A stretch of 64,000 nt of DNA from Rhodobacteraceae bacterium QY30 (lineage in GTDB: Bacteria > Pseudomonadota > Alphaproteobacteria > Rhodobacterales > Rhodobacteraceae). Positions 1-64,000 of the stretch are shown here, one piece after another. Made by a program: the position numbers and the translations under genes. The stretch covers positions 2,774,501 through 2,838,500 of the forward strand of contig CP023454.1 of assembly GCA_002356635.1 (NCBI GenBank), given 5' to 3'. The stretch's first letter is position 1, and every line of letters begins with the position of its first letter. The notes beneath the pieces are model-generated. The model saw only the letters and a list, made by a program, of their open reading frames with translations, was not told the DNA's origin and made no database searches.

Positions 1-17
1 CCAGGAGAGGGTGAATT

Positions 18-107
18 TCATTCTTTCAGTCCCGCAATTTTGAGCACCCAAGCAGAGATGAGCGCGATGATGACGGCCACCAGTATTGTGACTCGGCTGA
101 TGCTCAC
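18..107 (-). CDS. tiny membrane protein overlapping pheS (29 aa)
   Basis: Proposed from its position and composition; I recognise no family. A GTG codon at 107-105 overlaps the pheS stop TGA (106-104) as GTGA, the usual sign of translational coupling. The 29-residue product has a short polar start, one strongly hydrophobic stretch ([16 protein letters not shown], about residues 7-22) and a charged end (KIAGLKE), so it would be a single-pass membrane peptide. A purine-rich stretch (GAGCGGGGGG) lies just upstream inside the pheS coding end. The gene downstream lies outside the window; pheT would be expected there. A chance ORF cannot be excluded. Confidence 0.4.
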
Positions 108-1183
108 CGGCTCAACCCCCCGCTCACCGTCGGCATGTCCAGCGCGCTGAATCCATAGTGCCGCAGCCAGCGCAGGTCGCTCTCGAAGAACGCCCGCAGG
201 TCGGGGATGCCGTATTTCAGCATGGCGATGCGGTCGATGCCCATGCCGAAGGCAAAGCCCTGCCACTGGGTCGGGTCGATGCCGCCCGCCGCCAGCACCT
301 TGGGGTGCACCATGCCGGAGCCGAGGATTTCCAGCCAGCTGTCGCCTTCGCCGATCTTCAGCTGCCCGCCCGCCCAGGAACAGCGGATGTCGACCTCGGC
401 CGAAGGTTCGGTGAAGGGGAAGTGGCTGGCGCGGAAGCGCAGTTCAACCGAGGGCACTTCAAAGAAGGCGCGGCAGAATTCTTCCAGCGTCCATTTCAGG
501 TGCGCCATGCTGATATCGCGGCCCAGCGCCAGGCCTTCGACCTGGTGGAACATCGGCGTGTGGGTGTGGTCCATGTCCATCCGGTAGACACGGCCGGGGC
601 AGATGATGCGGACGGGGGCGCCACGGGCCTCCATCGCGCGGATCTGCACGGGGCTGGTGTGGGTGCGCAGGACGTGCGGCGGGCGGGTGTCGCCTTCGGC
701 GCGGGCCATGAAGAAGGTGTCGTGTTCCTGCCGCGCGGGGTGTTCGGGCGGGATGTTCAGCGCATCGAAGTTGTGCCAGTCGCTTTCCACCTGCGGGCCT
801 TCGGCCACAGCAAAGCCCATATCGGCAAAGATCGCGATGACCTCTTCCGTCACTTGGCTGACCGGGTGGATGGTGCCGCGCGGGCGCGGACGGCCCGGCA
901 GGGTCACATCCAGCCATTCGGTCGCCAGCCGCGCATCCAGCGCCGCATCGGCCAGCGCGGATTTCTTGGCCCGCAGCGCCGCGTCGATTTCATCCTTCAA
1001 CACGTTCAGCGCCGCGCCGGCGGCCTTGCGGGCCTCGGGCTCCATCTTGCCCAAGGTGGCCATCATGGCGCTGATCTCGCCCTTCTTGCCCAGCGCGGCC
1101 AGGCGCACCTCTTCCAGCGCGGCCTCGTCCCCGGCGGCCAAGACTGCCGCAAGATACCTGTTCCTCAGCGCGTCGAGTTCCAT
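104..1183 (-). CDS. pheS: phenylalanine--tRNA ligase alpha subunit
   Basis: Catalytic subunit of the cytoplasmic (alpha beta)2 class II synthetase that charges tRNA-Phe. The 359-aa product has the N-terminal coiled-coil region (about 1-90), then the class II core: a motif 1 region near residues 105-135, motif 2 with FHQVEGL at 212-218, and motif 3 with [10 protein letters not shown] at 313-322. Length is close to that of bacterial PheS. The start [10 protein letters not shown] was chosen because the frame upstream is proline- and arginine-rich without PheS similarity. It lies downstream of rplT but is separated from it by a hairpin terminator, so it may have its own promoter or depend on read-through. 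The usual partner pheT must lie beyond the window edge. Confidence 0.97.
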
Positions 1184-1269
1184 CACCAGCCCCTGCCGTC
1201 CGCTTGTCCAATCGGGCTTGGGGTTAGCGGGCGAAGGGCATGAATGCAAGGGGCGCGCCGGGGACAGCG

Positions 1270-1300
1270 AAAAGCCCCGCGCCTTGCGGCACGGGGCTTT
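1270..1300 (-). terminator. rho-independent terminator between rplT and pheS
   Basis: Read on the minus strand, AGCCCCGTGCC and GGCGCGGGGCT form an 11-bp stem with one mismatch around a GCAA tetraloop, followed by TTTTC. It lies 25 bases after the rplT stop and 87 bases before the pheS start. It would end or attenuate rpmI-rplT transcripts before pheS. The stem is nearly symmetrical, but the opposite strand has no gene reading into it. Confidence 0.75.
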
Positions 1301-1324
1301 CGTTGGTCTTGAACCGGGGCCCGA

Positions 1325-1687
1325 TCAGGCCAGCGCGGCTTTCGCCTTTTCGACGATCGCGCCGAAGGCGGCGGGTTCGTGGACGGCCAGATCGGCCAGA
1401 ACCTTGCGGTCCACCTCGATCCCGGCTTTCGCCAGCGCGTTGACGAAGCGCGAATAGGTCATGGATTCGTCGATCATGCGCACCGCGGCGTTGATCCGCT
1501 GGATCCACAGCGCGCGGAAGTTGCGCTTGCGGGTCTTGCGGTCGCGGGTGGCGTACTGGTTGGCCTTGTCGACCGCCTGCGTGGCAGTGCGGAAGTTCGT
1601 GCCACGGGCGGCATAGTAGCCCTTGGCTTTCTTGATGACCTTGCGGTGGCGGGCGTGGGTGACAACCCCGGACTTAACGCGAGACAT
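1325..1687 (-). CDS. rplT: 50S ribosomal protein L20
   Basis: Structural protein of the large ribosomal subunit, bound to 23S rRNA and needed early in assembly. The 120-aa product starts [20 protein letters not shown] and keeps the basic N-terminal extension ([14 protein letters not shown]) and the [19 protein letters not shown] signature near residues 50-68. Length matches the family. It follows rpmI by 12 bases on the same strand, the usual rpmI-rplT pair. infC, often next to this pair elsewhere, is not upstream here; a small membrane protein gene and pyk are instead. Confidence 0.98.
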
Positions 1688-1699
1688 GTGTCATCCTCC

Positions 1700-1900
1700 T
1701 CAGCGGTTGTACGGCATGTATTTCTTGACGATCTTCGCGTCGGCGTCCGACAGCACCATGGTGCCCGAGGCGTCGCGGATGAATTTCGTCGAGCGTTTGA
1801 TCATGCCGTGCCGCTTGCCGGCGACACCAGCCTTGACGTGCCCGTTGGCCGTCATCTTGAACCGCTTCTTCGCGGCCGATTTGGTCTTCATCTTGGGCAT
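1700..1900 (-). CDS. rpmI: 50S ribosomal protein L35
   Basis: Small basic protein of the large ribosomal subunit. The 66-aa product begins [15 protein letters not shown] and carries the family core [17 protein letters not shown], with the usual C-terminal YMPYNR. Two in-frame ATG codons lie six bases apart. The second (1900) was chosen because AGGAG sits six bases upstream of it, while the first ATG directly abuts AGGAG. This also gives the canonical MPKMKTK start. It forms an operon with rplT and has a good sigma70-like promoter upstream. Confidence 0.97.
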
Positions 1901-1975
1901 TTTCATCTCCTGCTACAGAAGTGAACGCGCAACTCGGCATGCCACATTGGCCGGCCGCACGGGGTAAGAGCGGGC

Positions 1976-2004
1976 CGTATAGGATGGCCCCCGGGTTTTG
2001 GCAA
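1976..2004 (-). promoter_or_regulatory. sigma70-type promoter for rpmI-rplT
   Basis: Minus strand TTGCCA (2004-1999), a 17-base spacer and TATACG (1981-1976). Predicted start of transcription is near 1969, giving an untranslated leader of about 70 bases before rpmI. Base matches and exact spacing support it; no experimental evidence. Confidence 0.6.
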
Positions 2005-2020
2005 GCGGAAAGCCGCAGGA

Positions 2021-2248
2021 TCACGGCATGTAGCGTTGGACGACGCGGGCCACGATCTGCGGCAGTTCATCGGCCCGGAAGCCGCCGGGCTTGATCAGGG
2101 TCGCAAACAGAATCAGCCCCCCGCCCACGACCGCAGCGATGACCGCACCGCGCGGCGGGCGTCCCGAGGAAAAGGCCGAAATGACCGCCGGCACCGACAG
2201 GATCCCGATCGCCACACCCAGAACCAGAAGCAGTTCCGCGTCCATCAT
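2021..2248 (-). CDS. small two-helix membrane protein, unknown function
   Basis: I do not recognise a named family. The 75-aa product (MMDAELLLVLGVAIGILSVP...) has two hydrophobic helices (about 5-25 and 36-56) separated by a short basic Ser/Gly/Arg-rich loop, and an amphipathic C-terminal tail ending ARVVQRYMP. It should sit in the inner membrane with a small polar end. The ATG at 2248 follows a GGGGGG purine run; a GTG four codons upstream and an ATG one codon downstream are alternatives. It lies 33 bases after pyk on the same strand and is probably co-transcribed with it. Confidence 0.65.
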   Translation of the reverse strand: MMDAELLLVLGVAIGILSVPAVISAFSSGRPPRGAVIAAVVGGGLILFATLIKPGGFRADELPQIVARVVQRYMP

Positions 2249-2281
2249 GCCCCCCGACACCGGCCCCCTGAAGGCTGGATG

Positions 2282-3727
2282 CTATTCAGGGTCGGTGCGG
2301 AAGATCAACCGTTCATCGCAAGGCGCGACGCGAAGGATGTTCGTTGTGCCCTTCACGTTGAACGGCACCCCGGCGGTGACGACGATCTGGTCGGCCTCGG
2401 TCGCGAAACCATAGTCCCGGGCCGCCTTGGCCGCGCTGACCACGGCCTGCTTGAAGCGTTCGACCGGCCCGGTCAGCACGCAATGCGTGCCCCAGGTCAG
2501 GCACAGGCGCCGCAACGTCGACATCTCGGTCGACAGGGCGATGATCGGCACCTTGGGGCGTTCGCGCGCCACCAGGCTGACGGTGGTGCCGGTCTGGGTA
2601 AAGCAGCAGATGGCGTTGACGTTGGTCGTTTCGGCAATCTCGCGCGCGGCGGCCACGATAGCATCCGCCACGGTTTCGCGCTTGGCCTTGCGGCTGGCCT
2701 CGATCACCTCGCGGTAGGTCGGATCGCTTTCGACCGAAATCGCTACGCTGTTCATCGTCGCGACCGCCTCGACCGGATATTGCCCCGCCGCCGATTCCGC
2801 CGACAGCATCACCGCGTCGGCCCCTTCGTAGATGGCCGTCGCCACGTCCGACACCTCGGCCCGGGTGGGCATCGGGCTTTCGATCATCGATTCCAGCATC
2901 TGCGTCGCCACGATCACCGGCTTGGCGGCGGCGCGGCAGGCACGCACCAGCCGCTTCTGGATCGGCGGCACCGAATGCACCGGCAGTTCCACGCCCAGAT
3001 CGCCGCGCGCCACCATGATCCCGTCGGACACGGCAAGGATCTCGGCAAAGGCATTCACGGCGGCAGGCTTTTCGATCTTCGAGAGGATCGCCGCCCGGCC
3101 CTTTGCCAGGTCGCGCGCCTCGAGCACATCCTCGGGACGCTGCACGAACGACAGCGCCAGCCAGTCCACGCCCAGATCACAGGCGAATTCCAGGTCGCGC
3201 CGATCCTTGGCGGACAGCGCCGCCAGCGGCAGCACCACATCCGGCACGTTCACGCCCTTGCGGTCGGAAATCGTGCCACCCGTGGTGATCACGCAGTCCG
3301 CGAAATCGGGGCCGCAGGTTTCGACCCGCATGCGGATCTTGCCGTCGTTGACCAGAAGCCGCGCGCCGGTTTCCAGCGCCGCGAAGATCTCGGGGTGCGG
3401 CAGGCAGACGCGATGCCCGTCGCCCGGGGCCGGATCCAGGTCCAGCCGGAAGGTCTGCCCCTCCTCCAGGTCGGCGGCACCGGCGGCGAAGGAGCCCACC
3501 CGCAGCTTCGGCCCCTGAAGGTCGGCCAGAACGGCGATCGGCCGACCCGTTTCCGCCTGGACCTGCCGGATGATGTCATAGCGCGCCTTTTGCCCGGCAT
3601 GGTCCCCGTGACTCATGTTCAGGCGGAAGACGTCTGCCCCTGCCTCGAACAGGGCGCGGATCGTGGCATGGTCACTGGAAGCCGGCCCGAGGGTGGCGAC
3701 GATCTTTACATTGCGAAGGCGTCTCAT
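2282..3727 (-). CDS. pyk: pyruvate kinase
   Basis: Glycolytic enzyme converting phosphoenolpyruvate and ADP to pyruvate and ATP in the cytoplasm. The 481-aa product starts MRRLRNVKIVATLGPASSD and shows the family signatures FRLNMSHG (substrate region), the central barrel motif ILSKIEKPAAV with the catalytic lysine, and ARGDLGVELP and ATQMLESMI, then the C-terminal allosteric domain. Length is typical. The start at 3727 was preferred to an upstream in-frame ATG because KIVATLGPASSD is normally near the N-terminus. Transcribed divergently from the N-formylglutamate amidohydrolase gene across a 135-base gap. Confidence 0.97.
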   Translation of the reverse strand: MRRLRNVKIVATLGPASSDHATIRALFEAGADVFRLNMSHGDHAGQKARYDIIRQVQAETGRPIAVLADLQGPKLRVGSFAAGAADLEEGQTFRLDLDPAPGDGHRVCLPHPEIFAALETGARLLVNDGKIRMRVETCGPDFADCVITTGGTISDRKGVNVPDVVLPLAALSAKDRRDLEFACDLGVDWLALSFVQRPEDVLEARDLAKGRAAILSKIEKPAAVNAFAEILAVSDGIMVARGDLGVELPVHSVPPIQKRLVRACRAAAKPVIVATQMLESMIESPMPTRAEVSDVATAIYEGADAVMLSAESAAGQYPVEAVATMNSVAISVESDPTYREVIEASRKAKRETVADAIVAAAREIAETTNVNAICCFTQTGTTVSLVARERPKVPIIALSTEMSTLRRLCLTWGTHCVLTGPVERFKQAVVSAAKAARDYGFATEADQIVVTAGVPFNVKGTTNILRVAPCDERLIFRTDPE

Positions 3728-3862
3728 GCGGCCCCTACCCCGGTTTGTTGGCGCTATCATCGGCAGCCCGCCCTCTATGGCCGAGTTTTCGGGACAGGGC
3801 AACTGGCGCCGCCCGCCCCGCTGTCCTATGCATCGCAGGCATCACGGCTGGATGACGGGCAG

Positions 3863-4603
3863 ATGACAGAACTTCCTTACGAAATCGTGGGCGCCGGACG
3901 TCCGTCGCGCTGGCTGGTCACCTGCGACCATGCGTCGAACCGCGTGCCGGATTGTATCGGTGGCGGATCCTTGGGAATTTCCGAGGCGGACATGCTGCGT
4001 CACATCGCCTGGGACGTGGGCGCGGCGGGGGTCACGCGGCGGCTGGCCGAACGGCTGGAGGCTCCGGCGATCCTCACGCGGTTTTCGCGGCTTGTGATCG
4101 ACCCGAACCGCGGCGAGGACGACCCGACGCTGGTGATGAAACTGTACGACGGAACGATCATTCCCGCCAACCGCCATGCCGACCAGGCCGAGGTCGAGCG
4201 CCGCCTGAACACCTTCTACCGGCCCTACCACATCGCCTATGCCGATCTGGCCGGACGGCGCGACGATACGGTGATCTGCGCGATCCACAGCTTCACGCCG
4301 CAATTGAAGGGGCGCGCGCCGCGACCCTGGCAGGTGGGGGTGCTTTATTCCCACCGGGACGAACGTCTGGCGCTGCCGCTGATCGCGCGCTTTCGTCAGG
4401 AAGGCTTCTGCACCGGGGACAATGAACCCTATTCGGGCCATCTGGATGGGGATGCCATCGACCGTCATGCACTGGGGCCGCGGCGTCCCAATGTGCTGAT
4501 CGAATTGCGCCACGACCTGATCGCCACCCCCGAAGGCCAGATCGCCTGGGCTGACCGGCTGGCCCCGATCCTGGCGGACGTGCTGGCCTCCACCGGTCTT
4601 TAG
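3863..4603 (+). CDS. N-formylglutamate amidohydrolase family protein
   Basis: Predicted zinc-dependent hydrolase of the N-formylglutamate amidohydrolase (HutG-like) family, which releases formate from N-formylglutamate at the end of one histidine-degradation route. The 246-aa product opens with WLVTCDHASNRVPD, the family's metal-binding start (Asp-His), and contains LIDPNRGEDDPT, AIHSFTP and GVLYSHRDERLALPL, all typical. No other hut gene is nearby, so the physiological substrate is uncertain. The start ATG at 3863 is the first plausible one after the divergent pyk promoter region. Ends 4 bases before the convergent CoA-binding gene. Confidence 0.85.
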   Translation: MTELPYEIVGAGRPSRWLVTCDHASNRVPDCIGGGSLGISEADMLRHIAWDVGAAGVTRRLAERLEAPAILTRFSRLVIDPNRGEDDPTLVMKLYDGTIIPANRHADQAEVERRLNTFYRPYHIAYADLAGRRDDTVICAIHSFTPQLKGRAPRPWQVGVLYSHRDERLALPLIARFRQEGFCTGDNEPYSGHLDGDAIDRHALGPRRPNVLIELRHDLIATPEGQIAWADRLAPILADVLASTGL

Positions 4604-4607
4604 ACCG

Positions 4608-5036
4608 CTACAGCCCCAGCCGCGGGATCTCGATCGCCGGGCAGCGGTCCTCGACCACGTCAAGCCCCCTGTCCCGCGCTGCCGCCGCGGCGCCGGCATT
4701 TCGGATGCCAATCTGCATCCAGACGGTTTTGAGGTCCGGCAAGGATTTCAGCGCATCCTCTACCACGGGAGGCACGTCTTCGGAGCGGCGGAAGATGTCC
4801 ACCATATCCACGGGGATGTCCTTGGGGATCGACCCGAGATCGGGGTAGACCGTTTCCCCCAGCGCGACCTGCCCGGCCAGCCCCGGATTGACGGGCAGCA
4901 CCCGATAGCCCCGTCCCTTCAGGAAGGCCGCCACGCGATTCGACGGCCGGTCGGGATTGGCGGAATAGCCCACAAGCGCGATCACCCGGGTGCGGGTCAG
5001 AATCTCGCGCATCCTGTTGTCCGTGATGTCCGGCAT
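4608..5036 (-). CDS. CoA-binding domain protein
   Basis: Stand-alone CoA-binding (Rossmann, YccU-like) protein of 142 aa. The fold is suggested by VIALVGYSANPDRPSNRVAAF near the N-terminus (nucleotide-binding loop), the strand VLPVNP and the later block VDMVDIFRRSEDVPPVVEDA, followed by VWMQIGIRNAGAAAAARDRG. Such proteins resemble the CoA-binding domain of succinyl-CoA synthetase, but their cellular role is not established. Single gene; its promoter would lie in 5037-5100. It ends convergently with the amidohydrolase gene. Confidence 0.85.
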   Translation of the reverse strand: MPDITDNRMREILTRTRVIALVGYSANPDRPSNRVAAFLKGRGYRVLPVNPGLAGQVALGETVYPDLGSIPKDIPVDMVDIFRRSEDVPPVVEDALKSLPDLKTVWMQIGIRNAGAAAAARDRGLDVVEDRCPAIEIPRLGL

Positions 5037-5099
5037 CCTGGTCCCTTTCTGTCATCCGGTTCCGACGATTGCACAGTGCCGCGGTCCGACTTTCCAGAC

Positions 5100-5127
5100 A
5101 AAAAAGCGCCCGGGGGTGTCCGGGCGC
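5100..5127 (-). terminator. rho-independent terminator downstream of rlmB
   Basis: Minus strand GCGCCCGG, a 6-base loop, CCGGGCGC and then six T residues: a perfect 8-bp GC stem plus T tract. It lies 109 bases past the rlmB stop codon, leaving a long 3' tail in between that holds no convincing gene. Confidence 0.85.
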
Positions 5128-5236
5128 CAGTTGCGGAACGAGGGACAGTGAACAAAGCTCGGCAGTTCCGGTGCCGCGCTCCTGAGACATATGGGTCGCA
5201 GTTCCAGGACTTTCAGGGGCAGTCGCAGAGTTGTGA

Positions 5237-6046
5237 TCAGGGCGCGGTTCCGGCCTTCCCGCCCAACCGAGTCGCCGCCGCGTAAAGCGACACCGCCGCC
5301 GCGTTCGACACATTGAGCGAACCGAAGGCCCCGGCGTAGGGAATCCGCACCAGCCGGTCGCAGGTTTCGCGGGTCTTTTCGCGCAGACCCGGCCCTTCGG
5401 CGCCCAGCACCAACGCCACGGGACGGTCGCCCAGATCGGCCAGCGCCTCGGCAAGCGTCGCCTCGGCCTCGCCCGCAAGGCCGATCAGGACATAGCCCAT
5501 GTCCTGAAGCGCGGTCATCGCATCGGCCAGGTTCGTCACCCGCAGATAGGGCTGCCGCTCCAGCGCGCCGCTGGCGGTCTTCGCCAAGGCGCCGGTCTCG
5601 GGCGCCGAATGATGGCGGGGCGCGATCACCGCGCGGGCGCCGAACACCTCGGCCGACCGCAGGATGGCGCCGACGTTGTGGGGATCGGTCACGCGATCCA
5701 GCAGCACCAGCAGCGGCACGCCCGGTCCTTCGATCGCCACCTGATCCAGGCGCCCCCAGTCCAGCGGCGACACCTCAAGCGCCGCGCCCTGGTGAACGCT
5801 TTCCGGATCGATCGGCACATGGCTGTCGAACTTTCGCGGATCGACGATCAGCGGCTCCAATCCTCCGGCGGCGATGGCTTCGGCCAGCTTGTCGGCGGCA
5901 TTCTTCGTCACCACCAGCTGGTGCTTGCGCCGGCTCGGATTCATCAGTGCGTCCCGCACCGCATGAAGTCCGAACAGCCAGACCGTCTCGGCCGCCGCCG
6001 CGCGCTTCTGGCGTTCCTTTTCCACCACCCATGTGGGCTTCTTCAT
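5237..6046 (-). CDS. rlmB: 23S rRNA (guanosine-2'-O-)-methyltransferase, TrmH/RlmB family
   Basis: SPOUT-class methyltransferase predicted to 2'-O-methylate a guanosine (G2251 in E. coli) of 23S rRNA. The 269-aa product has the N-terminal substrate-binding domain (WLFGLHAVRDALMNP..., about 20-90) and the C-terminal knotted domain with the family motifs LLVLLDRVTDPHNVGAILRS, PVALVLGAEGPGLR and RIPYAGAFGSLNVSNAAAV. The ATG at 6046 follows an AAGGGGA box; the longer frame upstream is low-complexity. Transcribed away from the adjacent tRNA-Tyr gene. Confidence 0.93.
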   Translation of the reverse strand: MKKPTWVVEKERQKRAAAAETVWLFGLHAVRDALMNPSRRKHQLVVTKNAADKLAEAIAAGGLEPLIVDPRKFDSHVPIDPESVHQGAALEVSPLDWGRLDQVAIEGPGVPLLVLLDRVTDPHNVGAILRSAEVFGARAVIAPRHHSAPETGALAKTASGALERQPYLRVTNLADAMTALQDMGYVLIGLAGEAEATLAEALADLGDRPVALVLGAEGPGLREKTRETCDRLVRIPYAGAFGSLNVSNAAAVSLYAAATRLGGKAGTAP

Positions 6047-6172
6047 CGCCGCATCCCCTTCAGCCCCGGCGCCGGCCCCACAGGGGCCCGCCCACGGGCG
6101 CGCGATCTTGGCCCGACGCGGCCCCGCCCGCAAGCCCCGGCGGTTTTTGTGCCAAAGCCGCGCGCAGGGGTC

Positions 6173-6201
6173 TTGACCCGCCCCGGGCCCTCCACTATCA
6201 G
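6173..6201 (+). promoter_or_regulatory. promoter of the tRNA-Tyr gene
   Basis: TTGACC (6173-6178), exactly 17 bases, then TATCAG (6196-6201). The predicted start is about 7 bases downstream, just before the mature tRNA 5' end at 6215. Good match and geometry for a sigma70-type tRNA promoter. Confidence 0.6.
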
Positions 6202-6214
6202 TCGCGCCTCAAGT

Positions 6215-6298
6215 GGGCGACGTGCTGCAAGGTGCGGCAGCGGACTGTAACTCCGCCGAGGCGACTCGTGCCTGGTTCGATTCCAGGGTCGCCCACCA
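6215..6298 (+). tRNA. tRNA-Tyr (anticodon GTA)
   Basis: Acceptor stem GGGCGAC/GTCGCCC, anticodon stem GCGGA/TCCGC around loop CTGTAAC with GTA at 6247-6249, a long class II variable arm (CGAGGCGACTCGTG), T arm CCTGG-TTCGATT-CCAGG, discriminator A and encoded CCA (6296-6298). The long variable arm fits bacterial tRNA-Tyr. The D arm is compact (GCTGC-AAGGT-GCGGC), and the base after the acceptor stem is G, so the usual T8-A14 contact is not obvious. The region 6299-6431 after it holds no gene. Confidence 0.9.
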
Positions 6299-6431
6299 TT
6301 CTCTTTAACTCGTTACCGGTCGATGCGTGCGCCCCGCAGTCGCAGCCTGCAAGACTTCCTTGCAGGAATGCTCCTGGATCCGGGACCCCCACCAGGGACT
6401 GGCGGTTTCCGGCGCGGGTCCGGCCTGCCTC

Positions 6432-7566
<1,135 letters not shown>

Positions 7567-7600
7567 GGCGACATAGCCCCGGCACCCCGGAGAGGCCGCC

Positions 7601-8644
7601 TTGGCACGTGACCGTCACAGCGATGTCGATTACGCCGGCCCCGTCCGGCGGATCGTTTTCGGCATCCTCATCATCATCCTGACGGCGCTGTTCCTGATCT
7701 GGCGGATCGACAGTCCGCGGGTCGAACGTTTCCGCGCGGCGCTGGTCGACCGCTTCGTGCCCAGTTTCGAATGGGCGCTGGTTCCCGTGACCAAGGTCGC
7801 GGGGATGATCGACAACTTCCAGTCCTACACCAGCCTTTATTCCCAGAACCAGGAACTGCGGCGGGAACTTCAGCAGATGAAGGCCTGGAAAGAGGCAGCG
7901 GTGCAGCTGGAACAGCAGAACGCCAAGCTTCTGGCGCAGAACCAGGTGCGCCTGGACCCGAAACTGACCAGCGTTTCGGGCGTGGTCATGGCCGACAGCG
8001 GATCGCCCTTCCGTCAATCGGTGATCCTGAACGTCGGTGCCCGCGATGGCATCGTGGATGGCTGGGCGACGATGGACGGGCTGGGCCTTGTCGGGCGCAT
8101 TTCCGGTGTCGGGCAGTTGACCAGCCGGGTGCTGTTGCTGACCGATGCCTCCAGCCGCATTCCGGTGACGATCCAGCCCTCGGGGCAGCGGGCGATGCTG
8201 GTCGGCGACAATACCTCGGCGCCCCCGCTGGAGTTCATCGAGGATCCGAAGCTGGTCCGCCCGGGCGACCGTGTGGTGTCCTCGGGCGACGGCGGGGTGT
8301 TCCCGGCGGGGCTTCTGGTCGGCCAGGTGGCGATGGACCGGGAAAACCGGCTGCGGGTGCTGCTGGCGGCCGATTACGAACGGCTGGACTTCATGCGCGT
8401 GCTGCGCAGCCATCCGGCCGAACAGATCACCGAACCCGGCAAGCTGATACCGCCCCCTGAACCCGAGGCGCGCCCGGCCCTGCAATTCGGCGCGCCCGGC
8501 ACAGCCGAGGACGAGGCCCCGACACCGTCCGACACGCCCGACGCCATCACCCCCGGCCCCACCGATCCGGGCGAACCCGCGACCGGCGACCCGGCGGCCG
8601 GGGATGCAACCGCCCCCGCCGCCACCGGAGGCGCGGATGGTTGA
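7601..8644 (+). CDS. mreC: rod shape-determining protein MreC
   Basis: Bitopic inner-membrane protein linking MreB to periplasmic wall synthases. The 347-aa product has a short cytoplasmic start, one transmembrane helix (about 18-36, FGILIIILTALFLIW), a coiled coil (about 75-115, rich in Gln/Glu/Leu) and the beta-barrel domain with GSPFRQSVILNVGARDGI and GLVGRI. The C-terminal 50 residues are a Pro/Thr/Ala/Gly-rich, probably disordered tail. The start codon appears to be TTG (7601), preceded by GGAGAGG; no in-frame ATG or GTG is close. Overlaps mreD by 8 bases. Confidence 0.93.
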   Translation: MARDRHSDVDYAGPVRRIVFGILIIILTALFLIWRIDSPRVERFRAALVDRFVPSFEWALVPVTKVAGMIDNFQSYTSLYSQNQELRRELQQMKAWKEAAVQLEQQNAKLLAQNQVRLDPKLTSVSGVVMADSGSPFRQSVILNVGARDGIVDGWATMDGLGLVGRISGVGQLTSRVLLLTDASSRIPVTIQPSGQRAMLVGDNTSAPPLEFIEDPKLVRPGDRVVSSGDGGVFPAGLLVGQVAMDRENRLRVLLAADYERLDFMRVLRSHPAEQITEPGKLIPPPEPEARPALQFGAPGTAEDEAPTPSDTPDAITPGPTDPGEPATGDPAAGDATAPAATGGADG

Positions 8645-9176
8645 CCCGATCCGCGCCGCGCGGCTGGGCCATCGGTTGCTGTTCCTTGGCCTGATCGGCC
8701 TTCTGCTGTTCGTGCGCATCCTGCCCCTGTCCGCAATGCCGCCGGAAATCCCCGGGCCTGACCTGGCCCTGGCGCTGACGCTGGTCTGGGTGCTGCGGCG
8801 GCCGGACTATGTGCCCGAATGGATGATCGCGGGCGTCTTCCTGCTGGAAGACCTGCTGTTCATGCGTCCGCCCGGCCTCTGGACCGTCATCGTGCTGCTG
8901 GGCACCGAATTCCTGCGCCGCCGCGAGGCGATGACTCGTGATTTGCCCTTCATGCTCGAGTGGGTGATGATCGCCGTCGTCATTGCGGCGATGTCCTTCG
9001 CCAACCGGCTGGTGCTGATGATCTTCATGGTTCCGCAGACCCCTCTCGATCTGGATCTGGTGCGCATGGTCATCACGATCCTTGCCTGTCCTCTGGTGGT
9101 GCTGTTCACACGCTTTGCCCTGGGGCTGCGCCGCTCGGCCCCCGGTGAGGTCGACGAACTGGGGCACCTGAGATGA
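8637..9176 (+). CDS. mreD: rod shape-determining protein MreD
   Basis: Polytopic membrane partner of MreC. The 179-aa product has about five hydrophobic helices, a polar C-terminus and the loop RPPGLWTVIVLLGTEFLRRR. Recognition rests on size, topology and invariant position between mreC and mrdA; MreD sequences are poorly conserved. The ATG at 8637 has GGAGG directly upstream, within the mreC 3' end. Its stop overlaps the mrdA start as ATGA. Confidence 0.88.
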   Translation: MVDPIRAARLGHRLLFLGLIGLLLFVRILPLSAMPPEIPGPDLALALTLVWVLRRPDYVPEWMIAGVFLLEDLLFMRPPGLWTVIVLLGTEFLRRREAMTRDLPFMLEWVMIAVVIAAMSFANRLVLMIFMVPQTPLDLDLVRMVITILACPLVVLFTRFALGLRRSAPGEVDELGHLR

Positions 9177-11113
9177 GGCGCCCGCGCGAGAACGGCGAGG
9201 CGATCCGCAAGATGTCGCGGCGCGGCATGATCCTTGGCGGGGTGCAGACGGCCATCGTCGGAGTGCTGGCGGTTCGCTTCCGTCACCTTCAGGTCGACCG
9301 TGCCGACAATTTCCGTCTGCTGGCCGATGAAAACAGCATCAAGATCCGCCTGATCCCGCCCGCCCGCGGCCTGCTGCAGGACCGCAACGGCCGTGTGATC
9401 GCCGGGAACGAGCAGAACTTTCGCGTCACCATCACCCGCGAGGATGCGGGCGATGTCGTCGATGTCATGCAGCGGCTGTCGCGCCTGATCCCGATGACCG
9501 ACGAGGACATGGCCAAGACCCTGCGCGAAATCGAACGCCGCAGCCCCACCCTGCCGATCATCGTGGCCGACCGGCTAAGCTGGGAGGACTTCAGTCGCGT
9601 CGCGGTGAACGCCCCCGCGCTGCCCGGCGTCACGACCGAGGTCGGGCTGTCGCGGGTCTATCCGCAGGACGGGGACTTTGCGCACGTGCTGGGCTATGTC
9701 GGCCCGGTCAGCGACTATGACCTGTCGAAGATGGAAAGCCCCGATCCGCTTTTGCAGATCCCGAAGTTCCAGATCGGCAAGGTCGGCGTAGAGGCGAAGC
9801 TGGAGGACGAACTGCGCGGCAAGGCCGGCACGCGGCGGATCGAGGTCAATGCCTATGGCCGGGTCATCCGTGAACTGGACCGCAAGGAGGGCGATCCGGG
9901 CGCGACGGTGCAGATGACGCTGGACCACAGGCTGCAGAACTACGCGCAGGCGCGGCTGGGCGATGACAGCGCCGCCGCCGTCGTCATGGATGTGCGCAAC
10001 GGCGACATCCTGGCGATCAGCTCGGCACCAAGCTTCGATCCCAACATGTTCGTGCGCGGGATTTCGGGCAAGGAATACCGTGCCCTGATGGAACATGACC
10101 ACCGTCCCCTGGCCGACAAGACGGTGCAGGGTGCCTACCCTCCCGGATCGACCTTCAAGATCGTCACGGCGCTGGCCGCGCTGGAGGCGGGGGTAATCCG
10201 GCCGGACGAGTCCGTCTATTGCCGGGGCTATACGGAACTGGGCAAGCGGCGTTTCCACTGCTGGAAACGTTCGGGCCACGGGCATGTCGGCCTGACGCAA
10301 AGCCTGGAACATTCCTGCGACGTGTTCTTCTATGAACTGGCGCAGCGCGTCGGCATCGAGAGGATCGCCGAGATGGCGCGCCAGATGGGGATCGGCGTCG
10401 CGCACGACCTGCCCATGTCGGCCGTGTCCGAAGGGCTGGCCCCCGACAAGGACTGGAAGGTCAAGAAGTACGGCAAGGACTGGCTGATCGGGGACACGCT
10501 CAACGCCTCCATCGGGCAGGGGTTCGTGCTGGCCTCGCCGCTGCAACTGGCGGTGATGACGGCCCGGGTCGCCTCGGGACGCGCTGTCTCGCCGCGGTTG
10601 GTGCGGCAGGTCAACGGCCAAGACATCCCCCCGGCCGAAGCGCCACCGCTGGGCATCAATGAAAACGCCCTGCGGCTGGTCCGGCGGGGGATGTTTGACG
10701 TCATGAATTCGAAGAAAGGTACCGCCTATGCGTCACGCATCGTGGATGACACGATGCGGATGGCGGGCAAGACCGGCACCAGCCAGGTCCGCAACATCAC
10801 GGCCGCGGAACGGGCGCGGGGCGTCATCTCGAACGACGACCTGCCCTGGAACCGGCGGGACCACGCGCTGTTCGTGTGCTTCGCGCCCTTCGACGCGCCG
10901 CGGATCGCCGTGTCCGTGGTGGTGGAACATGGCGGCGGCGGTTCGGCCGTGGCGGCGCCCATCGCGCGCGACATCCTGTTGCAGGCACTGCACGAAGGCA
11001 CCCCGCCCCTGACGGCCTATCCGGAATCACAGCGCCAGCGGATCGAGAACCAGCAGAAGGAGCTGAAGCTGCTGCCGCCCGAAACCGACGACACCGGGAA
11101 GATCCGCGCATGA
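9173..11113 (+). CDS. mrdA: penicillin-binding protein 2 (elongasome transpeptidase)
   Basis: Class B penicillin-binding protein that cross-links peptidoglycan during elongation, working with RodA. The 646-aa product has an N-terminal membrane anchor (about 18-36), a pedestal/dimerisation domain and the transpeptidase domain. Active-site motifs are visible: STFK with nucleophile Ser326 (PPGSTFKI), the SxD-type motif EHSCDVFF, and KTGT at 533-536. The charged C-terminal tail is probably disordered. Overlaps both neighbours by ATGA, implying translational coupling. Confidence 0.97.
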   Translation: MRRPRENGEAIRKMSRRGMILGGVQTAIVGVLAVRFRHLQVDRADNFRLLADENSIKIRLIPPARGLLQDRNGRVIAGNEQNFRVTITREDAGDVVDVMQRLSRLIPMTDEDMAKTLREIERRSPTLPIIVADRLSWEDFSRVAVNAPALPGVTTEVGLSRVYPQDGDFAHVLGYVGPVSDYDLSKMESPDPLLQIPKFQIGKVGVEAKLEDELRGKAGTRRIEVNAYGRVIRELDRKEGDPGATVQMTLDHRLQNYAQARLGDDSAAAVVMDVRNGDILAISSAPSFDPNMFVRGISGKEYRALMEHDHRPLADKTVQGAYPPGSTFKIVTALAALEAGVIRPDESVYCRGYTELGKRRFHCWKRSGHGHVGLTQSLEHSCDVFFYELAQRVGIERIAEMARQMGIGVAHDLPMSAVSEGLAPDKDWKVKKYGKDWLIGDTLNASIGQGFVLASPLQLAVMTARVASGRAVSPRLVRQVNGQDIPPAEAPPLGINENALRLVRRGMFDVMNSKKGTAYASRIVDDTMRMAGKTGTSQVRNITAAERARGVISNDDLPWNRRDHALFVCFAPFDAPRIAVSVVVEHGGGGSAVAAPIARDILLQALHEGTPPLTAYPESQRQRIENQQKELKLLPPETDDTGKIRA

Positions 11114-12249
11114 GCTACCTTGGCTACAACGTCAAGACAGTGCCCACGGGCCTGCGCAAGATCCTGTACGTCAACTGGGCGCTGGTGCTCTTGCTGACGG
11201 CGGTGGCATCTGTCGGCTTCCTGATGCTCTACTCCGTCGCGGGCGGCAATTTCGAGCCCTGGGCCGATGCGCAGATGAAGCGCTTCGCGGCCGGGATCAT
11301 CGGAATGCTGGCCATCGGCTTCGTGCCGATCTGGATCTGGCGGAACCTGTCGATCCTGGCCTACCTGATCGCGCTGGCGCTTCTGATAGCGGTGGATGCT
11401 TTCGGCACCGTGGGCATGGGGGCGCAACGCTGGATCGAACTGGGTCCCCTGCGCCTGCAACCGTCCGAGTTGATGAAGGTGGCGCAAGTCCTGTTCCTGG
11501 CGGCCTATTACGACTGGCTGGACCCGAAAAAGGTGTCTCGCCCGCTCTGGGTGCTTTTTCCGGTATTGATCATCCTGGCGCCGGTGTTCCTGGTGCTGAT
11601 CCAGCCCGACCTCGGGACCGCGCTCATGCTTCTGGCGGGGGGCGGGATCGTCATGTTCATCGCGGGCGTCAGCTGGTGGTACTTTGCCACTGTCATCGCC
11701 ATGATCGTCGCGGTGGTCTTTGCGGTGTTCGAAACCCGCGGGACCGAGATGCAGCTTCTGCGCGACTACCAGTACAAGCGCATCGACACCTTCCTTGACC
11801 CAGGCAGCGATCCCCTGGGGGCGGGCTACAACATCATGCAGGCGCAGATCGCCCTGGGGTCGGGCGGGTGGAGCGGCAAGGGCTATATGCAGGGCACGCA
11901 GTCCCGGCTGAACTTCCTGCCCGAAAAGCACACCGATTTCATCTTCACCACCTTGGCCGAGGAATTCGGCTTTGTCGGCGCCACCTCGCTCTTGTCGCTG
12001 TATGCCTTGATCGTGGCCTTCTGCATCTTTTCGGCGCAGGCGAACAGGGACCGGTTTTCGGCGCTGCTGACCTATGGCGTAGGGTCGATGTTCTTTCTGT
12101 TCTTCGCCTTCAACATGGCGATGGTGACGGGGCTTGTTCCTGTCGTGGGCGTGCCGTTGCCCCTTGTATCCTACGGGGGAACGGCCATGGTGATCCTGCT
12201 CATGGCCTTCGGGCTGGTGCAAAGCGCCCATATCCATCGACCAAGGTAG
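11110..12249 (+). CDS. rodA: peptidoglycan glycosyltransferase RodA
   Basis: SEDS-family polymerase that makes glycan strands from lipid II; partner of the PBP2 encoded just upstream. The 379-aa polytopic protein (about ten helices) has the family blocks GAQRWIELGPLRLQPSELMK, LIQPDLGTALML, GYNIMQAQIALGSGG, LNFLPEKHTDFIF and VPLPLVSYGGTAMV. Start ATG (11110) overlaps the mrdA stop as ATGA; upstream in-frame sequence belongs to mrdA in another frame. Last gene of the mre set, 4 bases before the next gene. Confidence 0.97.
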   Translation: MSYLGYNVKTVPTGLRKILYVNWALVLLLTAVASVGFLMLYSVAGGNFEPWADAQMKRFAAGIIGMLAIGFVPIWIWRNLSILAYLIALALLIAVDAFGTVGMGAQRWIELGPLRLQPSELMKVAQVLFLAAYYDWLDPKKVSRPLWVLFPVLIILAPVFLVLIQPDLGTALMLLAGGGIVMFIAGVSWWYFATVIAMIVAVVFAVFETRGTEMQLLRDYQYKRIDTFLDPGSDPLGAGYNIMQAQIALGSGGWSGKGYMQGTQSRLNFLPEKHTDFIFTTLAEEFGFVGATSLLSLYALIVAFCIFSAQANRDRFSALLTYGVGSMFFLFFAFNMAMVTGLVPVVGVPLPLVSYGGTAMVILLMAFGLVQSAHIHRPR

Positions 12250-12253
12250 GCCC

Positions 12254-13195
12254 ATGCCCCTGACCGTCTTCTTCGCCGCCGGCCCCAACCTCTGGCCGGA
12301 ATACGAAGGCCCCCTGCCCGCGGCCTTGGCCAAGGCCGGGATCGCGGCGCGGATCGTGACCGAAGCGCCCGCCGATCCCGCAAGCGTCGACTACATCGTC
12401 TTTGCGCCAACCGGCATCATTTCGGATTTCACGCCCTACACCCGCGCCAAGGCGGTCCTGAACCTTTGGGCGGGGGTCGAACGGATTGTCGGCAACGCCA
12501 CGCTGACGCAACCCTTGTGCCGGATGGTCGATCCGGGGTTGACCGAAGGCATGGTCGAATATGTGACCGGGCATGTCTTGCGCCACCATCTGGGAATGGA
12601 CACCCACATCCATGGGCAGGACGGCGTCTGGCGCAATGACACCATTCCGCCGCTGGCGCGCGAACGGCGGGTCACGATCCTTGGGCTTGGGGAGCTGGGC
12701 GCGGCCGCTGCGCAGGCCCTGGTTGCGCTGAACTTCCCCGTCACCGGCTGGTCACGCACCGCGCGTGATGTGCCGGGTGTGCGCTGCCTGTCGGGCGCCG
12801 AAGGTCTGGCCCAGGCGCTGCGGGGGGCGCAGATCGTCGTAACCTTGCTGCCCAATACACCCGCCACGCAGAACGTCCTGAACGGCGACACATTGGCGCT
12901 GCTGGCGCCCGGGGCCTTTGTCATCAATCCCGGTCGCGGGGCGCTGATCGACGATCAGGCCCTGATCGCGGCGCTGGACAGCGGGCAGATCGCCCATGCG
13001 ACGCTGGATGTCTTCCGGACCGAACCGCTGCCCGCCGATCATCCCTTCTGGGCACATCCGAAGGTGACGGTGACGCCGCATATCGCCGCCGATACCCGGC
13101 CCGAAACCGCCGCCCATGTCATCGCCGAGAACATCCGCCGCGGCGAAGCCGGAGAGCCCTTCCTGCACCTGGTCGACCGCACGGCGGGCTACTGA
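12254..13195 (+). CDS. D-2-hydroxyacid dehydrogenase, GhrA-type glyoxylate/hydroxypyruvate reductase
   Basis: Predicted NAD(P)H-dependent reductase of glyoxylate or hydroxypyruvate, cytoplasmic. The 313-aa product has the nucleotide-binding motif GLGELG (near 140-145) and the D-hydroxyacid dehydrogenase catalytic set: Arg in NPGRGALIDD, Glu in FRTEPLP and His in TPHIAADT. Short N-terminal domain and overall size fit the GhrA subgroup rather than serine-pathway enzymes. It starts 4 bases after rodA and may be co-transcribed with the mre operon, though no functional link is evident. Confidence 0.87.
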   Translation: MPLTVFFAAGPNLWPEYEGPLPAALAKAGIAARIVTEAPADPASVDYIVFAPTGIISDFTPYTRAKAVLNLWAGVERIVGNATLTQPLCRMVDPGLTEGMVEYVTGHVLRHHLGMDTHIHGQDGVWRNDTIPPLARERRVTILGLGELGAAAAQALVALNFPVTGWSRTARDVPGVRCLSGAEGLAQALRGAQIVVTLLPNTPATQNVLNGDTLALLAPGAFVINPGRGALIDDQALIAALDSGQIAHATLDVFRTEPLPADHPFWAHPKVTVTPHIAADTRPETAAHVIAENIRRGEAGEPFLHLVDRTAGY

Positions 13196-13198
13196 CGC

Positions 13199-14002
13199 CT
13201 AGCGCAGCTTCGGCGGGCGATCCGGGTCCATGCCCGGCGCGGCGCCCGGAACTTCGCGCAGGTCCGGCTTGACCGCTGGCGGAACGGGGATCACCTCGGC
13301 CACGGCCTCAAGGCGCGGCAGGCGGCGGTCATCGGCGGCAAGGAAGGCCACATCCAACGGAAGGTCCACCCCCGAAAAGGCCCGCGCCTCGGCTACGGCC
13401 TTGGCCAGAGGCTCCTCGGCGCCGGGGCGGGCATCGATGAAGGCCAGCAGATGGCGGCCCGCGCCCGTGCCAAGGATGAGCGCACGATCCGCGTGGCCAG
13501 CCAGCCGGAGGATCTTGGCGCGAAGCGACGCAAGCAAGGCCTCCGGCAAGGTCTGGGCGCGGGGCTCGATGGCCGCATCGACGGTGCCCGCGGGGCGCGA
13601 CTGCGCCAGCGTAGTGGCCAGCCATTCGGTTGCATCGGCCGGCATCAGGAAGGCCGACGGCGCCACGCCAAGGTTCAGGCCCATTCCGATCCCCTGCCCC
13701 GCCAGTTGCTGCGCGATCACCCGACCCGGAAGCGCGGCATAGGGCACCGGCGCTTCGGCAAAGGCGGCCAGACGCTCTTCGCTGTCGAAGGCAAGGACGT
13801 AGCGCCCGCCATCCAGATCGTAGATTGCCGGGCTGATCGGATCGTCGCCTTCGGGTTCAGCGCCCAGCATCAGGATCAGTTCGCTGTCGGCAAGCGCGGC
13901 GTAGAAGCGCAGCCGGGCGCCGGCGTCGTCGGGCGCGGCCTCCATCGCGGCGTGGGCCAGGTCGAGGGGTGTGGCCAAGTCAAGGGCTGTGGCCTCGGTC
14001 AT
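13199..14002 (-). CDS. SseB family protein
   Basis: The N-terminal half of this 267-aa protein matches the SseB N-terminal domain pattern (LRFYAALADSELILML..., VLAFDSEERLAAFAE, YAALPGRVIAQQLAGQGIG), and the C-terminal half resembles the SseB C-terminal domain. Enterobacterial SseB affects serine-sensitive phenotypes; the molecular role here is unknown. The last 30 residues are Pro/Asp/Arg rich. The start overlaps the stop of the upstream uracil-DNA glycosylase gene (ATGA), so the two are probably co-translated. It ends 3 bases from the convergent reductase gene. Confidence 0.8.
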   Translation of the reverse strand: MTEATALDLATPLDLAHAAMEAAPDDAGARLRFYAALADSELILMLGAEPEGDDPISPAIYDLDGGRYVLAFDSEERLAAFAEAPVPYAALPGRVIAQQLAGQGIGMGLNLGVAPSAFLMPADATEWLATTLAQSRPAGTVDAAIEPRAQTLPEALLASLRAKILRLAGHADRALILGTGAGRHLLAFIDARPGAEEPLAKAVAEARAFSGVDLPLDVAFLAADDRRLPRLEAVAEVIPVPPAVKPDLREVPGAAPGMDPDRPPKLR

Positions 14003-14595
14003 GAAAGCGCCTTTCGGACTTCGGTGCGCAGGACGGGCAGCAGGTCGTCCGCGAACCAGGGATTGCGTTTCAACCACCCGGTATTCCGCCAGGACGGATG
14101 GGGCAAGGGAAAGACGCGCGGTGCGTGATCGCGCCAGCCCGCGACTGTCGCGGTGACGCTGGGACTGGCCGCTTTTCCCAAATGATAGCGGTGCGCGGGG
14201 CCGCCCACCGGGATGATCAGGCGCAAGCCTGGCTGCAGCGTTGCCATGACCCGGTCGTGCCAGGTTTCCGCGCAAAGACGCGGCGGCGGCAGGTCGGATC
14301 CCTTGGCGTCATAGCCTGGAAAGCAGAAGGCCATCGGCACGACGGCAACGCGGTCAAGGTCGTAGAATTCGGCTTCGGAGAGGCCCAGCCAATCGCGCAG
14401 CCGGTCGCCCGAGGGATCGGTGAAGGGCTTGCCCGAGGCATGGACCCGCGCCCCCGGCGCCTGTCCGGCGATCAGGATGCGCGCGCCGGGGCGGAACCAC
14501 GCAACAGGACGAGGTTCATGCCCCGTCGCGGTGGCAGCAAAGCGCGGCGCGCAAAGGCGGCAGGCGCGGATTTCGGGAAGAAGATCATCGGGCAT
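13999..14595 (-). CDS. uracil-DNA glycosylase family protein
   Basis: Predicted DNA-repair or related hydrolase of the uracil-DNA glycosylase superfamily. The 198-aa product has RACRLCAPRF near the N-terminus (one CxxC pair), the active-site block ILIAGQAPGARVHASGKPFTDPSGDRL, and the C-terminal PLPHPSWRN motif carrying the catalytic His. Only one CxxC is seen, so a 4Fe-4S cluster of the family 4 type is unlikely. The start MPDDLLPEIRAC was chosen over an upstream ATG because it matches the usual distance to the CxxC. Pairs with the SseB-like gene. Confidence 0.82.
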   Translation of the reverse strand: MPDDLLPEIRACRLCAPRFAATATGHEPRPVAWFRPGARILIAGQAPGARVHASGKPFTDPSGDRLRDWLGLSEAEFYDLDRVAVVPMAFCFPGYDAKGSDLPPPRLCAETWHDRVMATLQPGLRLIIPVGGPAHRYHLGKAASPSVTATVAGWRDHAPRVFPLPHPSWRNTGWLKRNPWFADDLLPVLRTEVRKALS

Positions 14596-14656
14596 TGCGC
14601 CTAGATGGGGGTTCCGTGACCATCCCTCAAGCCGGGCGGCACGCATCCGGGCGGAT

Positions 14657-14681
14657 CATGAGTATTTGGGCAACGCAGAAA
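14657..14681 (+). repeat. short dispersed repeat, family 2, copy 1
   Basis: CATGAGTATTTGGGCAACGC followed by AGAAA. Nearly the same sequence is found at 19900-19924 on the other strand (CATGAGTATTTGGACAAAGA then AGAA). It lies in the gap between the glycosylase gene and cobF. Function unknown. Confidence 0.55.
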
Positions 14682-14690
14682 GGGACCCGG

Positions 14691-15440
14691 TCAGGCGCGG
14701 GCGAGAAGGTAGATGTCCATGATCCAGCCATGCTCGGCCCGGGCCCTGGCACGCGTGTCGATAATCTGCCGGGCGACGTCGGACACAGGGCCGGAGATCA
14801 GGATCTGTTCGGCCATGCCGACATATGCACCCCACCAGATGGTCAGTCCTTCGGACGGCAGGTGCTGGAAGGAACATTCGCCATCCAGGAACACGGCGGC
14901 GCGATCGCAGCCTGCGGGAAACCCTTCGTCGCGCAGGCGGCGGCCGGTAGTAATGACGACCGGCGCGCCGATGTCGTTCAGCGGGATCGCATGGGCCGCC
15001 GTCAGCACTTGCAGCGCGGTGATGCCGGGAATCACCGTGACCTTCAGCGGGATGCGCTTCGCCAGCCGGTCGGCGATGCGAAGCGAGCTGTCGTAAAGCG
15101 ACGGATCGCCCCAGACCAGCAGCGCCGCGCGGCCCTTGCCGCCCAAAGGGGCCAGCGCGTTCAACCAGACCTCGGCGATGGCGTCGTGCCAGTCGTCGAC
15201 GCCCCGCCGGTACGAGGGGTTGGCGGCATCGCGGACGGGCAGGTCGAAGTCGACCACCTGGGTCGCCGGGTTGGTCAGCATCGTGTCGCAGATCTGGCGG
15301 CGCAGTTCCGCCAGATCTGCCTTGGTTTCGCCCTTCAGCGGGATCAGCACCCGATCGGCCGCGTTCAGCGCCTTGATCGCCTGAAGCGTCAGGTGATCGG
15401 GGTTGCCGGTGCCGATGCCGATCAGGACAAGCTCGATCAT
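14691..15440 (-). CDS. cobF: precorrin-6A synthase (deacetylating)
   Basis: Aerobic-pathway SAM methyltransferase that methylates C-1 of precorrin-5 and removes acetate to give precorrin-6A. The 249-aa tetrapyrrole methylase starts MIELVLIGIGTGNPDHLTLQ (SAM loop region) and has LLVWGDPSLYDSS and VTVIPGITALQVL, typical of CobF, with a longer middle region than other Cob methylases. It is the marker of the oxygen-dependent branch. It overlaps cbtA by ATGA and is therefore in the riboswitch-controlled cbtB-cbtA-cobF unit rather than with the other methylases. Confidence 0.95.
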   Translation of the reverse strand: MIELVLIGIGTGNPDHLTLQAIKALNAADRVLIPLKGETKADLAELRRQICDTMLTNPATQVVDFDLPVRDAANPSYRRGVDDWHDAIAEVWLNALAPLGGKGRAALLVWGDPSLYDSSLRIADRLAKRIPLKVTVIPGITALQVLTAAHAIPLNDIGAPVVITTGRRLRDEGFPAGCDRAAVFLDGECSFQHLPSEGLTIWWGAYVGMAEQILISGPVSDVARQIIDTRARARAEHGWIMDIYLLARA

Positions 15441-16252
15441 GCGCGGACGGTCCGATTTTCGGTGTCCGGCGCTGTCATCCACAGGCGCGCGGCCAGCCAG
15501 CCCAGCGCCAGCCAGGCCAGCAGCGCAACGCCCAGCGCCCGGGTCGCGAACAGCGCACCCAGTTCCGGCGGCGCGACGCCCCAGAACCGATCTGCCTGCG
15601 GTGCGCCGATGCCATGCGGCGCAGCCAGCAGAATGCCAGCGACGACCCAGGCCAGCACGCCGCCCCGGCCCGAGGCCAGGATCGCCAGTGCCCCGCCCGT
15701 GGCCAGCACCGTCGAAACCCACCAGGCCTGGCGCAGGCGCAGATCGGCCCCGATGGTGCCTGGCAGTTCCGGTGGCAGGCCAAGGGCAGGTGCCAGGTGG
15801 AAGGCCAGAAAGCCGCAAAGCCCCCAGATCAACCCGCGCATCGGCGTCACGTCATAGCCCCAAATGCCCGCGAGGCCGAAACCCGCGGTCAGGAAAAGGC
15901 CGTATGCGGCATAGGTAAGGCCGGTGAACAGGACCGTCAGCGTATTGCGCTTCCACGTCGGGGTGTCGCCTTCGGCTTCGGCATGGCCTGCGTGACCGTC
16001 GGCAGGGGCCGCCTGCGGCTGATCGGGCGACGCGGTTCCGGTGTGGTCCGTGATGACGGCTTCTGCGTGGCCACCCATCAGCGGGTTGTCCGAGGCGCTG
16101 CTGCCCGAACTGGTGAAGTGGGTGATCTTGCCACTTTCATAAAGCTCACCCACCAGAAGAACTGGCTGGATGAACGCGAAATGCAGCAGGGCCGCAAACA
16201 GCCCCGCTGCAAAGCCAGCGATCAACCCGCTGGCCAGCATGCGATAGGTCAT
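15437..16252 (-). CDS. cbtA: cobalt transporter subunit CbtA
   Basis: Predicted inner-membrane cobalt uptake component found under B12 riboswitch control with CbtB. The 271-aa product has a first helix (MTYRMLASGLIAGFAAGLFA), then a long polar loop (about 45-100) with scattered His, Asp and Glu residues (GGHAEAVITDH..., DGHAGHAEAEGD), then about five further helices. The His-rich loop is a plausible metal-collecting segment. The start at 16252 was taken where the first helix begins; upstream frame is Cys/Arg/Thr rich and not membrane-like. Lies 13 bases downstream of cbtB. Confidence 0.92.
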   Translation of the reverse strand: MTYRMLASGLIAGFAAGLFAALLHFAFIQPVLLVGELYESGKITHFTSSGSSASDNPLMGGHAEAVITDHTGTASPDQPQAAPADGHAGHAEAEGDTPTWKRNTLTVLFTGLTYAAYGLFLTAGFGLAGIWGYDVTPMRGLIWGLCGFLAFHLAPALGLPPELPGTIGADLRLRQAWWVSTVLATGGALAILASGRGGVLAWVVAGILLAAPHGIGAPQADRFWGVAPPELGALFATRALGVALLAWLALGWLAARLWMTAPDTENRTVRA

Positions 16253-16265
16253 TGTGCCGGTTGGC

Positions 16266-16439
16266 TCAGTGGCAGGGGAAGCCGGTGGCGTGGCGCATGT
16301 CATGCGCGGCGTCATGCAGCGTTGCCGACTGGGCATGGCCCGACAGGAACAGCACCGAAGCGGCAATGGCGGTTACCAGAACCACCGGCAGAAGGGCTGC
16401 GGTGCGGACGCCAGCGGCGGTGCGGATCATCGTGTTCAT
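16266..16439 (-). CDS. cbtB: cobalt transporter subunit CbtB
   Basis: Small partner of CbtA. The 57-aa product has one transmembrane helix (about 14-34) and a His-rich C-terminal end (LHDAAHDMRHATGFPCH), the diagnostic CbtB feature, likely binding Co(II). Two ATG codons lie six bases apart after GGGAG; the second (16439) has the better spacing. A hairpin GCCGTC/GACGGC (16453-16470) sits immediately before the ribosome binding site and downstream of a cobalamin riboswitch, so translation or transcription should be repressed when B12 is plentiful. Confidence 0.9.
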   Translation of the reverse strand: MNTMIRTAAGVRTAALLPVVLVTAIAASVLFLSGHAQSATLHDAAHDMRHATGFPCH

Positions 16440-16489
16440 CTTCATCTCCCTTGCCGTCATCCCCGACGGCGAATGATTGCCTTTTCCAC

Positions 16490-16672
16490 ACACGGCCGGT
16501 CTCCTGACTCGCGGGTCGCTGCGCGCTTTCCGCCTTCCCGATGCCCAATGGCACCAGTGGCATTCTGGAAAGCCGCTCGCCGCTTACAGTCGCGGGGGCG
16601 GTCGGGGCCTTGGGTGCCGTTGGTCGGTCCACCCTCACCCCATTCCCGTTTCAGTCCGGGCGCTTTGCGCCG
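16490..16672 (-). promoter_or_regulatory. cobalamin riboswitch upstream of cbtB-cbtA-cobF
   Basis: Minus strand carries the conserved cobalamin-aptamer blocks in order: GGGAATGGGGTGAGG, CCCGCGACTGTAAGCGG, GCCACTGG, GGGAAGGCGG and GAGTCAGGAGACCGGCC. The expression platform probably includes the GCCGTC/GACGGC hairpin at 16453-16470 beside the cbtB ribosome binding site. Binding of adenosylcobalamin should lower expression of cobalt uptake and cobF. The remaining 16673-16758, between this element and the DUF1636 stop, shows nothing further. Confidence 0.93.
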
Positions 16673-16758
16673 GTCGGACACCATGATCCGTCCATCTGGC
16701 CCGGATGGCCCGTTCCGGTCAAGGCGGAAAGCGGCGCGTGGCGGGCAATCTGCGACAG

Positions 16759-17082
16759 CTAGCCGGGAATGCGCGCAATGGCCTTCATCCGCAGCGCGCC
16801 CAGGGGCCGGGCATCGGCGAAGGTGCCATCGGGACTGACGTCATAAAGCCTGAGGAAGGTCAGAAGATCGGGAATATCCTCGGGGCCCAGATCACCGAAC
16901 AGGTAGGCGGTCTTGCCCGGGGCGCGGAAAGCCACGGTCGAAGGCCGGGTGCAGCCCGACATGCAGTCGGTGCCGCGCAAGGTGGCCCGGACGCCGGATG
17001 TTTCGATCGCCGCCTTCAATGCCTTGGCCAGCCCGTTCTGCCCTGCGGGACAGCTGGCGCAGACCGTGACGGTGATGGTCAT
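16759..17082 (-). CDS. DUF1636 family protein (first copy)
   Basis: A 107-aa protein of the DUF1636 family, which recurs in cobalamin clusters; its reaction is unknown. Visible are CASCPAG near residues 8-14 and DCMSGC near 39-44, a C-x2-C ... C-x3-C arrangement reminiscent of thioredoxin-like [2Fe-2S] ferredoxins, then a region ending in PDLLTFLRLYD. It overlaps cobA by ATGA, so it is the last gene of the long cob unit. A second DUF1636 gene (29924-30307) begins that unit. Electron transfer or metal handling for B12 synthesis is inference only. Confidence 0.85.
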   Translation of the reverse strand: MTITVTVCASCPAGQNGLAKALKAAIETSGVRATLRGTDCMSGCTRPSTVAFRAPGKTAYLFGDLGPEDIPDLLTFLRLYDVSPDGTFADARPLGALRMKAIARIPG

Positions 17083-17795
17083 TCCGCCAAGGGCCCGATC
17101 AGGATCAGCGCCGGGCCATCCTCGGCCTCGGAAGCGATCAGGTCGGCCATCGTGCCCACTGTGCCGCGGGTGATCTTCTGCGCAGGGGTGGAAACGCTTT
17201 CGGCCAGAAGCGCGGGGGTCTGGGGCGAGAGCCCCGCACCGATCAGCAGCCCGGCAAGTTCGGGGAAGGTGCGCTTGCCCATGAAGATCACGGTCGTTGC
17301 CGAAGGATCAGCAAGCGCCGCCAGGTTCAGATCGCCGGGCAGCGACCCGGTCACGTCATGGCCCGTCACGAACTGCACGCGCCGCGCCGTCAGCCGCCGC
17401 GTCAGCGGGATGCCCGCCGCCGCCGCCGCCGCCATGGCCGAGCTGACTCCGGGGATCACCTCATAGCTGATCCCGGCATCGCGCAGCGCGGTGATCTCTT
17501 CCTCCAGCCGGCCGAACATGCCGGAATCGCCCGATTTCAGCCGGACGACCCTGGCCCCGGTCTGGGCGTAATCGACCAGCAGCCGGCTCACATGATCCTG
17601 CTTCGGCGACAGGCGCCCCGCGCGTTTTCCCACGCCCACCAGATCGGCACCTTCGCGCGCATGGGCCAGGATCGGCCCTGAAGACAGGTCGTCGAACAGC
17701 ACCACATCCGCCGCTTGCAGCCGCGCCACGGCCTTCAGCGTCAGAAGCTCGGGGTCGCCCGGACCGGACGAGACGAAGGAGACAAAGCCGGTCAT
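17079..17795 (-). CDS. cobA: uroporphyrinogen-III C-methyltransferase
   Basis: SAM-dependent enzyme making precorrin-2 from uroporphyrinogen III, the committed step towards corrin and siroheme. The 238-aa product has VSSGPGDPELLTLKA (10-24), LSSGPILAHA, RLKSGDSGMFGR and the P-G-V-S-S block (YEVIPGVSSAMAAAAAAGIPLTRR is read as motif region 125-150), all typical of SUMT enzymes; no CysG dehydrogenase domain is fused. It overlaps cobB upstream and DUF1636 downstream by ATGA. Confidence 0.95.
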   Translation of the reverse strand: MTGFVSFVSSGPGDPELLTLKAVARLQAADVVLFDDLSSGPILAHAREGADLVGVGKRAGRLSPKQDHVSRLLVDYAQTGARVVRLKSGDSGMFGRLEEEITALRDAGISYEVIPGVSSAMAAAAAAGIPLTRRLTARRVQFVTGHDVTGSLPGDLNLAALADPSATTVIFMGKRTFPELAGLLIGAGLSPQTPALLAESVSTPAQKITRGTVGTMADLIASEAEDGPALILIGPLAE

Positions 17796-19102
17796 GCCGC
17801 ATCCTCGGCGATCAGGTGGAAATAGGTGCCGGTCACATGCCCACGGCGCGACCCGGTTTCGGGCACCACGTCGCCATTGGCGTCGACCACCTGCGCCAGC
17901 GGCGCGTCGGGCTGGTCAAGGATGGTCGAGTAATGGAATTCATGCCCGCGCAGCCGCACCCCCGCCCGGTGTCCGGGAATGGCGGTCCTCAGCGTGGCAA
18001 GGCGGTAGCCCAGATGCATGCGGCGTTTCTCGTAACTGGTGACAAGGCCCAGAAGCCCCGCCATTTCGTGCCGTGCGCCGGTCTTGTCAATCAGCGCGGT
18101 GCCCAGCGCCATGTAGCCCCCACATTCGCCATGGACGGGGCGCGTTTCGGCAAAGGCGCGCAGACCCGTCAGATAGGTCCGCGCCGCGGCAAGCGACCCG
18201 GCGTGCAGCTCCGGGTAGCCGCCGGGCATCCAGGCGATATCGGCACTGGCATCGGGTGCCTGATCGGCCAGGGGCGAAAACGGCAGGATCTCGGCCCCGG
18301 CAGCGCGCCAGCCGTCCAGAAGATGCGGGTAGACAAAGGAAAACGCCGCATCCCGGGCCAAGGCGATCCGCTGGCCCGGCGGTGTCAGCTGCCGGGGCGC
18401 CTCGGCCGCGACATGGCCCCCTGCTGCGGCACGGATCGCCGTCAGGTCCAGATGCGCAGTGATGAAATCCGCCGCTGCCTCCAGCACCGTTTCCAGACCC
18501 GCCGTTTCTTCGGCTTGGACCAGCCCCAGATGCCGTTCCGGCAGCGCCAGCGAATCACGGCGCGGCAAGGCGCCCAGAATCGGGATCCCCGCCTCGGCCA
18601 TGCCCGACCGCACCAGCGCCTCGTGTCGGGGGCTTGCCACGCGGTTCAAGACCACGCCCGCGATCCGCACGTCACGCCGCATGGAGGCAAAGCCGCGCGC
18701 CACGGCGGCGGCCGATTGCGCCTGCCCCGACACATCCAGCACCAGAACCACCGGCCAGCCCGTCAGGGCAGCCAGATCGGCGCTGGAGCCATTGCCCGTC
18801 GCACCGGGCCTGACCACCCCGTCAAAAAGGCCCATCGAGCCTTCGGCAATCACCAGATCTGCCCCGGCCGCCCGCCCGATCAACCCGCGGATCGTCCCCG
18901 GCGCCATCGCCCAGCTGTCCAGGTTCACCGAAACCCGCCCCGCCGCTGCCGAATGGAAGGCCGGGTCGATGTAATCCGGCCCGGACTTGAAAGGCTGGAC
19001 CACCACCCCTGCCCGGGCGAAAGCCCGCGCAAGCCCCAGCGTGACCGTGGTCTTGCCGGTGCCCGAGGCCGGGGCAGAAACGATGATCCCGGGCGGGATC
19101 AT
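17792..19102 (-). CDS. cobB: (hydrogeno)cobyrinic acid a,c-diamide synthase
   Basis: ATP- and glutamine-dependent amidase that amidates the a and c side chains of hydrogenobyrinate before cobalt insertion. The 436-aa product has an N-terminal ATP-binding domain starting [20 protein letters not shown] (P-loop GTGKTT) with [13 protein letters not shown] and GSMGLFDG, and a C-terminal glutamine amidotransferase domain with nucleophile Cys in [11 protein letters not shown] and the distal HEFHYS. Start MIPPG was placed just before the P-loop strand. It overlaps cobM and cobA by ATGA. Confidence 0.95.
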
Positions 19103-19884
19103 GCGCCGGTGTCCGGAAAGCGCGGATGCGTCCCCACCGGGCGATAGCGGCGGTCGTAATCGCCCGCGTAAAGCCGGCTTTCCCCAAACCCCTCGGCCGC
19201 AAGCGTCCGCCCCACCAGGATCAGCGCCGTGCGCTCCATCTCGGCGCCGACGGCAGTTTGCAGCGTTCCAAGCGTCGCACGCACAATCCGCTGGTCGGGC
19301 CAGCTGGCACGCCAGATCACCGCCACCGGACAATCGGCACCATAATGCGGCGTCAGGTCGGCGATGACCTTGTCCAGCACATGGACCGAAAGGTGGATCG
19401 CCAGAACCGCCCCCGTCGCCGCGAAGGCCGCAAGGTTCTCGGTTTCCGGCATCGCCGTCGCCCGACCCGAGGTTCGGGTCAGCACCACCGATTGCGCCTG
19501 CCCGGGCAAGGTCAGTTCCGCCCCCAGCGCGGCGGCCGCGGCAGCGAACGACGGCACCCCCGGCGTCACGTCATAGGGAATCCCCAGATCGCGCAGCCGC
19601 CGCAGCTGTTCGCCCATGGCCGACCAGACCGACAGATCGCCCGAATGCAGCCGGGCCACATCCTGCCCCGCCGCATGCGCCGCTGCGATTTCCGCGATGA
19701 TCTCGTCAAGCGACAAGGAGGCCGTATTCACGATACGCGCCCCGGGCGGGCAATGCGCCAGCACGCCTTCCGGGATCAAAGAACCCGCATACAGACAGAC
19801 CTTTGATGCCGCGATCAGGTCGCGCCCCCTCAGCGTCAAAAGATCGGCAGCCCCCGGCCCCGCCCCGATGAAATGAACCGTCAT
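19099..19884 (-). CDS. cobM: precorrin-4 C11-methyltransferase
   Basis: SAM methyltransferase converting precorrin-4 to precorrin-5. The 261-aa product has [18 protein letters not shown] at its start, then [26 protein letters not shown] and [22 protein letters not shown], which together distinguish CobM from the other tetrapyrrole methylases. The ATG at 19884 begins the first beta strand. A dispersed repeat (19900-19924) lies between cobE and cobM, making this the only spacing wider than an overlap between cobL and the DUF1636 gene. Confidence 0.95.
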
Positions 19885-19899
19885 TCCCGCCGCTCCTGC

Positions 19900-19924
19900 T
19901 TCTTCTTTGTCCAAATACTCATGC
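19900..19924 (-). repeat. short dispersed repeat, family 2, copy 2
   Basis: Minus strand CATGAGTATTTGGACAAAGA then AGAA, matching 14657-14681 at about 20 of 24 positions. It overlaps the cobE stop codon (19921-19919) and fills the short cobE-cobM gap. Function unknown. Confidence 0.55.
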
Positions 19925-20287
19925 CTTGACCTCCGCCAGCGCCGCCGTGGCCTTCCCGCAGGCCGACACAGCCCGAGGTCCCAACAGCACCGCGCCGGGG
20001 CCTGCCGCCGCCAGCGCTGCCGCTTCGGCCACCGATCCGGTCCCGCGCAGCGCCGCCACGCGCGGTGACTGCGTCAGCACCGCCTGCGCCGCCATCTCCG
20101 CGGCGGAAATCGCTTGCACCGGCAGGCCCAGTTCCGCGGCCAGGGCGCACAGCGCCGGCGCGTCCACCTTGTCGGCCACTGTCGCCAGGCAGTCGATCCG
20201 CGCCAGATCCGCCCCCGCCGCCAGCAGCGCCGCGCGCAAAGCCGCCGCATCCGCCCCGGCGCGAAAGCCCATGCCCGCAGCGATCAT
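19919..20287 (-). CDS. cobE: cobalamin biosynthesis protein CobE (CbiG C-terminal family)
   Basis: A 122-aa protein matching the C-terminal domain of Cbi[22 protein letters not shown], then [20 protein letters not shown] and the signature [21 protein letters not shown]. CobE is conserved in aerobic B12 clusters, but its exact role is unsettled; a part in handling precorrin intermediates has been proposed. The Ala-rich composition makes similarity weaker than it looks, but the motifs and the position between cobL and cobM are decisive. Overlaps cobL by ATGA. Confidence 0.9.
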
Positions 20288-21471
20288 GCGACGACGCTCC
20301 ATTGCACCACCGGCCGTGCCGCCGACCAGCCGCGCATCCGGCCCAAGGGGGTCGCATTCGCGATCTCGATGCGGGTCAGGTCGCCACCCTTCACGGAAGA
20401 CCAGCGGGTATACAGCGCCTCGGTTTCCAGCGTCACGGCATTGGCGACCAGTCGGCACCCTTCGGGCAGCAGCGGCCACAGCGCGTGCAGCAAAGCCTCA
20501 TCGCCGCCGCCGCCGATGAACACCGCATCGGGCTTCGGCAAGTCGCGCAGCGCCTCCGGGGCCGCGCCCTCCACGACGGTCAGACGGTCCTCAAGGCCGA
20601 AGGCCGCCGCGTTGGCGCGGATATTTTCCGCGCGCGCGGGCTTCGCCTCGATGGCGAAGGACCGCGCCCCTCGGGCCAGTCGGCACCATTCGACCGAAAC
20701 GCTGCCCGACCCGCCGCCGATGTCCCACAGCACCTCGGCCGGCATCGGCGCCAGCGCCGCGATCGTCAGTGCCCGGACCGGCGCCTTGGTGATCTGCCCG
20801 TCATGGGCAAAGGCCGCTTCGGGGCGGCCCGGCGCCAGCGACAGGCCCGTCCTGCCCCGCACCTCCAGCGCCACGGCGACCGGGGCCTGCACATCATCCA
20901 GCGCGAAGCCTTCCGCCAGAACCCGGCGAACCCGCTCCTGCGAACCGCCCAACGCCTCCATCACATGCAGGTCGGTCTCTCCGAAACCGCGCGCCACCAG
21001 CCACTCGGCCAGCGCCTTCGGGGCCTTGCCATCGCGCAGAAGGCAAAGGATCCGCGCGCCCTGCGACAGATGCGGCACCAGATGTTCGAATGGCATCGCA
21101 TGCAGCCCCAGACAGACCGTCGCCTCCAGCCGCCAGCCCAGCCGGGCCGCCGCCAGCGCAAAGGTCGAGGGTGCAGGATGGCAACGCCATTCCCCCGGTT
21201 CCAGATCGGCACTCAGGCTTCCGCCCGCCCCGAACCAGAACGGATCGCCCGAGGCCAGGACCGCCACCCGTCGCCCGCGCAGCGCCAGCACCGGCGCGGT
21301 GGAAAAAGGCACCGGCCAGGGCCGTCCCCGGTCACCGACGGCGGCCAGCGCCAGATGCCGTGGCCCGCCAAAGACGATTTCCGCTTGCGCAAGGCTCCCG
21401 CGGGCGGCATCCGATAGACCCGGCAGGCCGTCTTCGCCGATGCCGATGATCGACAGCCAGGGGTCAGCCAT
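20284..21471 (-). CDS. cobL: precorrin-6Y C5,15-methyltransferase (decarboxylating)
   Basis: Fused two-domain enzyme (CbiE plus CbiT) that methylates C-5 and C-15 and decarboxylates the C-12 acetate to give precorrin-8x. The 395-aa product has an N-terminal tetrapyrrole methylase domain (LSIIGIGEDGLPGLSDAA, LASGDPFWFGAGG, about 1-200) and a C-terminal Rossmann methylase with LWDIGGGSGSVSVEW near residue 245 and DAVFIGGGGD. Its start codon (CAT at 21469-21471 on the plus strand) overlaps the divergent cobK ATG by 2 bases, so the signals for each gene lie inside the other. Confidence 0.96.
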   Translation of the reverse strand: MADPWLSIIGIGEDGLPGLSDAARGSLAQAEIVFGGPRHLALAAVGDRGRPWPVPFSTAPVLALRGRRVAVLASGDPFWFGAGGSLSADLEPGEWRCHPAPSTFALAAARLGWRLEATVCLGLHAMPFEHLVPHLSQGARILCLLRDGKAPKALAEWLVARGFGETDLHVMEALGGSQERVRRVLAEGFALDDVQAPVAVALEVRGRTGLSLAPGRPEAAFAHDGQITKAPVRALTIAALAPMPAEVLWDIGGGSGSVSVEWCRLARGARSFAIEAKPARAENIRANAAAFGLEDRLTVVEGAAPEALRDLPKPDAVFIGGGGDEALLHALWPLLPEGCRLVANAVTLETEALYTRWSSVKGGDLTRIEIANATPLGRMRGWSAARPVVQWSVVA

Positions 21472-22219
21472 GACACGCATCCTTCTTCTGGGCGGCACCA
21501 CCGATGCCACCCGCCTTGCCAGCGCCCTGGCCCAGGCAGGGATGGACGCCACGCTGTCCTACGCCGGCCGGACCGAGGCGCCGCGCGCCCAGGCCCTGCC
21601 CATCCGCGTCGGCGGCTTCGGCGGGCCGGAAGGACTGGCGCGCTACCTGCGCGAAAACGCCATCACGCATCTGGTCGATGCAACCCATCCCTTCGCCGCG
21701 CAAATGAGCACGAATGCCGTTGCGGCGGCGGCCCTGACCGGAACCCCGCTTGTGGCGCTGGAGCGCGGTCCCTGGCAGGCAGGTCCGGGCGATACCTGGG
21801 TGCAGGTCCCCGACATCCCCGCCGCCGCCCGAGCCTTGCCCGATACCCCGGCCCGCGTGTTTCTGGCCATTGGCCGGATGCACCTGGCGGATTTCGCGGG
21901 CCAGCCGCAGCACCATTACCTTTTGCGGCTGGTCGATCCCCCGACCGAGGCTTTGCCCCTGCCCGATGCCCATGCCGTCATCGCCCGCGGCCCGTTCACG
22001 CTGGAAGATGACCTTGCGCTGCTGCGCCACCACGCCATCACCCATGTCATCGCCAAGAACGCCGGTGGCGAGGGCGCGCGCGCCAAGATCGACGCGGCGC
22101 GGATGCTGGGGCTGCCCGTCATCATGATCGACCGCCCGACGATCCCGGCCCGCCCCACCCTGCGGAGCGTCGATCAGGTGATGGCCTGGATCGCGGGTCA
22201 TGCGGACCTCGGGGTGTAG
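21470..22219 (+). CDS. cobK: precorrin-6A reductase
   Basis: NADPH-dependent reduction of precorrin-6A to 6B. The 249-aa product starts MTRILLLGGTTDATRLASAL (dinucleotide-binding loop GGTTDA) and has VDATHPFAAQMSTNA, LAIGRMHLADF and HVIAKNAGGEGARAKIDAAR, all CobK hallmarks. It is the only plus-strand gene in an otherwise minus-strand block of cob genes. It overlaps cobL by 2 bases at start codons and cobJ by 22 bases tail to tail. No space exists for a dedicated intergenic promoter; one must lie within cobL. Confidence 0.96.
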   Translation: MTRILLLGGTTDATRLASALAQAGMDATLSYAGRTEAPRAQALPIRVGGFGGPEGLARYLRENAITHLVDATHPFAAQMSTNAVAAAALTGTPLVALERGPWQAGPGDTWVQVPDIPAAARALPDTPARVFLAIGRMHLADFAGQPQHHYLLRLVDPPTEALPLPDAHAVIARGPFTLEDDLALLRHHAITHVIAKNAGGEGARAKIDAARMLGLPVIMIDRPTIPARPTLRSVDQVMAWIAGHADLGV

Positions 22220-22938
22220 ACGATCTTCGTTCCTTCGATGGCGCGGGTCTGGGAATTGCCGACAATCACCATGGTCCGCATGTCGGCCATCTCGGGCGTG
22301 GCATCCCCCAGCCGTTCCCAGCGCAGCGCCTGATCGGGGGTCGACACCGCGCGGGCAAACAGGATCAGACGATCGGGTCCGCATTCTTCACGCAGGATAT
22401 CCAGCGTGCGGGCGAACTGGTGCGGACGGCTGGCCGAGCGCGGATTGTAGAAGGCCATGGCGAAATCGGCCTGCGCCGCCAGCCTGAGCCGCCGTTCGAC
22501 CAGATCCCAGGGCTTCAGGTTGTCGCTGAGGTTGATGGCGCAGAAATCATGCCCCAAGGGCGCCCCCGCCGCCGCCGCCGCCGCCAGCATCGCGGTAATC
22601 CCCGGCAGCACCCGGATGTCAAGGCCGCGCCATTCGCGCGGCCCGGCCTCCAGCGCCTCGAACACGGCCGAGGCCATGGCAAAAACCCCCGGATCGCCCG
22701 AGGAGACAACCACGACCCGCCGCCCTTCGGCTGCCATCTGCAGGGCATGGCTGGCGCGGTCGACCTCGACCCGGTTGTCGGACCCATGCAGCACCAGTCC
22801 TTCGCGCGGCGCGACGCGCGCGACGTAGGGAAAATAGCCGACAACGTCGGTGGCCTGCGCCAGGGCGGCGCTGACCTCGGGCGTGACCATGCCCTCGGCG
22901 CCGGGGCCCAGGCCCGCGATGATGACGCTACCGGTCAT
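22198..22938 (-). CDS. cobJ: precorrin-3B C17-methyltransferase
   Basis: SAM methyltransferase and ring-contraction enzyme giving precorrin-4. The 246-aa product has VIIAGLGPGAEGMVTPEV at the N-terminus, GYFPYVARV, VVSSGDPGVFAMAS and IRVLPGITAMLAAAAAAGAPLGHDF, then FAMAFYNPRSASRPHQF, characteristic of CobJ/CbiH. It overlaps cobI by ATGA and the convergent cobK by 22 bases, so its 3' end is antisense to the cobK 3' end. Confidence 0.96.
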   Translation of the reverse strand: MTGSVIIAGLGPGAEGMVTPEVSAALAQATDVVGYFPYVARVAPREGLVLHGSDNRVEVDRASHALQMAAEGRRVVVVSSGDPGVFAMASAVFEALEAGPREWRGLDIRVLPGITAMLAAAAAAGAPLGHDFCAINLSDNLKPWDLVERRLRLAAQADFAMAFYNPRSASRPHQFARTLDILREECGPDRLILFARAVSTPDQALRWERLGDATPEMADMRTMVIVGNSQTRAIEGTKIVYTPRSA

Positions 22939-23723
22939 TCCGGTTCGAACTCCGGCCGGCGCCCCTGGCCGTGGACCAGCACGATGGCGAAATAGGGCGC
23001 ATCGCCTTCGGTCATCTCGACCAGCGGCAGGACACGCTGGCCGGGCATCGTGCCGCGTTCCACCAGCCAGGCGTCGGCCAGCCGTCCGGCGCGTTCCAGC
23101 GCGCGGCGGATCTTTGGCAGGTTGCGCCCGGTTTTCATCACCACCAGCGCATCGGCCATCTGCATCTGATCGGCCAGATCATCTTCGGACAGGGTCCCCG
23201 GCAGAACCGACAGCACGTCGTCCCCCCAGGTGATCGGCATTTCCGTCGCGGTCCAGCAGCCCGACATGCCAGTGATCCCCGGCACGACCTCAACCGGAAC
23301 GCGGCCCCGCAGGCGGGTGTAAAGATGCATGAACGATCCGTAGAAGAACGGATCGCCCTCGCACAGCACCACGACCTCTTCGCTGACCGCAAGCTCGGCC
23401 AGGCGGTTGGCCCAGTCGTCATAGAACTCGGCCAGCAGGCGGTTGTATTCCGGTTCCCCGAACGGGATTTCCGTGGTTACGGGATATTCCATCGCGTGTT
23501 CGACAACGCCCTCGGCCAGCATCCCTTCGACGATGCGGCGCGCCTGGCCCTGGCGGCCCGGCTTGCGGAAATAGGCCACATGCCGCGCGCCCCGGATCAG
23601 CCGGTCCGACCGGATCGACATCAGGTCGGGATCGCCCGGCCCCAGTCCGGTGCAGATCACCCGACCACCATTGTGGCCCGCCGTTGCCTTAGCCATCGCT
23701 ACCGCTCCTGCCCCGATGTCCAT
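22935..23723 (-). CDS. cobI: precorrin-2 C20-methyltransferase
   Basis: SAM methyltransferase forming precorrin-3A. The 262-aa product has VICTGLGPGDPDLMSIRSDRL, VVLCEGDPFFYGSFMHLYTRL and VEVVPGITGMSGCWTATEMP, the CobI/CbiL pattern. Two starts are possible. 23723 (MDIGAG) has AAGGAG five bases upstream and lies 2 bases after the cobH stop. 23696 (MAKATAG) also has a GGAG box. The former was chosen for spacing. Confidence 0.95.
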   Translation of the reverse strand: MDIGAGAVAMAKATAGHNGGRVICTGLGPGDPDLMSIRSDRLIRGARHVAYFRKPGRQGQARRIVEGMLAEGVVEHAMEYPVTTEIPFGEPEYNRLLAEFYDDWANRLAELAVSEEVVVLCEGDPFFYGSFMHLYTRLRGRVPVEVVPGITGMSGCWTATEMPITWGDDVLSVLPGTLSEDDLADQMQMADALVVMKTGRNLPKIRRALERAGRLADAWLVERGTMPGQRVLPLVEMTEGDAPYFAIVLVHGQGRRPEFEPE

Positions 23724-23725
23724 GG

Positions 23726-24355
23726 TCACTCCTTCCGGCTGGCCAGCGCATTGACCGCCGCCACCGTGATGGCCGATCCGCCCAGCCGGCCTTCGACGAT
23801 GACTGACGGCACGGGCAGATCCTGCATCAGAGCCTCTTTCGATTCGGCCGCTCCGATGAAGCCCACCGGGCAGCCGATGATCGCCGCCGGTCGCGGGCAG
23901 GCCGGATCTTCCAGCATGTTCAGCAGATGGAAGAGCGCGGTCGGGGCATTGCCGATGGCCACTACGGCCCCTTCCAGATGCGGGCGCCACAGCTCCAGCG
24001 CGGCGGCGGACCGGGTGGTGCCCATGTCCTTCGCCATGTCCGGCACGCGCGGATCGTGGAGCGTGCAGATCACCGCATTGTCCTTCGGCAGTCGCGGACG
24101 TGTGATGCCCTCACTGACCATCCGGGCATCACACAGGATCGGCGCACCGGCTTCCAGCGCGGCGCGGGCGACGATGGCCATGCCGGGGGAAAAGCGGACG
24201 TGCTTTTCCAGCCCCACCATGCCCGCGGCGTGGATCATGCGGACGACGACGACCTCTTCCTCGGGGGTGAAGCGGGCAAGGTCGGCCTCGGCGCGGATGG
24301 TGGCGAAGGATTGCAGGTAGATGGCCGCGCCATCGGTTTCATAGAAGTGGGGCAT
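23726..24355 (-). CDS. cobH: precorrin-8X methylmutase
   Basis: Catalyses the 1,5-shift of the C-11 methyl to C-12, giving hydrogenobyrinate. The 209-aa product has RMIHAAGMVGLEKHVRFSP, with His41 matching the family's catalytic histidine, then CDARMVSEGITRPRLP and AAIIGCPVGFIGAAESKEAL. Length and motifs fit CobH closely. It overlaps the end of cobG by 17 bases and is followed after 2 bases by cobI. Confidence 0.97.
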   Translation of the reverse strand: MPHFYETDGAAIYLQSFATIRAEADLARFTPEEEVVVVRMIHAAGMVGLEKHVRFSPGMAIVARAALEAGAPILCDARMVSEGITRPRLPKDNAVICTLHDPRVPDMAKDMGTTRSAAALELWRPHLEGAVVAIGNAPTALFHLLNMLEDPACPRPAAIIGCPVGFIGAAESKEALMQDLPVPSVIVEGRLGGSAITVAAVNALASRKE

Positions 24356-25508
24356 GGGGCCTTCCGGTCAGTAAAAGGGGATCGGCGATCAGCGCCTGCG
24401 GATCAAGGCCGCGACGCAAGGGAATGTCAGCGGCGCGACCACCGGCGATCAGGTCAAAGCCTGTGATCGTTGCGGTCAGCACCCAATCTGCGGGGCGAGG
24501 ATGCGCGCAACCCTTGGCACAGCCCGAAACATGAAGCACCTGCCCCGCCGGTACATGCGGCGCCAATCCGGCCGCCAGCACGCGCGTGGATTGCTGCGCC
24601 TGAGGGCAACCCGGCGCGCCGGTGCAGGCAACAACCCGCAGCATCGGATCGGTCGGGTCATGGATCAGACCTGGCAGATCGGGCGCCGCAGTCAGCCCCT
24701 CCAGCAGAAGCATTCGCCACGGGGTCAGCCGCACGGCCTGAACCGTCGCAGCAAGGGTAGCCAGCGTATCGGCCTCAATCTGGCCAAATGCCAATCCGAC
24801 AAGGACGCCGCCCGCAGTCGGTCCGGGTTTTTCACAGATCGGCTCAGGAAGCTCTACGGTATGGGTCCTGAATTCCGCCGGAAGCTCCACCCGCGCCAGA
24901 TGCGCCGCCATGCGCCCGCGCCCATCGCGGACCCCGCCCGAGGCGACGAACCAGCGCGCCAGCGCCATCATTGCAGGAACGGCGGTGTCTTGTGTGACGG
25001 GCAGGCCCTGCAATGCGCCATCGGCGCGGAGCATCAGCCCCGCCGCCCCGCGCTCCAGACGGATATCCGCCGATGCCCCTGCCAGAACCGGCACGGGGCC
25101 AGTGTCCAGCGCAAAGCCGAATTTCCCAGGAAGGTCCGGCCCATCGGCCAGAGCGGTGGCCAATTCTGCGGCGAGGGCCTGCGTACCGTCGCCCTCACAC
25201 CAGTAGGGCGTCACCAGAATATTCCGCCGCGCCTCTCGACCAGCATCTTCGTCGATCAGGCCCAGCGCCCGCAGGCCGTCAATCAGCGCAGGGTGGGTCT
25301 CGGGCGTCACGCCACGGATCTGAAGATTGCTCCGGGCCGAAAGGTCGATCAGCCCATTGCCATGCACGCGCGCCAGTTCGGCGATCCGTCCCAGCGCGGC
25401 CCCCTCCAGCCGCCCGCCCTGTGCGCGGATACGGACGACCCAGCCGTCGCCCGACTCCATCGGCTTCAGCGCCCCGGGACACCAGCCTTGGATGACCGGC
25501 GCGCTCAT
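24339..25508 (-). CDS. cobG: precorrin-3B synthase (oxygen-dependent)
   Basis: Iron-sulfur monooxygenase that hydroxylates C-20 of precorrin-3A and forms the ring-A lactone, the step that needs molecular oxygen. The 389-aa product is a sulfite/nitrite reductase-like protein with GLIDLSARSNLQIRGV in the N-terminal ferredoxin-like half and the cluster motif CTGAPGCPQ ... SGCAKGC near residues 305-345. It is shorter than some CobG proteins I recall, but both halves are present. The electron donor is not obvious. The upstream gap of 151 bases contains an inverted repeat. Confidence 0.94.
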   Translation of the reverse strand: MSAPVIQGWCPGALKPMESGDGWVVRIRAQGGRLEGAALGRIAELARVHGNGLIDLSARSNLQIRGVTPETHPALIDGLRALGLIDEDAGREARRNILVTPYWCEGDGTQALAAELATALADGPDLPGKFGFALDTGPVPVLAGASADIRLERGAAGLMLRADGALQGLPVTQDTAVPAMMALARWFVASGGVRDGRGRMAAHLARVELPAEFRTHTVELPEPICEKPGPTAGGVLVGLAFGQIEADTLATLAATVQAVRLTPWRMLLLEGLTAAPDLPGLIHDPTDPMLRVVACTGAPGCPQAQQSTRVLAAGLAPHVPAGQVLHVSGCAKGCAHPRPADWVLTATITGFDLIAGGRAADIPLRRGLDPQALIADPLLLTGRPHAPLL

Positions 25509-25540
25509 GCCAGCCCTCCCCGCCCTGCATCGGCGTCGGC

Positions 25541-25606
25541 TGCCTCCGGCGGGGATATTTCCACCAAGCTGAAAGCCCATTCATCTTGGACTAAATATCC
25601 CCCGCG
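25541..25606. repeat. inverted pair of dispersed repeat family 1 between cobN and cobG
   Basis: One half-unit (25541-25574, TGCCTCCGGCGGGGATATTT then CCACCAAGCTGAAA) faces a second (25580-25606, TTCATCTTGGACTAAATATC then CCCCGCGG). In RNA they would fold into a long imperfect hairpin with about 5 loop bases. This fills most of the 151-base gap between the cobN stop and the cobG start, the widest gap inside the long cob unit. Confidence 0.7.
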
Positions 25607-25659
25607 GAGCGTTCCCAGCGCTGTTCCGGGTGCCGTGGCAGGGTTTGCAGGTCGGCTGG

Positions 25660-28600
25660 TCATGCCACATCCCCAAGGGAATGGCCCAACTGCGCGGCGA
25701 TGGAATTCCGACGCGTGATCCAGAGGCCCGCTTCGGCAAGCGCGCGAAAGCGATCTTCCATCGCAGAGAGTGCTGCGGGGTTTTCGCGGGCCATGAAGTC
25801 ACGCAGGTCGTCGCGCCCCAGGGTTGCATCGTGGTAAAGGTCGAAGAGGTGGGCGGGAACAACCTGGGCCAGGTGTGCAAAAGCAGCCATGTGATCCAGG
25901 GTCGCGGCGATTTCGGCAGCGCCTCGGAAGCCGTGGCGCATCATCCCATCGGCCCAGGCGGGATTGGCAGCGCGGGCGCGCACGACGCGGGCGATTTCCT
26001 CCGGGAGGGTCCGGGCGTGCGGGGCATCGGGGCGGGTGGCGTCCAGGTGGTACAGTGCCGGGGTCTGCCCGCCCAGGCACGCTACGGCAGCGGCAAAGCC
26101 CGCTTCGTGCGCGGCATAGTCGGAGGCCAGCAGAACATCGGTTTCTGCCAGATCCTGCACGTGGACGAAGCCATCCGCACCGGTGACGCGCGCCTCGAGC
26201 GCGGCGCGGGCGGGATGGCTTTCACCTTGCGCGTCGATGGCCCATTCGGAGCCCTTGAGCCACGCTTCCCCTGCGGCCGCGCGGGCCTCGGGCGTATAGA
26301 TGTCCAGCGCTTCGCCCAGCCCCAGACCATAGAGACCGGGGCGCGGGCCGAAGACGCGCGGAGTGGCGGTCAGGTAAGGGTTGTCCTCGGGCGCTTCTTC
26401 CCGTTCGGCCAGTGCGGCAGAGGCGGCTTCGAAAAGCTGCGCAAGGCCGGGGAAGACATCACGGAACAGGCCGGACACCCGCAGCGTCACGTCGATGCGC
26501 GGGCGGCCCAGCAGCGCAAGCGGCACGATTTCGAATCCCGAAACCCGATCTGTCCCGTCATCCCAGCGCGGAGAGAGGCCCGCCAGATGCAGCGCCATGG
26601 CGAATTCCTCGCCCGCGGTGCGCATCGTGGCCGACCCCCAGAGATCGACCACCAGCCCGCGCGGCCAGTCGCCATGGTCTTGCAGGTGACGGCGGAGCAG
26701 TTCTTCGGCCAGTTTTACCCCTTGGGCATGGGCGGCGCGGGACGGGACGGACCGCGGATCGGTGGTGTAGAGGTTCCGCCCCGTCGGCAACACATCCGAC
26801 CGTCCCCGCCAGGGCGACCCGGACGGCCCTGCCGGAACATGACGGCCCGACAGCGCGGCCAGAAGCCCCGCGCGTTCCGCGGCGCCGCACTCGCCCTGTC
26901 CGAAGACATGCAGGCCATCGCCGAACTGGCTTTCCTTGATGTCGCAGACGAACCGGTCGATCCGGGTGATCGCTTCCGCCGCCGAGGCGCTGGCGGGCAG
27001 GCCCAGATCGTCCTCGACGCCCGAAGCGCGGGCCTCGGCGCGGATGTCCTCGATCAACCGGTCGCGGCGGCGGGGGTCAAGGCCGTCAGCGGTGGAATAC
27101 TCGTCCAGAAGCCGTTCGAGCCGCGCCATGCCCTCGGGCACCGCCGAGGCGATCATGGGCGGTGGCAGGTGGCCGATGGTGACGGCCCCGATGCGGCGTT
27201 TGGCCTGCGCGGCCTCGCCCGGGTCGTTGACGATGAAGGGATAGATCACAGGCAGCGCGCCGATCAGCGCTTCGGGCCAGCAGGCATCGGACAGCGCCAC
27301 CGATTTCCCCGGCAACCATTCCAGCGTGCCATGCGCACCGATATGGACGAGGGCGCGCAGACCCTGCGACCTAAGCCAGAGATAGAAGGCCACATAGGCG
27401 TGGCGGGGCGTGCGGCTCAGATCATGGTAATCGGCGTCGCGGGCGGCCACCTCTCCGCGTTCGGGTTGCAGGGCAACAAGCGTGGTGCCGACCCGCAGCG
27501 CCGGGAAGCGGAAGGCACCGTTGCGGCAGGCGGGGTCGGTTTCCGGTTCACCCCAGGCCGCCGCCAGCGCAGCGCGCAAGGCCTTGGGCAAGGACGCAAG
27601 CGCCCTGCGGTAATCGGCCAGCGGCCAATCGAGCGTTTCGGTCATCAGACGCGGCCCAAGTCCGGCCGCGGGTACACCCAGATCGGCCACCATCGCCTCG
27701 GCCGAGGCCAGCGCATCAAGGCCCACGGCATGGGCCAGTTGGTGCGGCTTGCCGGGATAGGTGGACAGGATCAGCGCCACGGGGCCGCTTTCAGCCATCC
27801 GGTGCCGCGCCAGAACCCGGTCGGCCACCGCGTCAATGCGCGCAGGATCGGGGCGGTGGGTATAGCGCGAATATTGCAGATCCGGGTCGCGGCGCCCGGG
27901 CGACTTGAAGCTGACGACCCCCGCGAAGACCCGGCCATCGACCTCGGGCAGAACGACATGCATCGCCAGATCGGCCGGAGACAACCCCCGGTCGGAGTCG
28001 GCCCATTCCCGCTGCCGCGCGGTGGAAAGCGCCACCTGAAAGACCGGGCAGCCGGTCGCATCCAGGGGCGATGTGCCATCGGCGCCCTTGGCGGAAAAAG
28101 CCGTCGCATTGACGATCGCCGCCGGTTGCAGCCGCTGCAGTCCCGCCGCGATGAAGCCTGCGGCCTCGGGTGTTTTCAGCGAAGCCGCGAAGAGCCCCTG
28201 CGCCCGGAACCCGCGCGCCCGAAGCGCAGCGATCAGCGCGTCGATGGGCGCCGTATCGGCTGCGGTAAGGTAGGACCGGTAAAAGGTCACCACGGCGAGC
28301 GGCGCGCCCTCTGCCTCGGGCGCGGGGATCACGCCGCGTTCGGGATCATACCAGCCCCATTCCGGCACGGTTTTCGATCCGGCCACCGGTCCGGCATAAA
28401 GCCCTGCCGCCAGCGCAAGCTGTTGCAGCGCCGCCTGGGCCGCGACCGCGCCCCCGGCATCACAGAGCGCCTGCAGGCGCCGAAGCGTCGACACCGGCAG
28501 CGTGGAAACTTCGTCCAGCCGCTTGTCCTCTCGCCCGTCGGCGGGCAGGACCGCCAGCGCGATGCCCTTCCGGCGCGCGATGTCCTGCACCTGCGCGATG

Positions 28601-28887
28601 CCATAGGGCCAGTATTGCGCGCCGCCGATCAAGCGGATCAGGATGCCCTTGGCCTGGGCAAGCGTCGCCTCGACATAGGTATCGACCGACAGGGGGTGCT
28701 TCAGCCCGACCAGATTGGCCAGCCGCAGGCTGGGCAGACTGTCCCGCCCGCGATGCCATCCGGCCGCGAAAGCGCCCAGATCGCTGTCGGAAAACGACAG
28801 GACGATCAGCTCGGCCGGATCCTGCCCCATGTCGAACGGGGTCTCGGTTTCCTCCAGCCCGTGGCTCTCGCGGAAGATGACGTGCAC
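25660..28887 (-). CDS. cobN: cobaltochelatase subunit CobN
   Basis: Large porphyrin/corrin-binding subunit of the ATP-dependent CobN-CobS-CobT chelatase, which inserts cobalt into hydrogenobyrinate a,c-diamide. The 1075-aa product is full length without a frameshift. Recognisable blocks include LIRLIGGAQYWPYGIAQVQD, YPGKPHQLAHAVGLDA, LVHIGAHGTLEWLPGKSVAL, QSQFGDGLHVFG-type sequence and RVSGLFRDVFPGL. The AAA+ partner CobS and the CobT subunit are not encoded in this window. The gene follows cobW by 5 bases. An equally long open frame on the plus strand is a GC-codon shadow. Confidence 0.97.
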   Translation of the reverse strand: MHVIFRESHGLEETETPFDMGQDPAELIVLSFSDSDLGAFAAGWHRGRDSLPSLRLANLVGLKHPLSVDTYVEATLAQAKGILIRLIGGAQYWPYGIAQVQDIARRKGIALAVLPADGREDKRLDEVSTLPVSTLRRLQALCDAGGAVAAQAALQQLALAAGLYAGPVAGSKTVPEWGWYDPERGVIPAPEAEGAPLAVVTFYRSYLTAADTAPIDALIAALRARGFRAQGLFAASLKTPEAAGFIAAGLQRLQPAAIVNATAFSAKGADGTSPLDATGCPVFQVALSTARQREWADSDRGLSPADLAMHVVLPEVDGRVFAGVVSFKSPGRRDPDLQYSRYTHRPDPARIDAVADRVLARHRMAESGPVALILSTYPGKPHQLAHAVGLDALASAEAMVADLGVPAAGLGPRLMTETLDWPLADYRRALASLPKALRAALAAAWGEPETDPACRNGAFRFPALRVGTTLVALQPERGEVAARDADYHDLSRTPRHAYVAFYLWLRSQGLRALVHIGAHGTLEWLPGKSVALSDACWPEALIGALPVIYPFIVNDPGEAAQAKRRIGAVTIGHLPPPMIASAVPEGMARLERLLDEYSTADGLDPRRRDRLIEDIRAEARASGVEDDLGLPASASAAEAITRIDRFVCDIKESQFGDGLHVFGQGECGAAERAGLLAALSGRHVPAGPSGSPWRGRSDVLPTGRNLYTTDPRSVPSRAAHAQGVKLAEELLRRHLQDHGDWPRGLVVDLWGSATMRTAGEEFAMALHLAGLSPRWDDGTDRVSGFEIVPLALLGRPRIDVTLRVSGLFRDVFPGLAQLFEAASAALAEREEAPEDNPYLTATPRVFGPRPGLYGLGLGEALDIYTPEARAAAGEAWLKGSEWAIDAQGESHPARAALEARVTGADGFVHVQDLAETDVLLASDYAAHEAGFAAAVACLGGQTPALYHLDATRPDAPHARTLPEEIARVVRARAANPAWADGMMRHGFRGAAEIAATLDHMAAFAHLAQVVPAHLFDLYHDATLGRDDLRDFMARENPAALSAMEDRFRALAEAGLWITRRNSIAAQLGHSLGDVA

Positions 28888-28892
28888 GGCGC

Positions 28893-29927
28893 TCAGGCCT
28901 CCAGAACGGCGCGGATCGCCGGTTCGTCGATGTGGTGATGTTCGGCGATGACCACAAGGCGCGACCGGCGGGCATGATCGCCCCAGGCGCGGTCGTACTG
29001 CGCGCGGACCCGTTCGCCCACGGCCTGCACCAGCATCCGCATGGGCTTGCCCTCTACCGCGACATAGCCTTTCACGCGCAGGATGTTCTGTTCGCGGGCC
29101 AGACGGCGGATGGCGTCTTGCAGGGCATCGGGATCGCTGATTTCAGCCAGCTCCACCACGATGCTGTTGAAGTCGTCATGTTCATGGTCATCCGCACCAT
29201 CATGGTGCGAGGGACGCGCCGCCAGGTCATCTTCAGCAGCGGCGTTCAGGCCCAGAACCACGCGCGGATCGATGCGGCCTTCGGCCATCGGCAGGATCGG
29301 CAGCGGGCGCGGCGCTTCGGCTTCCACCACGGCGCGGGCGGCTTCGATCTGTTCGTCGCTGGCAAGGTCAGCCTTCGACAAAAGAACGATGTCGGCGCAG
29401 GCGATCTGATCCTCGAAGACCTCGGACAGAGGGGTTTCGTGGTCGATGCTGTCGTCGGCCTGCCGCTGCGCATCCACCGCCGCCACGTCGGGCGCGAAAC
29501 GGCCCGCAGCCACGGCTTCGGCATCGGCAACCGCGATCACGCCATCGACGGTGATCCGCGACCGGATCGCCGGCCAGTCGAAGGCCTTCAACAGCGGCTT
29601 CGGCAGCGCCAGGCCCGAGGTTTCGATCAGGATGTGTTCGGGGCGCTGCGGCAGCGCCATCAGCGCCTCGATCGTCGGGATGAAGTCATCGGCCACGGTG
29701 CAGCAGATGCAGCCGTTCGCCAGTTCGACGATGTTCTCGACCGGGCAGTTATCATCGGCGCAGGATTTCAGGATATCACCATCCACGCCCACGTCACCGA
29801 ATTCGTTGACCAGCACCGCCAGCCGCTTGCCCTGCGGATTCTGCATCAGGTGACGCACCAGCGTGGTCTTTCCCGAGCCGAGAAAGCCCGTGATCACGGT
29901 AACGGGGATTTTTGCCAGATCGGTCAT
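28893..29927 (-). CDS. cobW: cobalamin-cluster COG0523 GTPase CobW
   Basis: G3E-family metallochaperone GTPase, thought to supply cobalt for the aerobic chelatase. The 344-aa product has the P-loop GFLGSGKTT (14-22), the metal motif CICC (73-76 in NGCICC), Walker B-like ILIETSGLALP, the guanine motif SKAD and a His/Asp-rich segment PSHHDGADDHEHDDF before the C-terminal CobW_C domain. The His-rich stretch is a likely Co(II) ligand cluster. It overlaps the upstream DUF1636 gene by ATGA and lies directly before cobN. Confidence 0.95.
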   Translation of the reverse strand: MTDLAKIPVTVITGFLGSGKTTLVRHLMQNPQGKRLAVLVNEFGDVGVDGDILKSCADDNCPVENIVELANGCICCTVADDFIPTIEALMALPQRPEHILIETSGLALPKPLLKAFDWPAIRSRITVDGVIAVADAEAVAAGRFAPDVAAVDAQRQADDSIDHETPLSEVFEDQIACADIVLLSKADLASDEQIEAARAVVEAEAPRPLPILPMAEGRIDPRVVLGLNAAAEDDLAARPSHHDGADDHEHDDFNSIVVELAEISDPDALQDAIRRLAREQNILRVKGYVAVEGKPMRMLVQAVGERVRAQYDRAWGDHARRSRLVVIAEHHHIDEPAIRAVLEA

Positions 29928-30307
29928 TCGGGGGCCTCCTCGGGGGCGGAAAGGATCGGGGGAATGCGGGCAAGCGATTGCTTGCGGAAGATCACCGGAC
30001 GGTAGCGCCACGGCACCAGGCCGTCTGCCGACGCCGAATAGGCCACGGCGCCGGCGATGATGTCGGATACATGTTCATCAGGGCTGAGCCGACCATAGAC
30101 ATAGGACCATTTCCCGGGAGTTGTCAGCGCGATGTTACATCCGTGATCGCAGGCCGACAGGCATTCTACCGGCACTACGCGCACCATTTCCGGCGCCGCC
30201 AGTCGCAGGGCGTCGTAAAGCCGGGCGCCGGGCCGGACCGCGTCCTCGGCCAGGGGCTCACCCGCGCGGCAGGTCGTGCAGACATGAAGCGTGACAGGCG
30301 TCGTCAC
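29924..30307 (-). CDS. DUF1636 family protein (second copy)
   Basis: A 127-aa protein sharing with the gene at 16759-17082 the pattern CTTCRAG near the N-terminus and ECLSACDHGC some 45 residues later, followed by KWSYVYGRLSP. The C-x2-C ... C-x3-C spacing suggests a thioredoxin-like [2Fe-2S] fold, but this is inference. A GTG start at 30307 is favoured, with AAGGA nine bases upstream; an ATG eleven or twelve codons earlier is possible. It is the first gene after a cobalamin riboswitch and is coupled to cobW by ATGA. Confidence 0.8.
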   Translation of the reverse strand: MTTPVTLHVCTTCRAGEPLAEDAVRPGARLYDALRLAAPEMVRVVPVECLSACDHGCNIALTTPGKWSYVYGRLSPDEHVSDIIAGAVAYSASADGLVPWRYRPVIFRKQSLARIPPILSAPEEAPE

Positions 30308-30419
30308 AGGGATCGATCCTTTGTGCTGGACACAGAGGGGCATGACCTGCGGGGTCGGCGCCATGCAGCACCAACCGGGCCGGTCGCGGAATCCCCCGTC
30401 CGCATCATCCATTCCTTCG

Positions 30420-30600
30420 CGCTGGCAGGTCTCCCGGCTTGCGGATATGGGTTTCCCCGCGCGCACCCCCTTCCCGGGACTGACCCAGTGGACGGCACGC
30501 TCTCCGGTCACGGTCGCGGGGGCGGCTGCGCTTCGGCTTTGTGATCCCAAGGGTCGCAAAGCCTGTCGCATTCCCTCTTCGCCTGTCATAGGACAGGAAC
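30420..30600 (-). promoter_or_regulatory. cobalamin riboswitch heading the long cob unit
   Basis: Minus strand blocks in order: AAGAGGGAATGCG, CCCCCGCGACCGTGACCGG, CCACTGGG, CCCGGGAAGGGGG and the terminal AAGCCGGGAGACCTGCCAGC. These are the conserved cobalamin-aptamer elements. About 110 bases separate it from the DUF1636 start; this stretch should hold the expression platform, but I see no clear terminator. It controls DUF1636-cobW-cobN and probably the downstream cob genes. The divergent cobO promoter must lie between about 30600 and 30653. Confidence 0.93.
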
Positions 30601-30653
30601 CAGCGCAGGGTTCCTTTTCGCACCTGCCCCCCTCTTGTCAAGCGGAGTCCGAA

Positions 30654-31292
30654 ATGGCCGCCGAAACCACCACACCCGAAGACGCCACCGGCGATGATGC
30701 CCGCCATGCCCAGAAGATGGCCAAGAAGAAGGCCGCCCGCGACCGGATCATGGCGACCAAGTCGGGCGAAAAGGGGCTGATCATCGTCCATACCGGGTCG
30801 GGAAAGGGCAAGTCCTCGTCGGCCTTCGGAATGATCATGCGCTGCATCGCGCATCAGATGCCTTGCGCGGTGGTGCAGTTCATCAAGGGCGCCTGGTCAA
30901 CCGGCGAACGGACGCTGATCGAGACGCATTTCAGCGACCTCTGCCAGTTCTACGCCATGGGCGAAGGATTTACCTGGGAAACCCAGGACAAGACCCGCGA
31001 CATCGCCGCCGCCCGCGCCGCCTGGGAAAAGGCCAAGGACCTGATCCGGGACGACCGGAACCGCATGGTCCTGCTGGATGAAATCAACATCGCGCTTCGC
31101 TATGATTACATTCCGCTCGACGAAGTCATGGATTTCCTGCGGAACGAAAAACCCGCGATGACCCACGTTGTCCTGACCGGGCGGAACGCGGCCGAAGGGC
31201 TGATCGAGATGGCGGATCTTGTAACGGAAATGACGCTTGTGAAGCATCCCTTCCGCTCGGGCATCAAGGGACAAGCCGGGGTCGAGTTCTGA
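30654..31292 (+). CDS. cobO: cob(I)yrinic acid a,c-diamide adenosyltransferase
   Basis: Transfers the adenosyl group of ATP to the Co(I) corrin. The 212-aa CobA/CobO-type product has a charged helical N-terminus, the P-loop TGSGKGKSS (47-55) and the conserved VVQFIKGAWSTGE, VLLDEINIALRYDYI and THVVLTGRNAAEGLIEMADLVTEM blocks. The ATG at 30654 is preceded by GCGGAG. Divergent from the riboswitch-led minus-strand unit; followed by a repeat-rich gap before cobQ. Confidence 0.95.
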   Translation: MAAETTTPEDATGDDARHAQKMAKKKAARDRIMATKSGEKGLIIVHTGSGKGKSSSAFGMIMRCIAHQMPCAVVQFIKGAWSTGERTLIETHFSDLCQFYAMGEGFTWETQDKTRDIAAARAAWEKAKDLIRDDRNRMVLLDEINIALRYDYIPLDEVMDFLRNEKPAMTHVVLTGRNAAEGLIEMADLVTEMTLVKHPFRSGIKGQAGVEF

Positions 31293-31297
31293 AGGAA

Positions 31298-31346
31298 GCC
31301 GGGGGCGCTGCCCCCGGACCCCCGGGATATTTGCACCAAGATGAAA
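31298..31346 (+). repeat. dispersed repeat family 1, full copy with GC hairpin
   Basis: A perfect hairpin CCGGGGGC-GCT-GCCCCCGG (31299-31317), then GGACCCCCGGGATATTTGCA then CCAAGATGAAA. The same composite unit, inverted, is at 39388-39447. It starts six bases after cobO. There is no T tract, so it is not a canonical terminator, but it could stall polymerase or protect the mRNA 3' end. Confidence 0.7.
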
Positions 31347-31485
31347 TCAACGATATGTCAATCATTCTGGTCAATCGTGAGCTCGCGGTACAGGCGGGGA
31401 CGCCGATGACCGCCCAAGGTGAAAGCGCCGCGCTTCCCCCGCTTTCGCGGCCCGAGGCGCGGCGCGGACTTTTTTCTCCAAGTGG

Positions 31486-31520
31486 TTTCATCTTGGCAAA
31501 AATATCCCCGCCGGAGGCAT
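31486..31520 (-). repeat. dispersed repeat family 1, half copy
   Basis: Plus-strand reading TTTCATCTTGGCAAAAATAT then CCCCGCCGGAGGCAT; the end GCCGGAGGCA matches the reverse of the copy at 25541. It is inverted relative to 31298-31346, 140 bases away. Between the two copies no supported gene is visible. Confidence 0.65.
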
Positions 31521-31557
31521 CCGAAACGGACACCCCTTGCAGCGCCGGAGGGTCGCA

Positions 31558-33003
31558 ATGCCGGCATTGATGGTCCAGGGCGCAGGCTCGAATGTCGGCA
31601 AGTCGATGATCGTGGCGGGACTGTGTCGCGCGGCGAAGCGGCGGGGGCTTTCGGTGGCACCCTTCAAGCCGCAGAACATGTCCAATAATGCTGCCGTGAC
31701 CTGCGATGGCGGAGAGATCGGGCGGGCTCAGGCCTTGCAGGCGCTGGCGTCTGGCCTCGAGCCTCGGGTGGACATGAATCCGGTGCTTCTGAAGCCGGAA
31801 AGCGAGACCGGATCGCAGGTCATCGTTCAGGGAAAGCGGATCGCCACCGTTCGGGCGCGCGACTATGCGGCCCTGAAGCCGCAGCTGATGGCGCCGGTGC
31901 TGGGCAGTTTCCGCAGGCTTTCGGCTGCGCATGATCTGGTGATCGTGGAAGGCGCGGGATCGCCGGCCGAGGTCAACCTGCGGGCGGGCGATATTGCCAA
32001 CATGGGCTTTGCCCGCGCGGCCGACGTTCCGGTGGTGCTGGTGGGCGATATCGATCGGGGTGGAGTCATCGCGCAACTGGTCGGCACACAGGCGGTTCTG
32101 GACCCCGAGGATGCGGCGCTGGTCGCTGGGTTCCTCGTCAACAAGTTCCGGGGCGATGTCCGGTTGTTCGACGACGGTTACCGCCTGATCGCGGCTCGGA
32201 CCGGCTGGCCCGGCTTTGGCGTGCTGCCGTGGTTTGCGGACGCCGGAAAGCTTCCGGCCGAAGATGCGCTGGACATCGCACGCGGCGGTGGGGGTGCGGG
32301 GGTGACGGTGGCCTGCCTGCAATTCTCGCGCATTGCCAATTTCGACGACCTGGATCCGCTGAAGCTTGATCCTGCCGTGAACCTGACCATGGTCCGTGCC
32401 GGCGAGGCGATACCCGGTGACGCGCGGCTGGTGATTCTGCCCGGATCCAAGTCGACGCGGGGAGATCTGGCCTTCTTGCGGGCGCAGGGCTGGGACATCG
32501 ACCTGGCCGCCCATCTGCGCCGCGGCGGTCATGTCCTGGGGATCTGCGGCGGTTATCAGATGCTGGGACGGGTGGTGCGCGATCCCTTGGGGATCGAAGG
32601 GGCGGCGGGAGAGGATACGGGGCTTGGGCTTCTGGATGTCGTGACGGAGATGACCCCGGAGAAACGCCTGACGCGGGTCGAGGCGCGGCATGTGGCCAGC
32701 GGCCTGCCCATGAGCGGCTACGAGATCCATATCGGCGTGACCGACGGACCGGACCGCGTCCGCCCATTTGCGGAGGTCGATGGGGGGCCCGAAGGTGCGG
32801 TCTCGACCGACGGGCGCGTTGTGGGAAGCTACCTGCATGGCATGTTCGGCGACGATGGCTTCCGGCTGGCCTATCTGGCCAGCCTGGGCATCGCGTCCGC
32901 CGCAAATCCCTACCGTGACACCGTCGAGGCCGCACTGGATGCGCTGGCCGACCATCTGGAAGCGCATCTGGATGTGGCGGGACTGTTGGGCCTGGCCCGG
33001 TAG
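31558..33003 (+). CDS. cobQ: adenosylcobyric acid synthase (glutamine-hydrolysing)
   Basis: Amidates the b, d, e and g side chains of adenosylcobyrinate a,c-diamide. The 481-aa product has the ATP-binding domain with [18 protein letters not shown] (P-loop SNVGKS) and [13 protein letters not shown], and the C-terminal amidotransferase domain with the nucleophile Cys in [12 protein letters not shown] and YEIHIG plus a late catalytic His in SYLHGMF. The ATG at 31558 has GGAGG upstream, so the preceding in-frame ATG-like codons were rejected. A single gene after the repeat region; it may share a transcript with cobO. Confidence 0.96.
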
Positions 33004-33080
33004 GGGACGGGCCGGTTCAGTTCGGAGGCATCGGGAAAGCAACAAGCGGAGCCACGAAAGCGGCATGTGCTGCGTGGGGC

Positions 33081-33704
33081 CTAGCGGACCTGCCACTCGG
33101 GCGCGGTGTTTTCCTGCCAGCCCAGCCGGTGCAGCAGCGGCGTGTCGTCCTGGAATTCCGGCCAGCCGATGCAGAGATAAGCGGCGAAATGCCAGCCTTC
33201 GGGCACGGCGAAGATCCGCTCGATCGCCTGTGGGTCCAGGATCGAGACCATGCCGAGGCCAAGGTTCAGCGCCCGCGCCATCAGCCACATCGCATGAATC
33301 GCCATGGCGGTGGATTGCGTCAGCGTTTCCGGCAGGGTCTGGCGGCCCAGGCGGCGGCCCTCGGCGGGGTCGGCCAGGGTGAACACCGCCAGATGGACCG
33401 GCGCCTCGTCAAGACCGGCAAGCTTCAGCCGCAGGTAATCGGCGCGGGCGGCGGCGTCATAGGTCGCGGCGGCATCCGCGTTCGTTGCGACAAAGCTGTC
33501 GTGGACCGCCCGGCGCAGGACCGCGTCCTGAACCTGGATCACCCGCCAGGGCCGGGCGTTCCCGACCGAGGGCGACATCTCCATCGCCTGCCGCAGCCGC
33601 GCCAGGCATTCCGGGGGCACGGGATCAGTGCGGAAGTGGCGCACGTCGCGCCGCCAGCGCAGGATCTCGGCCAGGCCGTCGGCAGCTTCGGGGCCGAACT
33701 GCAT
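33081..33704 (-). CDS. bluB: 5,6-dimethylbenzimidazole synthase
   Basis: Flavin-destroying nitroreductase-like enzyme that cleaves FMNH2 with O2 to make the lower ligand 5,6-dimethylbenzimidazole. The 207-aa product has RRDVRHFRTDPVP near residue 20, EMSPSVGNARPWRVI, LGRQTLPETLTQSTAMAIHAMWL and the C-terminal CIGWPEF. This fits the aerobic nature of the rest of the pathway. The ATG overlaps the cobC stop by one base (TGATG). Last gene of the minus-strand nucleotide-loop operon. The gap 33004-33080 to cobQ (convergent) has no further feature. Confidence 0.93.
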   Translation of the reverse strand: MQFGPEAADGLAEILRWRRDVRHFRTDPVPPECLARLRQAMEMSPSVGNARPWRVIQVQDAVLRRAVHDSFVATNADAAATYDAAARADYLRLKLAGLDEAPVHLAVFTLADPAEGRRLGRQTLPETLTQSTAMAIHAMWLMARALNLGLGMVSILDPQAIERIFAVPEGWHFAAYLCIGWPEFQDDTPLLHRLGWQENTAPEWQVR

Positions 33705-34696
33705 CAGAGTCCCCCCAGCGTGGCCGACAAGCGGTGCCACTCGGCCTCGGACCCCGGAAGGCCCAGCCGCAGCCAGCGGTCGGAATAGGGAAAGCGCCGC
33801 GTCCAGATGCGGGCGCGGGCCAGTTGGTCCTGCGCGGTCGTGGCGTCGGGCGTGTCGTAGGTGCGAAAGAGCGCACAGCCGCCCACCCGGGACCAGCCCG
33901 CCCGGGCGGCCAGCGCGTCGATGCGGTCGCATTCGGCGATCAGGCGCTGTGTCGTCCGCGCAGACCAGTCACGGTCGGCCAAGGCGGCGCAGCCGATCTC
34001 GATCGCGGCGCCGGAGACAGGCCAGGGACCCGAAAAGGCGGCCAGGCGCGCGATCTCGGCCCCTGCCCCCAGCACGAAACCCAGGCGGACGCCCGCCAGC
34101 CCGTAGAACTTGCCGAAGGAACGCAGGACGACCAGGCCCTCTTGCCCCGTCGCCCCGGCCAGCGACAGGTCGGGCGTGGCATCTGCAAAACTCTCATCGA
34201 CGACCAGCAGGCCCACGCGACCGGCCAGCGCCAGAAGGTCGGCGGGGGCATGGCGGCGGCCGTCGGGGTTGTTCGGGTTGACGACCACGGCCAGGTCGGC
34301 ACCGGCCAGCGCCTCAAGGGACCGCACGTCATCGACCTGCCATCCGGCGTCACGCAGCGCGCCCGCGTGTTCGTTGTAGGTCGGCCCCAGAACCCGCGCC
34401 TGGCCGGTCGGGCGAAGGCGCGGCACCAACTGGATCGCCGCCTGCGCGCCCGCCGTGGCGAGGATCTCGCCCCGAACATTCCAGGCTATTTGCGCAGCGT
34501 CCTGCAACGACTGGATCGCCGCGCGGGTGGGCAGGCCGGTCCAGGCCATCTCCGAAAGCGGCGGCACCGGATAGGGTTGCCGGTTGATCCCGGTCGACAG
34601 GTCGATCCAGTCGGACGCGGGGCCACCATAGGTGGCGATGGCACGGTCGAGATTACCGCCGTGGTCGCGCTTGGGAAGGGCGGCCGTCAGATCCAT
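33704..34696 (-). CDS. cobC: L-threonine-O-3-phosphate decarboxylase
   Basis: PLP enzyme giving (R)-1-amino-2-propanol O-2-phosphate for the nucleotide loop (CobC in Pseudomonas denitrificans naming, CobD in Salmonella). The 330-aa aminotransferase-fold protein has DLSTGINRQPYPVP, VVVNPNNPDGR, VVDESFAD and the PLP lysine K196 in SFGKFYGLAGVRLGF. It overlaps cbiB by 10 bases and bluB by one. A predicted L-threonine kinase, which would make its substrate, lies two genes upstream. Confidence 0.94.
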   Translation of the reverse strand: MDLTAALPKRDHGGNLDRAIATYGGPASDWIDLSTGINRQPYPVPPLSEMAWTGLPTRAAIQSLQDAAQIAWNVRGEILATAGAQAAIQLVPRLRPTGQARVLGPTYNEHAGALRDAGWQVDDVRSLEALAGADLAVVVNPNNPDGRRHAPADLLALAGRVGLLVVDESFADATPDLSLAGATGQEGLVVLRSFGKFYGLAGVRLGFVLGAGAEIARLAAFSGPWPVSGAAIEIGCAALADRDWSARTTQRLIAECDRIDALAARAGWSRVGGCALFRTYDTPDATTAQDQLARARIWTRRFPYSDRWLRLGLPGSEAEWHRLSATLGGL

Positions 34697-35622
34697 GCCA
34701 GCACCACCAGTCCCAACCCGAGGGCAATCATCGCGCGGAGGTAAAGCGACAGGCCGCGGTCCAGGTCGGCGGCCGTCGGATCCGGGGCGCCGGGGTTGAT
34801 CCAGGGTTCCTGGGCGATTCGGTCCTCATAGATCCGCGGACCGGACAGGCGCACACCCAGCGCGCCGGCCATCGCGGCCTCGGGCCAGCCGGCGTTGGGG
34901 CTGCGGTGGTGGCGCGCATCGCGGCGCATGGTCGCGAACGCCGCGCCAAAGCGGCCCGAAACGGCCGCGAACAGAAGGCCGGTCAGGCGTGCCGGGACCA
35001 GGTTCACCCAGTCATCAAGCCGCGCCGCGAACCAGCCGAAATGTTCGTAGCGTTCTGTCCGGTGGCCGATCATCGAATCCAACGTGTTGATCGCCTTGTA
35101 GGCGACAATCCCCGGAAGGCCGAGGATCACCCCCCAGAACAGCGGCGCCACGATCCCGTCCGAGGCGTTCTCCGCCAGGCTTTCCATGGCCGCCCGCGCC
35201 ACGCCGGCAGTGTCCAGCTGCTCGGGGTCGCGCCCGACGATTGCCGCCACCGCCCGCCGCGCGCCCGGCAGATCGCCGGTGGCCAGGGGCAGGACCACGG
35301 CCGCGACATGGTCATGAAGCGACCGCGTCGCCAGGAAGGGCCAGGCAAGGATCCCGGTCAGGACAAGGCCCGGCCAGCCGTGCGGCAGCATCGACTGGAG
35401 AACGACCGCCAGCCCGGCGCTGACACCCACGACGATCAGTGTTGCGATCATCCCGGCGCGGCGGCGCTCGATGATGTCGCGGCCCTTGTTGAACTCGGCC
35501 TCGACCCAGGTGATGAGCCTGCCGATCCAAGTGACGGGGTGGCCGATCCGGTCGTAGAGCGGGCGGGGCCAACCCAGGGCGGCGTCGATCAGCATGGCCA
35601 GCGCCATCACGGAAGCAAACAT
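34687..35622 (-). CDS. cbiB: adenosylcobinamide-phosphate synthase
   Basis: Membrane enzyme joining adenosylcobyric acid to aminopropanol phosphate (CbiB in Salmonella, CobD in P. denitrificans). The 311-aa product has several hydrophobic helices, RPLYDRIGHPVTWIGRLI near the start, ARAAMESLAENASDGIVAPLFW and the later block HHRSPNAGWPEAAMAGALGVRL. The ATG at 35622 overlaps the kinase stop as TGATG and has GGAG seven bases upstream; a GTG two codons earlier sits too close to that box. Confidence 0.94.
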   Translation of the reverse strand: MFASVMALAMLIDAALGWPRPLYDRIGHPVTWIGRLITWVEAEFNKGRDIIERRRAGMIATLIVVGVSAGLAVVLQSMLPHGWPGLVLTGILAWPFLATRSLHDHVAAVVLPLATGDLPGARRAVAAIVGRDPEQLDTAGVARAAMESLAENASDGIVAPLFWGVILGLPGIVAYKAINTLDSMIGHRTERYEHFGWFAARLDDWVNLVPARLTGLLFAAVSGRFGAAFATMRRDARHHRSPNAGWPEAAMAGALGVRLSGPRIYEDRIAQEPWINPGAPDPTAADLDRGLSLYLRAMIALGLGLVVLAWI

Positions 35623-36428
35623 CAGCACTCTCCAGTCCTGAAGCGTGTGATCCGGGAAAATCCGGCCCGGTGCAAGTCCGCGACCGCCGCCTGAGGCACC
35701 ATTCCCGGCGCGAAGATCAGCGCCCGGGCTGATCCTGTGTGCGCAACCGACCAGCCCAGCGCGCCGTGGCGCCGGGCCAGTTCGGCGGTCGGATCATCCG
35801 CGGGACCACGAAGCGACAGGCAGCGCGCGGCCGACTGGCTGGCGATTCGGGCCAGCGCCGCCAGATCGCCCGCAGCCTGTCGCCAGTCCGCGACCAGGTC
35901 GCCAACCTCCGCGAAGCGGCTGTCGCGCGGATCAGTGCGGCGCGGGGGGCCGTAGAAGCCGCCCAGGATCTCCATCCGCGGCAGAGGCGGCAGCCGGTCG
36001 ATCACGGTCCCCAGCCGCGAGGCCCAGAGCAGCCGTTCCGGAGCGGGATACATCAGGGGATCGCTTGCCCCTTCGGACGCAAGACACAGCGCCGCCAGAT
36101 CCTCGGGCGCCCTCAGGCCGGCCAGTCGCCCCAGCGCCACCCGCGCCGCCGTCGAGGCCCCTGCCCCGCCGCCCACCGGCATCCCCGCGCAAAGGACGAT
36201 CCGGCCGCGGGGCGCGCGTCCCGCCACGGACAGAAGCCGACGCACCTCGGCCCTTGGAACGACCCGCCCCCCGGGCTGGTGCAGCGCGAACTGGCCGGGT
36301 AGCAGGTGCGCCGTCACCGCCAGCGCAGGACAAGGCAAGGTGATCAGCGCCACGGGGCCGTCGGGCCCCATCCGGCCCTGCACCAGTTCCCCGAAGTGAC
36401 CGGCCACGCGGACCGCCTGGCGGGTCAT
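35622..36428 (-). CDS. GHMP-family kinase, putative L-threonine kinase (PduX-like)
   Basis: A 268-aa GHMP-superfamily protein. Visible are GHFGELVQGRM near residue 10 (substrate-side motif), the ATP loop MPVGGGAGASTAARVALGRL near 85-105 and a C-terminal AHTGSARALIF block. PduX of Salmonella, a GHMP kinase, phosphorylates L-threonine for the B12 nucleotide loop. Position between the ribazole-type phosphatase and cbiB-cobC makes that role likely here. It overlaps both neighbours (ATGA with the phosphatase, TGATG with cbiB). Substrate not proven; other GHMP substrates are possible. Confidence 0.78.
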   Translation of the reverse strand: MTRQAVRVAGHFGELVQGRMGPDGPVALITLPCPALAVTAHLLPGQFALHQPGGRVVPRAEVRRLLSVAGRAPRGRIVLCAGMPVGGGAGASTAARVALGRLAGLRAPEDLAALCLASEGASDPLMYPAPERLLWASRLGTVIDRLPPLPRMEILGGFYGPPRRTDPRDSRFAEVGDLVADWRQAAGDLAALARIASQSAARCLSLRGPADDPTAELARRHGALGWSVAHTGSARALIFAPGMVPQAAVADLHRAGFSRITRFRTGEC

Positions 36429-36997
36429 GCCAGGGTCCGGTTGACGAAGCGCACCGATGCCCCGCCGGGAAACAACCGGACGGCGGTGACGGACAGGGGC
36501 GCGACCTCGAACGCCAGGGCCGCCGGAACCGAGCCCAGCGCCAGCGCCAGCGCGGCGCGCACGGTCCCCGCGTGGGCCACCACGGCAATCCGCCCCGCAG
36601 ACAGGTCGCGCAGCGCCGGCGCGATCCGGGCGCAGAGCGTCGCGAAGCTTTCCCCGTCCGGCGGGCAGTGATGCGCCAGTTCCCCCACGGAAAGCGGCCC
36701 CAGGTCGGGCAGGTCCGTCAGCGGACGGCCTTCCCAGGCGCCGAAATCCTGCTCCCACAGGCGCGGATCGGGATGCTGGTCCTGGCCCGGGAACAGCGCC
36801 CGCGCTGTCTGCACGCAGCGCCGCGCCGGCGATACCGTCAGCCGATCGACCGAACCGACAGCTTCGGCGATCCGCACCAGGGCAGAGGGTTCGGGCAGAA
36901 TCGCATCGACATCGGTGCGACCGCAAAGCCGTCCCCCGGCATCGGCGGGGGCGTGGCGGATCAGTATCAGCTCGGTGGTCGGGATGTGGTCGGACAC
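36425..36997 (-). CDS. histidine phosphatase family protein, likely alpha-ribazole phosphatase type
   Basis: Phosphoglycerate mutase-like phosphatase of 190 aa. The active-site motif is LIRHAPAD (RHA instead of the classical RHG), followed by SPARRCVQTARAL with the second conserved Arg, WEQDFGAWEGRP (Glu) and the distal catalytic His in VVAHAGTVRAAL. In Salmonella CobC such an enzyme removes the phosphate of alpha-ribazole phosphate or of the final cobalamin phosphate. First gene of the nucleotide-loop operon; divergent from cobP over a 109-base gap with no clear riboswitch. Confidence 0.85.
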   Translation of the reverse strand: MSDHIPTTELILIRHAPADAGGRLCGRTDVDAILPEPSALVRIAEAVGSVDRLTVSPARRCVQTARALFPGQDQHPDPRLWEQDFGAWEGRPLTDLPDLGPLSVGELAHHCPPDGESFATLCARIAPALRDLSAGRIAVVAHAGTVRAALALALGSVPAALAFEVAPLSVTAVRLFPGGASVRFVNRTLA

Positions 36998-37106
36998 GGT
37001 CGGGTTTGGGCCTTTTCAATTCGCGCGAAGGGTGGTTGGTAGTCGCACCGGCGCCCGCCCCCCTTGGGTCGGCAAGCCGCCGTAGGGCGCCAGGAGCGGG
37101 TCCAGC

Positions 37107-37613
37107 ATGACGACGACACTCATCACAGGGGGCGCCCGTTCGGGCAAGAGCGTTCTGGCAGAGGCGCGCGCGCTGGCCGCGCCCGGACGCCCGACCTACA
37201 TCGCCACCGCCACAGCCGGCGATGCCGAAATGGCCCAGCGCATCGCCCAGCACCGCGCCCGGCGCGATGCCCGCTGGCACGATGTGGAAGCGCCGCTCGA
37301 CCTGGTTGCCGCGCTGGAAGGCACCGACGGCACAGGCGCGCGGCTGGTCGATTGCCTGACGCTGTGGCTGACCAACCTGATGTTCACGCCGGGGCGCGAC
37401 TGGCAGGCCGAAGCTTCAGCCCTGGTGGCCGCCCTGCCCCGGCAGCAAAGTCCGGTGATCCTGGTCACCAACGAAGTCGGCATGGGAATCGTGCCCGACA
37501 ACGCGCTGGCGCGGCAGTTCCGCGATGCGGCGGGGGCGCTCAACCAGCAGGTGGCCGCCGCCGTCGACGAAGTCATCCTGGCCGTATCCGGCCTTCCACT
37601 GAAGGTGAAATGA
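37107..37613 (+). CDS. cobP: adenosylcobinamide kinase / adenosylcobinamide-phosphate guanylyltransferase
   Basis: Bifunctional enzyme (CobU in Salmonella) that phosphorylates adenosylcobinamide and then transfers GMP. The 168-aa product starts MTTTLITGGARSGKSVLAEA with P-loop GGARSGKS (8-15), then YIATATAGDAEMAQRIAQHR with the guanylylated-His region, LVDCLTLWLTNLM and VTNEVGMGIVPDNALAR. Length fits. It overlaps cobT by the ATGA-type junction at 37610-37613. Confidence 0.96.
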   Translation: MTTTLITGGARSGKSVLAEARALAAPGRPTYIATATAGDAEMAQRIAQHRARRDARWHDVEAPLDLVAALEGTDGTGARLVDCLTLWLTNLMFTPGRDWQAEASALVAALPRQQSPVILVTNEVGMGIVPDNALARQFRDAAGALNQQVAAAVDEVILAVSGLPLKVK

Positions 37614-38632
37614 TGTCTGATCTCTTTCCTGCCGCCTCCTTTCAGGACCTGCGTGCCCGCCTGGCGGACCTGCCCGCGCCCGACGCGGCCGCAGCACAGG
37701 CAGCACGGGATCGACAGAACAGCCTGACGAAGCCGCCGGGTTCGCTCGGGCGGCTGGAGGATCTGGCGATCTTCATGGCCGGGTGGCTTGGAACTGACCG
37801 ACCGCGGATCAACAAGGCGCAAGCCGTGATCTTCGCGGGCAACCACGGCATCTGCGCGCAAGGCGTGAACCCCTTCCCGCAGGAAGTCACCGCGCAGATG
37901 GTTGCGAATTTCGAACATGGCGGCGCGGCGATCAACCAGCTGTGTCGGGCCAGCGGCGCGGATCTGTCGGTCGTTGCCCTGGATCTGGACCGCCCGACGC
38001 AGGATTTCACCGCGAGCCCCGCGATGACCGAGGCCGAGACGCTGGACGCCATGGAACGCGGGGCGGCGGCGGTGGACCGGTCTGCGCAGGTGCTGGTGCT
38101 GGGCGAAATGGGCATCGGCAATTCCACGATCGCCGCGGCGCTGGCGCGGGCGACCTTCGGCGGCCATGCCCCGGACTGGGTCGGGCCGGGAACCGGGTCG
38201 GACGCGGATGGCATGTCGCTGAAGGCGCGGGTGATCGAGGCGGGGATCGCCCGCCACGCCGCCACCTTGGGCGATCCGCTGGCGGTGCTGGCAGCTCTTG
38301 GCGGGCGCGAACAGGCAGCTATCTGCGGCGCGGTTCTGGCCGCGCGCATGGCGCGGATTCCGGTGATCCTTGACGGATTCATCTGCTCCGCTTCAGCCGC
38401 CGTCCTGCATCCTTTTGCCGGGGCGCTGGATCATTGCCTGATCGGCCACGCCTCGACCGAACCGGGGCACCGCCGCCTCTTGGCCGCGCTCGGAAAAGAA
38501 CCGGTGCTGGAGATGCGGATGCGGCTTGGCGAAGGCTCGGGTGCTGCGCTGTCGCTGGGCATTCTCCGTGCGGCGCTGGAATGCCACAATGGCATGGCCA
38601 CCTTCGCCGAAGCCGGCGTTTCGGGGGGCTGA
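37613..38632 (+). CDS. cobT: nicotinate-nucleotide--dimethylbenzimidazole phosphoribosyltransferase
   Basis: Makes alpha-ribazole phosphate from nicotinate mononucleotide and the BluB product. The 339-aa product has LTKPPGSLGRLEDLA, IFAGNHGICAQGVNPFPQEVT, MGIGNSTIAAALARA and ILDGFICSASAAVLHPF, the CobT (Salmonella)/CobU (P. denitrificans) pattern, and a late Glu in LEMRMRLGEGSGAAL as the probable catalytic base. Two ATG codons in tandem (37610, 37613) are possible starts. It is unrelated to the cobaltochelatase subunit also called CobT. Confidence 0.96.
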   Translation: MSDLFPAASFQDLRARLADLPAPDAAAAQAARDRQNSLTKPPGSLGRLEDLAIFMAGWLGTDRPRINKAQAVIFAGNHGICAQGVNPFPQEVTAQMVANFEHGGAAINQLCRASGADLSVVALDLDRPTQDFTASPAMTEAETLDAMERGAAAVDRSAQVLVLGEMGIGNSTIAAALARATFGGHAPDWVGPGTGSDADGMSLKARVIEAGIARHAATLGDPLAVLAALGGREQAAICGAVLAARMARIPVILDGFICSASAAVLHPFAGALDHCLIGHASTEPGHRRLLAALGKEPVLEMRMRLGEGSGAALSLGILRAALECHNGMATFAEAGVSGG

Positions 38633-38633
38633 G

Positions 38634-39380
38634 ATGGTCGCGCGCTGGGATGAACTCCGGCTGGCGGTGATGCTGCTTACGCGGTTGCCGATGGGGCGGC
38701 TGGCCGATCCGGCCCCGCCGCTTCGCGCCGTAGCCTGGGCCTATCCGGTCGCGGGGGCCATCGCGGCGCTGCCGGCTGCACTGGTCTTCTGGGCCGCAGT
38801 CGGCCTGCCCCCGCTCATGGCGGCGTTGCTTGCCCTCGCCGCCGGGGCGCTGGCCACCGGCGGGCTGCATGAAGACGGGCTTGCGGATGTGGCGGACGGC
38901 TTCGGCGGCGGCACCAGCCGCGACCGCAAGCTCGAGATCATGAAGGACAGCCGCATCGGCAGCTATGGCGCGCTGGCGCTGCTTCTGTCGGTGGGCCTGC
39001 GCGCCAGCGGCCTTGCTGCCGCCCCTGATGCACTGACAGGGATGGCCGCTCTGGTGGGCCTGGGGATGGCAAGTCGGGCGGGCCTGCCCTGGATCATGCA
39101 GGCGGTTCGAACCGCGCGCCCCGGCGGGCTCGGTGCGACTGCGGGTGGCGTCTCGGGCAAGGCGGCCGCGTTCGCGGTCGCTTTGGGCCTGTTGGGGCTT
39201 CTGATCACCGGCCATGCGCTGGCCATGCTCGTCGCAATGGCGCTGGCGGGCTTCGGCTTCACGCTGCTTTGCCTTCGCCAGATCGGCGGATACACCGGTG
39301 ACACGCTTGGCGCCACGCAGCAGCTTACAGAAATCGCAGGCTGGATCGTCCTTGCGGCGCTCTGGACACCGCCGGCCTGA
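38634..39380 (+). CDS. cobS: adenosylcobinamide-GDP ribazoletransferase (cobalamin synthase)
   Basis: Membrane enzyme of the last step, joining alpha-ribazole (phosphate) to adenosylcobinamide-GDP (CobV in P. denitrificans). The 248-aa polytopic protein has LTRLPMG near residue 20, GGLHEDGLADVADGFGGG with the acidic metal-binding cluster, RIGSYGALAL and GGYTGDTLGATQQLTEI. The GGGGGG stretch at the cobT end acts as ribosome binding site. Last gene of cobP-cobT-cobS, not to be confused with chelatase CobS. Confidence 0.95.
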   Translation: MVARWDELRLAVMLLTRLPMGRLADPAPPLRAVAWAYPVAGAIAALPAALVFWAAVGLPPLMAALLALAAGALATGGLHEDGLADVADGFGGGTSRDRKLEIMKDSRIGSYGALALLLSVGLRASGLAAAPDALTGMAALVGLGMASRAGLPWIMQAVRTARPGGLGATAGGVSGKAAAFAVALGLLGLLITGHALAMLVAMALAGFGFTLLCLRQIGGYTGDTLGATQQLTEIAGWIVLAALWTPPA

Positions 39381-39387
39381 CACCGTC

Positions 39388-39447
39388 TTTCATCTTGGCC
39401 GAAATATCCCGATGGGGGTCCGGGGGAAGCAGCGCTTCCCCCGGCTG
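39388..39447 (-). repeat. dispersed repeat family 1, full copy between cobS and the transaminase gene
   Basis: Plus-strand reading TTTCATCTTGGCCGAAATAT then CCCGATGGGGGTCC and a perfect hairpin CCGGGGGAAGC-AGC-GCTTCCCCCGG (39420-39444). It is the inverted equivalent of 31298-31346 and fills the gap between two convergent genes, where it could act as a bidirectional 3' end. Confidence 0.7.
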
Positions 39448-39450
39448 CCC

Positions 39451-40722
39451 TCAGGCCTTGCGGGCGGCGCGGATCGATTCGTCCAGAATGCCCAACGCTT
39501 CGGTGAAGACCGGATCCTGGATGGTGATCGGCGACAGGAAGCGGATCACGTTGCCATAGACACCGCAGATCAGCAGGATCAGCCCGCGCTTTTGCGCCTC
39601 CAACCGGACGTTCGTCGTGAACTCGGCCGAAGGCTTGCCGCCCAGGTTGAATTCGACCGCGTTCATGAAGCCCGGGCCGCGGATGTCGACGATTTCCGGC
39701 ACGTCATCCCGCAGGGATGCCAGGTGCTGCTTCAGCCGGCCGCCCAACTGGTTGGCACGGTCGATCAGGCCCTCTTCCTCGATCACGTCCAGAACCGCGT
39801 TCGCGGCCGCGATGCCCAGCGGGCTGCCGCCATATGTGCCGCCCAGACCGCCCGGCGCGGGGGCGTCCATGATCTCGGCGCGGCCCGTGACGGCGGCCAG
39901 CGGGAAGCCACCCGCCAGCGATTTCGCCATCGTGGTCAGATCGGGCGCGATGTCGTGATGTTCCATCGCGAACATCTTGCCGGTGCGCGCAAATCCGGTC
40001 TGCACCTCGTCCGCGATCAGAAGGATGCCGTGTTCATCGCAGATCGCGCGCAGCTTCGACATGAACTCGCGCGGCGCCTCGTAGAAGCCGCCTTCGCCCT
40101 GCACGGGTTCAAGGATGATCGCGGCAACGCGCTTCGGATCGACATCGGCCTTAAACAGGTAGTGCAGCGCATCGATGGACTGGTCGACCGAGACGCCGTG
40201 CAGCGGGACCGGGAAGGGCACATGAAACACATCGCCCGGCATCGCGCCGAAGCCGACCTTGTAGGGCACCACCTTCCCCGTCAGCGCCATGCCCATGAAG
40301 GTCCGGCCGTGGAACGCGCCGGTAAAGGCAACGACCGCCTGGCGGCCCGTGGCGGCGCGGGCGATCTTGATTGCGTTCTCCACCGCTTCGGCGCCGGTGG
40401 TGACGAAGATCGTCTTCTTCTCGCCCGGCACCGGAACGATGGTATTCAGACGCTCGGCCAGCCGGACATAGTTTTCATAAGGCAGCACTTGATGACAGGT
40501 GTGGGTGAACCGGTCGATCTGTTCCTTCACCGCCGCGATGACCTTCGGGTGACGGTGGCCGGTGTTCAGCACCGCAATGCCCCCGGCAAAGTCGATGTAG
40601 CGCTTGCCTTCGCTGTCCCAGACCTCGGCGTTTTCGGCGCGTTCAGCGAAAATCTGGGTCTGCACCCCCACGCCGCGCGACATGGCATCCTTGCGGCGGG
40701 CTTCAAGATCGGCGTTCGACAT
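39451..40722 (-). CDS. gabT: 4-aminobutyrate--2-oxoglutarate transaminase
   Basis: Class III PLP aminotransferase of 423 aa, predicted to convert GABA (or a related omega-amino acid) to the semialdehyde. It has FAGGIAVLNTGHRHP, FVTTGAEAVENAIKIARAATGR (105-127), the FHGRT substrate loop (138-142), ILLIADEVQTGFARTG with the PLP-stacking Asp, and the PLP lysine K267 in TTMAKSLAGGFPL. Length and motifs match GabT. It is divergent from an XRE-cupin regulator with a perfect palindrome between them, so it is likely that regulator's target. No succinate-semialdehyde dehydrogenase gene is adjacent. Confidence 0.9.
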   Translation of the reverse strand: MSNADLEARRKDAMSRGVGVQTQIFAERAENAEVWDSEGKRYIDFAGGIAVLNTGHRHPKVIAAVKEQIDRFTHTCHQVLPYENYVRLAERLNTIVPVPGEKKTIFVTTGAEAVENAIKIARAATGRQAVVAFTGAFHGRTFMGMALTGKVVPYKVGFGAMPGDVFHVPFPVPLHGVSVDQSIDALHYLFKADVDPKRVAAIILEPVQGEGGFYEAPREFMSKLRAICDEHGILLIADEVQTGFARTGKMFAMEHHDIAPDLTTMAKSLAGGFPLAAVTGRAEIMDAPAPGGLGGTYGGSPLGIAAANAVLDVIEEEGLIDRANQLGGRLKQHLASLRDDVPEIVDIRGPGFMNAVEFNLGGKPSAEFTTNVRLEAQKRGLILLICGVYGNVIRFLSPITIQDPVFTEALGILDESIRAARKA

Positions 40723-40783
40723 CGTGTTGGTCCCTGTGGAGGGCGGGCAGGCCCTGCCTGCGCAGCCGGTTGCAGTTGGCGTT

Positions 40784-40798
40784 CAATATTCTATATTG
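40784..40798. promoter_or_regulatory. candidate operator, palindrome CAATAT-TCT-ATATTG
   Basis: A perfect 6-bp palindrome with a 3-base centre in the 136-base divergent region between gabT and the XRE-cupin gene. It is AT-rich in an otherwise GC-rich region and is followed by ATAATAAATTTA, which could be a -10 region. Likely binding site of the adjacent regulator; inference. Confidence 0.5.
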
Positions 40799-40858
40799 CC
40801 GGATAATAAATTTACCGCCGGGCGCTGCAAGAAGAATCCGGCATCGGAAGGCCTGAAG

Positions 40859-41413
40859 ATGAGCTTTGACACCGGGGCCCGGCTGAAATCAGAACGAGAG
40901 GCGCGCAAGCTCTCGCAACGCCAGCTTGCGGCAGCGGCTGGCGTGACGGCGGCGATGATCTCGATGATCGAACAGAACCGCACCAGCCCCTCGATCGCGA
41001 CGATGAAGAAGATCCTCGCGGGCTTGAACATCCCGCTGTCGGCCTTCTTCGCCGAAGATACGGCGCCCGAACCGAAATGGCACTTCACCCGCGACGAACT
41101 GCGCGAGATCACGCCGAAGGGCCAGGGCGGCGTGCGGTTCTTCCAGGTCGGTCGGCCCGGAGAAACGGCGTTGATGATCCTTTACGAAACCTACCAGCCC
41201 GGCGCCGATACCGGCCCCGATGTCTACAGCCACGAAGCCGAAGAAGGCGGGATCGTCATTTCGGGCCAGATCCTGATCACCGTAGGCGGCGAGACGCGGC
41301 TTTTGCAGGCGGGGGACGCCTATCTGTTCAACAGCCGCCAGCCCCACCGTTTCCAGAACCCGGGTCCGGAGACCTGCGTCGTGGTCAGCGCCTGCACGCC
41401 GCCCACCTTCTGA
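40859..41413 (+). CDS. XRE-family transcriptional regulator with cupin domain
   Basis: A 184-aa DNA-binding regulator. The N-terminal HTH is LKSEREARKLSQRQLAAAAG with VTAAMISMIEQNRTSPSIATM (about 9-50), and the C-terminal cupin (about 110-180) has YSHEAEEGGIVISGQI and DAYLFNSRQPHRFQN with metal-binding His/Glu positions. This layout is that of PuuR-type regulators of polyamine/GABA catabolism, which fits the divergent transaminase gene. An effector such as putrescine or GABA is inference. It ends 3 bases before the convergent rppH. Confidence 0.88.
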   Translation: MSFDTGARLKSEREARKLSQRQLAAAAGVTAAMISMIEQNRTSPSIATMKKILAGLNIPLSAFFAEDTAPEPKWHFTRDELREITPKGQGGVRFFQVGRPGETALMILYETYQPGADTGPDVYSHEAEEGGIVISGQILITVGGETRLLQAGDAYLFNSRQPHRFQNPGPETCVVVSACTPPTF

Positions 41414-41416
41414 CGT

Positions 41417-41902
41417 TCAAGCGAGGTGGTCGCGGAACTGGGCGATGACCTCTGCGTAAAGCGCACGCTTGAAGGGGACGATGGCCGCAAGCATCTCGTC
41501 CGCCGTGACCCATTTCCATTCGGAAAATTCGGGGTGTTCGGTTTCGATGTCGATCTGGTCATCCCGGCCCAGAAAGCGGAACAGGAACCATTTCTGCCGC
41601 TGGCCGCGATACTTGCCGCCCCAGACATGGCCCAGCAGATCGGGGGGCAAGTCATAGGTTATCCAGCCCTTCGTCTTGGCGACGAATTCGACCAGATCCT
41701 CGGTCACCCCGGTCTCTTCCCAAAGCTCGCGAAGTGCTGCCTTGCGGGGCTTCTCATCCGCGTCGATCCCGCCTTGGGGCATCTGCCAGGCAGCCGAAGG
41801 ACTGTCCTTGCGCTGGGCGGCGAAGATGCGGCCCTGCGCGTCGATCAGCACCACGCCGACCCCGGCGCGGTAAGGAAGGCTGGTGGCGGTGTCTGCGTCC
41901 AT
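41417..41902 (-). CDS. rppH: RNA pyrophosphohydrolase
   Basis: Nudix hydrolase that removes pyrophosphate from 5'-triphosphate RNA to trigger decay. The 161-aa product has [30 protein letters not shown] and the Nudix box from G44 ([17 protein letters not shown], then WEETGV) with Glu59, Glu62 and Glu63. Size fits the RppH/IalA group. It follows ctpA by 55 bases on the same strand and probably belongs to the same transcript. Confidence 0.94.
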
Positions 41903-41957
41903 CGCGGGGATTGCGGGCCGGGTTGCCCCGGCCGCCCTTTCGTTTCGGTTCCGGGGA

Positions 41958-43304
41958 TCAGGGTTTCGGCGCGACGGCGGCCAGGCCCTTCAGGATGTCG
42001 ATGGCATAGGCCAGCTGGTAATCCTCCTGACGCAGCTTGGCGCTGTCCTCGGCGTGCTTCTGTTCCTCCTGAAGGACGCGCTTTTCATCCTCGGTCATCG
42101 AGTCGTTCGACAGGCTGCCCCGCAGATCGGCCTCGGACCGCTGCTTTTCCGCGGCCGATTTCGCTTCCTCGGCCTTGTCATCCGCAGGCTGGACCGGCGG
42201 CTGGTCAACCCAGATGTCGGGCGAGATGCCCAGCGACTGGATCGAGCGGCCCGAGGGCGTGTAGTAGCGCGCCGTGGTCAGCCGCATCGCGCCGCCGCCC
42301 TTCATCGGCATCACCGTCTGGACCGACCCCTTGCCGAAGCTCTTGGTGCCGACGACGATGGCGCGGCGGTGATCCTGCAACGCTCCAGTGACGATTTCCG
42401 ACGCCGAGGCCGAGCCGCCGTTGATCAGCACGACGATCGGCTTGCCGTTGATCAGATCGCCCGGTTCCGCGTTGAAGCGTTCGCTGTCCTGGGGATTGCG
42501 GCCGCGGGTCGAGACGATTTCCCCCTTGTCCAGGAAGGCATCCGACACCGAGATCGCCTGCGTCAGAAGCCCGCCGGGGTTGTTGCGCAGGTCAACGACG
42601 ACGCCGTCGATCTTTTCAAGCCCGCCCGCCTCGGTGATGGATTTCTTCAGGCCTTCTTCCAGATTCGGGAAGGTCTGGTCGTTGAAGGTGGTGATCCGGG
42701 CGATGACCGTCTTGCCCTCCAGCCGGGTCTTTACGGCGGTCAGCTTGATCGTGTCGCGGATGATCGACACATCGAAAGGCTTTTCGGTGCCTTCGCGCGC
42801 GATGGTGATGACGATTTCCGAACCGACCGGCCCGCGCATCTTGTCGACCGCCTGATCAAGCGTCAGGCCAAGCACGCTTTCGCCATCGACATGGGTGATG
42901 AAATCACCCGCCTTGATCCCGGACTGCGCCGCGGGTGTGCCGTCGATGGGCGAGACGACCTTGATGAAGCCCTCCTCCTGCGTGACCTCGATCCCCAGGC
43001 CGCCGAATTCGCCCTTCGTCTGGACGCGCATGTCGTTGTAGTCGTCGGGCGGCATGTAGCTGGAATGCGGATCCAGAGAGGTGAGCATGCCGTTGATCGC
43101 CGCCTCGATCAGCTTGCCTTCGTCGACCTGTTCCACGTATTGCGCGCGGATGCGTTCGAAGATCGAGCCGAACAGGTCCAGCTGTTCATAGACGGATGCC
43201 GGCTTCTTCGCCGCGTCCTGGGCCAGCAACGGACCCGCGACCTGAGTCGTCAGCAACACCCCGGCCACCGTGCCGCCCAGGGCGGCCATAACGAATTTCC
43301 TCAT
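41958..43304 (-). CDS. ctpA: carboxy-terminal processing protease (S41 family)
   Basis: Periplasmic serine protease that trims C-termini of wall or membrane proteins. The 448-aa product has an N-terminal signal sequence ([20 protein letters not shown], cleaved near AQA-like LLAQ-D), a PDZ domain (about 100-180, [12 protein letters not shown]) and the S41 catalytic domain with GGSASASEI (Ser near 300-302) and the general base K325 in [12 protein letters not shown]. The C-terminal 60 residues are charged and helical. EnvC-type activators and Ctp proteases are often neighbours, as here. Confidence 0.93.
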
Positions 43305-43311
43305 CGTCCGT

Positions 43312-44424
43312 TCATTCCCTTGTTTCGCGGAACCATGGTGCCGGATCCACGGGCTCCTTGCCCTGTCTGAGTTCCATATAAAGCGTTTCCGTCCGGTCTG
43401 CGCCACCGCCTTCTGCGCCCGCATCGCTGCCGGTCATCAGGCCGACCGGTGCACCGGCCGCCAGAACGTCTCCTGTTTCCCCATATACGGTTCCAAGCCC
43501 CGCGAGGATCAGCAGATAGCCCGTCGCGGGCTCAAGAATCATCACATTTCCGTAGTCGAGAAGCGGCCCGCGATAGCGGATCGTCGCGGGCCAGGGGGTC
43601 GTGACCAGGGCGGCGGGCCGCGTGGCGATGACCAGACCCGGCCGCGTGATTCCGGCGGCATCCGCTTCGCCCGCGCGGCGCAGAACCCGGCCATAGACCG
43701 GCAGCGGCAGGGTGCCCATCGCCCCTTCGAAATCGCCGCGCGGCGCGGAAACATCGGTTTCCATCGACACCAGCCCGGTTGCGAAACTGTCCAGCGTCTC
43801 GGCGCTGGCCAGCAGGGTCTTCAACTCGGCCGGGTCGTCCAGAAATCGGCGCGGCAGGTCGGTGCGGTCCTGGACCGCCTGGCTCAGCGCGGTGCGGGCC
43901 TCTTGCGCGGCGGCCAGCCCGGCCTGAAGCGTCTGGCTGGAATCCGCCTGAAGACGTCGCAGGTCGGCCAGTTCCTGAAGCTGGCGGCCCAGAACGGCGG
44001 CTTCGGCCTGAAGCGCGGGCGTGACCGCCGACATGACCATCGCCGAACGGACCGTGCCTTCGGGCCCATCCGGGTGCAGCAGAAGAAGCGGCGAGGATTG
44101 CGTGTCCATCGTCGCCATCACCGCCAGAAGCTGGCCGATGCGGTCGCGCTTGGCGTCGAAATCGGCCTTCAGTGCCCCTTCACGGACCGAGGCGCGGCGC
44201 AGGCCGTCCCGCAGCGCGCCCAGCCCGGATTCATAGGCGCGAATGGTGCGGGTCAGCGCGGCCACGCGGTCACGGGCGCTTTTTGCCTCGCGCAGCGCCG
44301 CGATGGCATCGCGCAATTCATCCGCTGACTGACGGGCGCCTTCGACCGAAGTCACCTCGGCCCGCGCCGCCACCGCGGGCAGCAGCGCCAGCGCCCCGGC
44401 CAGGATCAGCGCCCGCAGCATCAT
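43312..44424 (-). CDS. envC: murein hydrolase activator, EnvC/LytM family
   Basis: Predicted periplasmic activator of cell-separation amidases. The 370-aa product has a signal peptide (MMLRALILAGALALLPAVAARA), a long coiled coil (about 30-230, rich in Arg/Ala/Leu/Glu) and a C-terminal LytM/M23-like domain (about 245-365; YGNVMILEPATGYLLILAGLGT). The zinc ligands of active M23 peptidases are not evident, as in EnvC, which activates amidases without cleaving. Start ATG overlaps the gpmI stop. It ends 7 bases before ctpA. Confidence 0.87.
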   Translation of the reverse strand: MMLRALILAGALALLPAVAARAEVTSVEGARQSADELRDAIAALREAKSARDRVAALTRTIRAYESGLGALRDGLRRASVREGALKADFDAKRDRIGQLLAVMATMDTQSSPLLLLHPDGPEGTVRSAMVMSAVTPALQAEAAVLGRQLQELADLRRLQADSSQTLQAGLAAAQEARTALSQAVQDRTDLPRRFLDDPAELKTLLASAETLDSFATGLVSMETDVSAPRGDFEGAMGTLPLPVYGRVLRRAGEADAAGITRPGLVIATRPAALVTTPWPATIRYRGPLLDYGNVMILEPATGYLLILAGLGTVYGETGDVLAAGAPVGLMTGSDAGAEGGGADRTETLYMELRQGKEPVDPAPWFRETRE

Positions 44425-45944
44425 CCGCGCACGATCAGCGTCTTGCCCGTCATCTCGGGCGGGACGGGCAGGCCCATCAGGTCCAGAAGCGTGGGCGCCA
44501 GATCGGCCAGCCGGCCGTTGCGCAGGCTGACGCCCGAAGGCCCGCCGACCAGTGCCACCGGCACAAGGTTCGTGGTGTGCGCCGTATGCGGTCCGCCGGT
44601 TTCGGGGTCGACCATGGTTTCGCAATTGCCGTGATCGGCCGTGACGATCATCGCGCCGCCCGCTTCCGTCAGGGCCGCGACGACCCTGGTCAGGCCCCGG
44701 TCCACTTCCTCGACCGCGCGGATCGCGGCGGGAAGGCTGCCGGTATGGCCCACCATGTCGGGGTTGGCGTAGTTGACCACGATCAGGTCATAGCCCTGCC
44801 GGATGGCATCGACGAAATGCTCCGTCACCTCGGGCGCCGACATTTCGGGCTTCAGGTCATAGGTCGCCACCTTCGGCGACGGCGCCATGTAGCGTTCCTC
44901 GCCTGTTTCGGGGGTTTCCTTGCCTCCGTTCAGGAAGAATGTGACGTGGGGGTATTTTTCGGTCTCGGCCAGGCGGAATTGCGTCTTGCCCTGTTTCGCC
45001 ACCCATTCGCCCAAAGTGTTGACGATTTCACGTTTCGGATAGGCGGTCGCCATGAAGGCGTTGTGCGCCGAGGAATATTCGACCATCCCCAGAAGCGCCG
45101 CCCAAGCGGGCCGGACCCCACTGTCGAATGCGGCAAAGCCGGGCTGTCCGATGGCCGCAAGGATTTCGCGGGCGCGGTCGGCGCGGAAGTTCAGGCAGAA
45201 GAAACCGTCGCCGTCATGCGCCCCTCCGTAGCCGCCAATGACGGTAGGAGCGATGAATTCGTCCGTCTCGCCCCGGCCCTGCGCGTCGATCACGGCCCCC
45301 GCAGCGCTGGCCGAGTTTTCACCCTGCCCACGGATCATGGCGGCATAGGCGCGCCCGACCCGGTCCCAACGGTTGTCGCGGTCCATCGCGTAGTAACGGC
45401 CGATCACGGTGCCCACGCGGGCCCCTGCGGGCAGACCTGCGACAAGTTGCGTCACATAACCGTCGGCCGAGGTGGGAGGCACGTCGCGCCCGTCGGTGAT
45501 CGCGTGAATCACCACCGGCACACCCGCGCCCGCGATCAGACGCGCGGCAGCAAGCACATGCAGGATATGGCCATGCACCCCGCCGTCCGACACGACGCCC
45601 ATCAGATGCGCCGTGCCGCCGCTGGCCTTCAGACGGGCGATGAAATCAAGGATCGACTCGTTCCGGGCAAAGCTGCCGTCCTCGATCGCCAGGTCGATCT
45701 GGCCCAGGTCCATCGCCACCACCCGGCCCGCGCCGATGTTGGTGTGGCCGACCTCGGAGTTGCCCATCTGTCCGGTTGGCAGGCCCACATCGGGCCCGTG
45801 GGTGATCAACCGCGCATTCGGGCAGGTTGCCATGATGTGGTCGAAGGTCGGAACATGGGCCTGGCGGATGGCATTGGCCATCTTGTCCTCACGCCAGCCC
45901 CAGCCATCGAGGATGCACAGGACGACAGGCTTGGGGGTGCTCAT
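44421..45944 (-). CDS. gpmI: 2,3-bisphosphoglycerate-independent phosphoglycerate mutase
   Basis: Metal-dependent glycolytic enzyme converting 3- to 2-phosphoglycerate through a phosphoserine. The 507-aa product has VVLCILDGWGWRED with the first metal Asp, GLPTGQMGNSEVGH with catalytic Ser63, LMGVVSDGGVHGH, the FFCLNFRADRARE block and the late metal motif MIVTADHGNCE. Full length. Part of the rsfS-rlmH-gpmI-envC-ctpA order; 98 bases follow the rlmH stop. Confidence 0.96.
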   Translation of the reverse strand: MSTPKPVVLCILDGWGWREDKMANAIRQAHVPTFDHIMATCPNARLITHGPDVGLPTGQMGNSEVGHTNIGAGRVVAMDLGQIDLAIEDGSFARNESILDFIARLKASGGTAHLMGVVSDGGVHGHILHVLAAARLIAGAGVPVVIHAITDGRDVPPTSADGYVTQLVAGLPAGARVGTVIGRYYAMDRDNRWDRVGRAYAAMIRGQGENSASAAGAVIDAQGRGETDEFIAPTVIGGYGGAHDGDGFFCLNFRADRAREILAAIGQPGFAAFDSGVRPAWAALLGMVEYSSAHNAFMATAYPKREIVNTLGEWVAKQGKTQFRLAETEKYPHVTFFLNGGKETPETGEERYMAPSPKVATYDLKPEMSAPEVTEHFVDAIRQGYDLIVVNYANPDMVGHTGSLPAAIRAVEEVDRGLTRVVAALTEAGGAMIVTADHGNCETMVDPETGGPHTAHTTNLVPVALVGGPSGVSLRNGRLADLAPTLLDLMGLPVPPEMTGKTLIVRG

Positions 45945-46042
45945 CAGCGGTCTCCGGGTGATGCGTCGGCGGGCCCGTCATACGCCGCGCGCCCCCGACC
46001 GGCAACCACCGCCGCAGCGCGGAAACCGGGATCTGCGCCCGG

Positions 46043-46513
46043 TCAGACGCGGTGATAGGGCCCGCCGGCAAGAATCGTCGCGGCACGGTAAAGCTGTTCG
46101 GCCAGCATCACCCGCACCAGCATGTGCGGCCAGACCATCTTGCCGAAGGACAGCGCGAATCCCGCCTGGGCGCGCAGGTCCGGCGCAATCCCGTCCGCGC
46201 CGCCGATGACGAAGGCCAAATCCTGCCTTCCGGCATCGCGCCAACCGGCCATCTGCGCGGCAAATTCGGGACTGCTGAGCAGGGCCCCGCGTTCATCCAG
46301 GACGCAGACCAGCGCACCGGCAGGCAGGGCGCGCGACAGAAGCGCAGCCTCGGCCTCCATCCCGCCGCCCTTCTTGTCTTCAACTTCGTGGATAGCGGCC
46401 GGACCAAGACCAAGCGACCGCCCCGTTTTCCCGAAGCGGTCCAGGTAATCATCGGTCAACAACCGCTCGGGGCCGGAGCGCATCCGGCCCACGGCGCAGA
46501 TCTGCACCCGCAT
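46043..46513 (-). CDS. rlmH: 23S rRNA (pseudouridine1915-N3)-methyltransferase
   Basis: SPOUT methyltransferase acting on helix 69 of 23S rRNA in assembled ribosomes. The 156-aa product starts MRVQICAVGRMRSGPERLL and has the knot motifs VCVLDERGALLSS, LAFVIGGADG and FALSFGKMVWPHMLVRVMLAEQLYRA, ending GGPYHRV as typical for RlmH. The start overlaps the rsfS stop by one base; rsfS-rlmH is a widely conserved pair. Confidence 0.95.
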   Translation of the reverse strand: MRVQICAVGRMRSGPERLLTDDYLDRFGKTGRSLGLGPAAIHEVEDKKGGGMEAEAALLSRALPAGALVCVLDERGALLSSPEFAAQMAGWRDAGRQDLAFVIGGADGIAPDLRAQAGFALSFGKMVWPHMLVRVMLAEQLYRAATILAGGPYHRV

Positions 46514-46887
46514 CAGACGACGCGCGACGCCCCGGCGAAGCCCGCGGTCGAGGGCATCCACATCTTTTCCAGTTGGTAGAAGTCACGAACTTCGGGCCGG
46601 AAGACGTGGACGATCACGTCACCCGCGTCGATCAGCACCCAGTCGCCCTGGTCCTTGCCTTCGATCTTGACGGACCGGCCGAAGTCTTCCTTCAGGCGGT
46701 CAGCCAGTTTCTCGGCGATGGCGCCCACCTGACGCGACGAACGGCCCGAGCAGATCACCATGTGATCGGCCACGGAAGACCGGCCGCGCAAGTCGATCGC
46801 GACGACGTCTTCGGCCTTGTCATCATCAAGTGAGGCGAGAATGCGCGCCAGAAGTTGATCGCTGGTCACATCGGAGGGCTCGGCCAT
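46513..46887 (-). CDS. rsfS: ribosomal silencing factor RsfS
   Basis: Binds ribosomal protein L14 and blocks subunit joining under starvation. The 124-aa product has LASLDDDKAEDVVAIDLRG, DHMVICSGRSSRQVGAIAEKL, KIEGKDQGDWVLIDAGDVIVHVF and FYQLEKMW, all conserved. The start MAEPSDV at 46887 fits the family length; an ATG eight codons upstream (46911) is an alternative. A promoter at 46994-47022 rules out earlier starts beyond about 46985. First gene of the operon running to ctpA/rppH. Confidence 0.93.
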   Translation of the reverse strand: MAEPSDVTSDQLLARILASLDDDKAEDVVAIDLRGRSSVADHMVICSGRSSRQVGAIAEKLADRLKEDFGRSVKIEGKDQGDWVLIDAGDVIVHVFRPEVRDFYQLEKMWMPSTAGFAGASRVV

Positions 46888-46993
46888 CAGAGGCACCGCC
46901 CGTGCAGCCATGTCCCCGGCTGCGGAATGGGAAAGAGACAGGTCATTGTCCTCCAGGGATGCGCGCCAACGAAAGTGCCCCGGCGCCGGGCCT

Positions 46994-47022
46994 GTTACAA
47001 ACGTAGCATCGCAGTGTGACAA
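46994..47022 (-). promoter_or_regulatory. sigma70-type promoter of the rsfS operon
   Basis: Minus strand TTGTCA (47022-47017), 17 bases, TGTAAC (46999-46994). The start of transcription would be near 46987, about 100 bases before rsfS. Good match and exact spacing. Confidence 0.6.
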
Positions 47023-47141
47023 TCTCAAGGAAGCAGCCGGAATTCCGTGACAGGACCGAACTTGGGGCGCCGCTTCCGGCGAAAGGTTCCGCCCCTGCCG
47101 GATATTGCGCGCGTCGTCTTTCGGGCGTAAAAGGCCGCCCC

Positions 47142-47228
47142 ATGATCCGCTATTTCGACATGGACGACCGCGCCCGCCTGCCGTGGCGCTTCTTCGGGGA
47201 AAGCCTGTCGCTTCCTGCCCGCGGCTGA
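47142..47228 (+). CDS. possible 28-aa leader peptide upstream of leuC
   Basis: Short frame with AAAAGG seven bases before its ATG, product MIRYFDMDDRARLPWRFFGE then SLSLPARG. It lies 72 bases before leuC in the divergent region between rsfS and leuC. It holds only three scattered leucines, so it is not a classical leucine attenuator, and I see no terminator/antiterminator pair after it. It could equally be a chance ORF. The rest of 47023-47300 holds nothing else that I can support. Confidence 0.25.
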   Translation: MIRYFDMDDRARLPWRFFGESLSLPARG

Positions 47229-47300
47229 GGTGGCGCGCGCGGAAAACCGCTCGCGTCCTGCTCCGCCCCCTCCCAACAGCCCATAGCAAGAGTGATGACG

Positions 47301-48707
<1,407 letters not shown>

Positions 48708-48745
48708 GCGGTTCGCGTCGGCGAATCCCCAAGAACCGAATCAGT

Positions 48746-48773
48746 GGCCGGCCCGGTTTGCTCCGGGTCGGCC
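48746..48773 (+). terminator. rho-independent terminator after leuC
   Basis: GGCCGGCCCGG, a 6-base loop and CCGGGTCGGCC make an 11-bp stem with one G-T pair, followed by TTCAATTTT. It separates leuC from the next gene and therefore from leuD. Confidence 0.75.
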
Positions 48774-48862
48774 TTCAATTTTCTGTGCTGCGGCAGATTG
48801 AACACAGATTCGGCGACAATTAGGGACTAAGGCAGTCCTTCCTTTCTTCTGACGCAGTTTTG

Positions 48863-48925
48863 CCTTATTTTGTTCTGCGTGGCGTTTTGAGGCCGCCACG
48901 GGTGTGAAAAAAGAACAAAATAAGG
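48863..48925 (+). promoter_or_regulatory. nested inverted repeat sequestering the ribosome binding site of the VPLPA-CTERM gene
   Basis: Outer arms CCTTATTTTGTTCT (48863-48876) and AGAACAAAATAAGG (48912-48925) are perfect reverse complements of 14 bases. Inside, CGTGGCG (48878-48884) and CGCCACG (48894-48900) form a second perfect 7-bp stem with a 9-base loop. The 3' outer arm ends in TAAGG, part of the ribosome binding site AAGGTGG, seven bases before the GTG start at 48933. In RNA this would occlude translation initiation; as DNA it could be an operator. The outer arms are strikingly AT-rich for this genome. No known family recognised. Confidence 0.7.
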
Positions 48926-48932
48926 TGGTATC

Positions 48933-49682
48933 GTGTTCAAGCGTATGGCTGCGGGCCTTGCCGTAGGCATTTGGTCCCTTGTGTCTGTTGCGCATGCGGC
49001 GACATTGACGGTCGATGGCATTGCGGGAAAATTCGTCAATACCGTTTCGGGAAATGTCGGCAACGGCGCGCTGACGGGCCGGGGCACCAACACGATCGCG
49101 TGGGGAACACCCTGGACGGCGGCGGACACAAGAAGCAGCTATACCTTCGCTGGGCAACCGACCACGAAATCGACGCCGGGCGCGTTCCTGATCGGATCCT
49201 ATACCCATAAGAACGGCACCATTGCCGGGCGGTCCGATTACCTGCGGACCACCGATCTGAACGTGTCGGTGACGGGCTTTGCGGGCAGCATCGCCTATTC
49301 GATCCTGTCGGCCTTCTCGCTGACCCATGACGAAACGCTGAATTACACCGGATGCCCGGCGGCGCAGAATCCCTGCGGTGACCTGGTGACCATCGCCAAC
49401 AAGACCCAGGGCTCGATCACGATCACTGACGGGCTGGATGTCTACCAGTTGATCATCGACGGCTTTGTCGAAGCCTTGGGCGGGCCCATCGTCACCAGCT
49501 TCCTGACGGCCGAGAACAAGTCCAAGACGCTGTACCTTCAGGCATCGCTGCGCCTGTCGACCATGCCCCCGCCCCCGCCGCCTCCGCCGCCCCCCGCGCC
49601 GGTGCCGCTGCCGGCAGGCGGCGCCGCACTTCTGGGCGGGATCGCGGCGCTGGCCGTGCTGCGCCGCCGTCGCAACGCCTGA
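48933..49682 (+). CDS. VPLPA-CTERM sorted secreted protein (THxN-type)
   Basis: A 249-aa exported protein with a signal peptide ([20 protein letters not shown], likely cleaved after AHA), a Thr/Ser/Gly-rich beta-type domain containing YTHKNGTI (the THxN motif of a PEP-CTERM-related family), one Cys pair ([11 protein letters not shown]), then a run of ten prolines and the C-terminal sorting signal [20 protein letters not shown] plus RRRRNA (motif, helix, basic end). Such proteins are processed by a dedicated exosortase, not seen in this window. GTG start with AAGGTGG upstream; ATG at 48945 is an alternative. It sits between leuC and leuD. Confidence 0.85.
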
Positions 49683-49762
49683 AACACGGCGTTCTTCACT
49701 GGAATCCCGGGCGCAGCGCGTGTAAGCCTGCGCCCGTTCCTCTTTCTGGAAGGGCCACCGCC

Positions 49763-50368
49763 ATGGACAAGTTCACCACGCTGACCGGAATCGCGGCGCC
49801 GATGCCGCTGGTCAACATCGACACCGACATGATCATCCCGAAGCAGTTCCTGAAGACGATCAAGCGGTCGGGTCTGGGAAAGAACCTGTTCGACGAGATG
49901 CGCTACAACCAGGACGGCTCCGAGATCGCGGACTTCGTGCTGAACCAGCCTGCGTACCGCAATGCCGAAATCATTGTCGCCGGTGACAACTTCGGTTGCG
50001 GGTCGTCGCGCGAACACGCGCCCTGGGCGCTGCTGGATTTCGGCATCCGCTGTGTCATCTCGACCAGCTTCGCGGACATCTTCTTCAACAACTGCTTCAA
50101 GAACGGCATCCTGCCGATCGTACTGCCGCAGGAAACGGTCGACATCCTGATGCAGGATGCGCGCAAGGGCGCCAACGCGCGGCTGACCGTCGACCTGGAA
50201 GGCCAGACCGTCACCACTTCGGATGGCCAAAGCTTTGGTTTCGAGATTGACCCGTTCCGCAAGCATTGTCTGCTGAACGGTCTGGATGACATCGGGCTGT
50301 CGCTGGAAAAGGTGGCCGCAATTGATCGTTTCGAAGCAAGCGCCGCGCAATCTCGTCCTTGGGTCTAA
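49763..50368 (+). CDS. leuD: 3-isopropylmalate dehydratase small subunit
   Basis: Partner of LeuC, forming the swivelling substrate-binding domain. The 201-aa product begins [20 protein letters not shown] and has [32 protein letters not shown] and the later [19 protein letters not shown]. Length is typical. It is separated from leuC by the VPLPA-CTERM gene and needs its own promoter in 49683-49762 or read-through from there. GGAAGGGCCACCGCC precedes the ATG. Confidence 0.97.
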
Positions 50369-50392
50369 GCTGACGCTAACCACAATCTCTGG

Positions 50393-50416
50393 GGCCGCCT
50401 TCGGGCGGCCTTTTCC
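50393..50416 (+). terminator. rho-independent terminator after leuD
   Basis: GGCCGCC-TTCG-GGCGGCC, a perfect 7-bp stem with a TTCG tetraloop, then TTTTCC. It isolates leuD from the membrane-protein gene and leuB. The 230 bases from here to 50647 show no supported feature. Confidence 0.85.
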
Positions 50417-50646
50417 ATTTCAGAGACAACTGCATGAAATCGCACGCGAAATGATGCAATGACGCACCAGTTTCACCACGAAATGGCCTCAATGCGGCGG
50501 CTATTATTAACCGAGCGTTGCCAGAGGTCGGTGAAGTGGGCAGAAATATGGCAAGAATACGGCAGGTCGCCACAATTGGCCTGCGCAAGGGAACAAGGAG
50601 CCGGCAACGCACCGGCGCCGACCGCGGGCATGGGGCCAGGGCAGTT

Positions 50647-51486
50647 ATGGCGAAACTGATGGGCGCGCTGGTGCGGGGCGTTCTGGTGATGGTTCTCATC
50701 GCCACGCCGTCGCTGATGATGCCCCGCGTCACGGGCGACAACTCGGAAATCGTTACCCTTGTCGCGTTCTTTGCCGGCCTGCTGACCTTCGTCGAATATG
50801 CCTCGACCTATCCTTGCCTGATCGAATTCCGCGACGCCCCCCCCTTCAACCGCCTGCGCTACCTGTCGCTGTTCGCCACCGTCTTCTGCCTGTCGATCAT
50901 CGTCCGCGGCCCCGGTGAGGCCGGCGCGCTGAGCCCGGTTCTGGACATCCGCCTGATCGGCAACATGCTGGGCGAAGCCATCGACGTGCCCTACAGCCCC
51001 GTCCGGCTGGTGGTTCTCATGCTGCCCGACAACATGAGCCTGGACCACCTGATCCTGGTGCGAACCGCCGCCGGGATCAGCTATGCGATCTCGCTCCTGA
51101 CGCTGGTGGTGTTCGTTGTCGCGATGCGCACACTGGGCTGGCCGTCCCGGATGGGATCGTTCAACGTCTGGGTGAACCTGCCGACCTTCGATCCGACCAC
51201 GGGCGGCGATGTGGTCGAAAGGCTGCGGAAAGACGCACGCTTCAACATCGCCCTGGGGTTCCTTCTGCCCTTCGTGATCCCGGCCGTGGTCAAGATGGCC
51301 GCGCTGTCGTTCGAACCGATCACGCTGGAATCGCCCCAGACCCTGATCTGGACGATGGCGGGCTGGGCCTTCCTTCCGGCCAGCCTGTTCATGCGTGGCG
51401 TGGCCATGGGCCGCATCGCCACCATGATCGCGGAAAAGCGGCGCCAGAACACCATCGCCGCCGAAGCGGACCTGGCTCACGCCTGA
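50647..51486 (+). CDS. polytopic membrane protein, unknown function
   Basis: A 279-aa protein I cannot assign to a family. It has about six predicted membrane helices (near 5-25, 33-52, 70-88, 140-160, 200-220 and 235-258), a short Lys/Arg-rich C-terminal tail, and no recognisable active-site motif. It lies alone between the leuD terminator and leuB. The ATG at 50647 was chosen as the start of the first hydrophobic helix; the upstream frame is Arg/Gly rich. Codon use matches neighbours, so it appears native. Confidence 0.75.
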   Translation: MAKLMGALVRGVLVMVLIATPSLMMPRVTGDNSEIVTLVAFFAGLLTFVEYASTYPCLIEFRDAPPFNRLRYLSLFATVFCLSIIVRGPGEAGALSPVLDIRLIGNMLGEAIDVPYSPVRLVVLMLPDNMSLDHLILVRTAAGISYAISLLTLVVFVVAMRTLGWPSRMGSFNVWVNLPTFDPTTGGDVVERLRKDARFNIALGFLLPFVIPAVVKMAALSFEPITLESPQTLIWTMAGWAFLPASLFMRGVAMGRIATMIAEKRRQNTIAAEADLAHA

Positions 51487-51579
51487 CGCCCCCTTCTGCA
51501 ACGGGCGCGCCCCTTGATCCCCTGCGCCACTTTGGCTAAGCGCAACGCAATCTTTCCATAGCGAAAAGGCGTTCAATCC

Positions 51580-52686
51580 GTGGCCAACCCCTCTCTCCTC
51601 CTCCTTGCCGGTGACGGCATCGGCCCCGAAGTCATGGGCGAAGTGAAGAAGATCATCGCCTGGTTCGGCGCCAAGCGCGGACTGAGCTTCGACGTGAGCG
51701 AGGATCTGGTCGGCGGCTGCGCCTATGACGCGCATGGCACGCCGCTGACCGATGAAACGATGGCCAAGGCGCAGGCGGCGGACGCCGTGCTGCTGGGCGC
51801 GGTCGGCGGACCGAAGTACGACAAGCTGGACTTCAAGGTGAAGCCGGAACGCGGGCTTCTGCGCCTGCGCAAGGAAATGGACCTGTATGCCAACCTGCGC
51901 CCGGCGCAGTGCTTCGACGCGCTGGCCGATTTCTCGTCGCTGAAGAAGGATGTCGTGGCGGGCCTCGACATCATGATCGTGCGCGAACTGACCAGCGGCG
52001 TGTATTTCGGTGAACCGCGCGGCATCTTTACCGAAGGCAACGAACGCGTCGGTATCAACACCCAGCGCTACACCGAATCCGAGATTGCCCGGGTGGCCCG
52101 TTCGGCTTTTGAACTGGCGCGCAAGCGCGGCAACAAGGTCTGTTCGATGGAGAAGGCCAATGTCATGGAATCGGGCATCCTGTGGCGCGAGGTCGTGCAG
52201 GACGTCCACGACAAGGAATACCCGGACGTGGAACTCAGCCACATGTATGCCGACGCAGGCGCCATGCAGCTGACCCGCTGGCCCAAGCAGTTCGACGTGA
52301 TCGTGACCGACAACCTGTTCGGCGACCTGCTGTCGGACCTGGCCGCGATGCTGACCGGATCCCTGGGCATGCTGCCTTCGGCCAGCCTGGGCGCGCCGAT
52401 GGCCAATGGCCGCCCGAAGGCGCTGTATGAACCCGTGCATGGTTCGGCCCCGGATATCGCCGGACAGGGCAAGGCGAACCCGATCGCCTGCATCCTGTCG
52501 TTTGCGATGGCGTTGCGCTATTCCTTCGATCTGGGCGACGAAGCGACCCGTCTGGAAAAGGCGGTGGAAAAGGTTCTGGCGGATGGCGTCCGCACGGCCG
52601 ATCTGATGGGTCCCGAAGGCGGCAAGCCGGTGTCCACCAGCGAAATGGGCGACCGGATCGTGGCCGCGCTGGACGCGAGCCTTTGA
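51580..52686 (+). CDS. leuB: 3-isopropylmalate dehydrogenase
   Basis: NAD-dependent oxidative decarboxylase of leucine synthesis. The 368-aa product has [49 protein letters not shown]-type substrate residues near 90-110, [16 protein letters not shown], and [10 protein letters not shown] then [20 protein letters not shown] with the metal-binding Asp residues. The GTG at 51580 is used as start; no closer ATG fits. It ends 25 bases before a convergent transporter gene. Confidence 0.97.
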
Positions 52687-52711
52687 GAAGGCGGGGCTGA
52701 TCCGGGCGGGG

Positions 52712-54316
52712 TCAGTCCAGTTCCATCACCGCGGGATCCGGCAGGCCGCCTGCCGGGTCCGGTTCCCCCGCCCGGATCGCGTAATGGACGATCCGTTCGG
52801 CATGGCGGGTTGACCGTTCCAGCCAGCGCAGCGCATCGGTCAGGTCGAAGACCCCCTGCGGCGTCACCATCCCCACATGTTCCCGCAACAGCGCCGACCG
52901 ACGTTGCCGCGCCGTCCGCCGCGCGATCAAAAGCGCCAGGCGGTTCAGGCGCGCGTGAACCTTGGGGTTGGCCAGATCGGCCGCGGCCTGCCGAAGCGCC
53001 GCGCCAAGCGCCAGTGCCGGACGCCGCAGGCCGGGATCGTTCAGCATCAACGTGATCCGTTCGGTCTGGTCGGCGCGGCGGGCCAGCCGGTTCAGATGGT
53101 CGAACTGGTGAAGCAGCGCGGCATGGCGGCGCAAGGGGCCGGGCTTGTCGCCGGCAAGCTGAAGGCCGGTCAGGAACTCCTCGATCCGGGCCGTGGCCGC
53201 GTCCAGTCGGGGGGACAGGGCCTCCAGCCTTTCGCCATCACGCCGGGGGCTGAGCCGGTCGCCCAGGGCTGCGAACAGCGCCCGCGAGACCGCGGCCGAG
53301 GCGCCCCGCGCCGCATCCAGCGCCGCGTCGGCGTCCTTCTGCAAGGCCCGGTCCAGCCTCAGCGGGGCCAGCGTATCGTCATCGGGAACCAGCCGCTCGA
53401 TCATCCCCGCGAAGGGGGTGGTCAGCGGCAGCATCAGCACGACCCCCAGCGCATTGAACAGCGTATGGAAGGCGACCAGCGACGACAGCGGGTCCCCCGT
53501 CAGCGCCAGCAGCCCTGCCGTCGCCCCGCCCAGAACGAAGAAGGCCGCAAACCCCGTCACCACGTTGTAAGCCACATGGGCCATGGCGGTGCGCCGCATG
53601 TCGCGCGATCCGCCCAAGGTGACCAGGACGGATTTCACGGTCGAGCCGATGTCCATTCCGATGATCAGCGCCGCCGCCTGCGGCAGGGTCAGCGTTCCCG
53701 CCCCCAGTAGCACCAGCGCCATGGCCACCCCCGCGCTGGAGGCCTGCACGACGACGGTGAACAGTGCCCCGATCAGTACCAGAAGCGCGCGCCCGGTCCA
53801 GGTGTCGCCGGGCAGGCGGGCGAACAGCGGCATCATGTCGATGCCATCGGTGCCGCGCTGCATGTAGTCCAGACCCAGGAACATCAGGCTGAACCCCATC
53901 ACCAGAAGCCCGAGGCGCGCCAGCCGGTGTTCCGCAAAGACCCGCAGAAGCGCACCCGCGAACATCAGGGGCAGCGCCGCCGTGCCCAGATGCAGCTTAA
54001 GCCCCAGCGCCATCACCATCCAGCCGGTGATCGTGGTGCCGATGTTGGCGCCGTAGATGATGCCGATGGCCTGCGGAAAGGTGATCAGCCCGGCACCGAC
54101 GAAGCCGATCGTCGTCAGCAGGGTCGCGCTGGACGACTGGACCAGCGCCGTCACGGCCGCCCCGGTCAGCGCCCCGCTGAGTGGCGAGCGGGTAAACCGC
54201 GCCAGCACCTGACGCAGACTCTGGCTGGCCAGTTGCCGCAGGGCCTCGGTCATGACCTGCATGCCGTAGATGTAAAGGCCGATGCCGCCCAGGATCGAAA
54301 GGATGTTGTCGGTCAT
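52712..54316 (-). CDS. Na+/phosphate cotransporter family protein with PhoU-like domain
   Basis: A 534-aa inner-membrane protein of the Na/Pi cotransporter (NptA) family. Two symmetrical transporter repeats carry the QSSSAT-type motif (ALVQSSSATLLTTIGFV near 55-70) and its second copy VVQASSAGVAMALVLLGAG, with GANIGTTIT and GMDIGSTVK. The C-terminal 200 residues are helical and Arg/Ala rich, resembling a PhoU domain. Predicted role: sodium-driven phosphate transport; direction unknown. ATG at 54316, divergent from the DMT exporter. Confidence 0.9.
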   Translation of the reverse strand: MTDNILSILGGIGLYIYGMQVMTEALRQLASQSLRQVLARFTRSPLSGALTGAAVTALVQSSSATLLTTIGFVGAGLITFPQAIGIIYGANIGTTITGWMVMALGLKLHLGTAALPLMFAGALLRVFAEHRLARLGLLVMGFSLMFLGLDYMQRGTDGIDMMPLFARLPGDTWTGRALLVLIGALFTVVVQASSAGVAMALVLLGAGTLTLPQAAALIIGMDIGSTVKSVLVTLGGSRDMRRTAMAHVAYNVVTGFAAFFVLGGATAGLLALTGDPLSSLVAFHTLFNALGVVLMLPLTTPFAGMIERLVPDDDTLAPLRLDRALQKDADAALDAARGASAAVSRALFAALGDRLSPRRDGERLEALSPRLDAATARIEEFLTGLQLAGDKPGPLRRHAALLHQFDHLNRLARRADQTERITLMLNDPGLRRPALALGAALRQAAADLANPKVHARLNRLALLIARRTARQRRSALLREHVGMVTPQGVFDLTDALRWLERSTRHAERIVHYAIRAGEPDPAGGLPDPAVMELD

Positions 54317-54439
54317 TTGGTCCGCCCGCGCTTGGCAGAAGGCATAGCCGCTCGGGCGCCGAACCGCAAAGGCCGCTGACGCTTGCGGCCCCGGGCGGGG
54401 CAAGGCATAGCTGCGCAGGCGGAACAGGGACGCGGATGG

Positions 54440-55468
54440 ATGACGGACAGGATCAGCCACAACCTCAAGGGGGCGCTTCTGGCCTTGTCCGGCATGGGGC
54501 TTTACGCCACCCACGACGTGATCGTGAAGCACCTGGGCGACAGCTATTCCGCCATCCAGATCGTCTTTTTCGCCACGGTGCTGTCCTTCCCGCTGGTTTC
54601 CTTCATCAGCCTGGCCGACCGGGCGGGCGGCAGTCTTTGGCCGCGCCAGCCTTTGTGGGTGCTGCTGCGGTCGATCTGCATGGTGCTGACGACGGTCCTG
54701 GCCTTCTTCGCCTTCACGCGGCTGCCGCTGGCGCAGACCTACGCGATCCTTTTCGCGACGCCGCTCCTTGTCACGTTGCTGTCCATACCCATGCTGGCCG
54801 AGAGGGTGGGCCCGCACCGGCTGGGAGCGGTGGTCCTGGGTCTGGTCGGGGTTCTGGTCGTGCTTCGGCCCGGCCAGGCGCCGCTGTCGCTGGGCCATGC
54901 CGCCGCGCTTTTGTCCGCGATTACCGGGGCGCTGGCCGCAGTCATCGCCCGCAAGGTCGGCCACACCGAACGCCCGCTGGTCATGCTGCTGTTCCCGATG
55001 CTGGGCAATGTCTTCGTGATCGGGGCGCTTCTGCCGCTGGTCTACGTGCCGATGCCGCTGCCCGATCTGGGATTTCTGGCCATCATCGCCGTGTTCGGTC
55101 TGGCCGCAGCCTTCCTGATGATCCTGGCTTTCCGCGCCGGCGAGGCGGTGATCGTGGCGCCCATGCAGTACAGCCAGATCATCTGGGCCACCTTCTACGG
55201 CTCATGGTTGTTTGACGAATCCCTGGACACCGCGACCTTTGCCGGGGCGTCGATCATCATCGCCTCGGGCATCTACATCGTCCTGCGCGAGGCGCTGCCG
55301 AACCGGTCCCGGAGCAGGCCCGGCCACGCACAGCGACGCGCGGAGCAAAGCGGTCACCGCGCCGCGCCTGGCCTTCCTGAGCCGGATGCTGGGGTTTCCG
55401 CCCCATCAGGACCGATAGTCGCATCGGATCGCACGCGGCCCCTTGCAAAGCCTGCCGGGAAACTGTAA
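54440..55468 (+). CDS. DMT-superfamily (EamA) transporter
   Basis: A 342-aa protein with about ten helices in two EamA repeats. The first runs from LKGALLALSGMGLYATHDVIV, and the second has AALLSAITGALAAVIARKVG. The helix-10 end YIVLREALPN is typical, and is followed by an unusual 45-residue hydrophilic Arg/Ser/Pro-rich tail. Substrate unknown; relatives export amino acids, nucleobases or metabolites. The tRNA-Pro gene begins 16 bases after its stop. Confidence 0.88.
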   Translation: MTDRISHNLKGALLALSGMGLYATHDVIVKHLGDSYSAIQIVFFATVLSFPLVSFISLADRAGGSLWPRQPLWVLLRSICMVLTTVLAFFAFTRLPLAQTYAILFATPLLVTLLSIPMLAERVGPHRLGAVVLGLVGVLVVLRPGQAPLSLGHAAALLSAITGALAAVIARKVGHTERPLVMLLFPMLGNVFVIGALLPLVYVPMPLPDLGFLAIIAVFGLAAAFLMILAFRAGEAVIVAPMQYSQIIWATFYGSWLFDESLDTATFAGASIIIASGIYIVLREALPNRSRSRPGHAQRRAEQSGHRAAPGLPEPDAGVSAPSGPIVASDRTRPLAKPAGKL

Positions 55469-55471
55469 CCC
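55443..55471 (+). promoter_or_regulatory. possible tRNA-Pro promoter
   Basis: TTGCAA (55443-55448), 17 bases, TAACCC (55466-55471). It overlaps the 3' end of the transporter gene and would start transcription near 55478, just before the mature tRNA. The -10 match is weak. Confidence 0.35.
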
Positions 55472-55484
55472 CGCGCCACACGGT

Positions 55485-55561
55485 CGGAGCGTAGCGCAGC
55501 CTGGTAGCGCACCTGCTTCGGGAGCAGGGGGTCGGAGGTTCGAATCCTCTCGCTCCGACCA
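55485..55561 (+). tRNA. tRNA-Pro (anticodon CGG)
   Basis: Acceptor CGGAGCG/CGCTCCG, D arm GCGC-AGCCTGGTA-GCGC, anticodon stem CCTGC/GCAGG with loop TTCGGGA and anticodon CGG at 55519-55521, variable loop GGGTC, T arm GGAGG-TTCGAAT-CCTCT, discriminator A and encoded CCA. All canonical for bacterial tRNA-Pro, including C1-G72. Confidence 0.95.
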
Positions 55562-55605
55562 GTGAAAAACCCCCGAAAAAATCGCCCTGCAGCCATTGGC
55601 AGGGA

Positions 55606-56052
55606 TCACCAGATCGGCCCGGTCCCCGCCCAGCCGACCGTCAATCCTGCCAGCAGCAGATAGCGCCCGCCCTTCGCCAGTGTGACGATCAGCATGAAGC
55701 GCCACAGGGGTTCACGCATCATCCCCGCGGCCAGGGTCAGCGGATCGCCGAGGATCGGCAGCCAGGCACCCCAGAGGCTCCAGTGTCCCCAGCGGGCATA
55801 CCAGGCGGTGGCCGCGTCGACCCGCGCCTTGGGCACCGGGAACCAGCGCCGATCCGAGAACTGCATCAGAAAGCGGCCCAGCACCCAGTTCAACGCCGCG
55901 CCCAGAACATTGCCCAGCGTCGCCACCGCCAGCAGCAGCCACAGGGGCTGGTCCCCTGCCAGAATCAGGCCGACCAGCACCGCTTCGGATTGCGCGGGCA
56001 GCAGGGTCGCGGCCAGGAAGGCCGCCATGAACAGTCCGACGAGCGCCAGCAT
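55606..56052 (-). CDS. YqaA-type VTT-domain membrane protein
   Basis: A 148-aa small membrane protein of the YqaA/DedA-like group (VTT domain). It has LLPAQSEAVLVGLILAG near the N-terminus, ATLGNVLGAALNWVLGRF (re-entrant helix region) and GAWLPILGDPLTLAAGMMREPLWRF, ending with a final helix. Such proteins are linked to lipid or undecaprenyl carrier handling in the membrane, but the function of this subgroup is not settled. A possible small coding frame ends 3 bases upstream. Confidence 0.85.
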   Translation of the reverse strand: MLALVGLFMAAFLAATLLPAQSEAVLVGLILAGDQPLWLLLAVATLGNVLGAALNWVLGRFLMQFSDRRWFPVPKARVDAATAWYARWGHWSLWGAWLPILGDPLTLAAGMMREPLWRFMLIVTLAKGGRYLLLAGLTVGWAGTGPIW

Positions 56053-56055
56053 CCG

Positions 56056-56187
56056 TCAGACCGGGCCCGGCCGCGGGAACTCGGGCCGGGGGAGAGTGCG
56101 GGCGGCGCGTTGGCGTCCCTGCGGCCCGTTCTCCGACGCGTCCAACGCGCCGAACAGCACGGGTGGAATGAAACTCGGCAGCGTCAT
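56056..56187 (-). CDS. possible 43-aa protein upstream of the YqaA-type gene
   Basis: A short frame with AAGGG box seven bases before its ATG; product begins MTLPSFIPPVLFGALDASEN and continues Gln/Arg/Pro rich to FPRPGPV. Its TGA lies 3 bases before the YqaA-type ATG, suggesting coupling. No family recognised; the Arg/Pro-rich composition in GC-rich DNA means a chance frame is possible. Confidence 0.4.
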   Translation of the reverse strand: MTLPSFIPPVLFGALDASENGPQGRQRAARTLPRPEFPRPGPV

Positions 56188-56370
56188 CGCGGGCCCTTCG
56201 ACACCTGGCCCGACCGGGGCAGGATCACGCCCCGGGCTTTAGGCGCCCTGTCCCGCCCATGCAAGCGGTGGCCGCCCCGGCCCGCCTTTGCGTGACTTGC
56301 GACCGGTTGCGCAAAATTGCAGGCTTCGGGCGGCGGCGGGACACAGGCCACAAAAGGGGTGGGGAACGAC

Positions 56371-57552
56371 ATGCGCATCGGCATCGGCTTTCTGGTGGCG
56401 GGATATATCCTCAGCCAGTTCTACCGCGCGTTCCTGGCGGTGATGACCCCTTTGCTCGAGGCGGAAACGGGCGCCAGTCCGGCCGATCTGGCGGTGTCCT
56501 CGGGGTTGTGGTTCCTGGCCTTTGCACTGATGCAGATCCCGGTCGGGGCGGCGCTGGACCGGATCGGGCCGCGCTGGACCGTCTCGACGGTGCTGGCCCT
56601 GGGCGGCGCGGGTGGCGCGGTGACCTTCGCGCTGGCCGAAGGGCCGCTGGCTATTCATCTGGCAATGGTCCTGATCGGGATCGGCTGTTCGCCGGTGCTG
56701 ATGGCCTCCTACTACATCTTCGCCCGGGTCTTTCCGCCCGCCGTTTTCGGCACGTTGGCGGGGGCGATCATCGGGCTCGGCTCGCTGGGAAACATCGCGG
56801 GGGCGGCGCCGCTGGCATGGACGATCGAAGCCCTGGGCTGGCGCGAAACGCTGTGGGCGCTGGCGGCGGTGACGCTGGTGGTGGCTGCGGCGCTGGCGGT
56901 TTTCGTGCGCGACCCGGAACGGATCGTCCGTCCGGCGGGGCAAGGCGGCTCGCTCCGCGAACTTCTGGCCATTCGCGAACTGTGGCTTGTGCTGCCGTTG
57001 ATGGCAGTGGCCTATGCGCCCGCGGCTTCAATCCGCGGACTCTGGGCCGGGCCCTATCTGAATGAAGTCTTTGGCGCCGATGCCACGGGGATCGGGCGGG
57101 CCACGCTGATCATGGGTCTGGCGATGGTGGCCGGAAACTTCGCTTATGGCCCGCTGGACAGGATGGTCGGATCGAAGAAATGGGGCGTGTTCGCGGGATC
57201 GGCGGCGATGGCCCTGGTGCTGGCGATGCTGGCCTGGCGCCCGGCGGCGGGGATGGTTCCGGCAACCCTGCTGCTGGCGGCGCTGGGGTTCTTCGGTTCG
57301 GCCTTCCCGGCGATCATGGCGCATGGGCGGTCCTTCCTGCCCCAGCACCTGATCGGGCGAGGGGTCAGCTTCATCAACATGTTCGGGATCGGCGGCGCCG
57401 GGATCCTGCAATTCGCCTCGCGCCCCGTCTACCGGGCCGCCGAAAATCCGGCCGCGCCCGAGTCGACCTTTTCCGCCATCTTCCTGTTCTTCCTGCTGCC
57501 CCTGGTCCTGGGGCTGGCGGCTTACGTCTTTTCGCGCGACGTCCGCGCGTGA
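56371..57552 (+). CDS. MFS transporter
   Basis: A 393-aa major facilitator with about twelve helices. Helix 1 (IGIGFLVAGYILSQFYRAFLAVMTP) and the loop 2-3 signature GAALDRIGPRWTVSTVL (with D-R-x-G-x-R) are clear; the second half has GPLDRMVGSKKWGVFAG. Substrate unknown. AAAGGGGTGGGG precedes the ATG. The gene stands alone, 98 bases before asd. Confidence 0.88.
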   Translation: MRIGIGFLVAGYILSQFYRAFLAVMTPLLEAETGASPADLAVSSGLWFLAFALMQIPVGAALDRIGPRWTVSTVLALGGAGGAVTFALAEGPLAIHLAMVLIGIGCSPVLMASYYIFARVFPPAVFGTLAGAIIGLGSLGNIAGAAPLAWTIEALGWRETLWALAAVTLVVAAALAVFVRDPERIVRPAGQGGSLRELLAIRELWLVLPLMAVAYAPAASIRGLWAGPYLNEVFGADATGIGRATLIMGLAMVAGNFAYGPLDRMVGSKKWGVFAGSAAMALVLAMLAWRPAAGMVPATLLLAALGFFGSAFPAIMAHGRSFLPQHLIGRGVSFINMFGIGGAGILQFASRPVYRAAENPAAPESTFSAIFLFFLLPLVLGLAAYVFSRDVRA

Positions 57553-57650
57553 TCGTCAGGCCCCGATGCCGCCAAACTGCGCCCTTTGGCCCTTTTCCCG
57601 CGCGAGGCTTTGCGCTAAGCGGCATCGTCCTGATGTGAAGGAGACCCCTC

Positions 57651-58673
57651 ATGGGCTACAAGGTCGTTGTCGCCGGCGCCACGGGGAACGTGGGCCGTGA
57701 AATGCTGAACATCCTTGCCGAACGGGAATTCCCGGTCGACGAGATCGTGGCACTTGCCAGCCGCAAGTCGCTGGGCACCGAAGTCAGCTTTGGCGACAAG
57801 ACCCTCACTACCAAGGACCTTGATACATTCGATTTCACGGGCTGGGACATCGCGCTGTTCGCCGTGGGGTCGGAAGCCACGAAGATCTACGCGCCCAAGG
57901 CGGCTGCCGCGGGCTGCGTCGTGATCGACAACTCCTCGCTTTACCGCTACGACCCGCAGATTCCGCTGGTCGTGCCGGAAGTGAACCCCGAGGCGGTCGA
58001 CCAGTACAAGAACAAGAACATCATCGCGAACCCCAACTGTTCCACCGCGCAGATGGTCGTGGCGCTGAAGCCGCTGCATGACCGCGCGAAGATCAAGCGC
58101 GTCGTGGTGTCGACCTACCAGTCCGTGTCGGGCGCGGGCAAGGAAGGCATCGACGAACTTTGGGACCAGACCAAGGGCATCTATGTGCCGGGGCAGGAAA
58201 AGGCGCCGAAGAAGTTCACTAAGCAGATCGCCTTCAACGTGATCCCGCACATCGACGTCTTCCTGGACGATGGTTCGACCAAGGAAGAATGGAAGATGGT
58301 GGCGGAAACGAAGAAGATCCTCGATCCGTCGATCAAGGTCACCGCGACCTGCGTCCGCGTTCCGGTCTTCGTTGGCCACTCGGAATCGATCAACATCGAG
58401 ACCGAGGATTTCCTGGACTGGGAAGAAGCGACCGACATCCTGCGTGAGGCGCCGGGGATCATGGTCGTCGACAAGCGCGAACCGGGTGGCTACATCACCC
58501 CGATCGAATGTGTCGGTGAATATGCCACCTACATCAGCCGCATCCGTCAGGATTCGACCATCGACAACGGCCTGAACTTTTGGTGCGTGTCCGACAACCT
58601 GCGGAAGGGCGCGGCCCTGAACGCGGTGCAGATCGCCGAAACGCTGGGCAAGCGCTGCCTGAAGAAGGGCTGA
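57651..58673 (+). CDS. asd: aspartate-semialdehyde dehydrogenase
   Basis: NADP-dependent enzyme of lysine, threonine and methionine synthesis and of diaminopimelate for the cell wall. The 340-aa product has VVVAGATGNVGREMLNIL (NADP loop), FAVGSEATK, VIDNSSLYRYDP, the catalytic Cys130 in NPNCSTAQMV, and VSTYQSVSGAGKEGIDEL and a late VGHSESI region with the catalytic His. AAGGAG lies upstream. Single gene closed by a strong terminator. Confidence 0.97.
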   Translation: MGYKVVVAGATGNVGREMLNILAEREFPVDEIVALASRKSLGTEVSFGDKTLTTKDLDTFDFTGWDIALFAVGSEATKIYAPKAAAAGCVVIDNSSLYRYDPQIPLVVPEVNPEAVDQYKNKNIIANPNCSTAQMVVALKPLHDRAKIKRVVVSTYQSVSGAGKEGIDELWDQTKGIYVPGQEKAPKKFTKQIAFNVIPHIDVFLDDGSTKEEWKMVAETKKILDPSIKVTATCVRVPVFVGHSESINIETEDFLDWEEATDILREAPGIMVVDKREPGGYITPIECVGEYATYISRIRQDSTIDNGLNFWCVSDNLRKGAALNAVQIAETLGKRCLKKG

Positions 58674-58707
58674 TCCCGCATCACCCATGCGAAACCACCG
58701 ATCGAAA

Positions 58708-58732
58708 GGCCGCCCGAGGGGGCGGCCTTTTT
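58708..58732 (+). terminator. rho-independent terminator after asd
   Basis: GGCCGCC-CGAGGG-GGCGGCC followed by five T residues, 35 bases after the asd stop. Perfect 7-bp stem. The following stretch to 58840 has a GT-rich tract (about 58785-58830) and no gene. Confidence 0.85.
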
Positions 58733-58840
58733 GTCTGGAAGCCGCCGGCGGGGTGTGTGGCCCGCCTGCAGCCCCGGGTGAAGGTCTGTGTGTGCGTGTG
58801 GATTCTTGTGTGTGGCCCGCAGGGAACCGGTGGCAGGACA

Positions 58841-59824
58841 TCAGGCAGCGCGGCCCGGTCCGCGATCTTCGGCAACAAGGGCGCGCAGGACGTGGCCCAG
58901 GCCACCGCCACCGGGGAACGGGGCGCGAAAGTGCAGGCAAAGCCCTTCCAGCGACAGTCCCAGCGCCTCGACCGGCATCAGCATCCGGTCATCCGGCCAG
59001 CTGTGCAGAAGCAGGTGGCGACCGCAGTCAGACAGGCGCAGCACCAGACCATCGCGACGCAGGCAGCGTTGCAGGTCCAGCCAACCCGGAGATGCCTTGA
59101 TCACCTGTTGCAGATGGGCGACCGAGGGCATGTCCGGCAGGATGTCCATCGCCGGCAAGGCCGAAGGCAGCGCCGGCAGATGTTCCCCCGGCGCAAGCAG
59201 GATCTGCGACGACCCGTCTTCGGACTTTTCGGACAGGGGCGTCTGGCCTACCGTGGATACGATTTGTTCTGCGTGACCCGCTTCGGCCTGTTCTTGATCG
59301 GTCAGCGGGCGGCGCGCACCGCCCCGGGCCGCCAGGATACCATAGGTCATGGGGCCGAAGGACTCAGGCTCGGGCGGCGAGACCACGGGATCCGTGCCCT
59401 CTGCGGCAGGCACCGGCTCCTCTGCCACCTGGGCTTCATCGGCGTCATCGGCCGGCTCCAGCGCGGCTTCGGCGCAGATCGACCGGACAAGATGCAGGAC
59501 GTGATCGTCATCCTCCACCGTCTCGGCCTGCGGGACGGGCGGGGCTGCTTCATCGGCCTGCCGCAATGCCGCAAGCACGCTGGAGGTGATCGTGTCGCTG
59601 TCCGGGACCGGCTGCGGCGTGTCGTCCGCCTTCGGAGGCAGCACTTCCCCTGAGGGCCAGTCCATCTGTGGATGCGCCAGAAGGGTGGTCCCCCCGCCCA
59701 GCATCTGCCGAAGCAGCGCACGCAGGTGGTCCGCAGGCGACCGGCCCGCCGCCTTGGCGGCGTGACCGAGGCCGACCAGCAGGTCGGCAGGCAAGGAGAA
59801 TGAGATGATGACCGACTGTTCCAT
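58841..59824 (-). CDS. hypothetical protein with N-terminal ribbon-helix-helix-like segment
   Basis: A 327-aa protein I cannot name. The first 45 residues (VIISFSLPADLLVGLGHAAK..., SPADHLRALLRQML) resemble a ribbon-helix-helix or CopG-like unit. A long acidic, Pro/Glu/Ala-rich middle (about 60-215) looks disordered. The C-terminal about 100 residues (VAHLQQVIKASPGWLDLQRC, then DGLVLRLSDCGRHLLLHSWP) look folded, alpha/beta. ATG at 59824 or four codons earlier at 59836; neither has a strong ribosome binding site. It lies convergent to asd. DNA binding is only a guess from the N-terminus. Confidence 0.7.
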   Translation of the reverse strand: MEQSVIISFSLPADLLVGLGHAAKAAGRSPADHLRALLRQMLGGGTTLLAHPQMDWPSGEVLPPKADDTPQPVPDSDTITSSVLAALRQADEAAPPVPQAETVEDDDHVLHLVRSICAEAALEPADDADEAQVAEEPVPAAEGTDPVVSPPEPESFGPMTYGILAARGGARRPLTDQEQAEAGHAEQIVSTVGQTPLSEKSEDGSSQILLAPGEHLPALPSALPAMDILPDMPSVAHLQQVIKASPGWLDLQRCLRRDGLVLRLSDCGRHLLLHSWPDDRMLMPVEALGLSLEGLCLHFRAPFPGGGGLGHVLRALVAEDRGPGRAA

Positions 59825-59880
59825 GACGCCGATCATGCGCCAAAGCGGTTAATGGACCGTGCAGGCGAACGGACGTTTCG

Positions 59881-60543
59881 TCAGATCGGCACGAATTCCC
59901 CGGTGTCGGCGTCGATCTGCATCAGCGCCCCCGCCCCCGTGTCGGTCCAGAGACCGTGGAGCGTCAGATCGCCCTGCTCGACCGCGTCGCGAAGGAAGGG
60001 GAAGGTCATCAGGTTTTCAATGCTGATGCGCACCGCTTCCCGTTCCAGTTCGGCGACACGGGCGTGACGGTCCTCGATCCCCTTCACCCGTTCGTAACCC
60101 GGGCGCAGGATATCCATCCAGCGGCCGACGAAGCTGCTTTTCTCCTCCAGCTCCGGGGCATTGCCGGAACACATCTCGTGGCAGCCCAGGACCCCCCCGC
60201 AGGAGGAATGGCCCAGGACGATGACATGGGCGACCTTCAGGCTGTTCACCGCATATTCCACCGCCGCCGAGGTGCCGTGGTATTCCCCGTCCGGGTTGTA
60301 CGGTGGCACCAGGTTGGCCACGTTGCGGTGAATGAAGAACTCTCCCTGGTCGGCACCGAAGATCGAGGTGACGTGCACCCGCGAATCACAGCACGAGATC
60401 ACCATGGCCCGCGGATGCTGGCCGCCTTCGGCCAGGCGGCGATACCAGGCGCGGTTTTCGGCATAGGTGGTCGCGTGCCAGCCGTGGAAACGCTGGACCA
60501 GATAGCTGGGAAGCGGACGAACAATCGGGTTCGGGGACGGCAT
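59881..60543 (-). CDS. beta-class carbonic anhydrase
   Basis: Zinc enzyme interconverting CO2 and bicarbonate. The 220-aa product has the beta-class ligands Cys51 and Asp53 in CCDSRVHV, and His112 and Cys115 in LGHSSCGGVLG, plus FFIHRNVANLVPP and the C-terminal LHGLWTDTGAGAL. The ATG at 60543 has GGAGAG upstream; the longer frame upstream has no similarity. Divergent from the unknown gene at 60705. Confidence 0.94.
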   Translation of the reverse strand: MPSPNPIVRPLPSYLVQRFHGWHATTYAENRAWYRRLAEGGQHPRAMVISCCDSRVHVTSIFGADQGEFFIHRNVANLVPPYNPDGEYHGTSAAVEYAVNSLKVAHVIVLGHSSCGGVLGCHEMCSGNAPELEEKSSFVGRWMDILRPGYERVKGIEDRHARVAELEREAVRISIENLMTFPFLRDAVEQGDLTLHGLWTDTGAGALMQIDADTGEFVPI

Positions 60544-60704
60544 CGGCTCTCCTCGCGTTTTTTGAAACCTTGCGTGCATACGCGGCAATTGCCTCAAGTT
60601 CGAGAGTTTTTTGTCATCCGTGTAAAGGGATTCTTGGCGCCGCCCGATCAGGTTGGGGTGGCATTTCAATGCCCGCAGGGGTGCGGATCAGAAGGGGTGA
60701 CGTG

Positions 60705-61106
60705 GTGAAACTGGCGGTCTTGCGCCATGAGGAAGGCGTGCGGCTGGAAGCCGAACGACTTCTGGCGATCTATGCAGAACTGGGCGACATGCGCGGCGAT
60801 CATGTGATCGGCCGCGCGATCGAGGAAATGGCGGTACAGATCGCCGACATGCAACGCTATGCCGACGAACTGCGCGGCACCGAGGCGGAGGGCGAGGCGC
60901 TGATTCTGGCGGCGGGCGCGCTGATCCGTGTTGCGCGCCGGATCGGGCTGACCAGTGTGGCGCGGGTCGCGCAGGATGTCATCCTTGCGGCCCGCGCCGG
61001 GGATCGACCGGCGCAGGCGGCCATCCTTGCGCGGTTGATGCGGATCGGTGACCGGTCGCTGAATGCGATCTGGGATCTGCAGGACCTGACGCTGGCACCG
61101 CGCTAG
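60705..61106 (+). CDS. small helical protein, unknown function
   Basis: A 133-aa, almost entirely helical protein rich in Ala, Arg, Glu and Leu (MKLAVLRHEEGVRLEAERLL...). No catalytic or metal motif is visible, and no signal peptide, so it is probably cytoplasmic. A GTG pair (60702, 60705) follows AAGGGG; the second has the better spacing. The C-terminus ends RSLNAIWDLQDLTLAPR. It ends 13 bases before the convergent cytochrome gene. I recognise no family. Confidence 0.7.
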   Translation: MKLAVLRHEEGVRLEAERLLAIYAELGDMRGDHVIGRAIEEMAVQIADMQRYADELRGTEAEGEALILAAGALIRVARRIGLTSVARVAQDVILAARAGDRPAQAAILARLMRIGDRSLNAIWDLQDLTLAPR

Positions 61107-61119
61107 GCCCGGACCCGCA

Positions 61120-61542
61120 TCACCGTTGCAGGCTGCGCAGATATTCGGCCAGCGCCACCAGACGCTGCGGGGTCGGGGTGGAAATCCCCGGGCCGGTTTC
61201 GACCATCACCGTCGGGCCTTCCTGGAAGAAGGGACCCATCTCTGGCATCTTCGAGCCGCGATCGTTGCGGCGCGTGTAGCCGTCGATCGTCGACATGACC
61301 TTGACCAGCGGGAAGGTTCCTCCGTTCCTGGCCGCGATCCGGGTCAGGTCGGCCGGCTTCTTGGACAGGCCGGCGGCGGCGGGACCATCGCCCCGGCCGC
61401 TTTCGCCGTGGCAGGCCACGCAGTAGTCCTGGTAGATCCCGCGTCCCGTCACCTGATCGGCGGGGCGGGTGCAGGCGACCATCGCGGCCAGCCCCGCCGG
61501 AAGGGCAAGGATCGCCACGGCCTTCCAGATGGTTTTTGTCAT
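61120..61542 (-). CDS. small c-type cytochrome, probable lipoprotein
   Basis: A 140-aa exported monohaem cytochrome c. The N-terminal export signal runs MTKTIWKAVAILALPAGLAA and is followed by MVAC, a possible lipobox with Cys24. The haem site is C41-x-x-C44-H45 (YCVACHGESGRGDGPA), and a Met in GSKMPEMGPFF is a likely sixth ligand. The partner oxidase or donor is not evident from context. It lies 114 bases downstream of lolD on the same strand. Confidence 0.87.
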   Translation of the reverse strand: MTKTIWKAVAILALPAGLAAMVACTRPADQVTGRGIYQDYCVACHGESGRGDGPAAAGLSKKPADLTRIAARNGGTFPLVKVMSTIDGYTRRNDRGSKMPEMGPFFQEGPTVMVETGPGISTPTPQRLVALAEYLRSLQR

Positions 61543-61656
61543 GTCGTCTGCCCCTTCACGCCTCGCGCACATCCGGCGCTGTTCTTGCCTGGCCGGCGCT
61601 GTCTGTCCGCGCCGTTGCCGGGTGCATAATGCCGGGCGAGCCAAGGGGCCGCAACC

Positions 61657-62331
61657 TCAGACCAGCCGTCCGCCTTCCAGCCGCACGACACGATCCATGC
61701 GCGCCGCAAGGTCGCGGTTGTGGGTGGCGATGACCGCCGCCAGGCCGCTCCCCCGCGCAACCTGCATCAGCACGTCGAACACCTGGGCCGAGGTTTCGGG
61801 ATCCAGGTTCCCGGTCGGCTCATCCGCCAGAAGCACCTTCGGCGCATTCGCCAGCGCCCGGCAAAAGGCGACACGCTGCTGCTGGCCGCCCGAAAGCTCG
61901 GCGGGGCGGTGACGGGCGCGGTCGGAAAGACCGACGCAGTCCAGAAGCTGCGTCGCGCGGGCCGCCGCCGCCGACCGGGCGGTGCCGTTGGCCAGTTGCG
62001 GCAGGATGATGTTTTCCAGCGCGGTGAACTCGGGCAACAGATGGTGGAACTGGTAGACGAAGCCCAGATCCTGTCGCCGGGCGGCCGTGCGATCCCGGTC
62101 CGGCAGGCCGGTCACATCGCGCCCCGCCACGCTGATCCGGCCCGCATCGGGCATGTCAAGCAGGCCCGCGATGTGCAAAAGGGTCGATTTTCCCGCCCCG
62201 GAAGGCGCGACCAGCGCGACGACCTCGCCCGGGGCCACGGCCATGTCCAGCCCGCGCAGCACCATCACCTCGCCAGGGGTGCCGCGCATGTATCCCTTCT
62301 CGATTCCTTCCAGGCGCAGAACGTCATTCAT
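61657..62331 (-). CDS. lolD: lipoprotein-releasing ABC transporter ATPase LolD
   Basis: Energises release of outer-membrane lipoproteins to LolA. The 224-aa ABC protein has Walker [10 protein letters not shown] (42-50), the Q-loop [18 protein letters not shown] typical of LolD, signature [15 protein letters not shown] and Walker [16 protein letters not shown]. Walker A has Ala in place of the first Gly, as seen in some relatives. It overlaps the permease gene by 8 bases. Confidence 0.93.
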
Positions 62332-63610
62332 AGCGCAGCGCCTCCACCGGGTTCATGCGCGCGGCGCGGCGGGCCGGAAAGATGGTCACGACGAAAGACA
62401 GGATCAGCGACAGACCCACCGCCCGGCCCACGTCCCAGGCCTGAAGCCGCGCCGGAAGGCGGTAGATACCACGGATCGACGGATCCCAGGCCTCCCCGCC
62501 CGAAAACCAATTGACGGCCGACATGATGCTGTCGATGTTCCAGGCGATCAGGCAACCCAGGATCACCCCCGCGAGGGTTCCGATGATGCCGGTAAACGCG
62601 CCGCACAGGAAGAACACCCGCAGCACCGATCCTTCGGTCAGCCCCATGGTCCGCAGTATGCCAATGTCTCGGCCCTTGTTCTTGACCAGCATGACCAGCC
62701 CCGAGGTGATGTTCATCGACGCGATCAGGACGAGGATCGACAGGATCACGAACATCACGTCATCCTCGATCGACAGCGCATTGAGGAAAGACCCCGCACT
62801 GTCGCGCCAGGTCCAGATCTGGGCGTCGGGGCCCGCCGCCTGCGACAGCGGCGTGATGAAGGCATCCACCTGTTCCGGATCGGTCACGTTGACCTGGATG
62901 GCGTCGACGACACCTTCGCGGTTGAAGTAGCTTTGGGCCTCGGCAAAGGGCATGTAGACGCGGGTCTGGTCAATGTCGTAGCGTCCGGCGCTGAAGACGT
63001 AGACGACTTCATAGGCGTTGACGCGGGGGCTGGTGCCAAAGGCGGTCTTGGCCCCGTCGGGCGAGATCAGGCGGACATGGTCGCCCACGGAAATCCCCAG
63101 GTCGCGGGCAATCCCGGCACCAAGGGCGATGCCCCGGTCGAAGCGGTTGATGTCGCCCACCCCCTGTGCCGGATCGGATACGCGCGGGATGGCCTTCAGA
63201 TCTGCCAGCGTCAGGCCATAGACCTCGGCCACGTTGGATCGGTCGTTCAGGGTGATCATGGCCTGGCCCTTGATCACCGGAACGGCCGCCGTTACGCCGG
63301 GCACGGCCCGGATGCGGTCGGCCACGGCGGTGTAATCCGGCATCCCGTGCTGGACGAAACCATCGGAATCGACAACCGGCAGCGGGTAGACGTTGACGTG
63401 GGCATTGGCGCCCAGGATGGTGTCGACGAATTCGGCCCGGAACCCGGCGCGCACGGCCAGCGTGGCGATCAGCGCCATCACCCCCAGCGCGATACCCACC
63501 AGCGAGATCCAGGTCATGACGCTGACGCCACCTTCCGCACGGCGGGCGCGCAGATAGCGCCAGGCGATCAGGAATTCGAAGGGCGCGAAGGGGGTCGTGC
63601 GTCCGGCCAT
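62324..63610 (-). CDS. lipoprotein-releasing ABC transporter permease (LolC/LolE family)
   Basis: Inner-membrane permease of the Lol system, 428 aa. It has an N-terminal helix after [17 protein letters not shown], a large periplasmic domain (about 50-260), then three helices with [28 protein letters not shown], the coupling helix that contacts LolD, and the end [18 protein letters not shown]. Many Rhodobacteraceae encode one such permease in place of separate LolC and LolE. The ATG at 63610 is preferred; the frame upstream opens only with TTG. Confidence 0.92.
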
Positions 63611-63755
63611 GCGGGTCAATGCCAATCCATCCAATGATGGCGCGCACCGTGGCGAGGGCGGGCCGAAAGGTCAAGCCGGCCCACCCCCGGACGTCATGAC
63701 AAAACCGCGCTTTTCCGATAGCATGATGGGGTGAACACCGATGCAGGAGGATCCG

Positions 63756-64000
63756 ATGCCGACCTCTGCCCTTCCACTCCACCCCACGCCCTATATCGAG
63801 ACGGTTCCCGAACACGAAGCGCATGGCGCGACGCAGGACATGTATCGCCAGGCGCGCAACCATTACGGCTACCTGCCCAACATGACGGCGATCTTCGGTC
63901 ACCGCCCCGAAGTCCTTCATGGCTGGAGCACGCTTTTATCCGCCGTGCGCGGCAACCTGTCTCCCCGACGGTATGAGTTGGTGACGCTGGCCGCCGCGCG
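63756..64000 (+). CDS. carboxymuconolactone decarboxylase/AhpD-like protein, truncated by window end
   Basis: Only the first 81 codons are present. ATG at 63756 follows GGAGG. The product starts MPTSALPLHPTPYIETVPEH and contains MYRQARNHYGYLPNM and LSPRRYELVTLAAA, typical of the AhpD-like/CMD fold before the CxxC motif, which would lie beyond the window. Predicted peroxidase-related or decarboxylase-like; function unresolved. Divergent from the lol genes. Confidence 0.75.
   Translation, partial: MPTSALPLHPTPYIETVPEHEAHGATQDMYRQARNHYGYLPNMTAIFGHRPEVLHGWSTLLSAVRGNLSPRRYELVTLAAA

Follow-up and report, generated by a model that had tools for sequence, protein, structure and literature searches.

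A nested inverted repeat over the ribosome binding site of a VPLPA-CTERM-type gene in Rhodobacteraceae: a candidate element of translational control

Introduction

What is a perfect inverted repeat, closed around a second perfect stem, doing across the ribosome binding site of a surface-type protein gene? The locus that raises this question lies in a 64-kb stretch of a Rhodobacteraceae genome, the whole of which we refer to as the window. Hairpins in 5' leaders that sequester the ribosome site are a known means of translational control by secondary structure, so the kind of mechanism considered here is familiar, and nothing in the hairpin is categorically new. We tentatively favor, with a confidence somewhat short of even, the reading that the repeat may form a cis-acting hairpin in the 5' leader and so reduce translation of a VPLPA-CTERM-type gene. 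The hairpin would be restricted, as far as we have searched, to the genus, tight in the species of the window and loose in its sister, and it represents a plausible, unproven gene-control element of narrow distribution.

If functional, the repeat would be a translational control element acting on a VPLPA-CTERM-type protein, and the two species would offer a tight/loose pair in which to study the gain and loss of leader hairpins. VPLPA-CTERM is scarcely named in the open-access literature we searched, where a study of a denitrifying reactor does name it, and no comparable leader on PEP-CTERM, VPLPA-CTERM, or choice-of-anchor genes appeared among the titles listed in that literature.

Results and discussion

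The repeat and its gene

Table 1. Features of the locus, in coordinates of the window
Feature	Position	Strand	Remarks
Upstream neighboring ORF, presumably leuC	47292-48707	+	ORF list; taken from its translation to be the 3-isopropylmalate dehydratase large subunit
Intrinsic terminator 3' of leuC	48746-48773	+	Terminator scan; stem differs in sister (L008:1511-1536), full pairing kept
Weak promoter candidate TTGAAC-17-TAGGGA	48798-48826	+	Transcription start ~48833; TAGCGA in sister; score 8.2
Outer stem, 5' (left) arm	48863-48876	+	CCTTATTTTGTTCT; candidate -10 element TATTTT at 48866-48871
Inner GC-rich stem, 5' arm	48878-48884	+	CGTGGCG
Inner GC-rich stem, 3' arm	48894-48900	+	CGCCACG; CGCCATG in sister, pair kept as G-U
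Outer stem, 3' (right) arm	48912-48925	+	AGAACAAAATAAGG; AAGG of ribosome binding site at 48922-48925
Surface-type protein gene	48933-49682	+	GTG start; choice-of-anchor K / THxN-like, VPLPA-CTERM-type C terminus
Downstream neighboring ORF, presumably leuD	49763-50368	+	ORF list; taken from its translation to be the small subunit

A first-pass annotation of this DNA had described perfect 14-base arms enclosing a perfect 7-bp stem, with the AAGG of the ribosome binding site in the 3' arm, and this description is exact (Table 1). The outer arms are complementary at 14/14 positions with 35 nt between them, the inner arms at 7/7 positions around a loop of 9 nt, and the AAGG precedes the GTG start by 7 nt. 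The arms are also more AT-rich than their surroundings, as had been noted, with 4/14 G+C against 67% in the window. The nested repeat as first described is real and non-random: the outer repeat is the sole perfect inverted repeat of at least 14 bp with a loop of 3-60 nt in the window, where 60 dinucleotide shuffles in 200-bp blocks led us to expect a mean of 0.083, and it is beyond chance since none of 20,000 dinucleotide shuffles of positions 48783-48932 contained a repeat of 14 bp (31 contained one of at least 11 bp). A sample of 400 kb of the same 3.55-Mb genome held 4 inverted repeats of at least 14 bp, with loops of 4, 5, 6, and 19 nt and arms of 21-50% AT, none of which was AT-rich with a long loop. 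Folding positions 48850-48960 as RNA, a check that the annotation had suggested, gave a structure matched by 1 of 200 shuffles (z = -2.54), a result less striking than the rarity of the repeat itself.

The annotation of the downstream gene as encoding a surface protein is upheld by the score of its 249-aa product against choice-of-anchor K (79 bits, cut-off 30), with VPLPA-CTERM at about its cut-off. The VPLPA-CTERM score is 25.3, just below the cut-off of 25.35, and 29.7, above it, in the search of the genome, which contains 4 VPLPA-CTERM matches over the cut-off including this gene. Against the THxN family PEP-CTERM protein the product scores 78.4, below the cut-off of 85.

Predicted occlusion of the ribosome site

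When the gene is folded in silico with 90 nt of its leader, the AAGG has a probability of being unpaired (P unpaired) of 0.001, and when the upstream part is shuffled with the last 20 nt kept, the mean rises to 0.534 and 0 of 200 shuffles are as low as 0.001. The earlier proposal that the repeat would hide the ribosome site in the mRNA is thus borne out in the predicted fold. The predicted cost of opening the region from the Shine-Dalgarno sequence (SD) through the start codon is 12.5 kcal/mol, versus 6.4 kcal/mol in the sister. This prediction depends closely on where the transcript begins: P unpaired is 0.001-0.006 for starts at or before ~48863 and 0.26-0.66 for starts at or beyond 48865, from which occlusion is much weaker. 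In these models the RNA hairpin would require a transcription start no later than ~48863, and the transcription start would be the hinge on which the reading turns.

If transcription begins upstream of 48863, both arms would be in the mRNA. The GC-rich inner stem would presumably fold first as the leader emerges and nucleate the 14-bp outer stem, which would then cover the AAGG and could block the 30S subunit. Candidates for opening the structure, or for preventing it from forming, include an RNA-binding protein, an sRNA, a helicase, processing of the transcript, or ribosomes that load before folding ends. In the sister, changes in both arms may weaken the hairpin and leave the gene partly open. 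One point against the hairpin reading is that a perfect stem of 14 bp would leave the gene almost permanently switched off.

The trigger is unlikely to be temperature alone, since the SD is still shut at 60 °C: P unpaired is 0.0004 at 30 °C, 0.0008 at 37 °C, 0.0013 at 42 °C, and 0.008 at 60 °C. The suggestion of an RNA thermometer is therefore not supported, and one of the fourU or ROSE kind is unlikely; for fourU, moreover, the AAGG of the SD pairs with CCUU and not with UUUU. The likeness to fourU and ROSE elements, as excerpts of PMC4166951 present them, is an SD inside a 5' leader hairpin; the differences are that the stem here is perfect and shut to 60 °C, that its SD lies opposite CCUU, and that the gene is not a heat-shock gene. 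The closer comparison is with SD-sequestering leader hairpins in general, with which the repeat shares a 3' arm that covers the SD at the predicted opening cost given above, and from which it differs in its perfect 14-bp arm with a nested stem, in an occlusion that is not conserved in the sister, and in a trigger that is putative.

Other kinds of RNA element fit less well. Across 48700-49100 no match to an Rfam family attains the gathering score, in agreement with the earlier remark that the structure matches no known riboswitch, and none of the 3 sub-threshold matches in this region lies over the hairpin. An intrinsic terminator at 48863-48925 was considered and rejected, because TGGTATC and not a U run follows the right arm and the terminator scan reported none there. 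We also observed that TAAGGCA at 48828-48834 could pair with TGCCTTA at 48861-48867, where the left arm begins, as an alternative to the outer stem; in the sister a mismatch interrupts this helix.

Comparison with the sister species

Our search of the genus yielded one other genome (G001, the sister), so the comparison is one of two species. An additional search for close relatives returned a single locus, which is probably the sister genome again, and 588 further stretches retrieved by pattern gave no confirmed relative, with patterns that do not fit even the sister; no relatives were found on viral contigs (40 stretches) or on plasmids. The sister protein is 84% identical, its leader aligns across the entire hairpin, and the GTG start and AAGGTGGTATC are kept.

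The first-pass annotation had made its proposal depend on conservation in relatives, and the outcome is divided. What stood is that positions 48863-48932 are constrained: 63/66 aligned bases are identical in the sister (leaving out gaps, with 4 bases deleted and 1 inserted in the sister), compared with 237/337 fourfold sites in leuC and leuD together (182/250 and 55/87, leuC by protein alignment; Fisher p = 2e-6) and 64/80 bases in the leader just upstream (p = 0.006). Part of this conservation belongs to the ribosome site and the start context themselves. Pairing is kept at 19/21 positions, 12/14 in the outer stem and 7/7 in the inner stem, one of the latter as G-U. What did not stand is the occlusion: 2 of the 14 outer pairs are broken in the sister, whose right arm carries one insertion and one deletion, its SD has a P unpaired of 0.48-0.59 with leaders of 66-150 nt, and its leader is no more stable than shuffles (z = -0.30; 70/200 as good). 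The arms also lie 44 bp apart, center to center, in the sister and 48 bp in the window, a shift of 4 bp that is tolerable for an RNA hairpin.

Compensatory changes, which the annotation had proposed to look for, are absent from all 21 pairs, a weak result with two species. The intrinsic terminator after leuC served as a positive control for compensatory change beside the hairpin. Several pairs of its stem have changed on both sides between the sister species, and it still folds fully in each (-24.9 and -21.2 kcal/mol). Unlike this terminator with its two-sided changes, the hairpin does not have pairing as the best-kept feature of its leader.

Homologs in the wider family

A protein search across the family sample found matches in 51/394 genomes, many of which cover no more than the sorting tail, and we examined 15 longer loci outside the genus (L009-L023). 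None of these 15 homologs has a perfect repeat of at least 8 bp (loop to 70 nt) over its ribosome site. For folding we used 17 leaders, those of the window, the sister, 13 of the 15 homologs (all but L012 and L020), and two tandem second copies, with homolog starts placed mostly at the in-frame start codon nearest the expected position. The SD was hidden beyond 95% of shuffles in 2 of the 17, the window and L010 (P unpaired 0.016, with 2% of shuffles as low). Occlusion conserved across homologs, for which L010 and L017 had looked promising by eye, was rejected as only L010 passed (L017 has a P unpaired of 0.335), and among 17 tests one result at the 2% level could arise by chance. We also searched with a covariance model built on the leader, which recovers the window at E = 5e-36 and the sister at E = 3e-20. 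In the other 392 genomes of the family, searched with stricter filters at the cost of some weak matches, it has no match better than E = 0.048; the hits outside the genus, in 4 genomes with E 0.048-0.725, we take as noise.

Where transcription might start

The terminator after leuC makes a promoter of the gene's own in 48774-48862 a reasonable expectation, and the surface-protein gene probably has one. The upstream candidate in Table 1 is joined by a second, TTTCTT-17-TATTTT, common to both species, with a start at ~48878 and a score of 7.6, and both candidates lie below the mean top score of shuffled sequences (8.77). Simple promoter scans are weak in Alphaproteobacteria because most of the promoters analyzed there lack the last T of the -10 element, according to excerpts of PMC8407463. 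A scan with a sigma-54 consensus, allowing at most 3 mismatches, gave 3 matches in the locus sequence searched (L007; 6.08 expected by chance) and none in the leader, and a sigma-54 promoter was rejected. This separates the gene from pepA, a PEP-CTERM gene whose expression depends on RpoN in the excerpted account of PMC9850573: in both, the gene carries an exosortase-type sorting signal and its expression is regulated, in our case putatively, and they differ in that the candidate control here lies in the leader, which has no sigma-54-like match.

Between the leuC terminator and the repeat lies a second terminator-like hairpin (48822-48840; 7 pairs and a pyrimidine-rich tail). Its fold does not stand out from shuffled sequence (z = -0.67), and its counterpart in the sister has only 4 pairs, lies in a different register, and is absent from the terminator scan.

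Alternative explanations

If the second promoter candidate is the real one, then the left arm is itself promoter, with TATTTT as its -10 element; transcription would start at ~48878 and the outer arms would never pair in RNA. The mRNA would instead open with the inner GC-rich stem as a 5'-end hairpin, which may stabilize the message. This would account for the gene being expressed at all, for the AT-rich left arm, and for an inner stem kept at 7/7 while the outer loses 2/14, and it is consistent with the conservation of TATTTT and of the TTTCTT 17 bp upstream and with the much weaker occlusion from starts at or beyond 48865. We nevertheless consider it rather unlikely, since its -35 element is poor, its score is below that of shuffles (as is that of the upstream candidate), and it leaves to chance or mutation a 14-bp complementarity that 0/20,000 shuffles reproduced. 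Mutation could have supplied it: two separate indels set the right arm apart from its counterpart in the sister, both of which bring it into exact complementarity with the left arm, and these may be explained by one copying event, a template switch that perfected a quasi-palindrome with a core of ~9 bp like that of the sister, with or without an effect on expression. Hairpin stems can be created and repaired by template switching, as described in excerpts of PMC8794818, and quasipalindrome-associated mutation has been described in E. coli (excerpts of PMC7202029). Our case resembles the former in that clustered changes separate an imperfect inverted repeat from a perfect one, with the difference that here, with two species compared, the change may have run in either direction. 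Slippage in A runs plus one substitution in the sister lineage would give the same picture, and a template switch leaves the high conservation of the leader without explanation, so we regard this origin as unlikely. That such a mutation also shut the ribosome site in one species while that of the sister stayed loose, so that a replication error sets how much of an exosortase-type surface protein is made, we would rate as distinctly improbable.

The arms could also act as DNA, as a paired operator with each half bound by a regulator of the gene, and the 9-mer TATTTTGTT does occur only in these two arms within the window (0.03 expected) and again in both arms of the sister. The earlier suggestion of such an operator did not hold up for a pair of fixed spacing, as the change from 48 to 44 bp is a shift of more than a third of a helical turn. 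The half-sites are not palindromic themselves, the right arm on a ribosome site would be an unusual place for an operator, and when at most 2 mismatches are allowed the 14-mer matches the 3.55-Mb genome 3 times, twice at this locus and once at a single site with 1 mismatch, versus 9 times for the reversed control. Without further paired sites there is no regulon of that exact site, and we think an operator very unlikely. The same distribution of the 14-mer led us to reject the ends of a mobile element or MITE. Finally, a T-rich promoter stretch may simply have met an A-rich ribosome-site stretch, a coincidence with which the unremarkable stability of the sister leader would agree; the local shuffles, with no repeat of 14 bp and 31 of at least 11 bp in 20,000, make this extremely unlikely.

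The leuC-leuD neighborhood

In both the window (47292-50368) and the sister, leuC and leuD flank a THxN / choice-of-anchor K-like gene whose tail is of the VPLPA type. Motifs of both leuC and leuD were found in the fetched flanks of 10/15 homolog loci from other genera (L009, L010, L014-L017, L019, and L021-L023), so placement between leuC and leuD is shared across genera. We found no mention of leuC/leuD together with PEP-CTERM in the open-access literature we searched. Such genes occur as tandem pairs in three genomes: L046/L047 (G218), L049/L050 (G159), and G152:C62:3190-4924.
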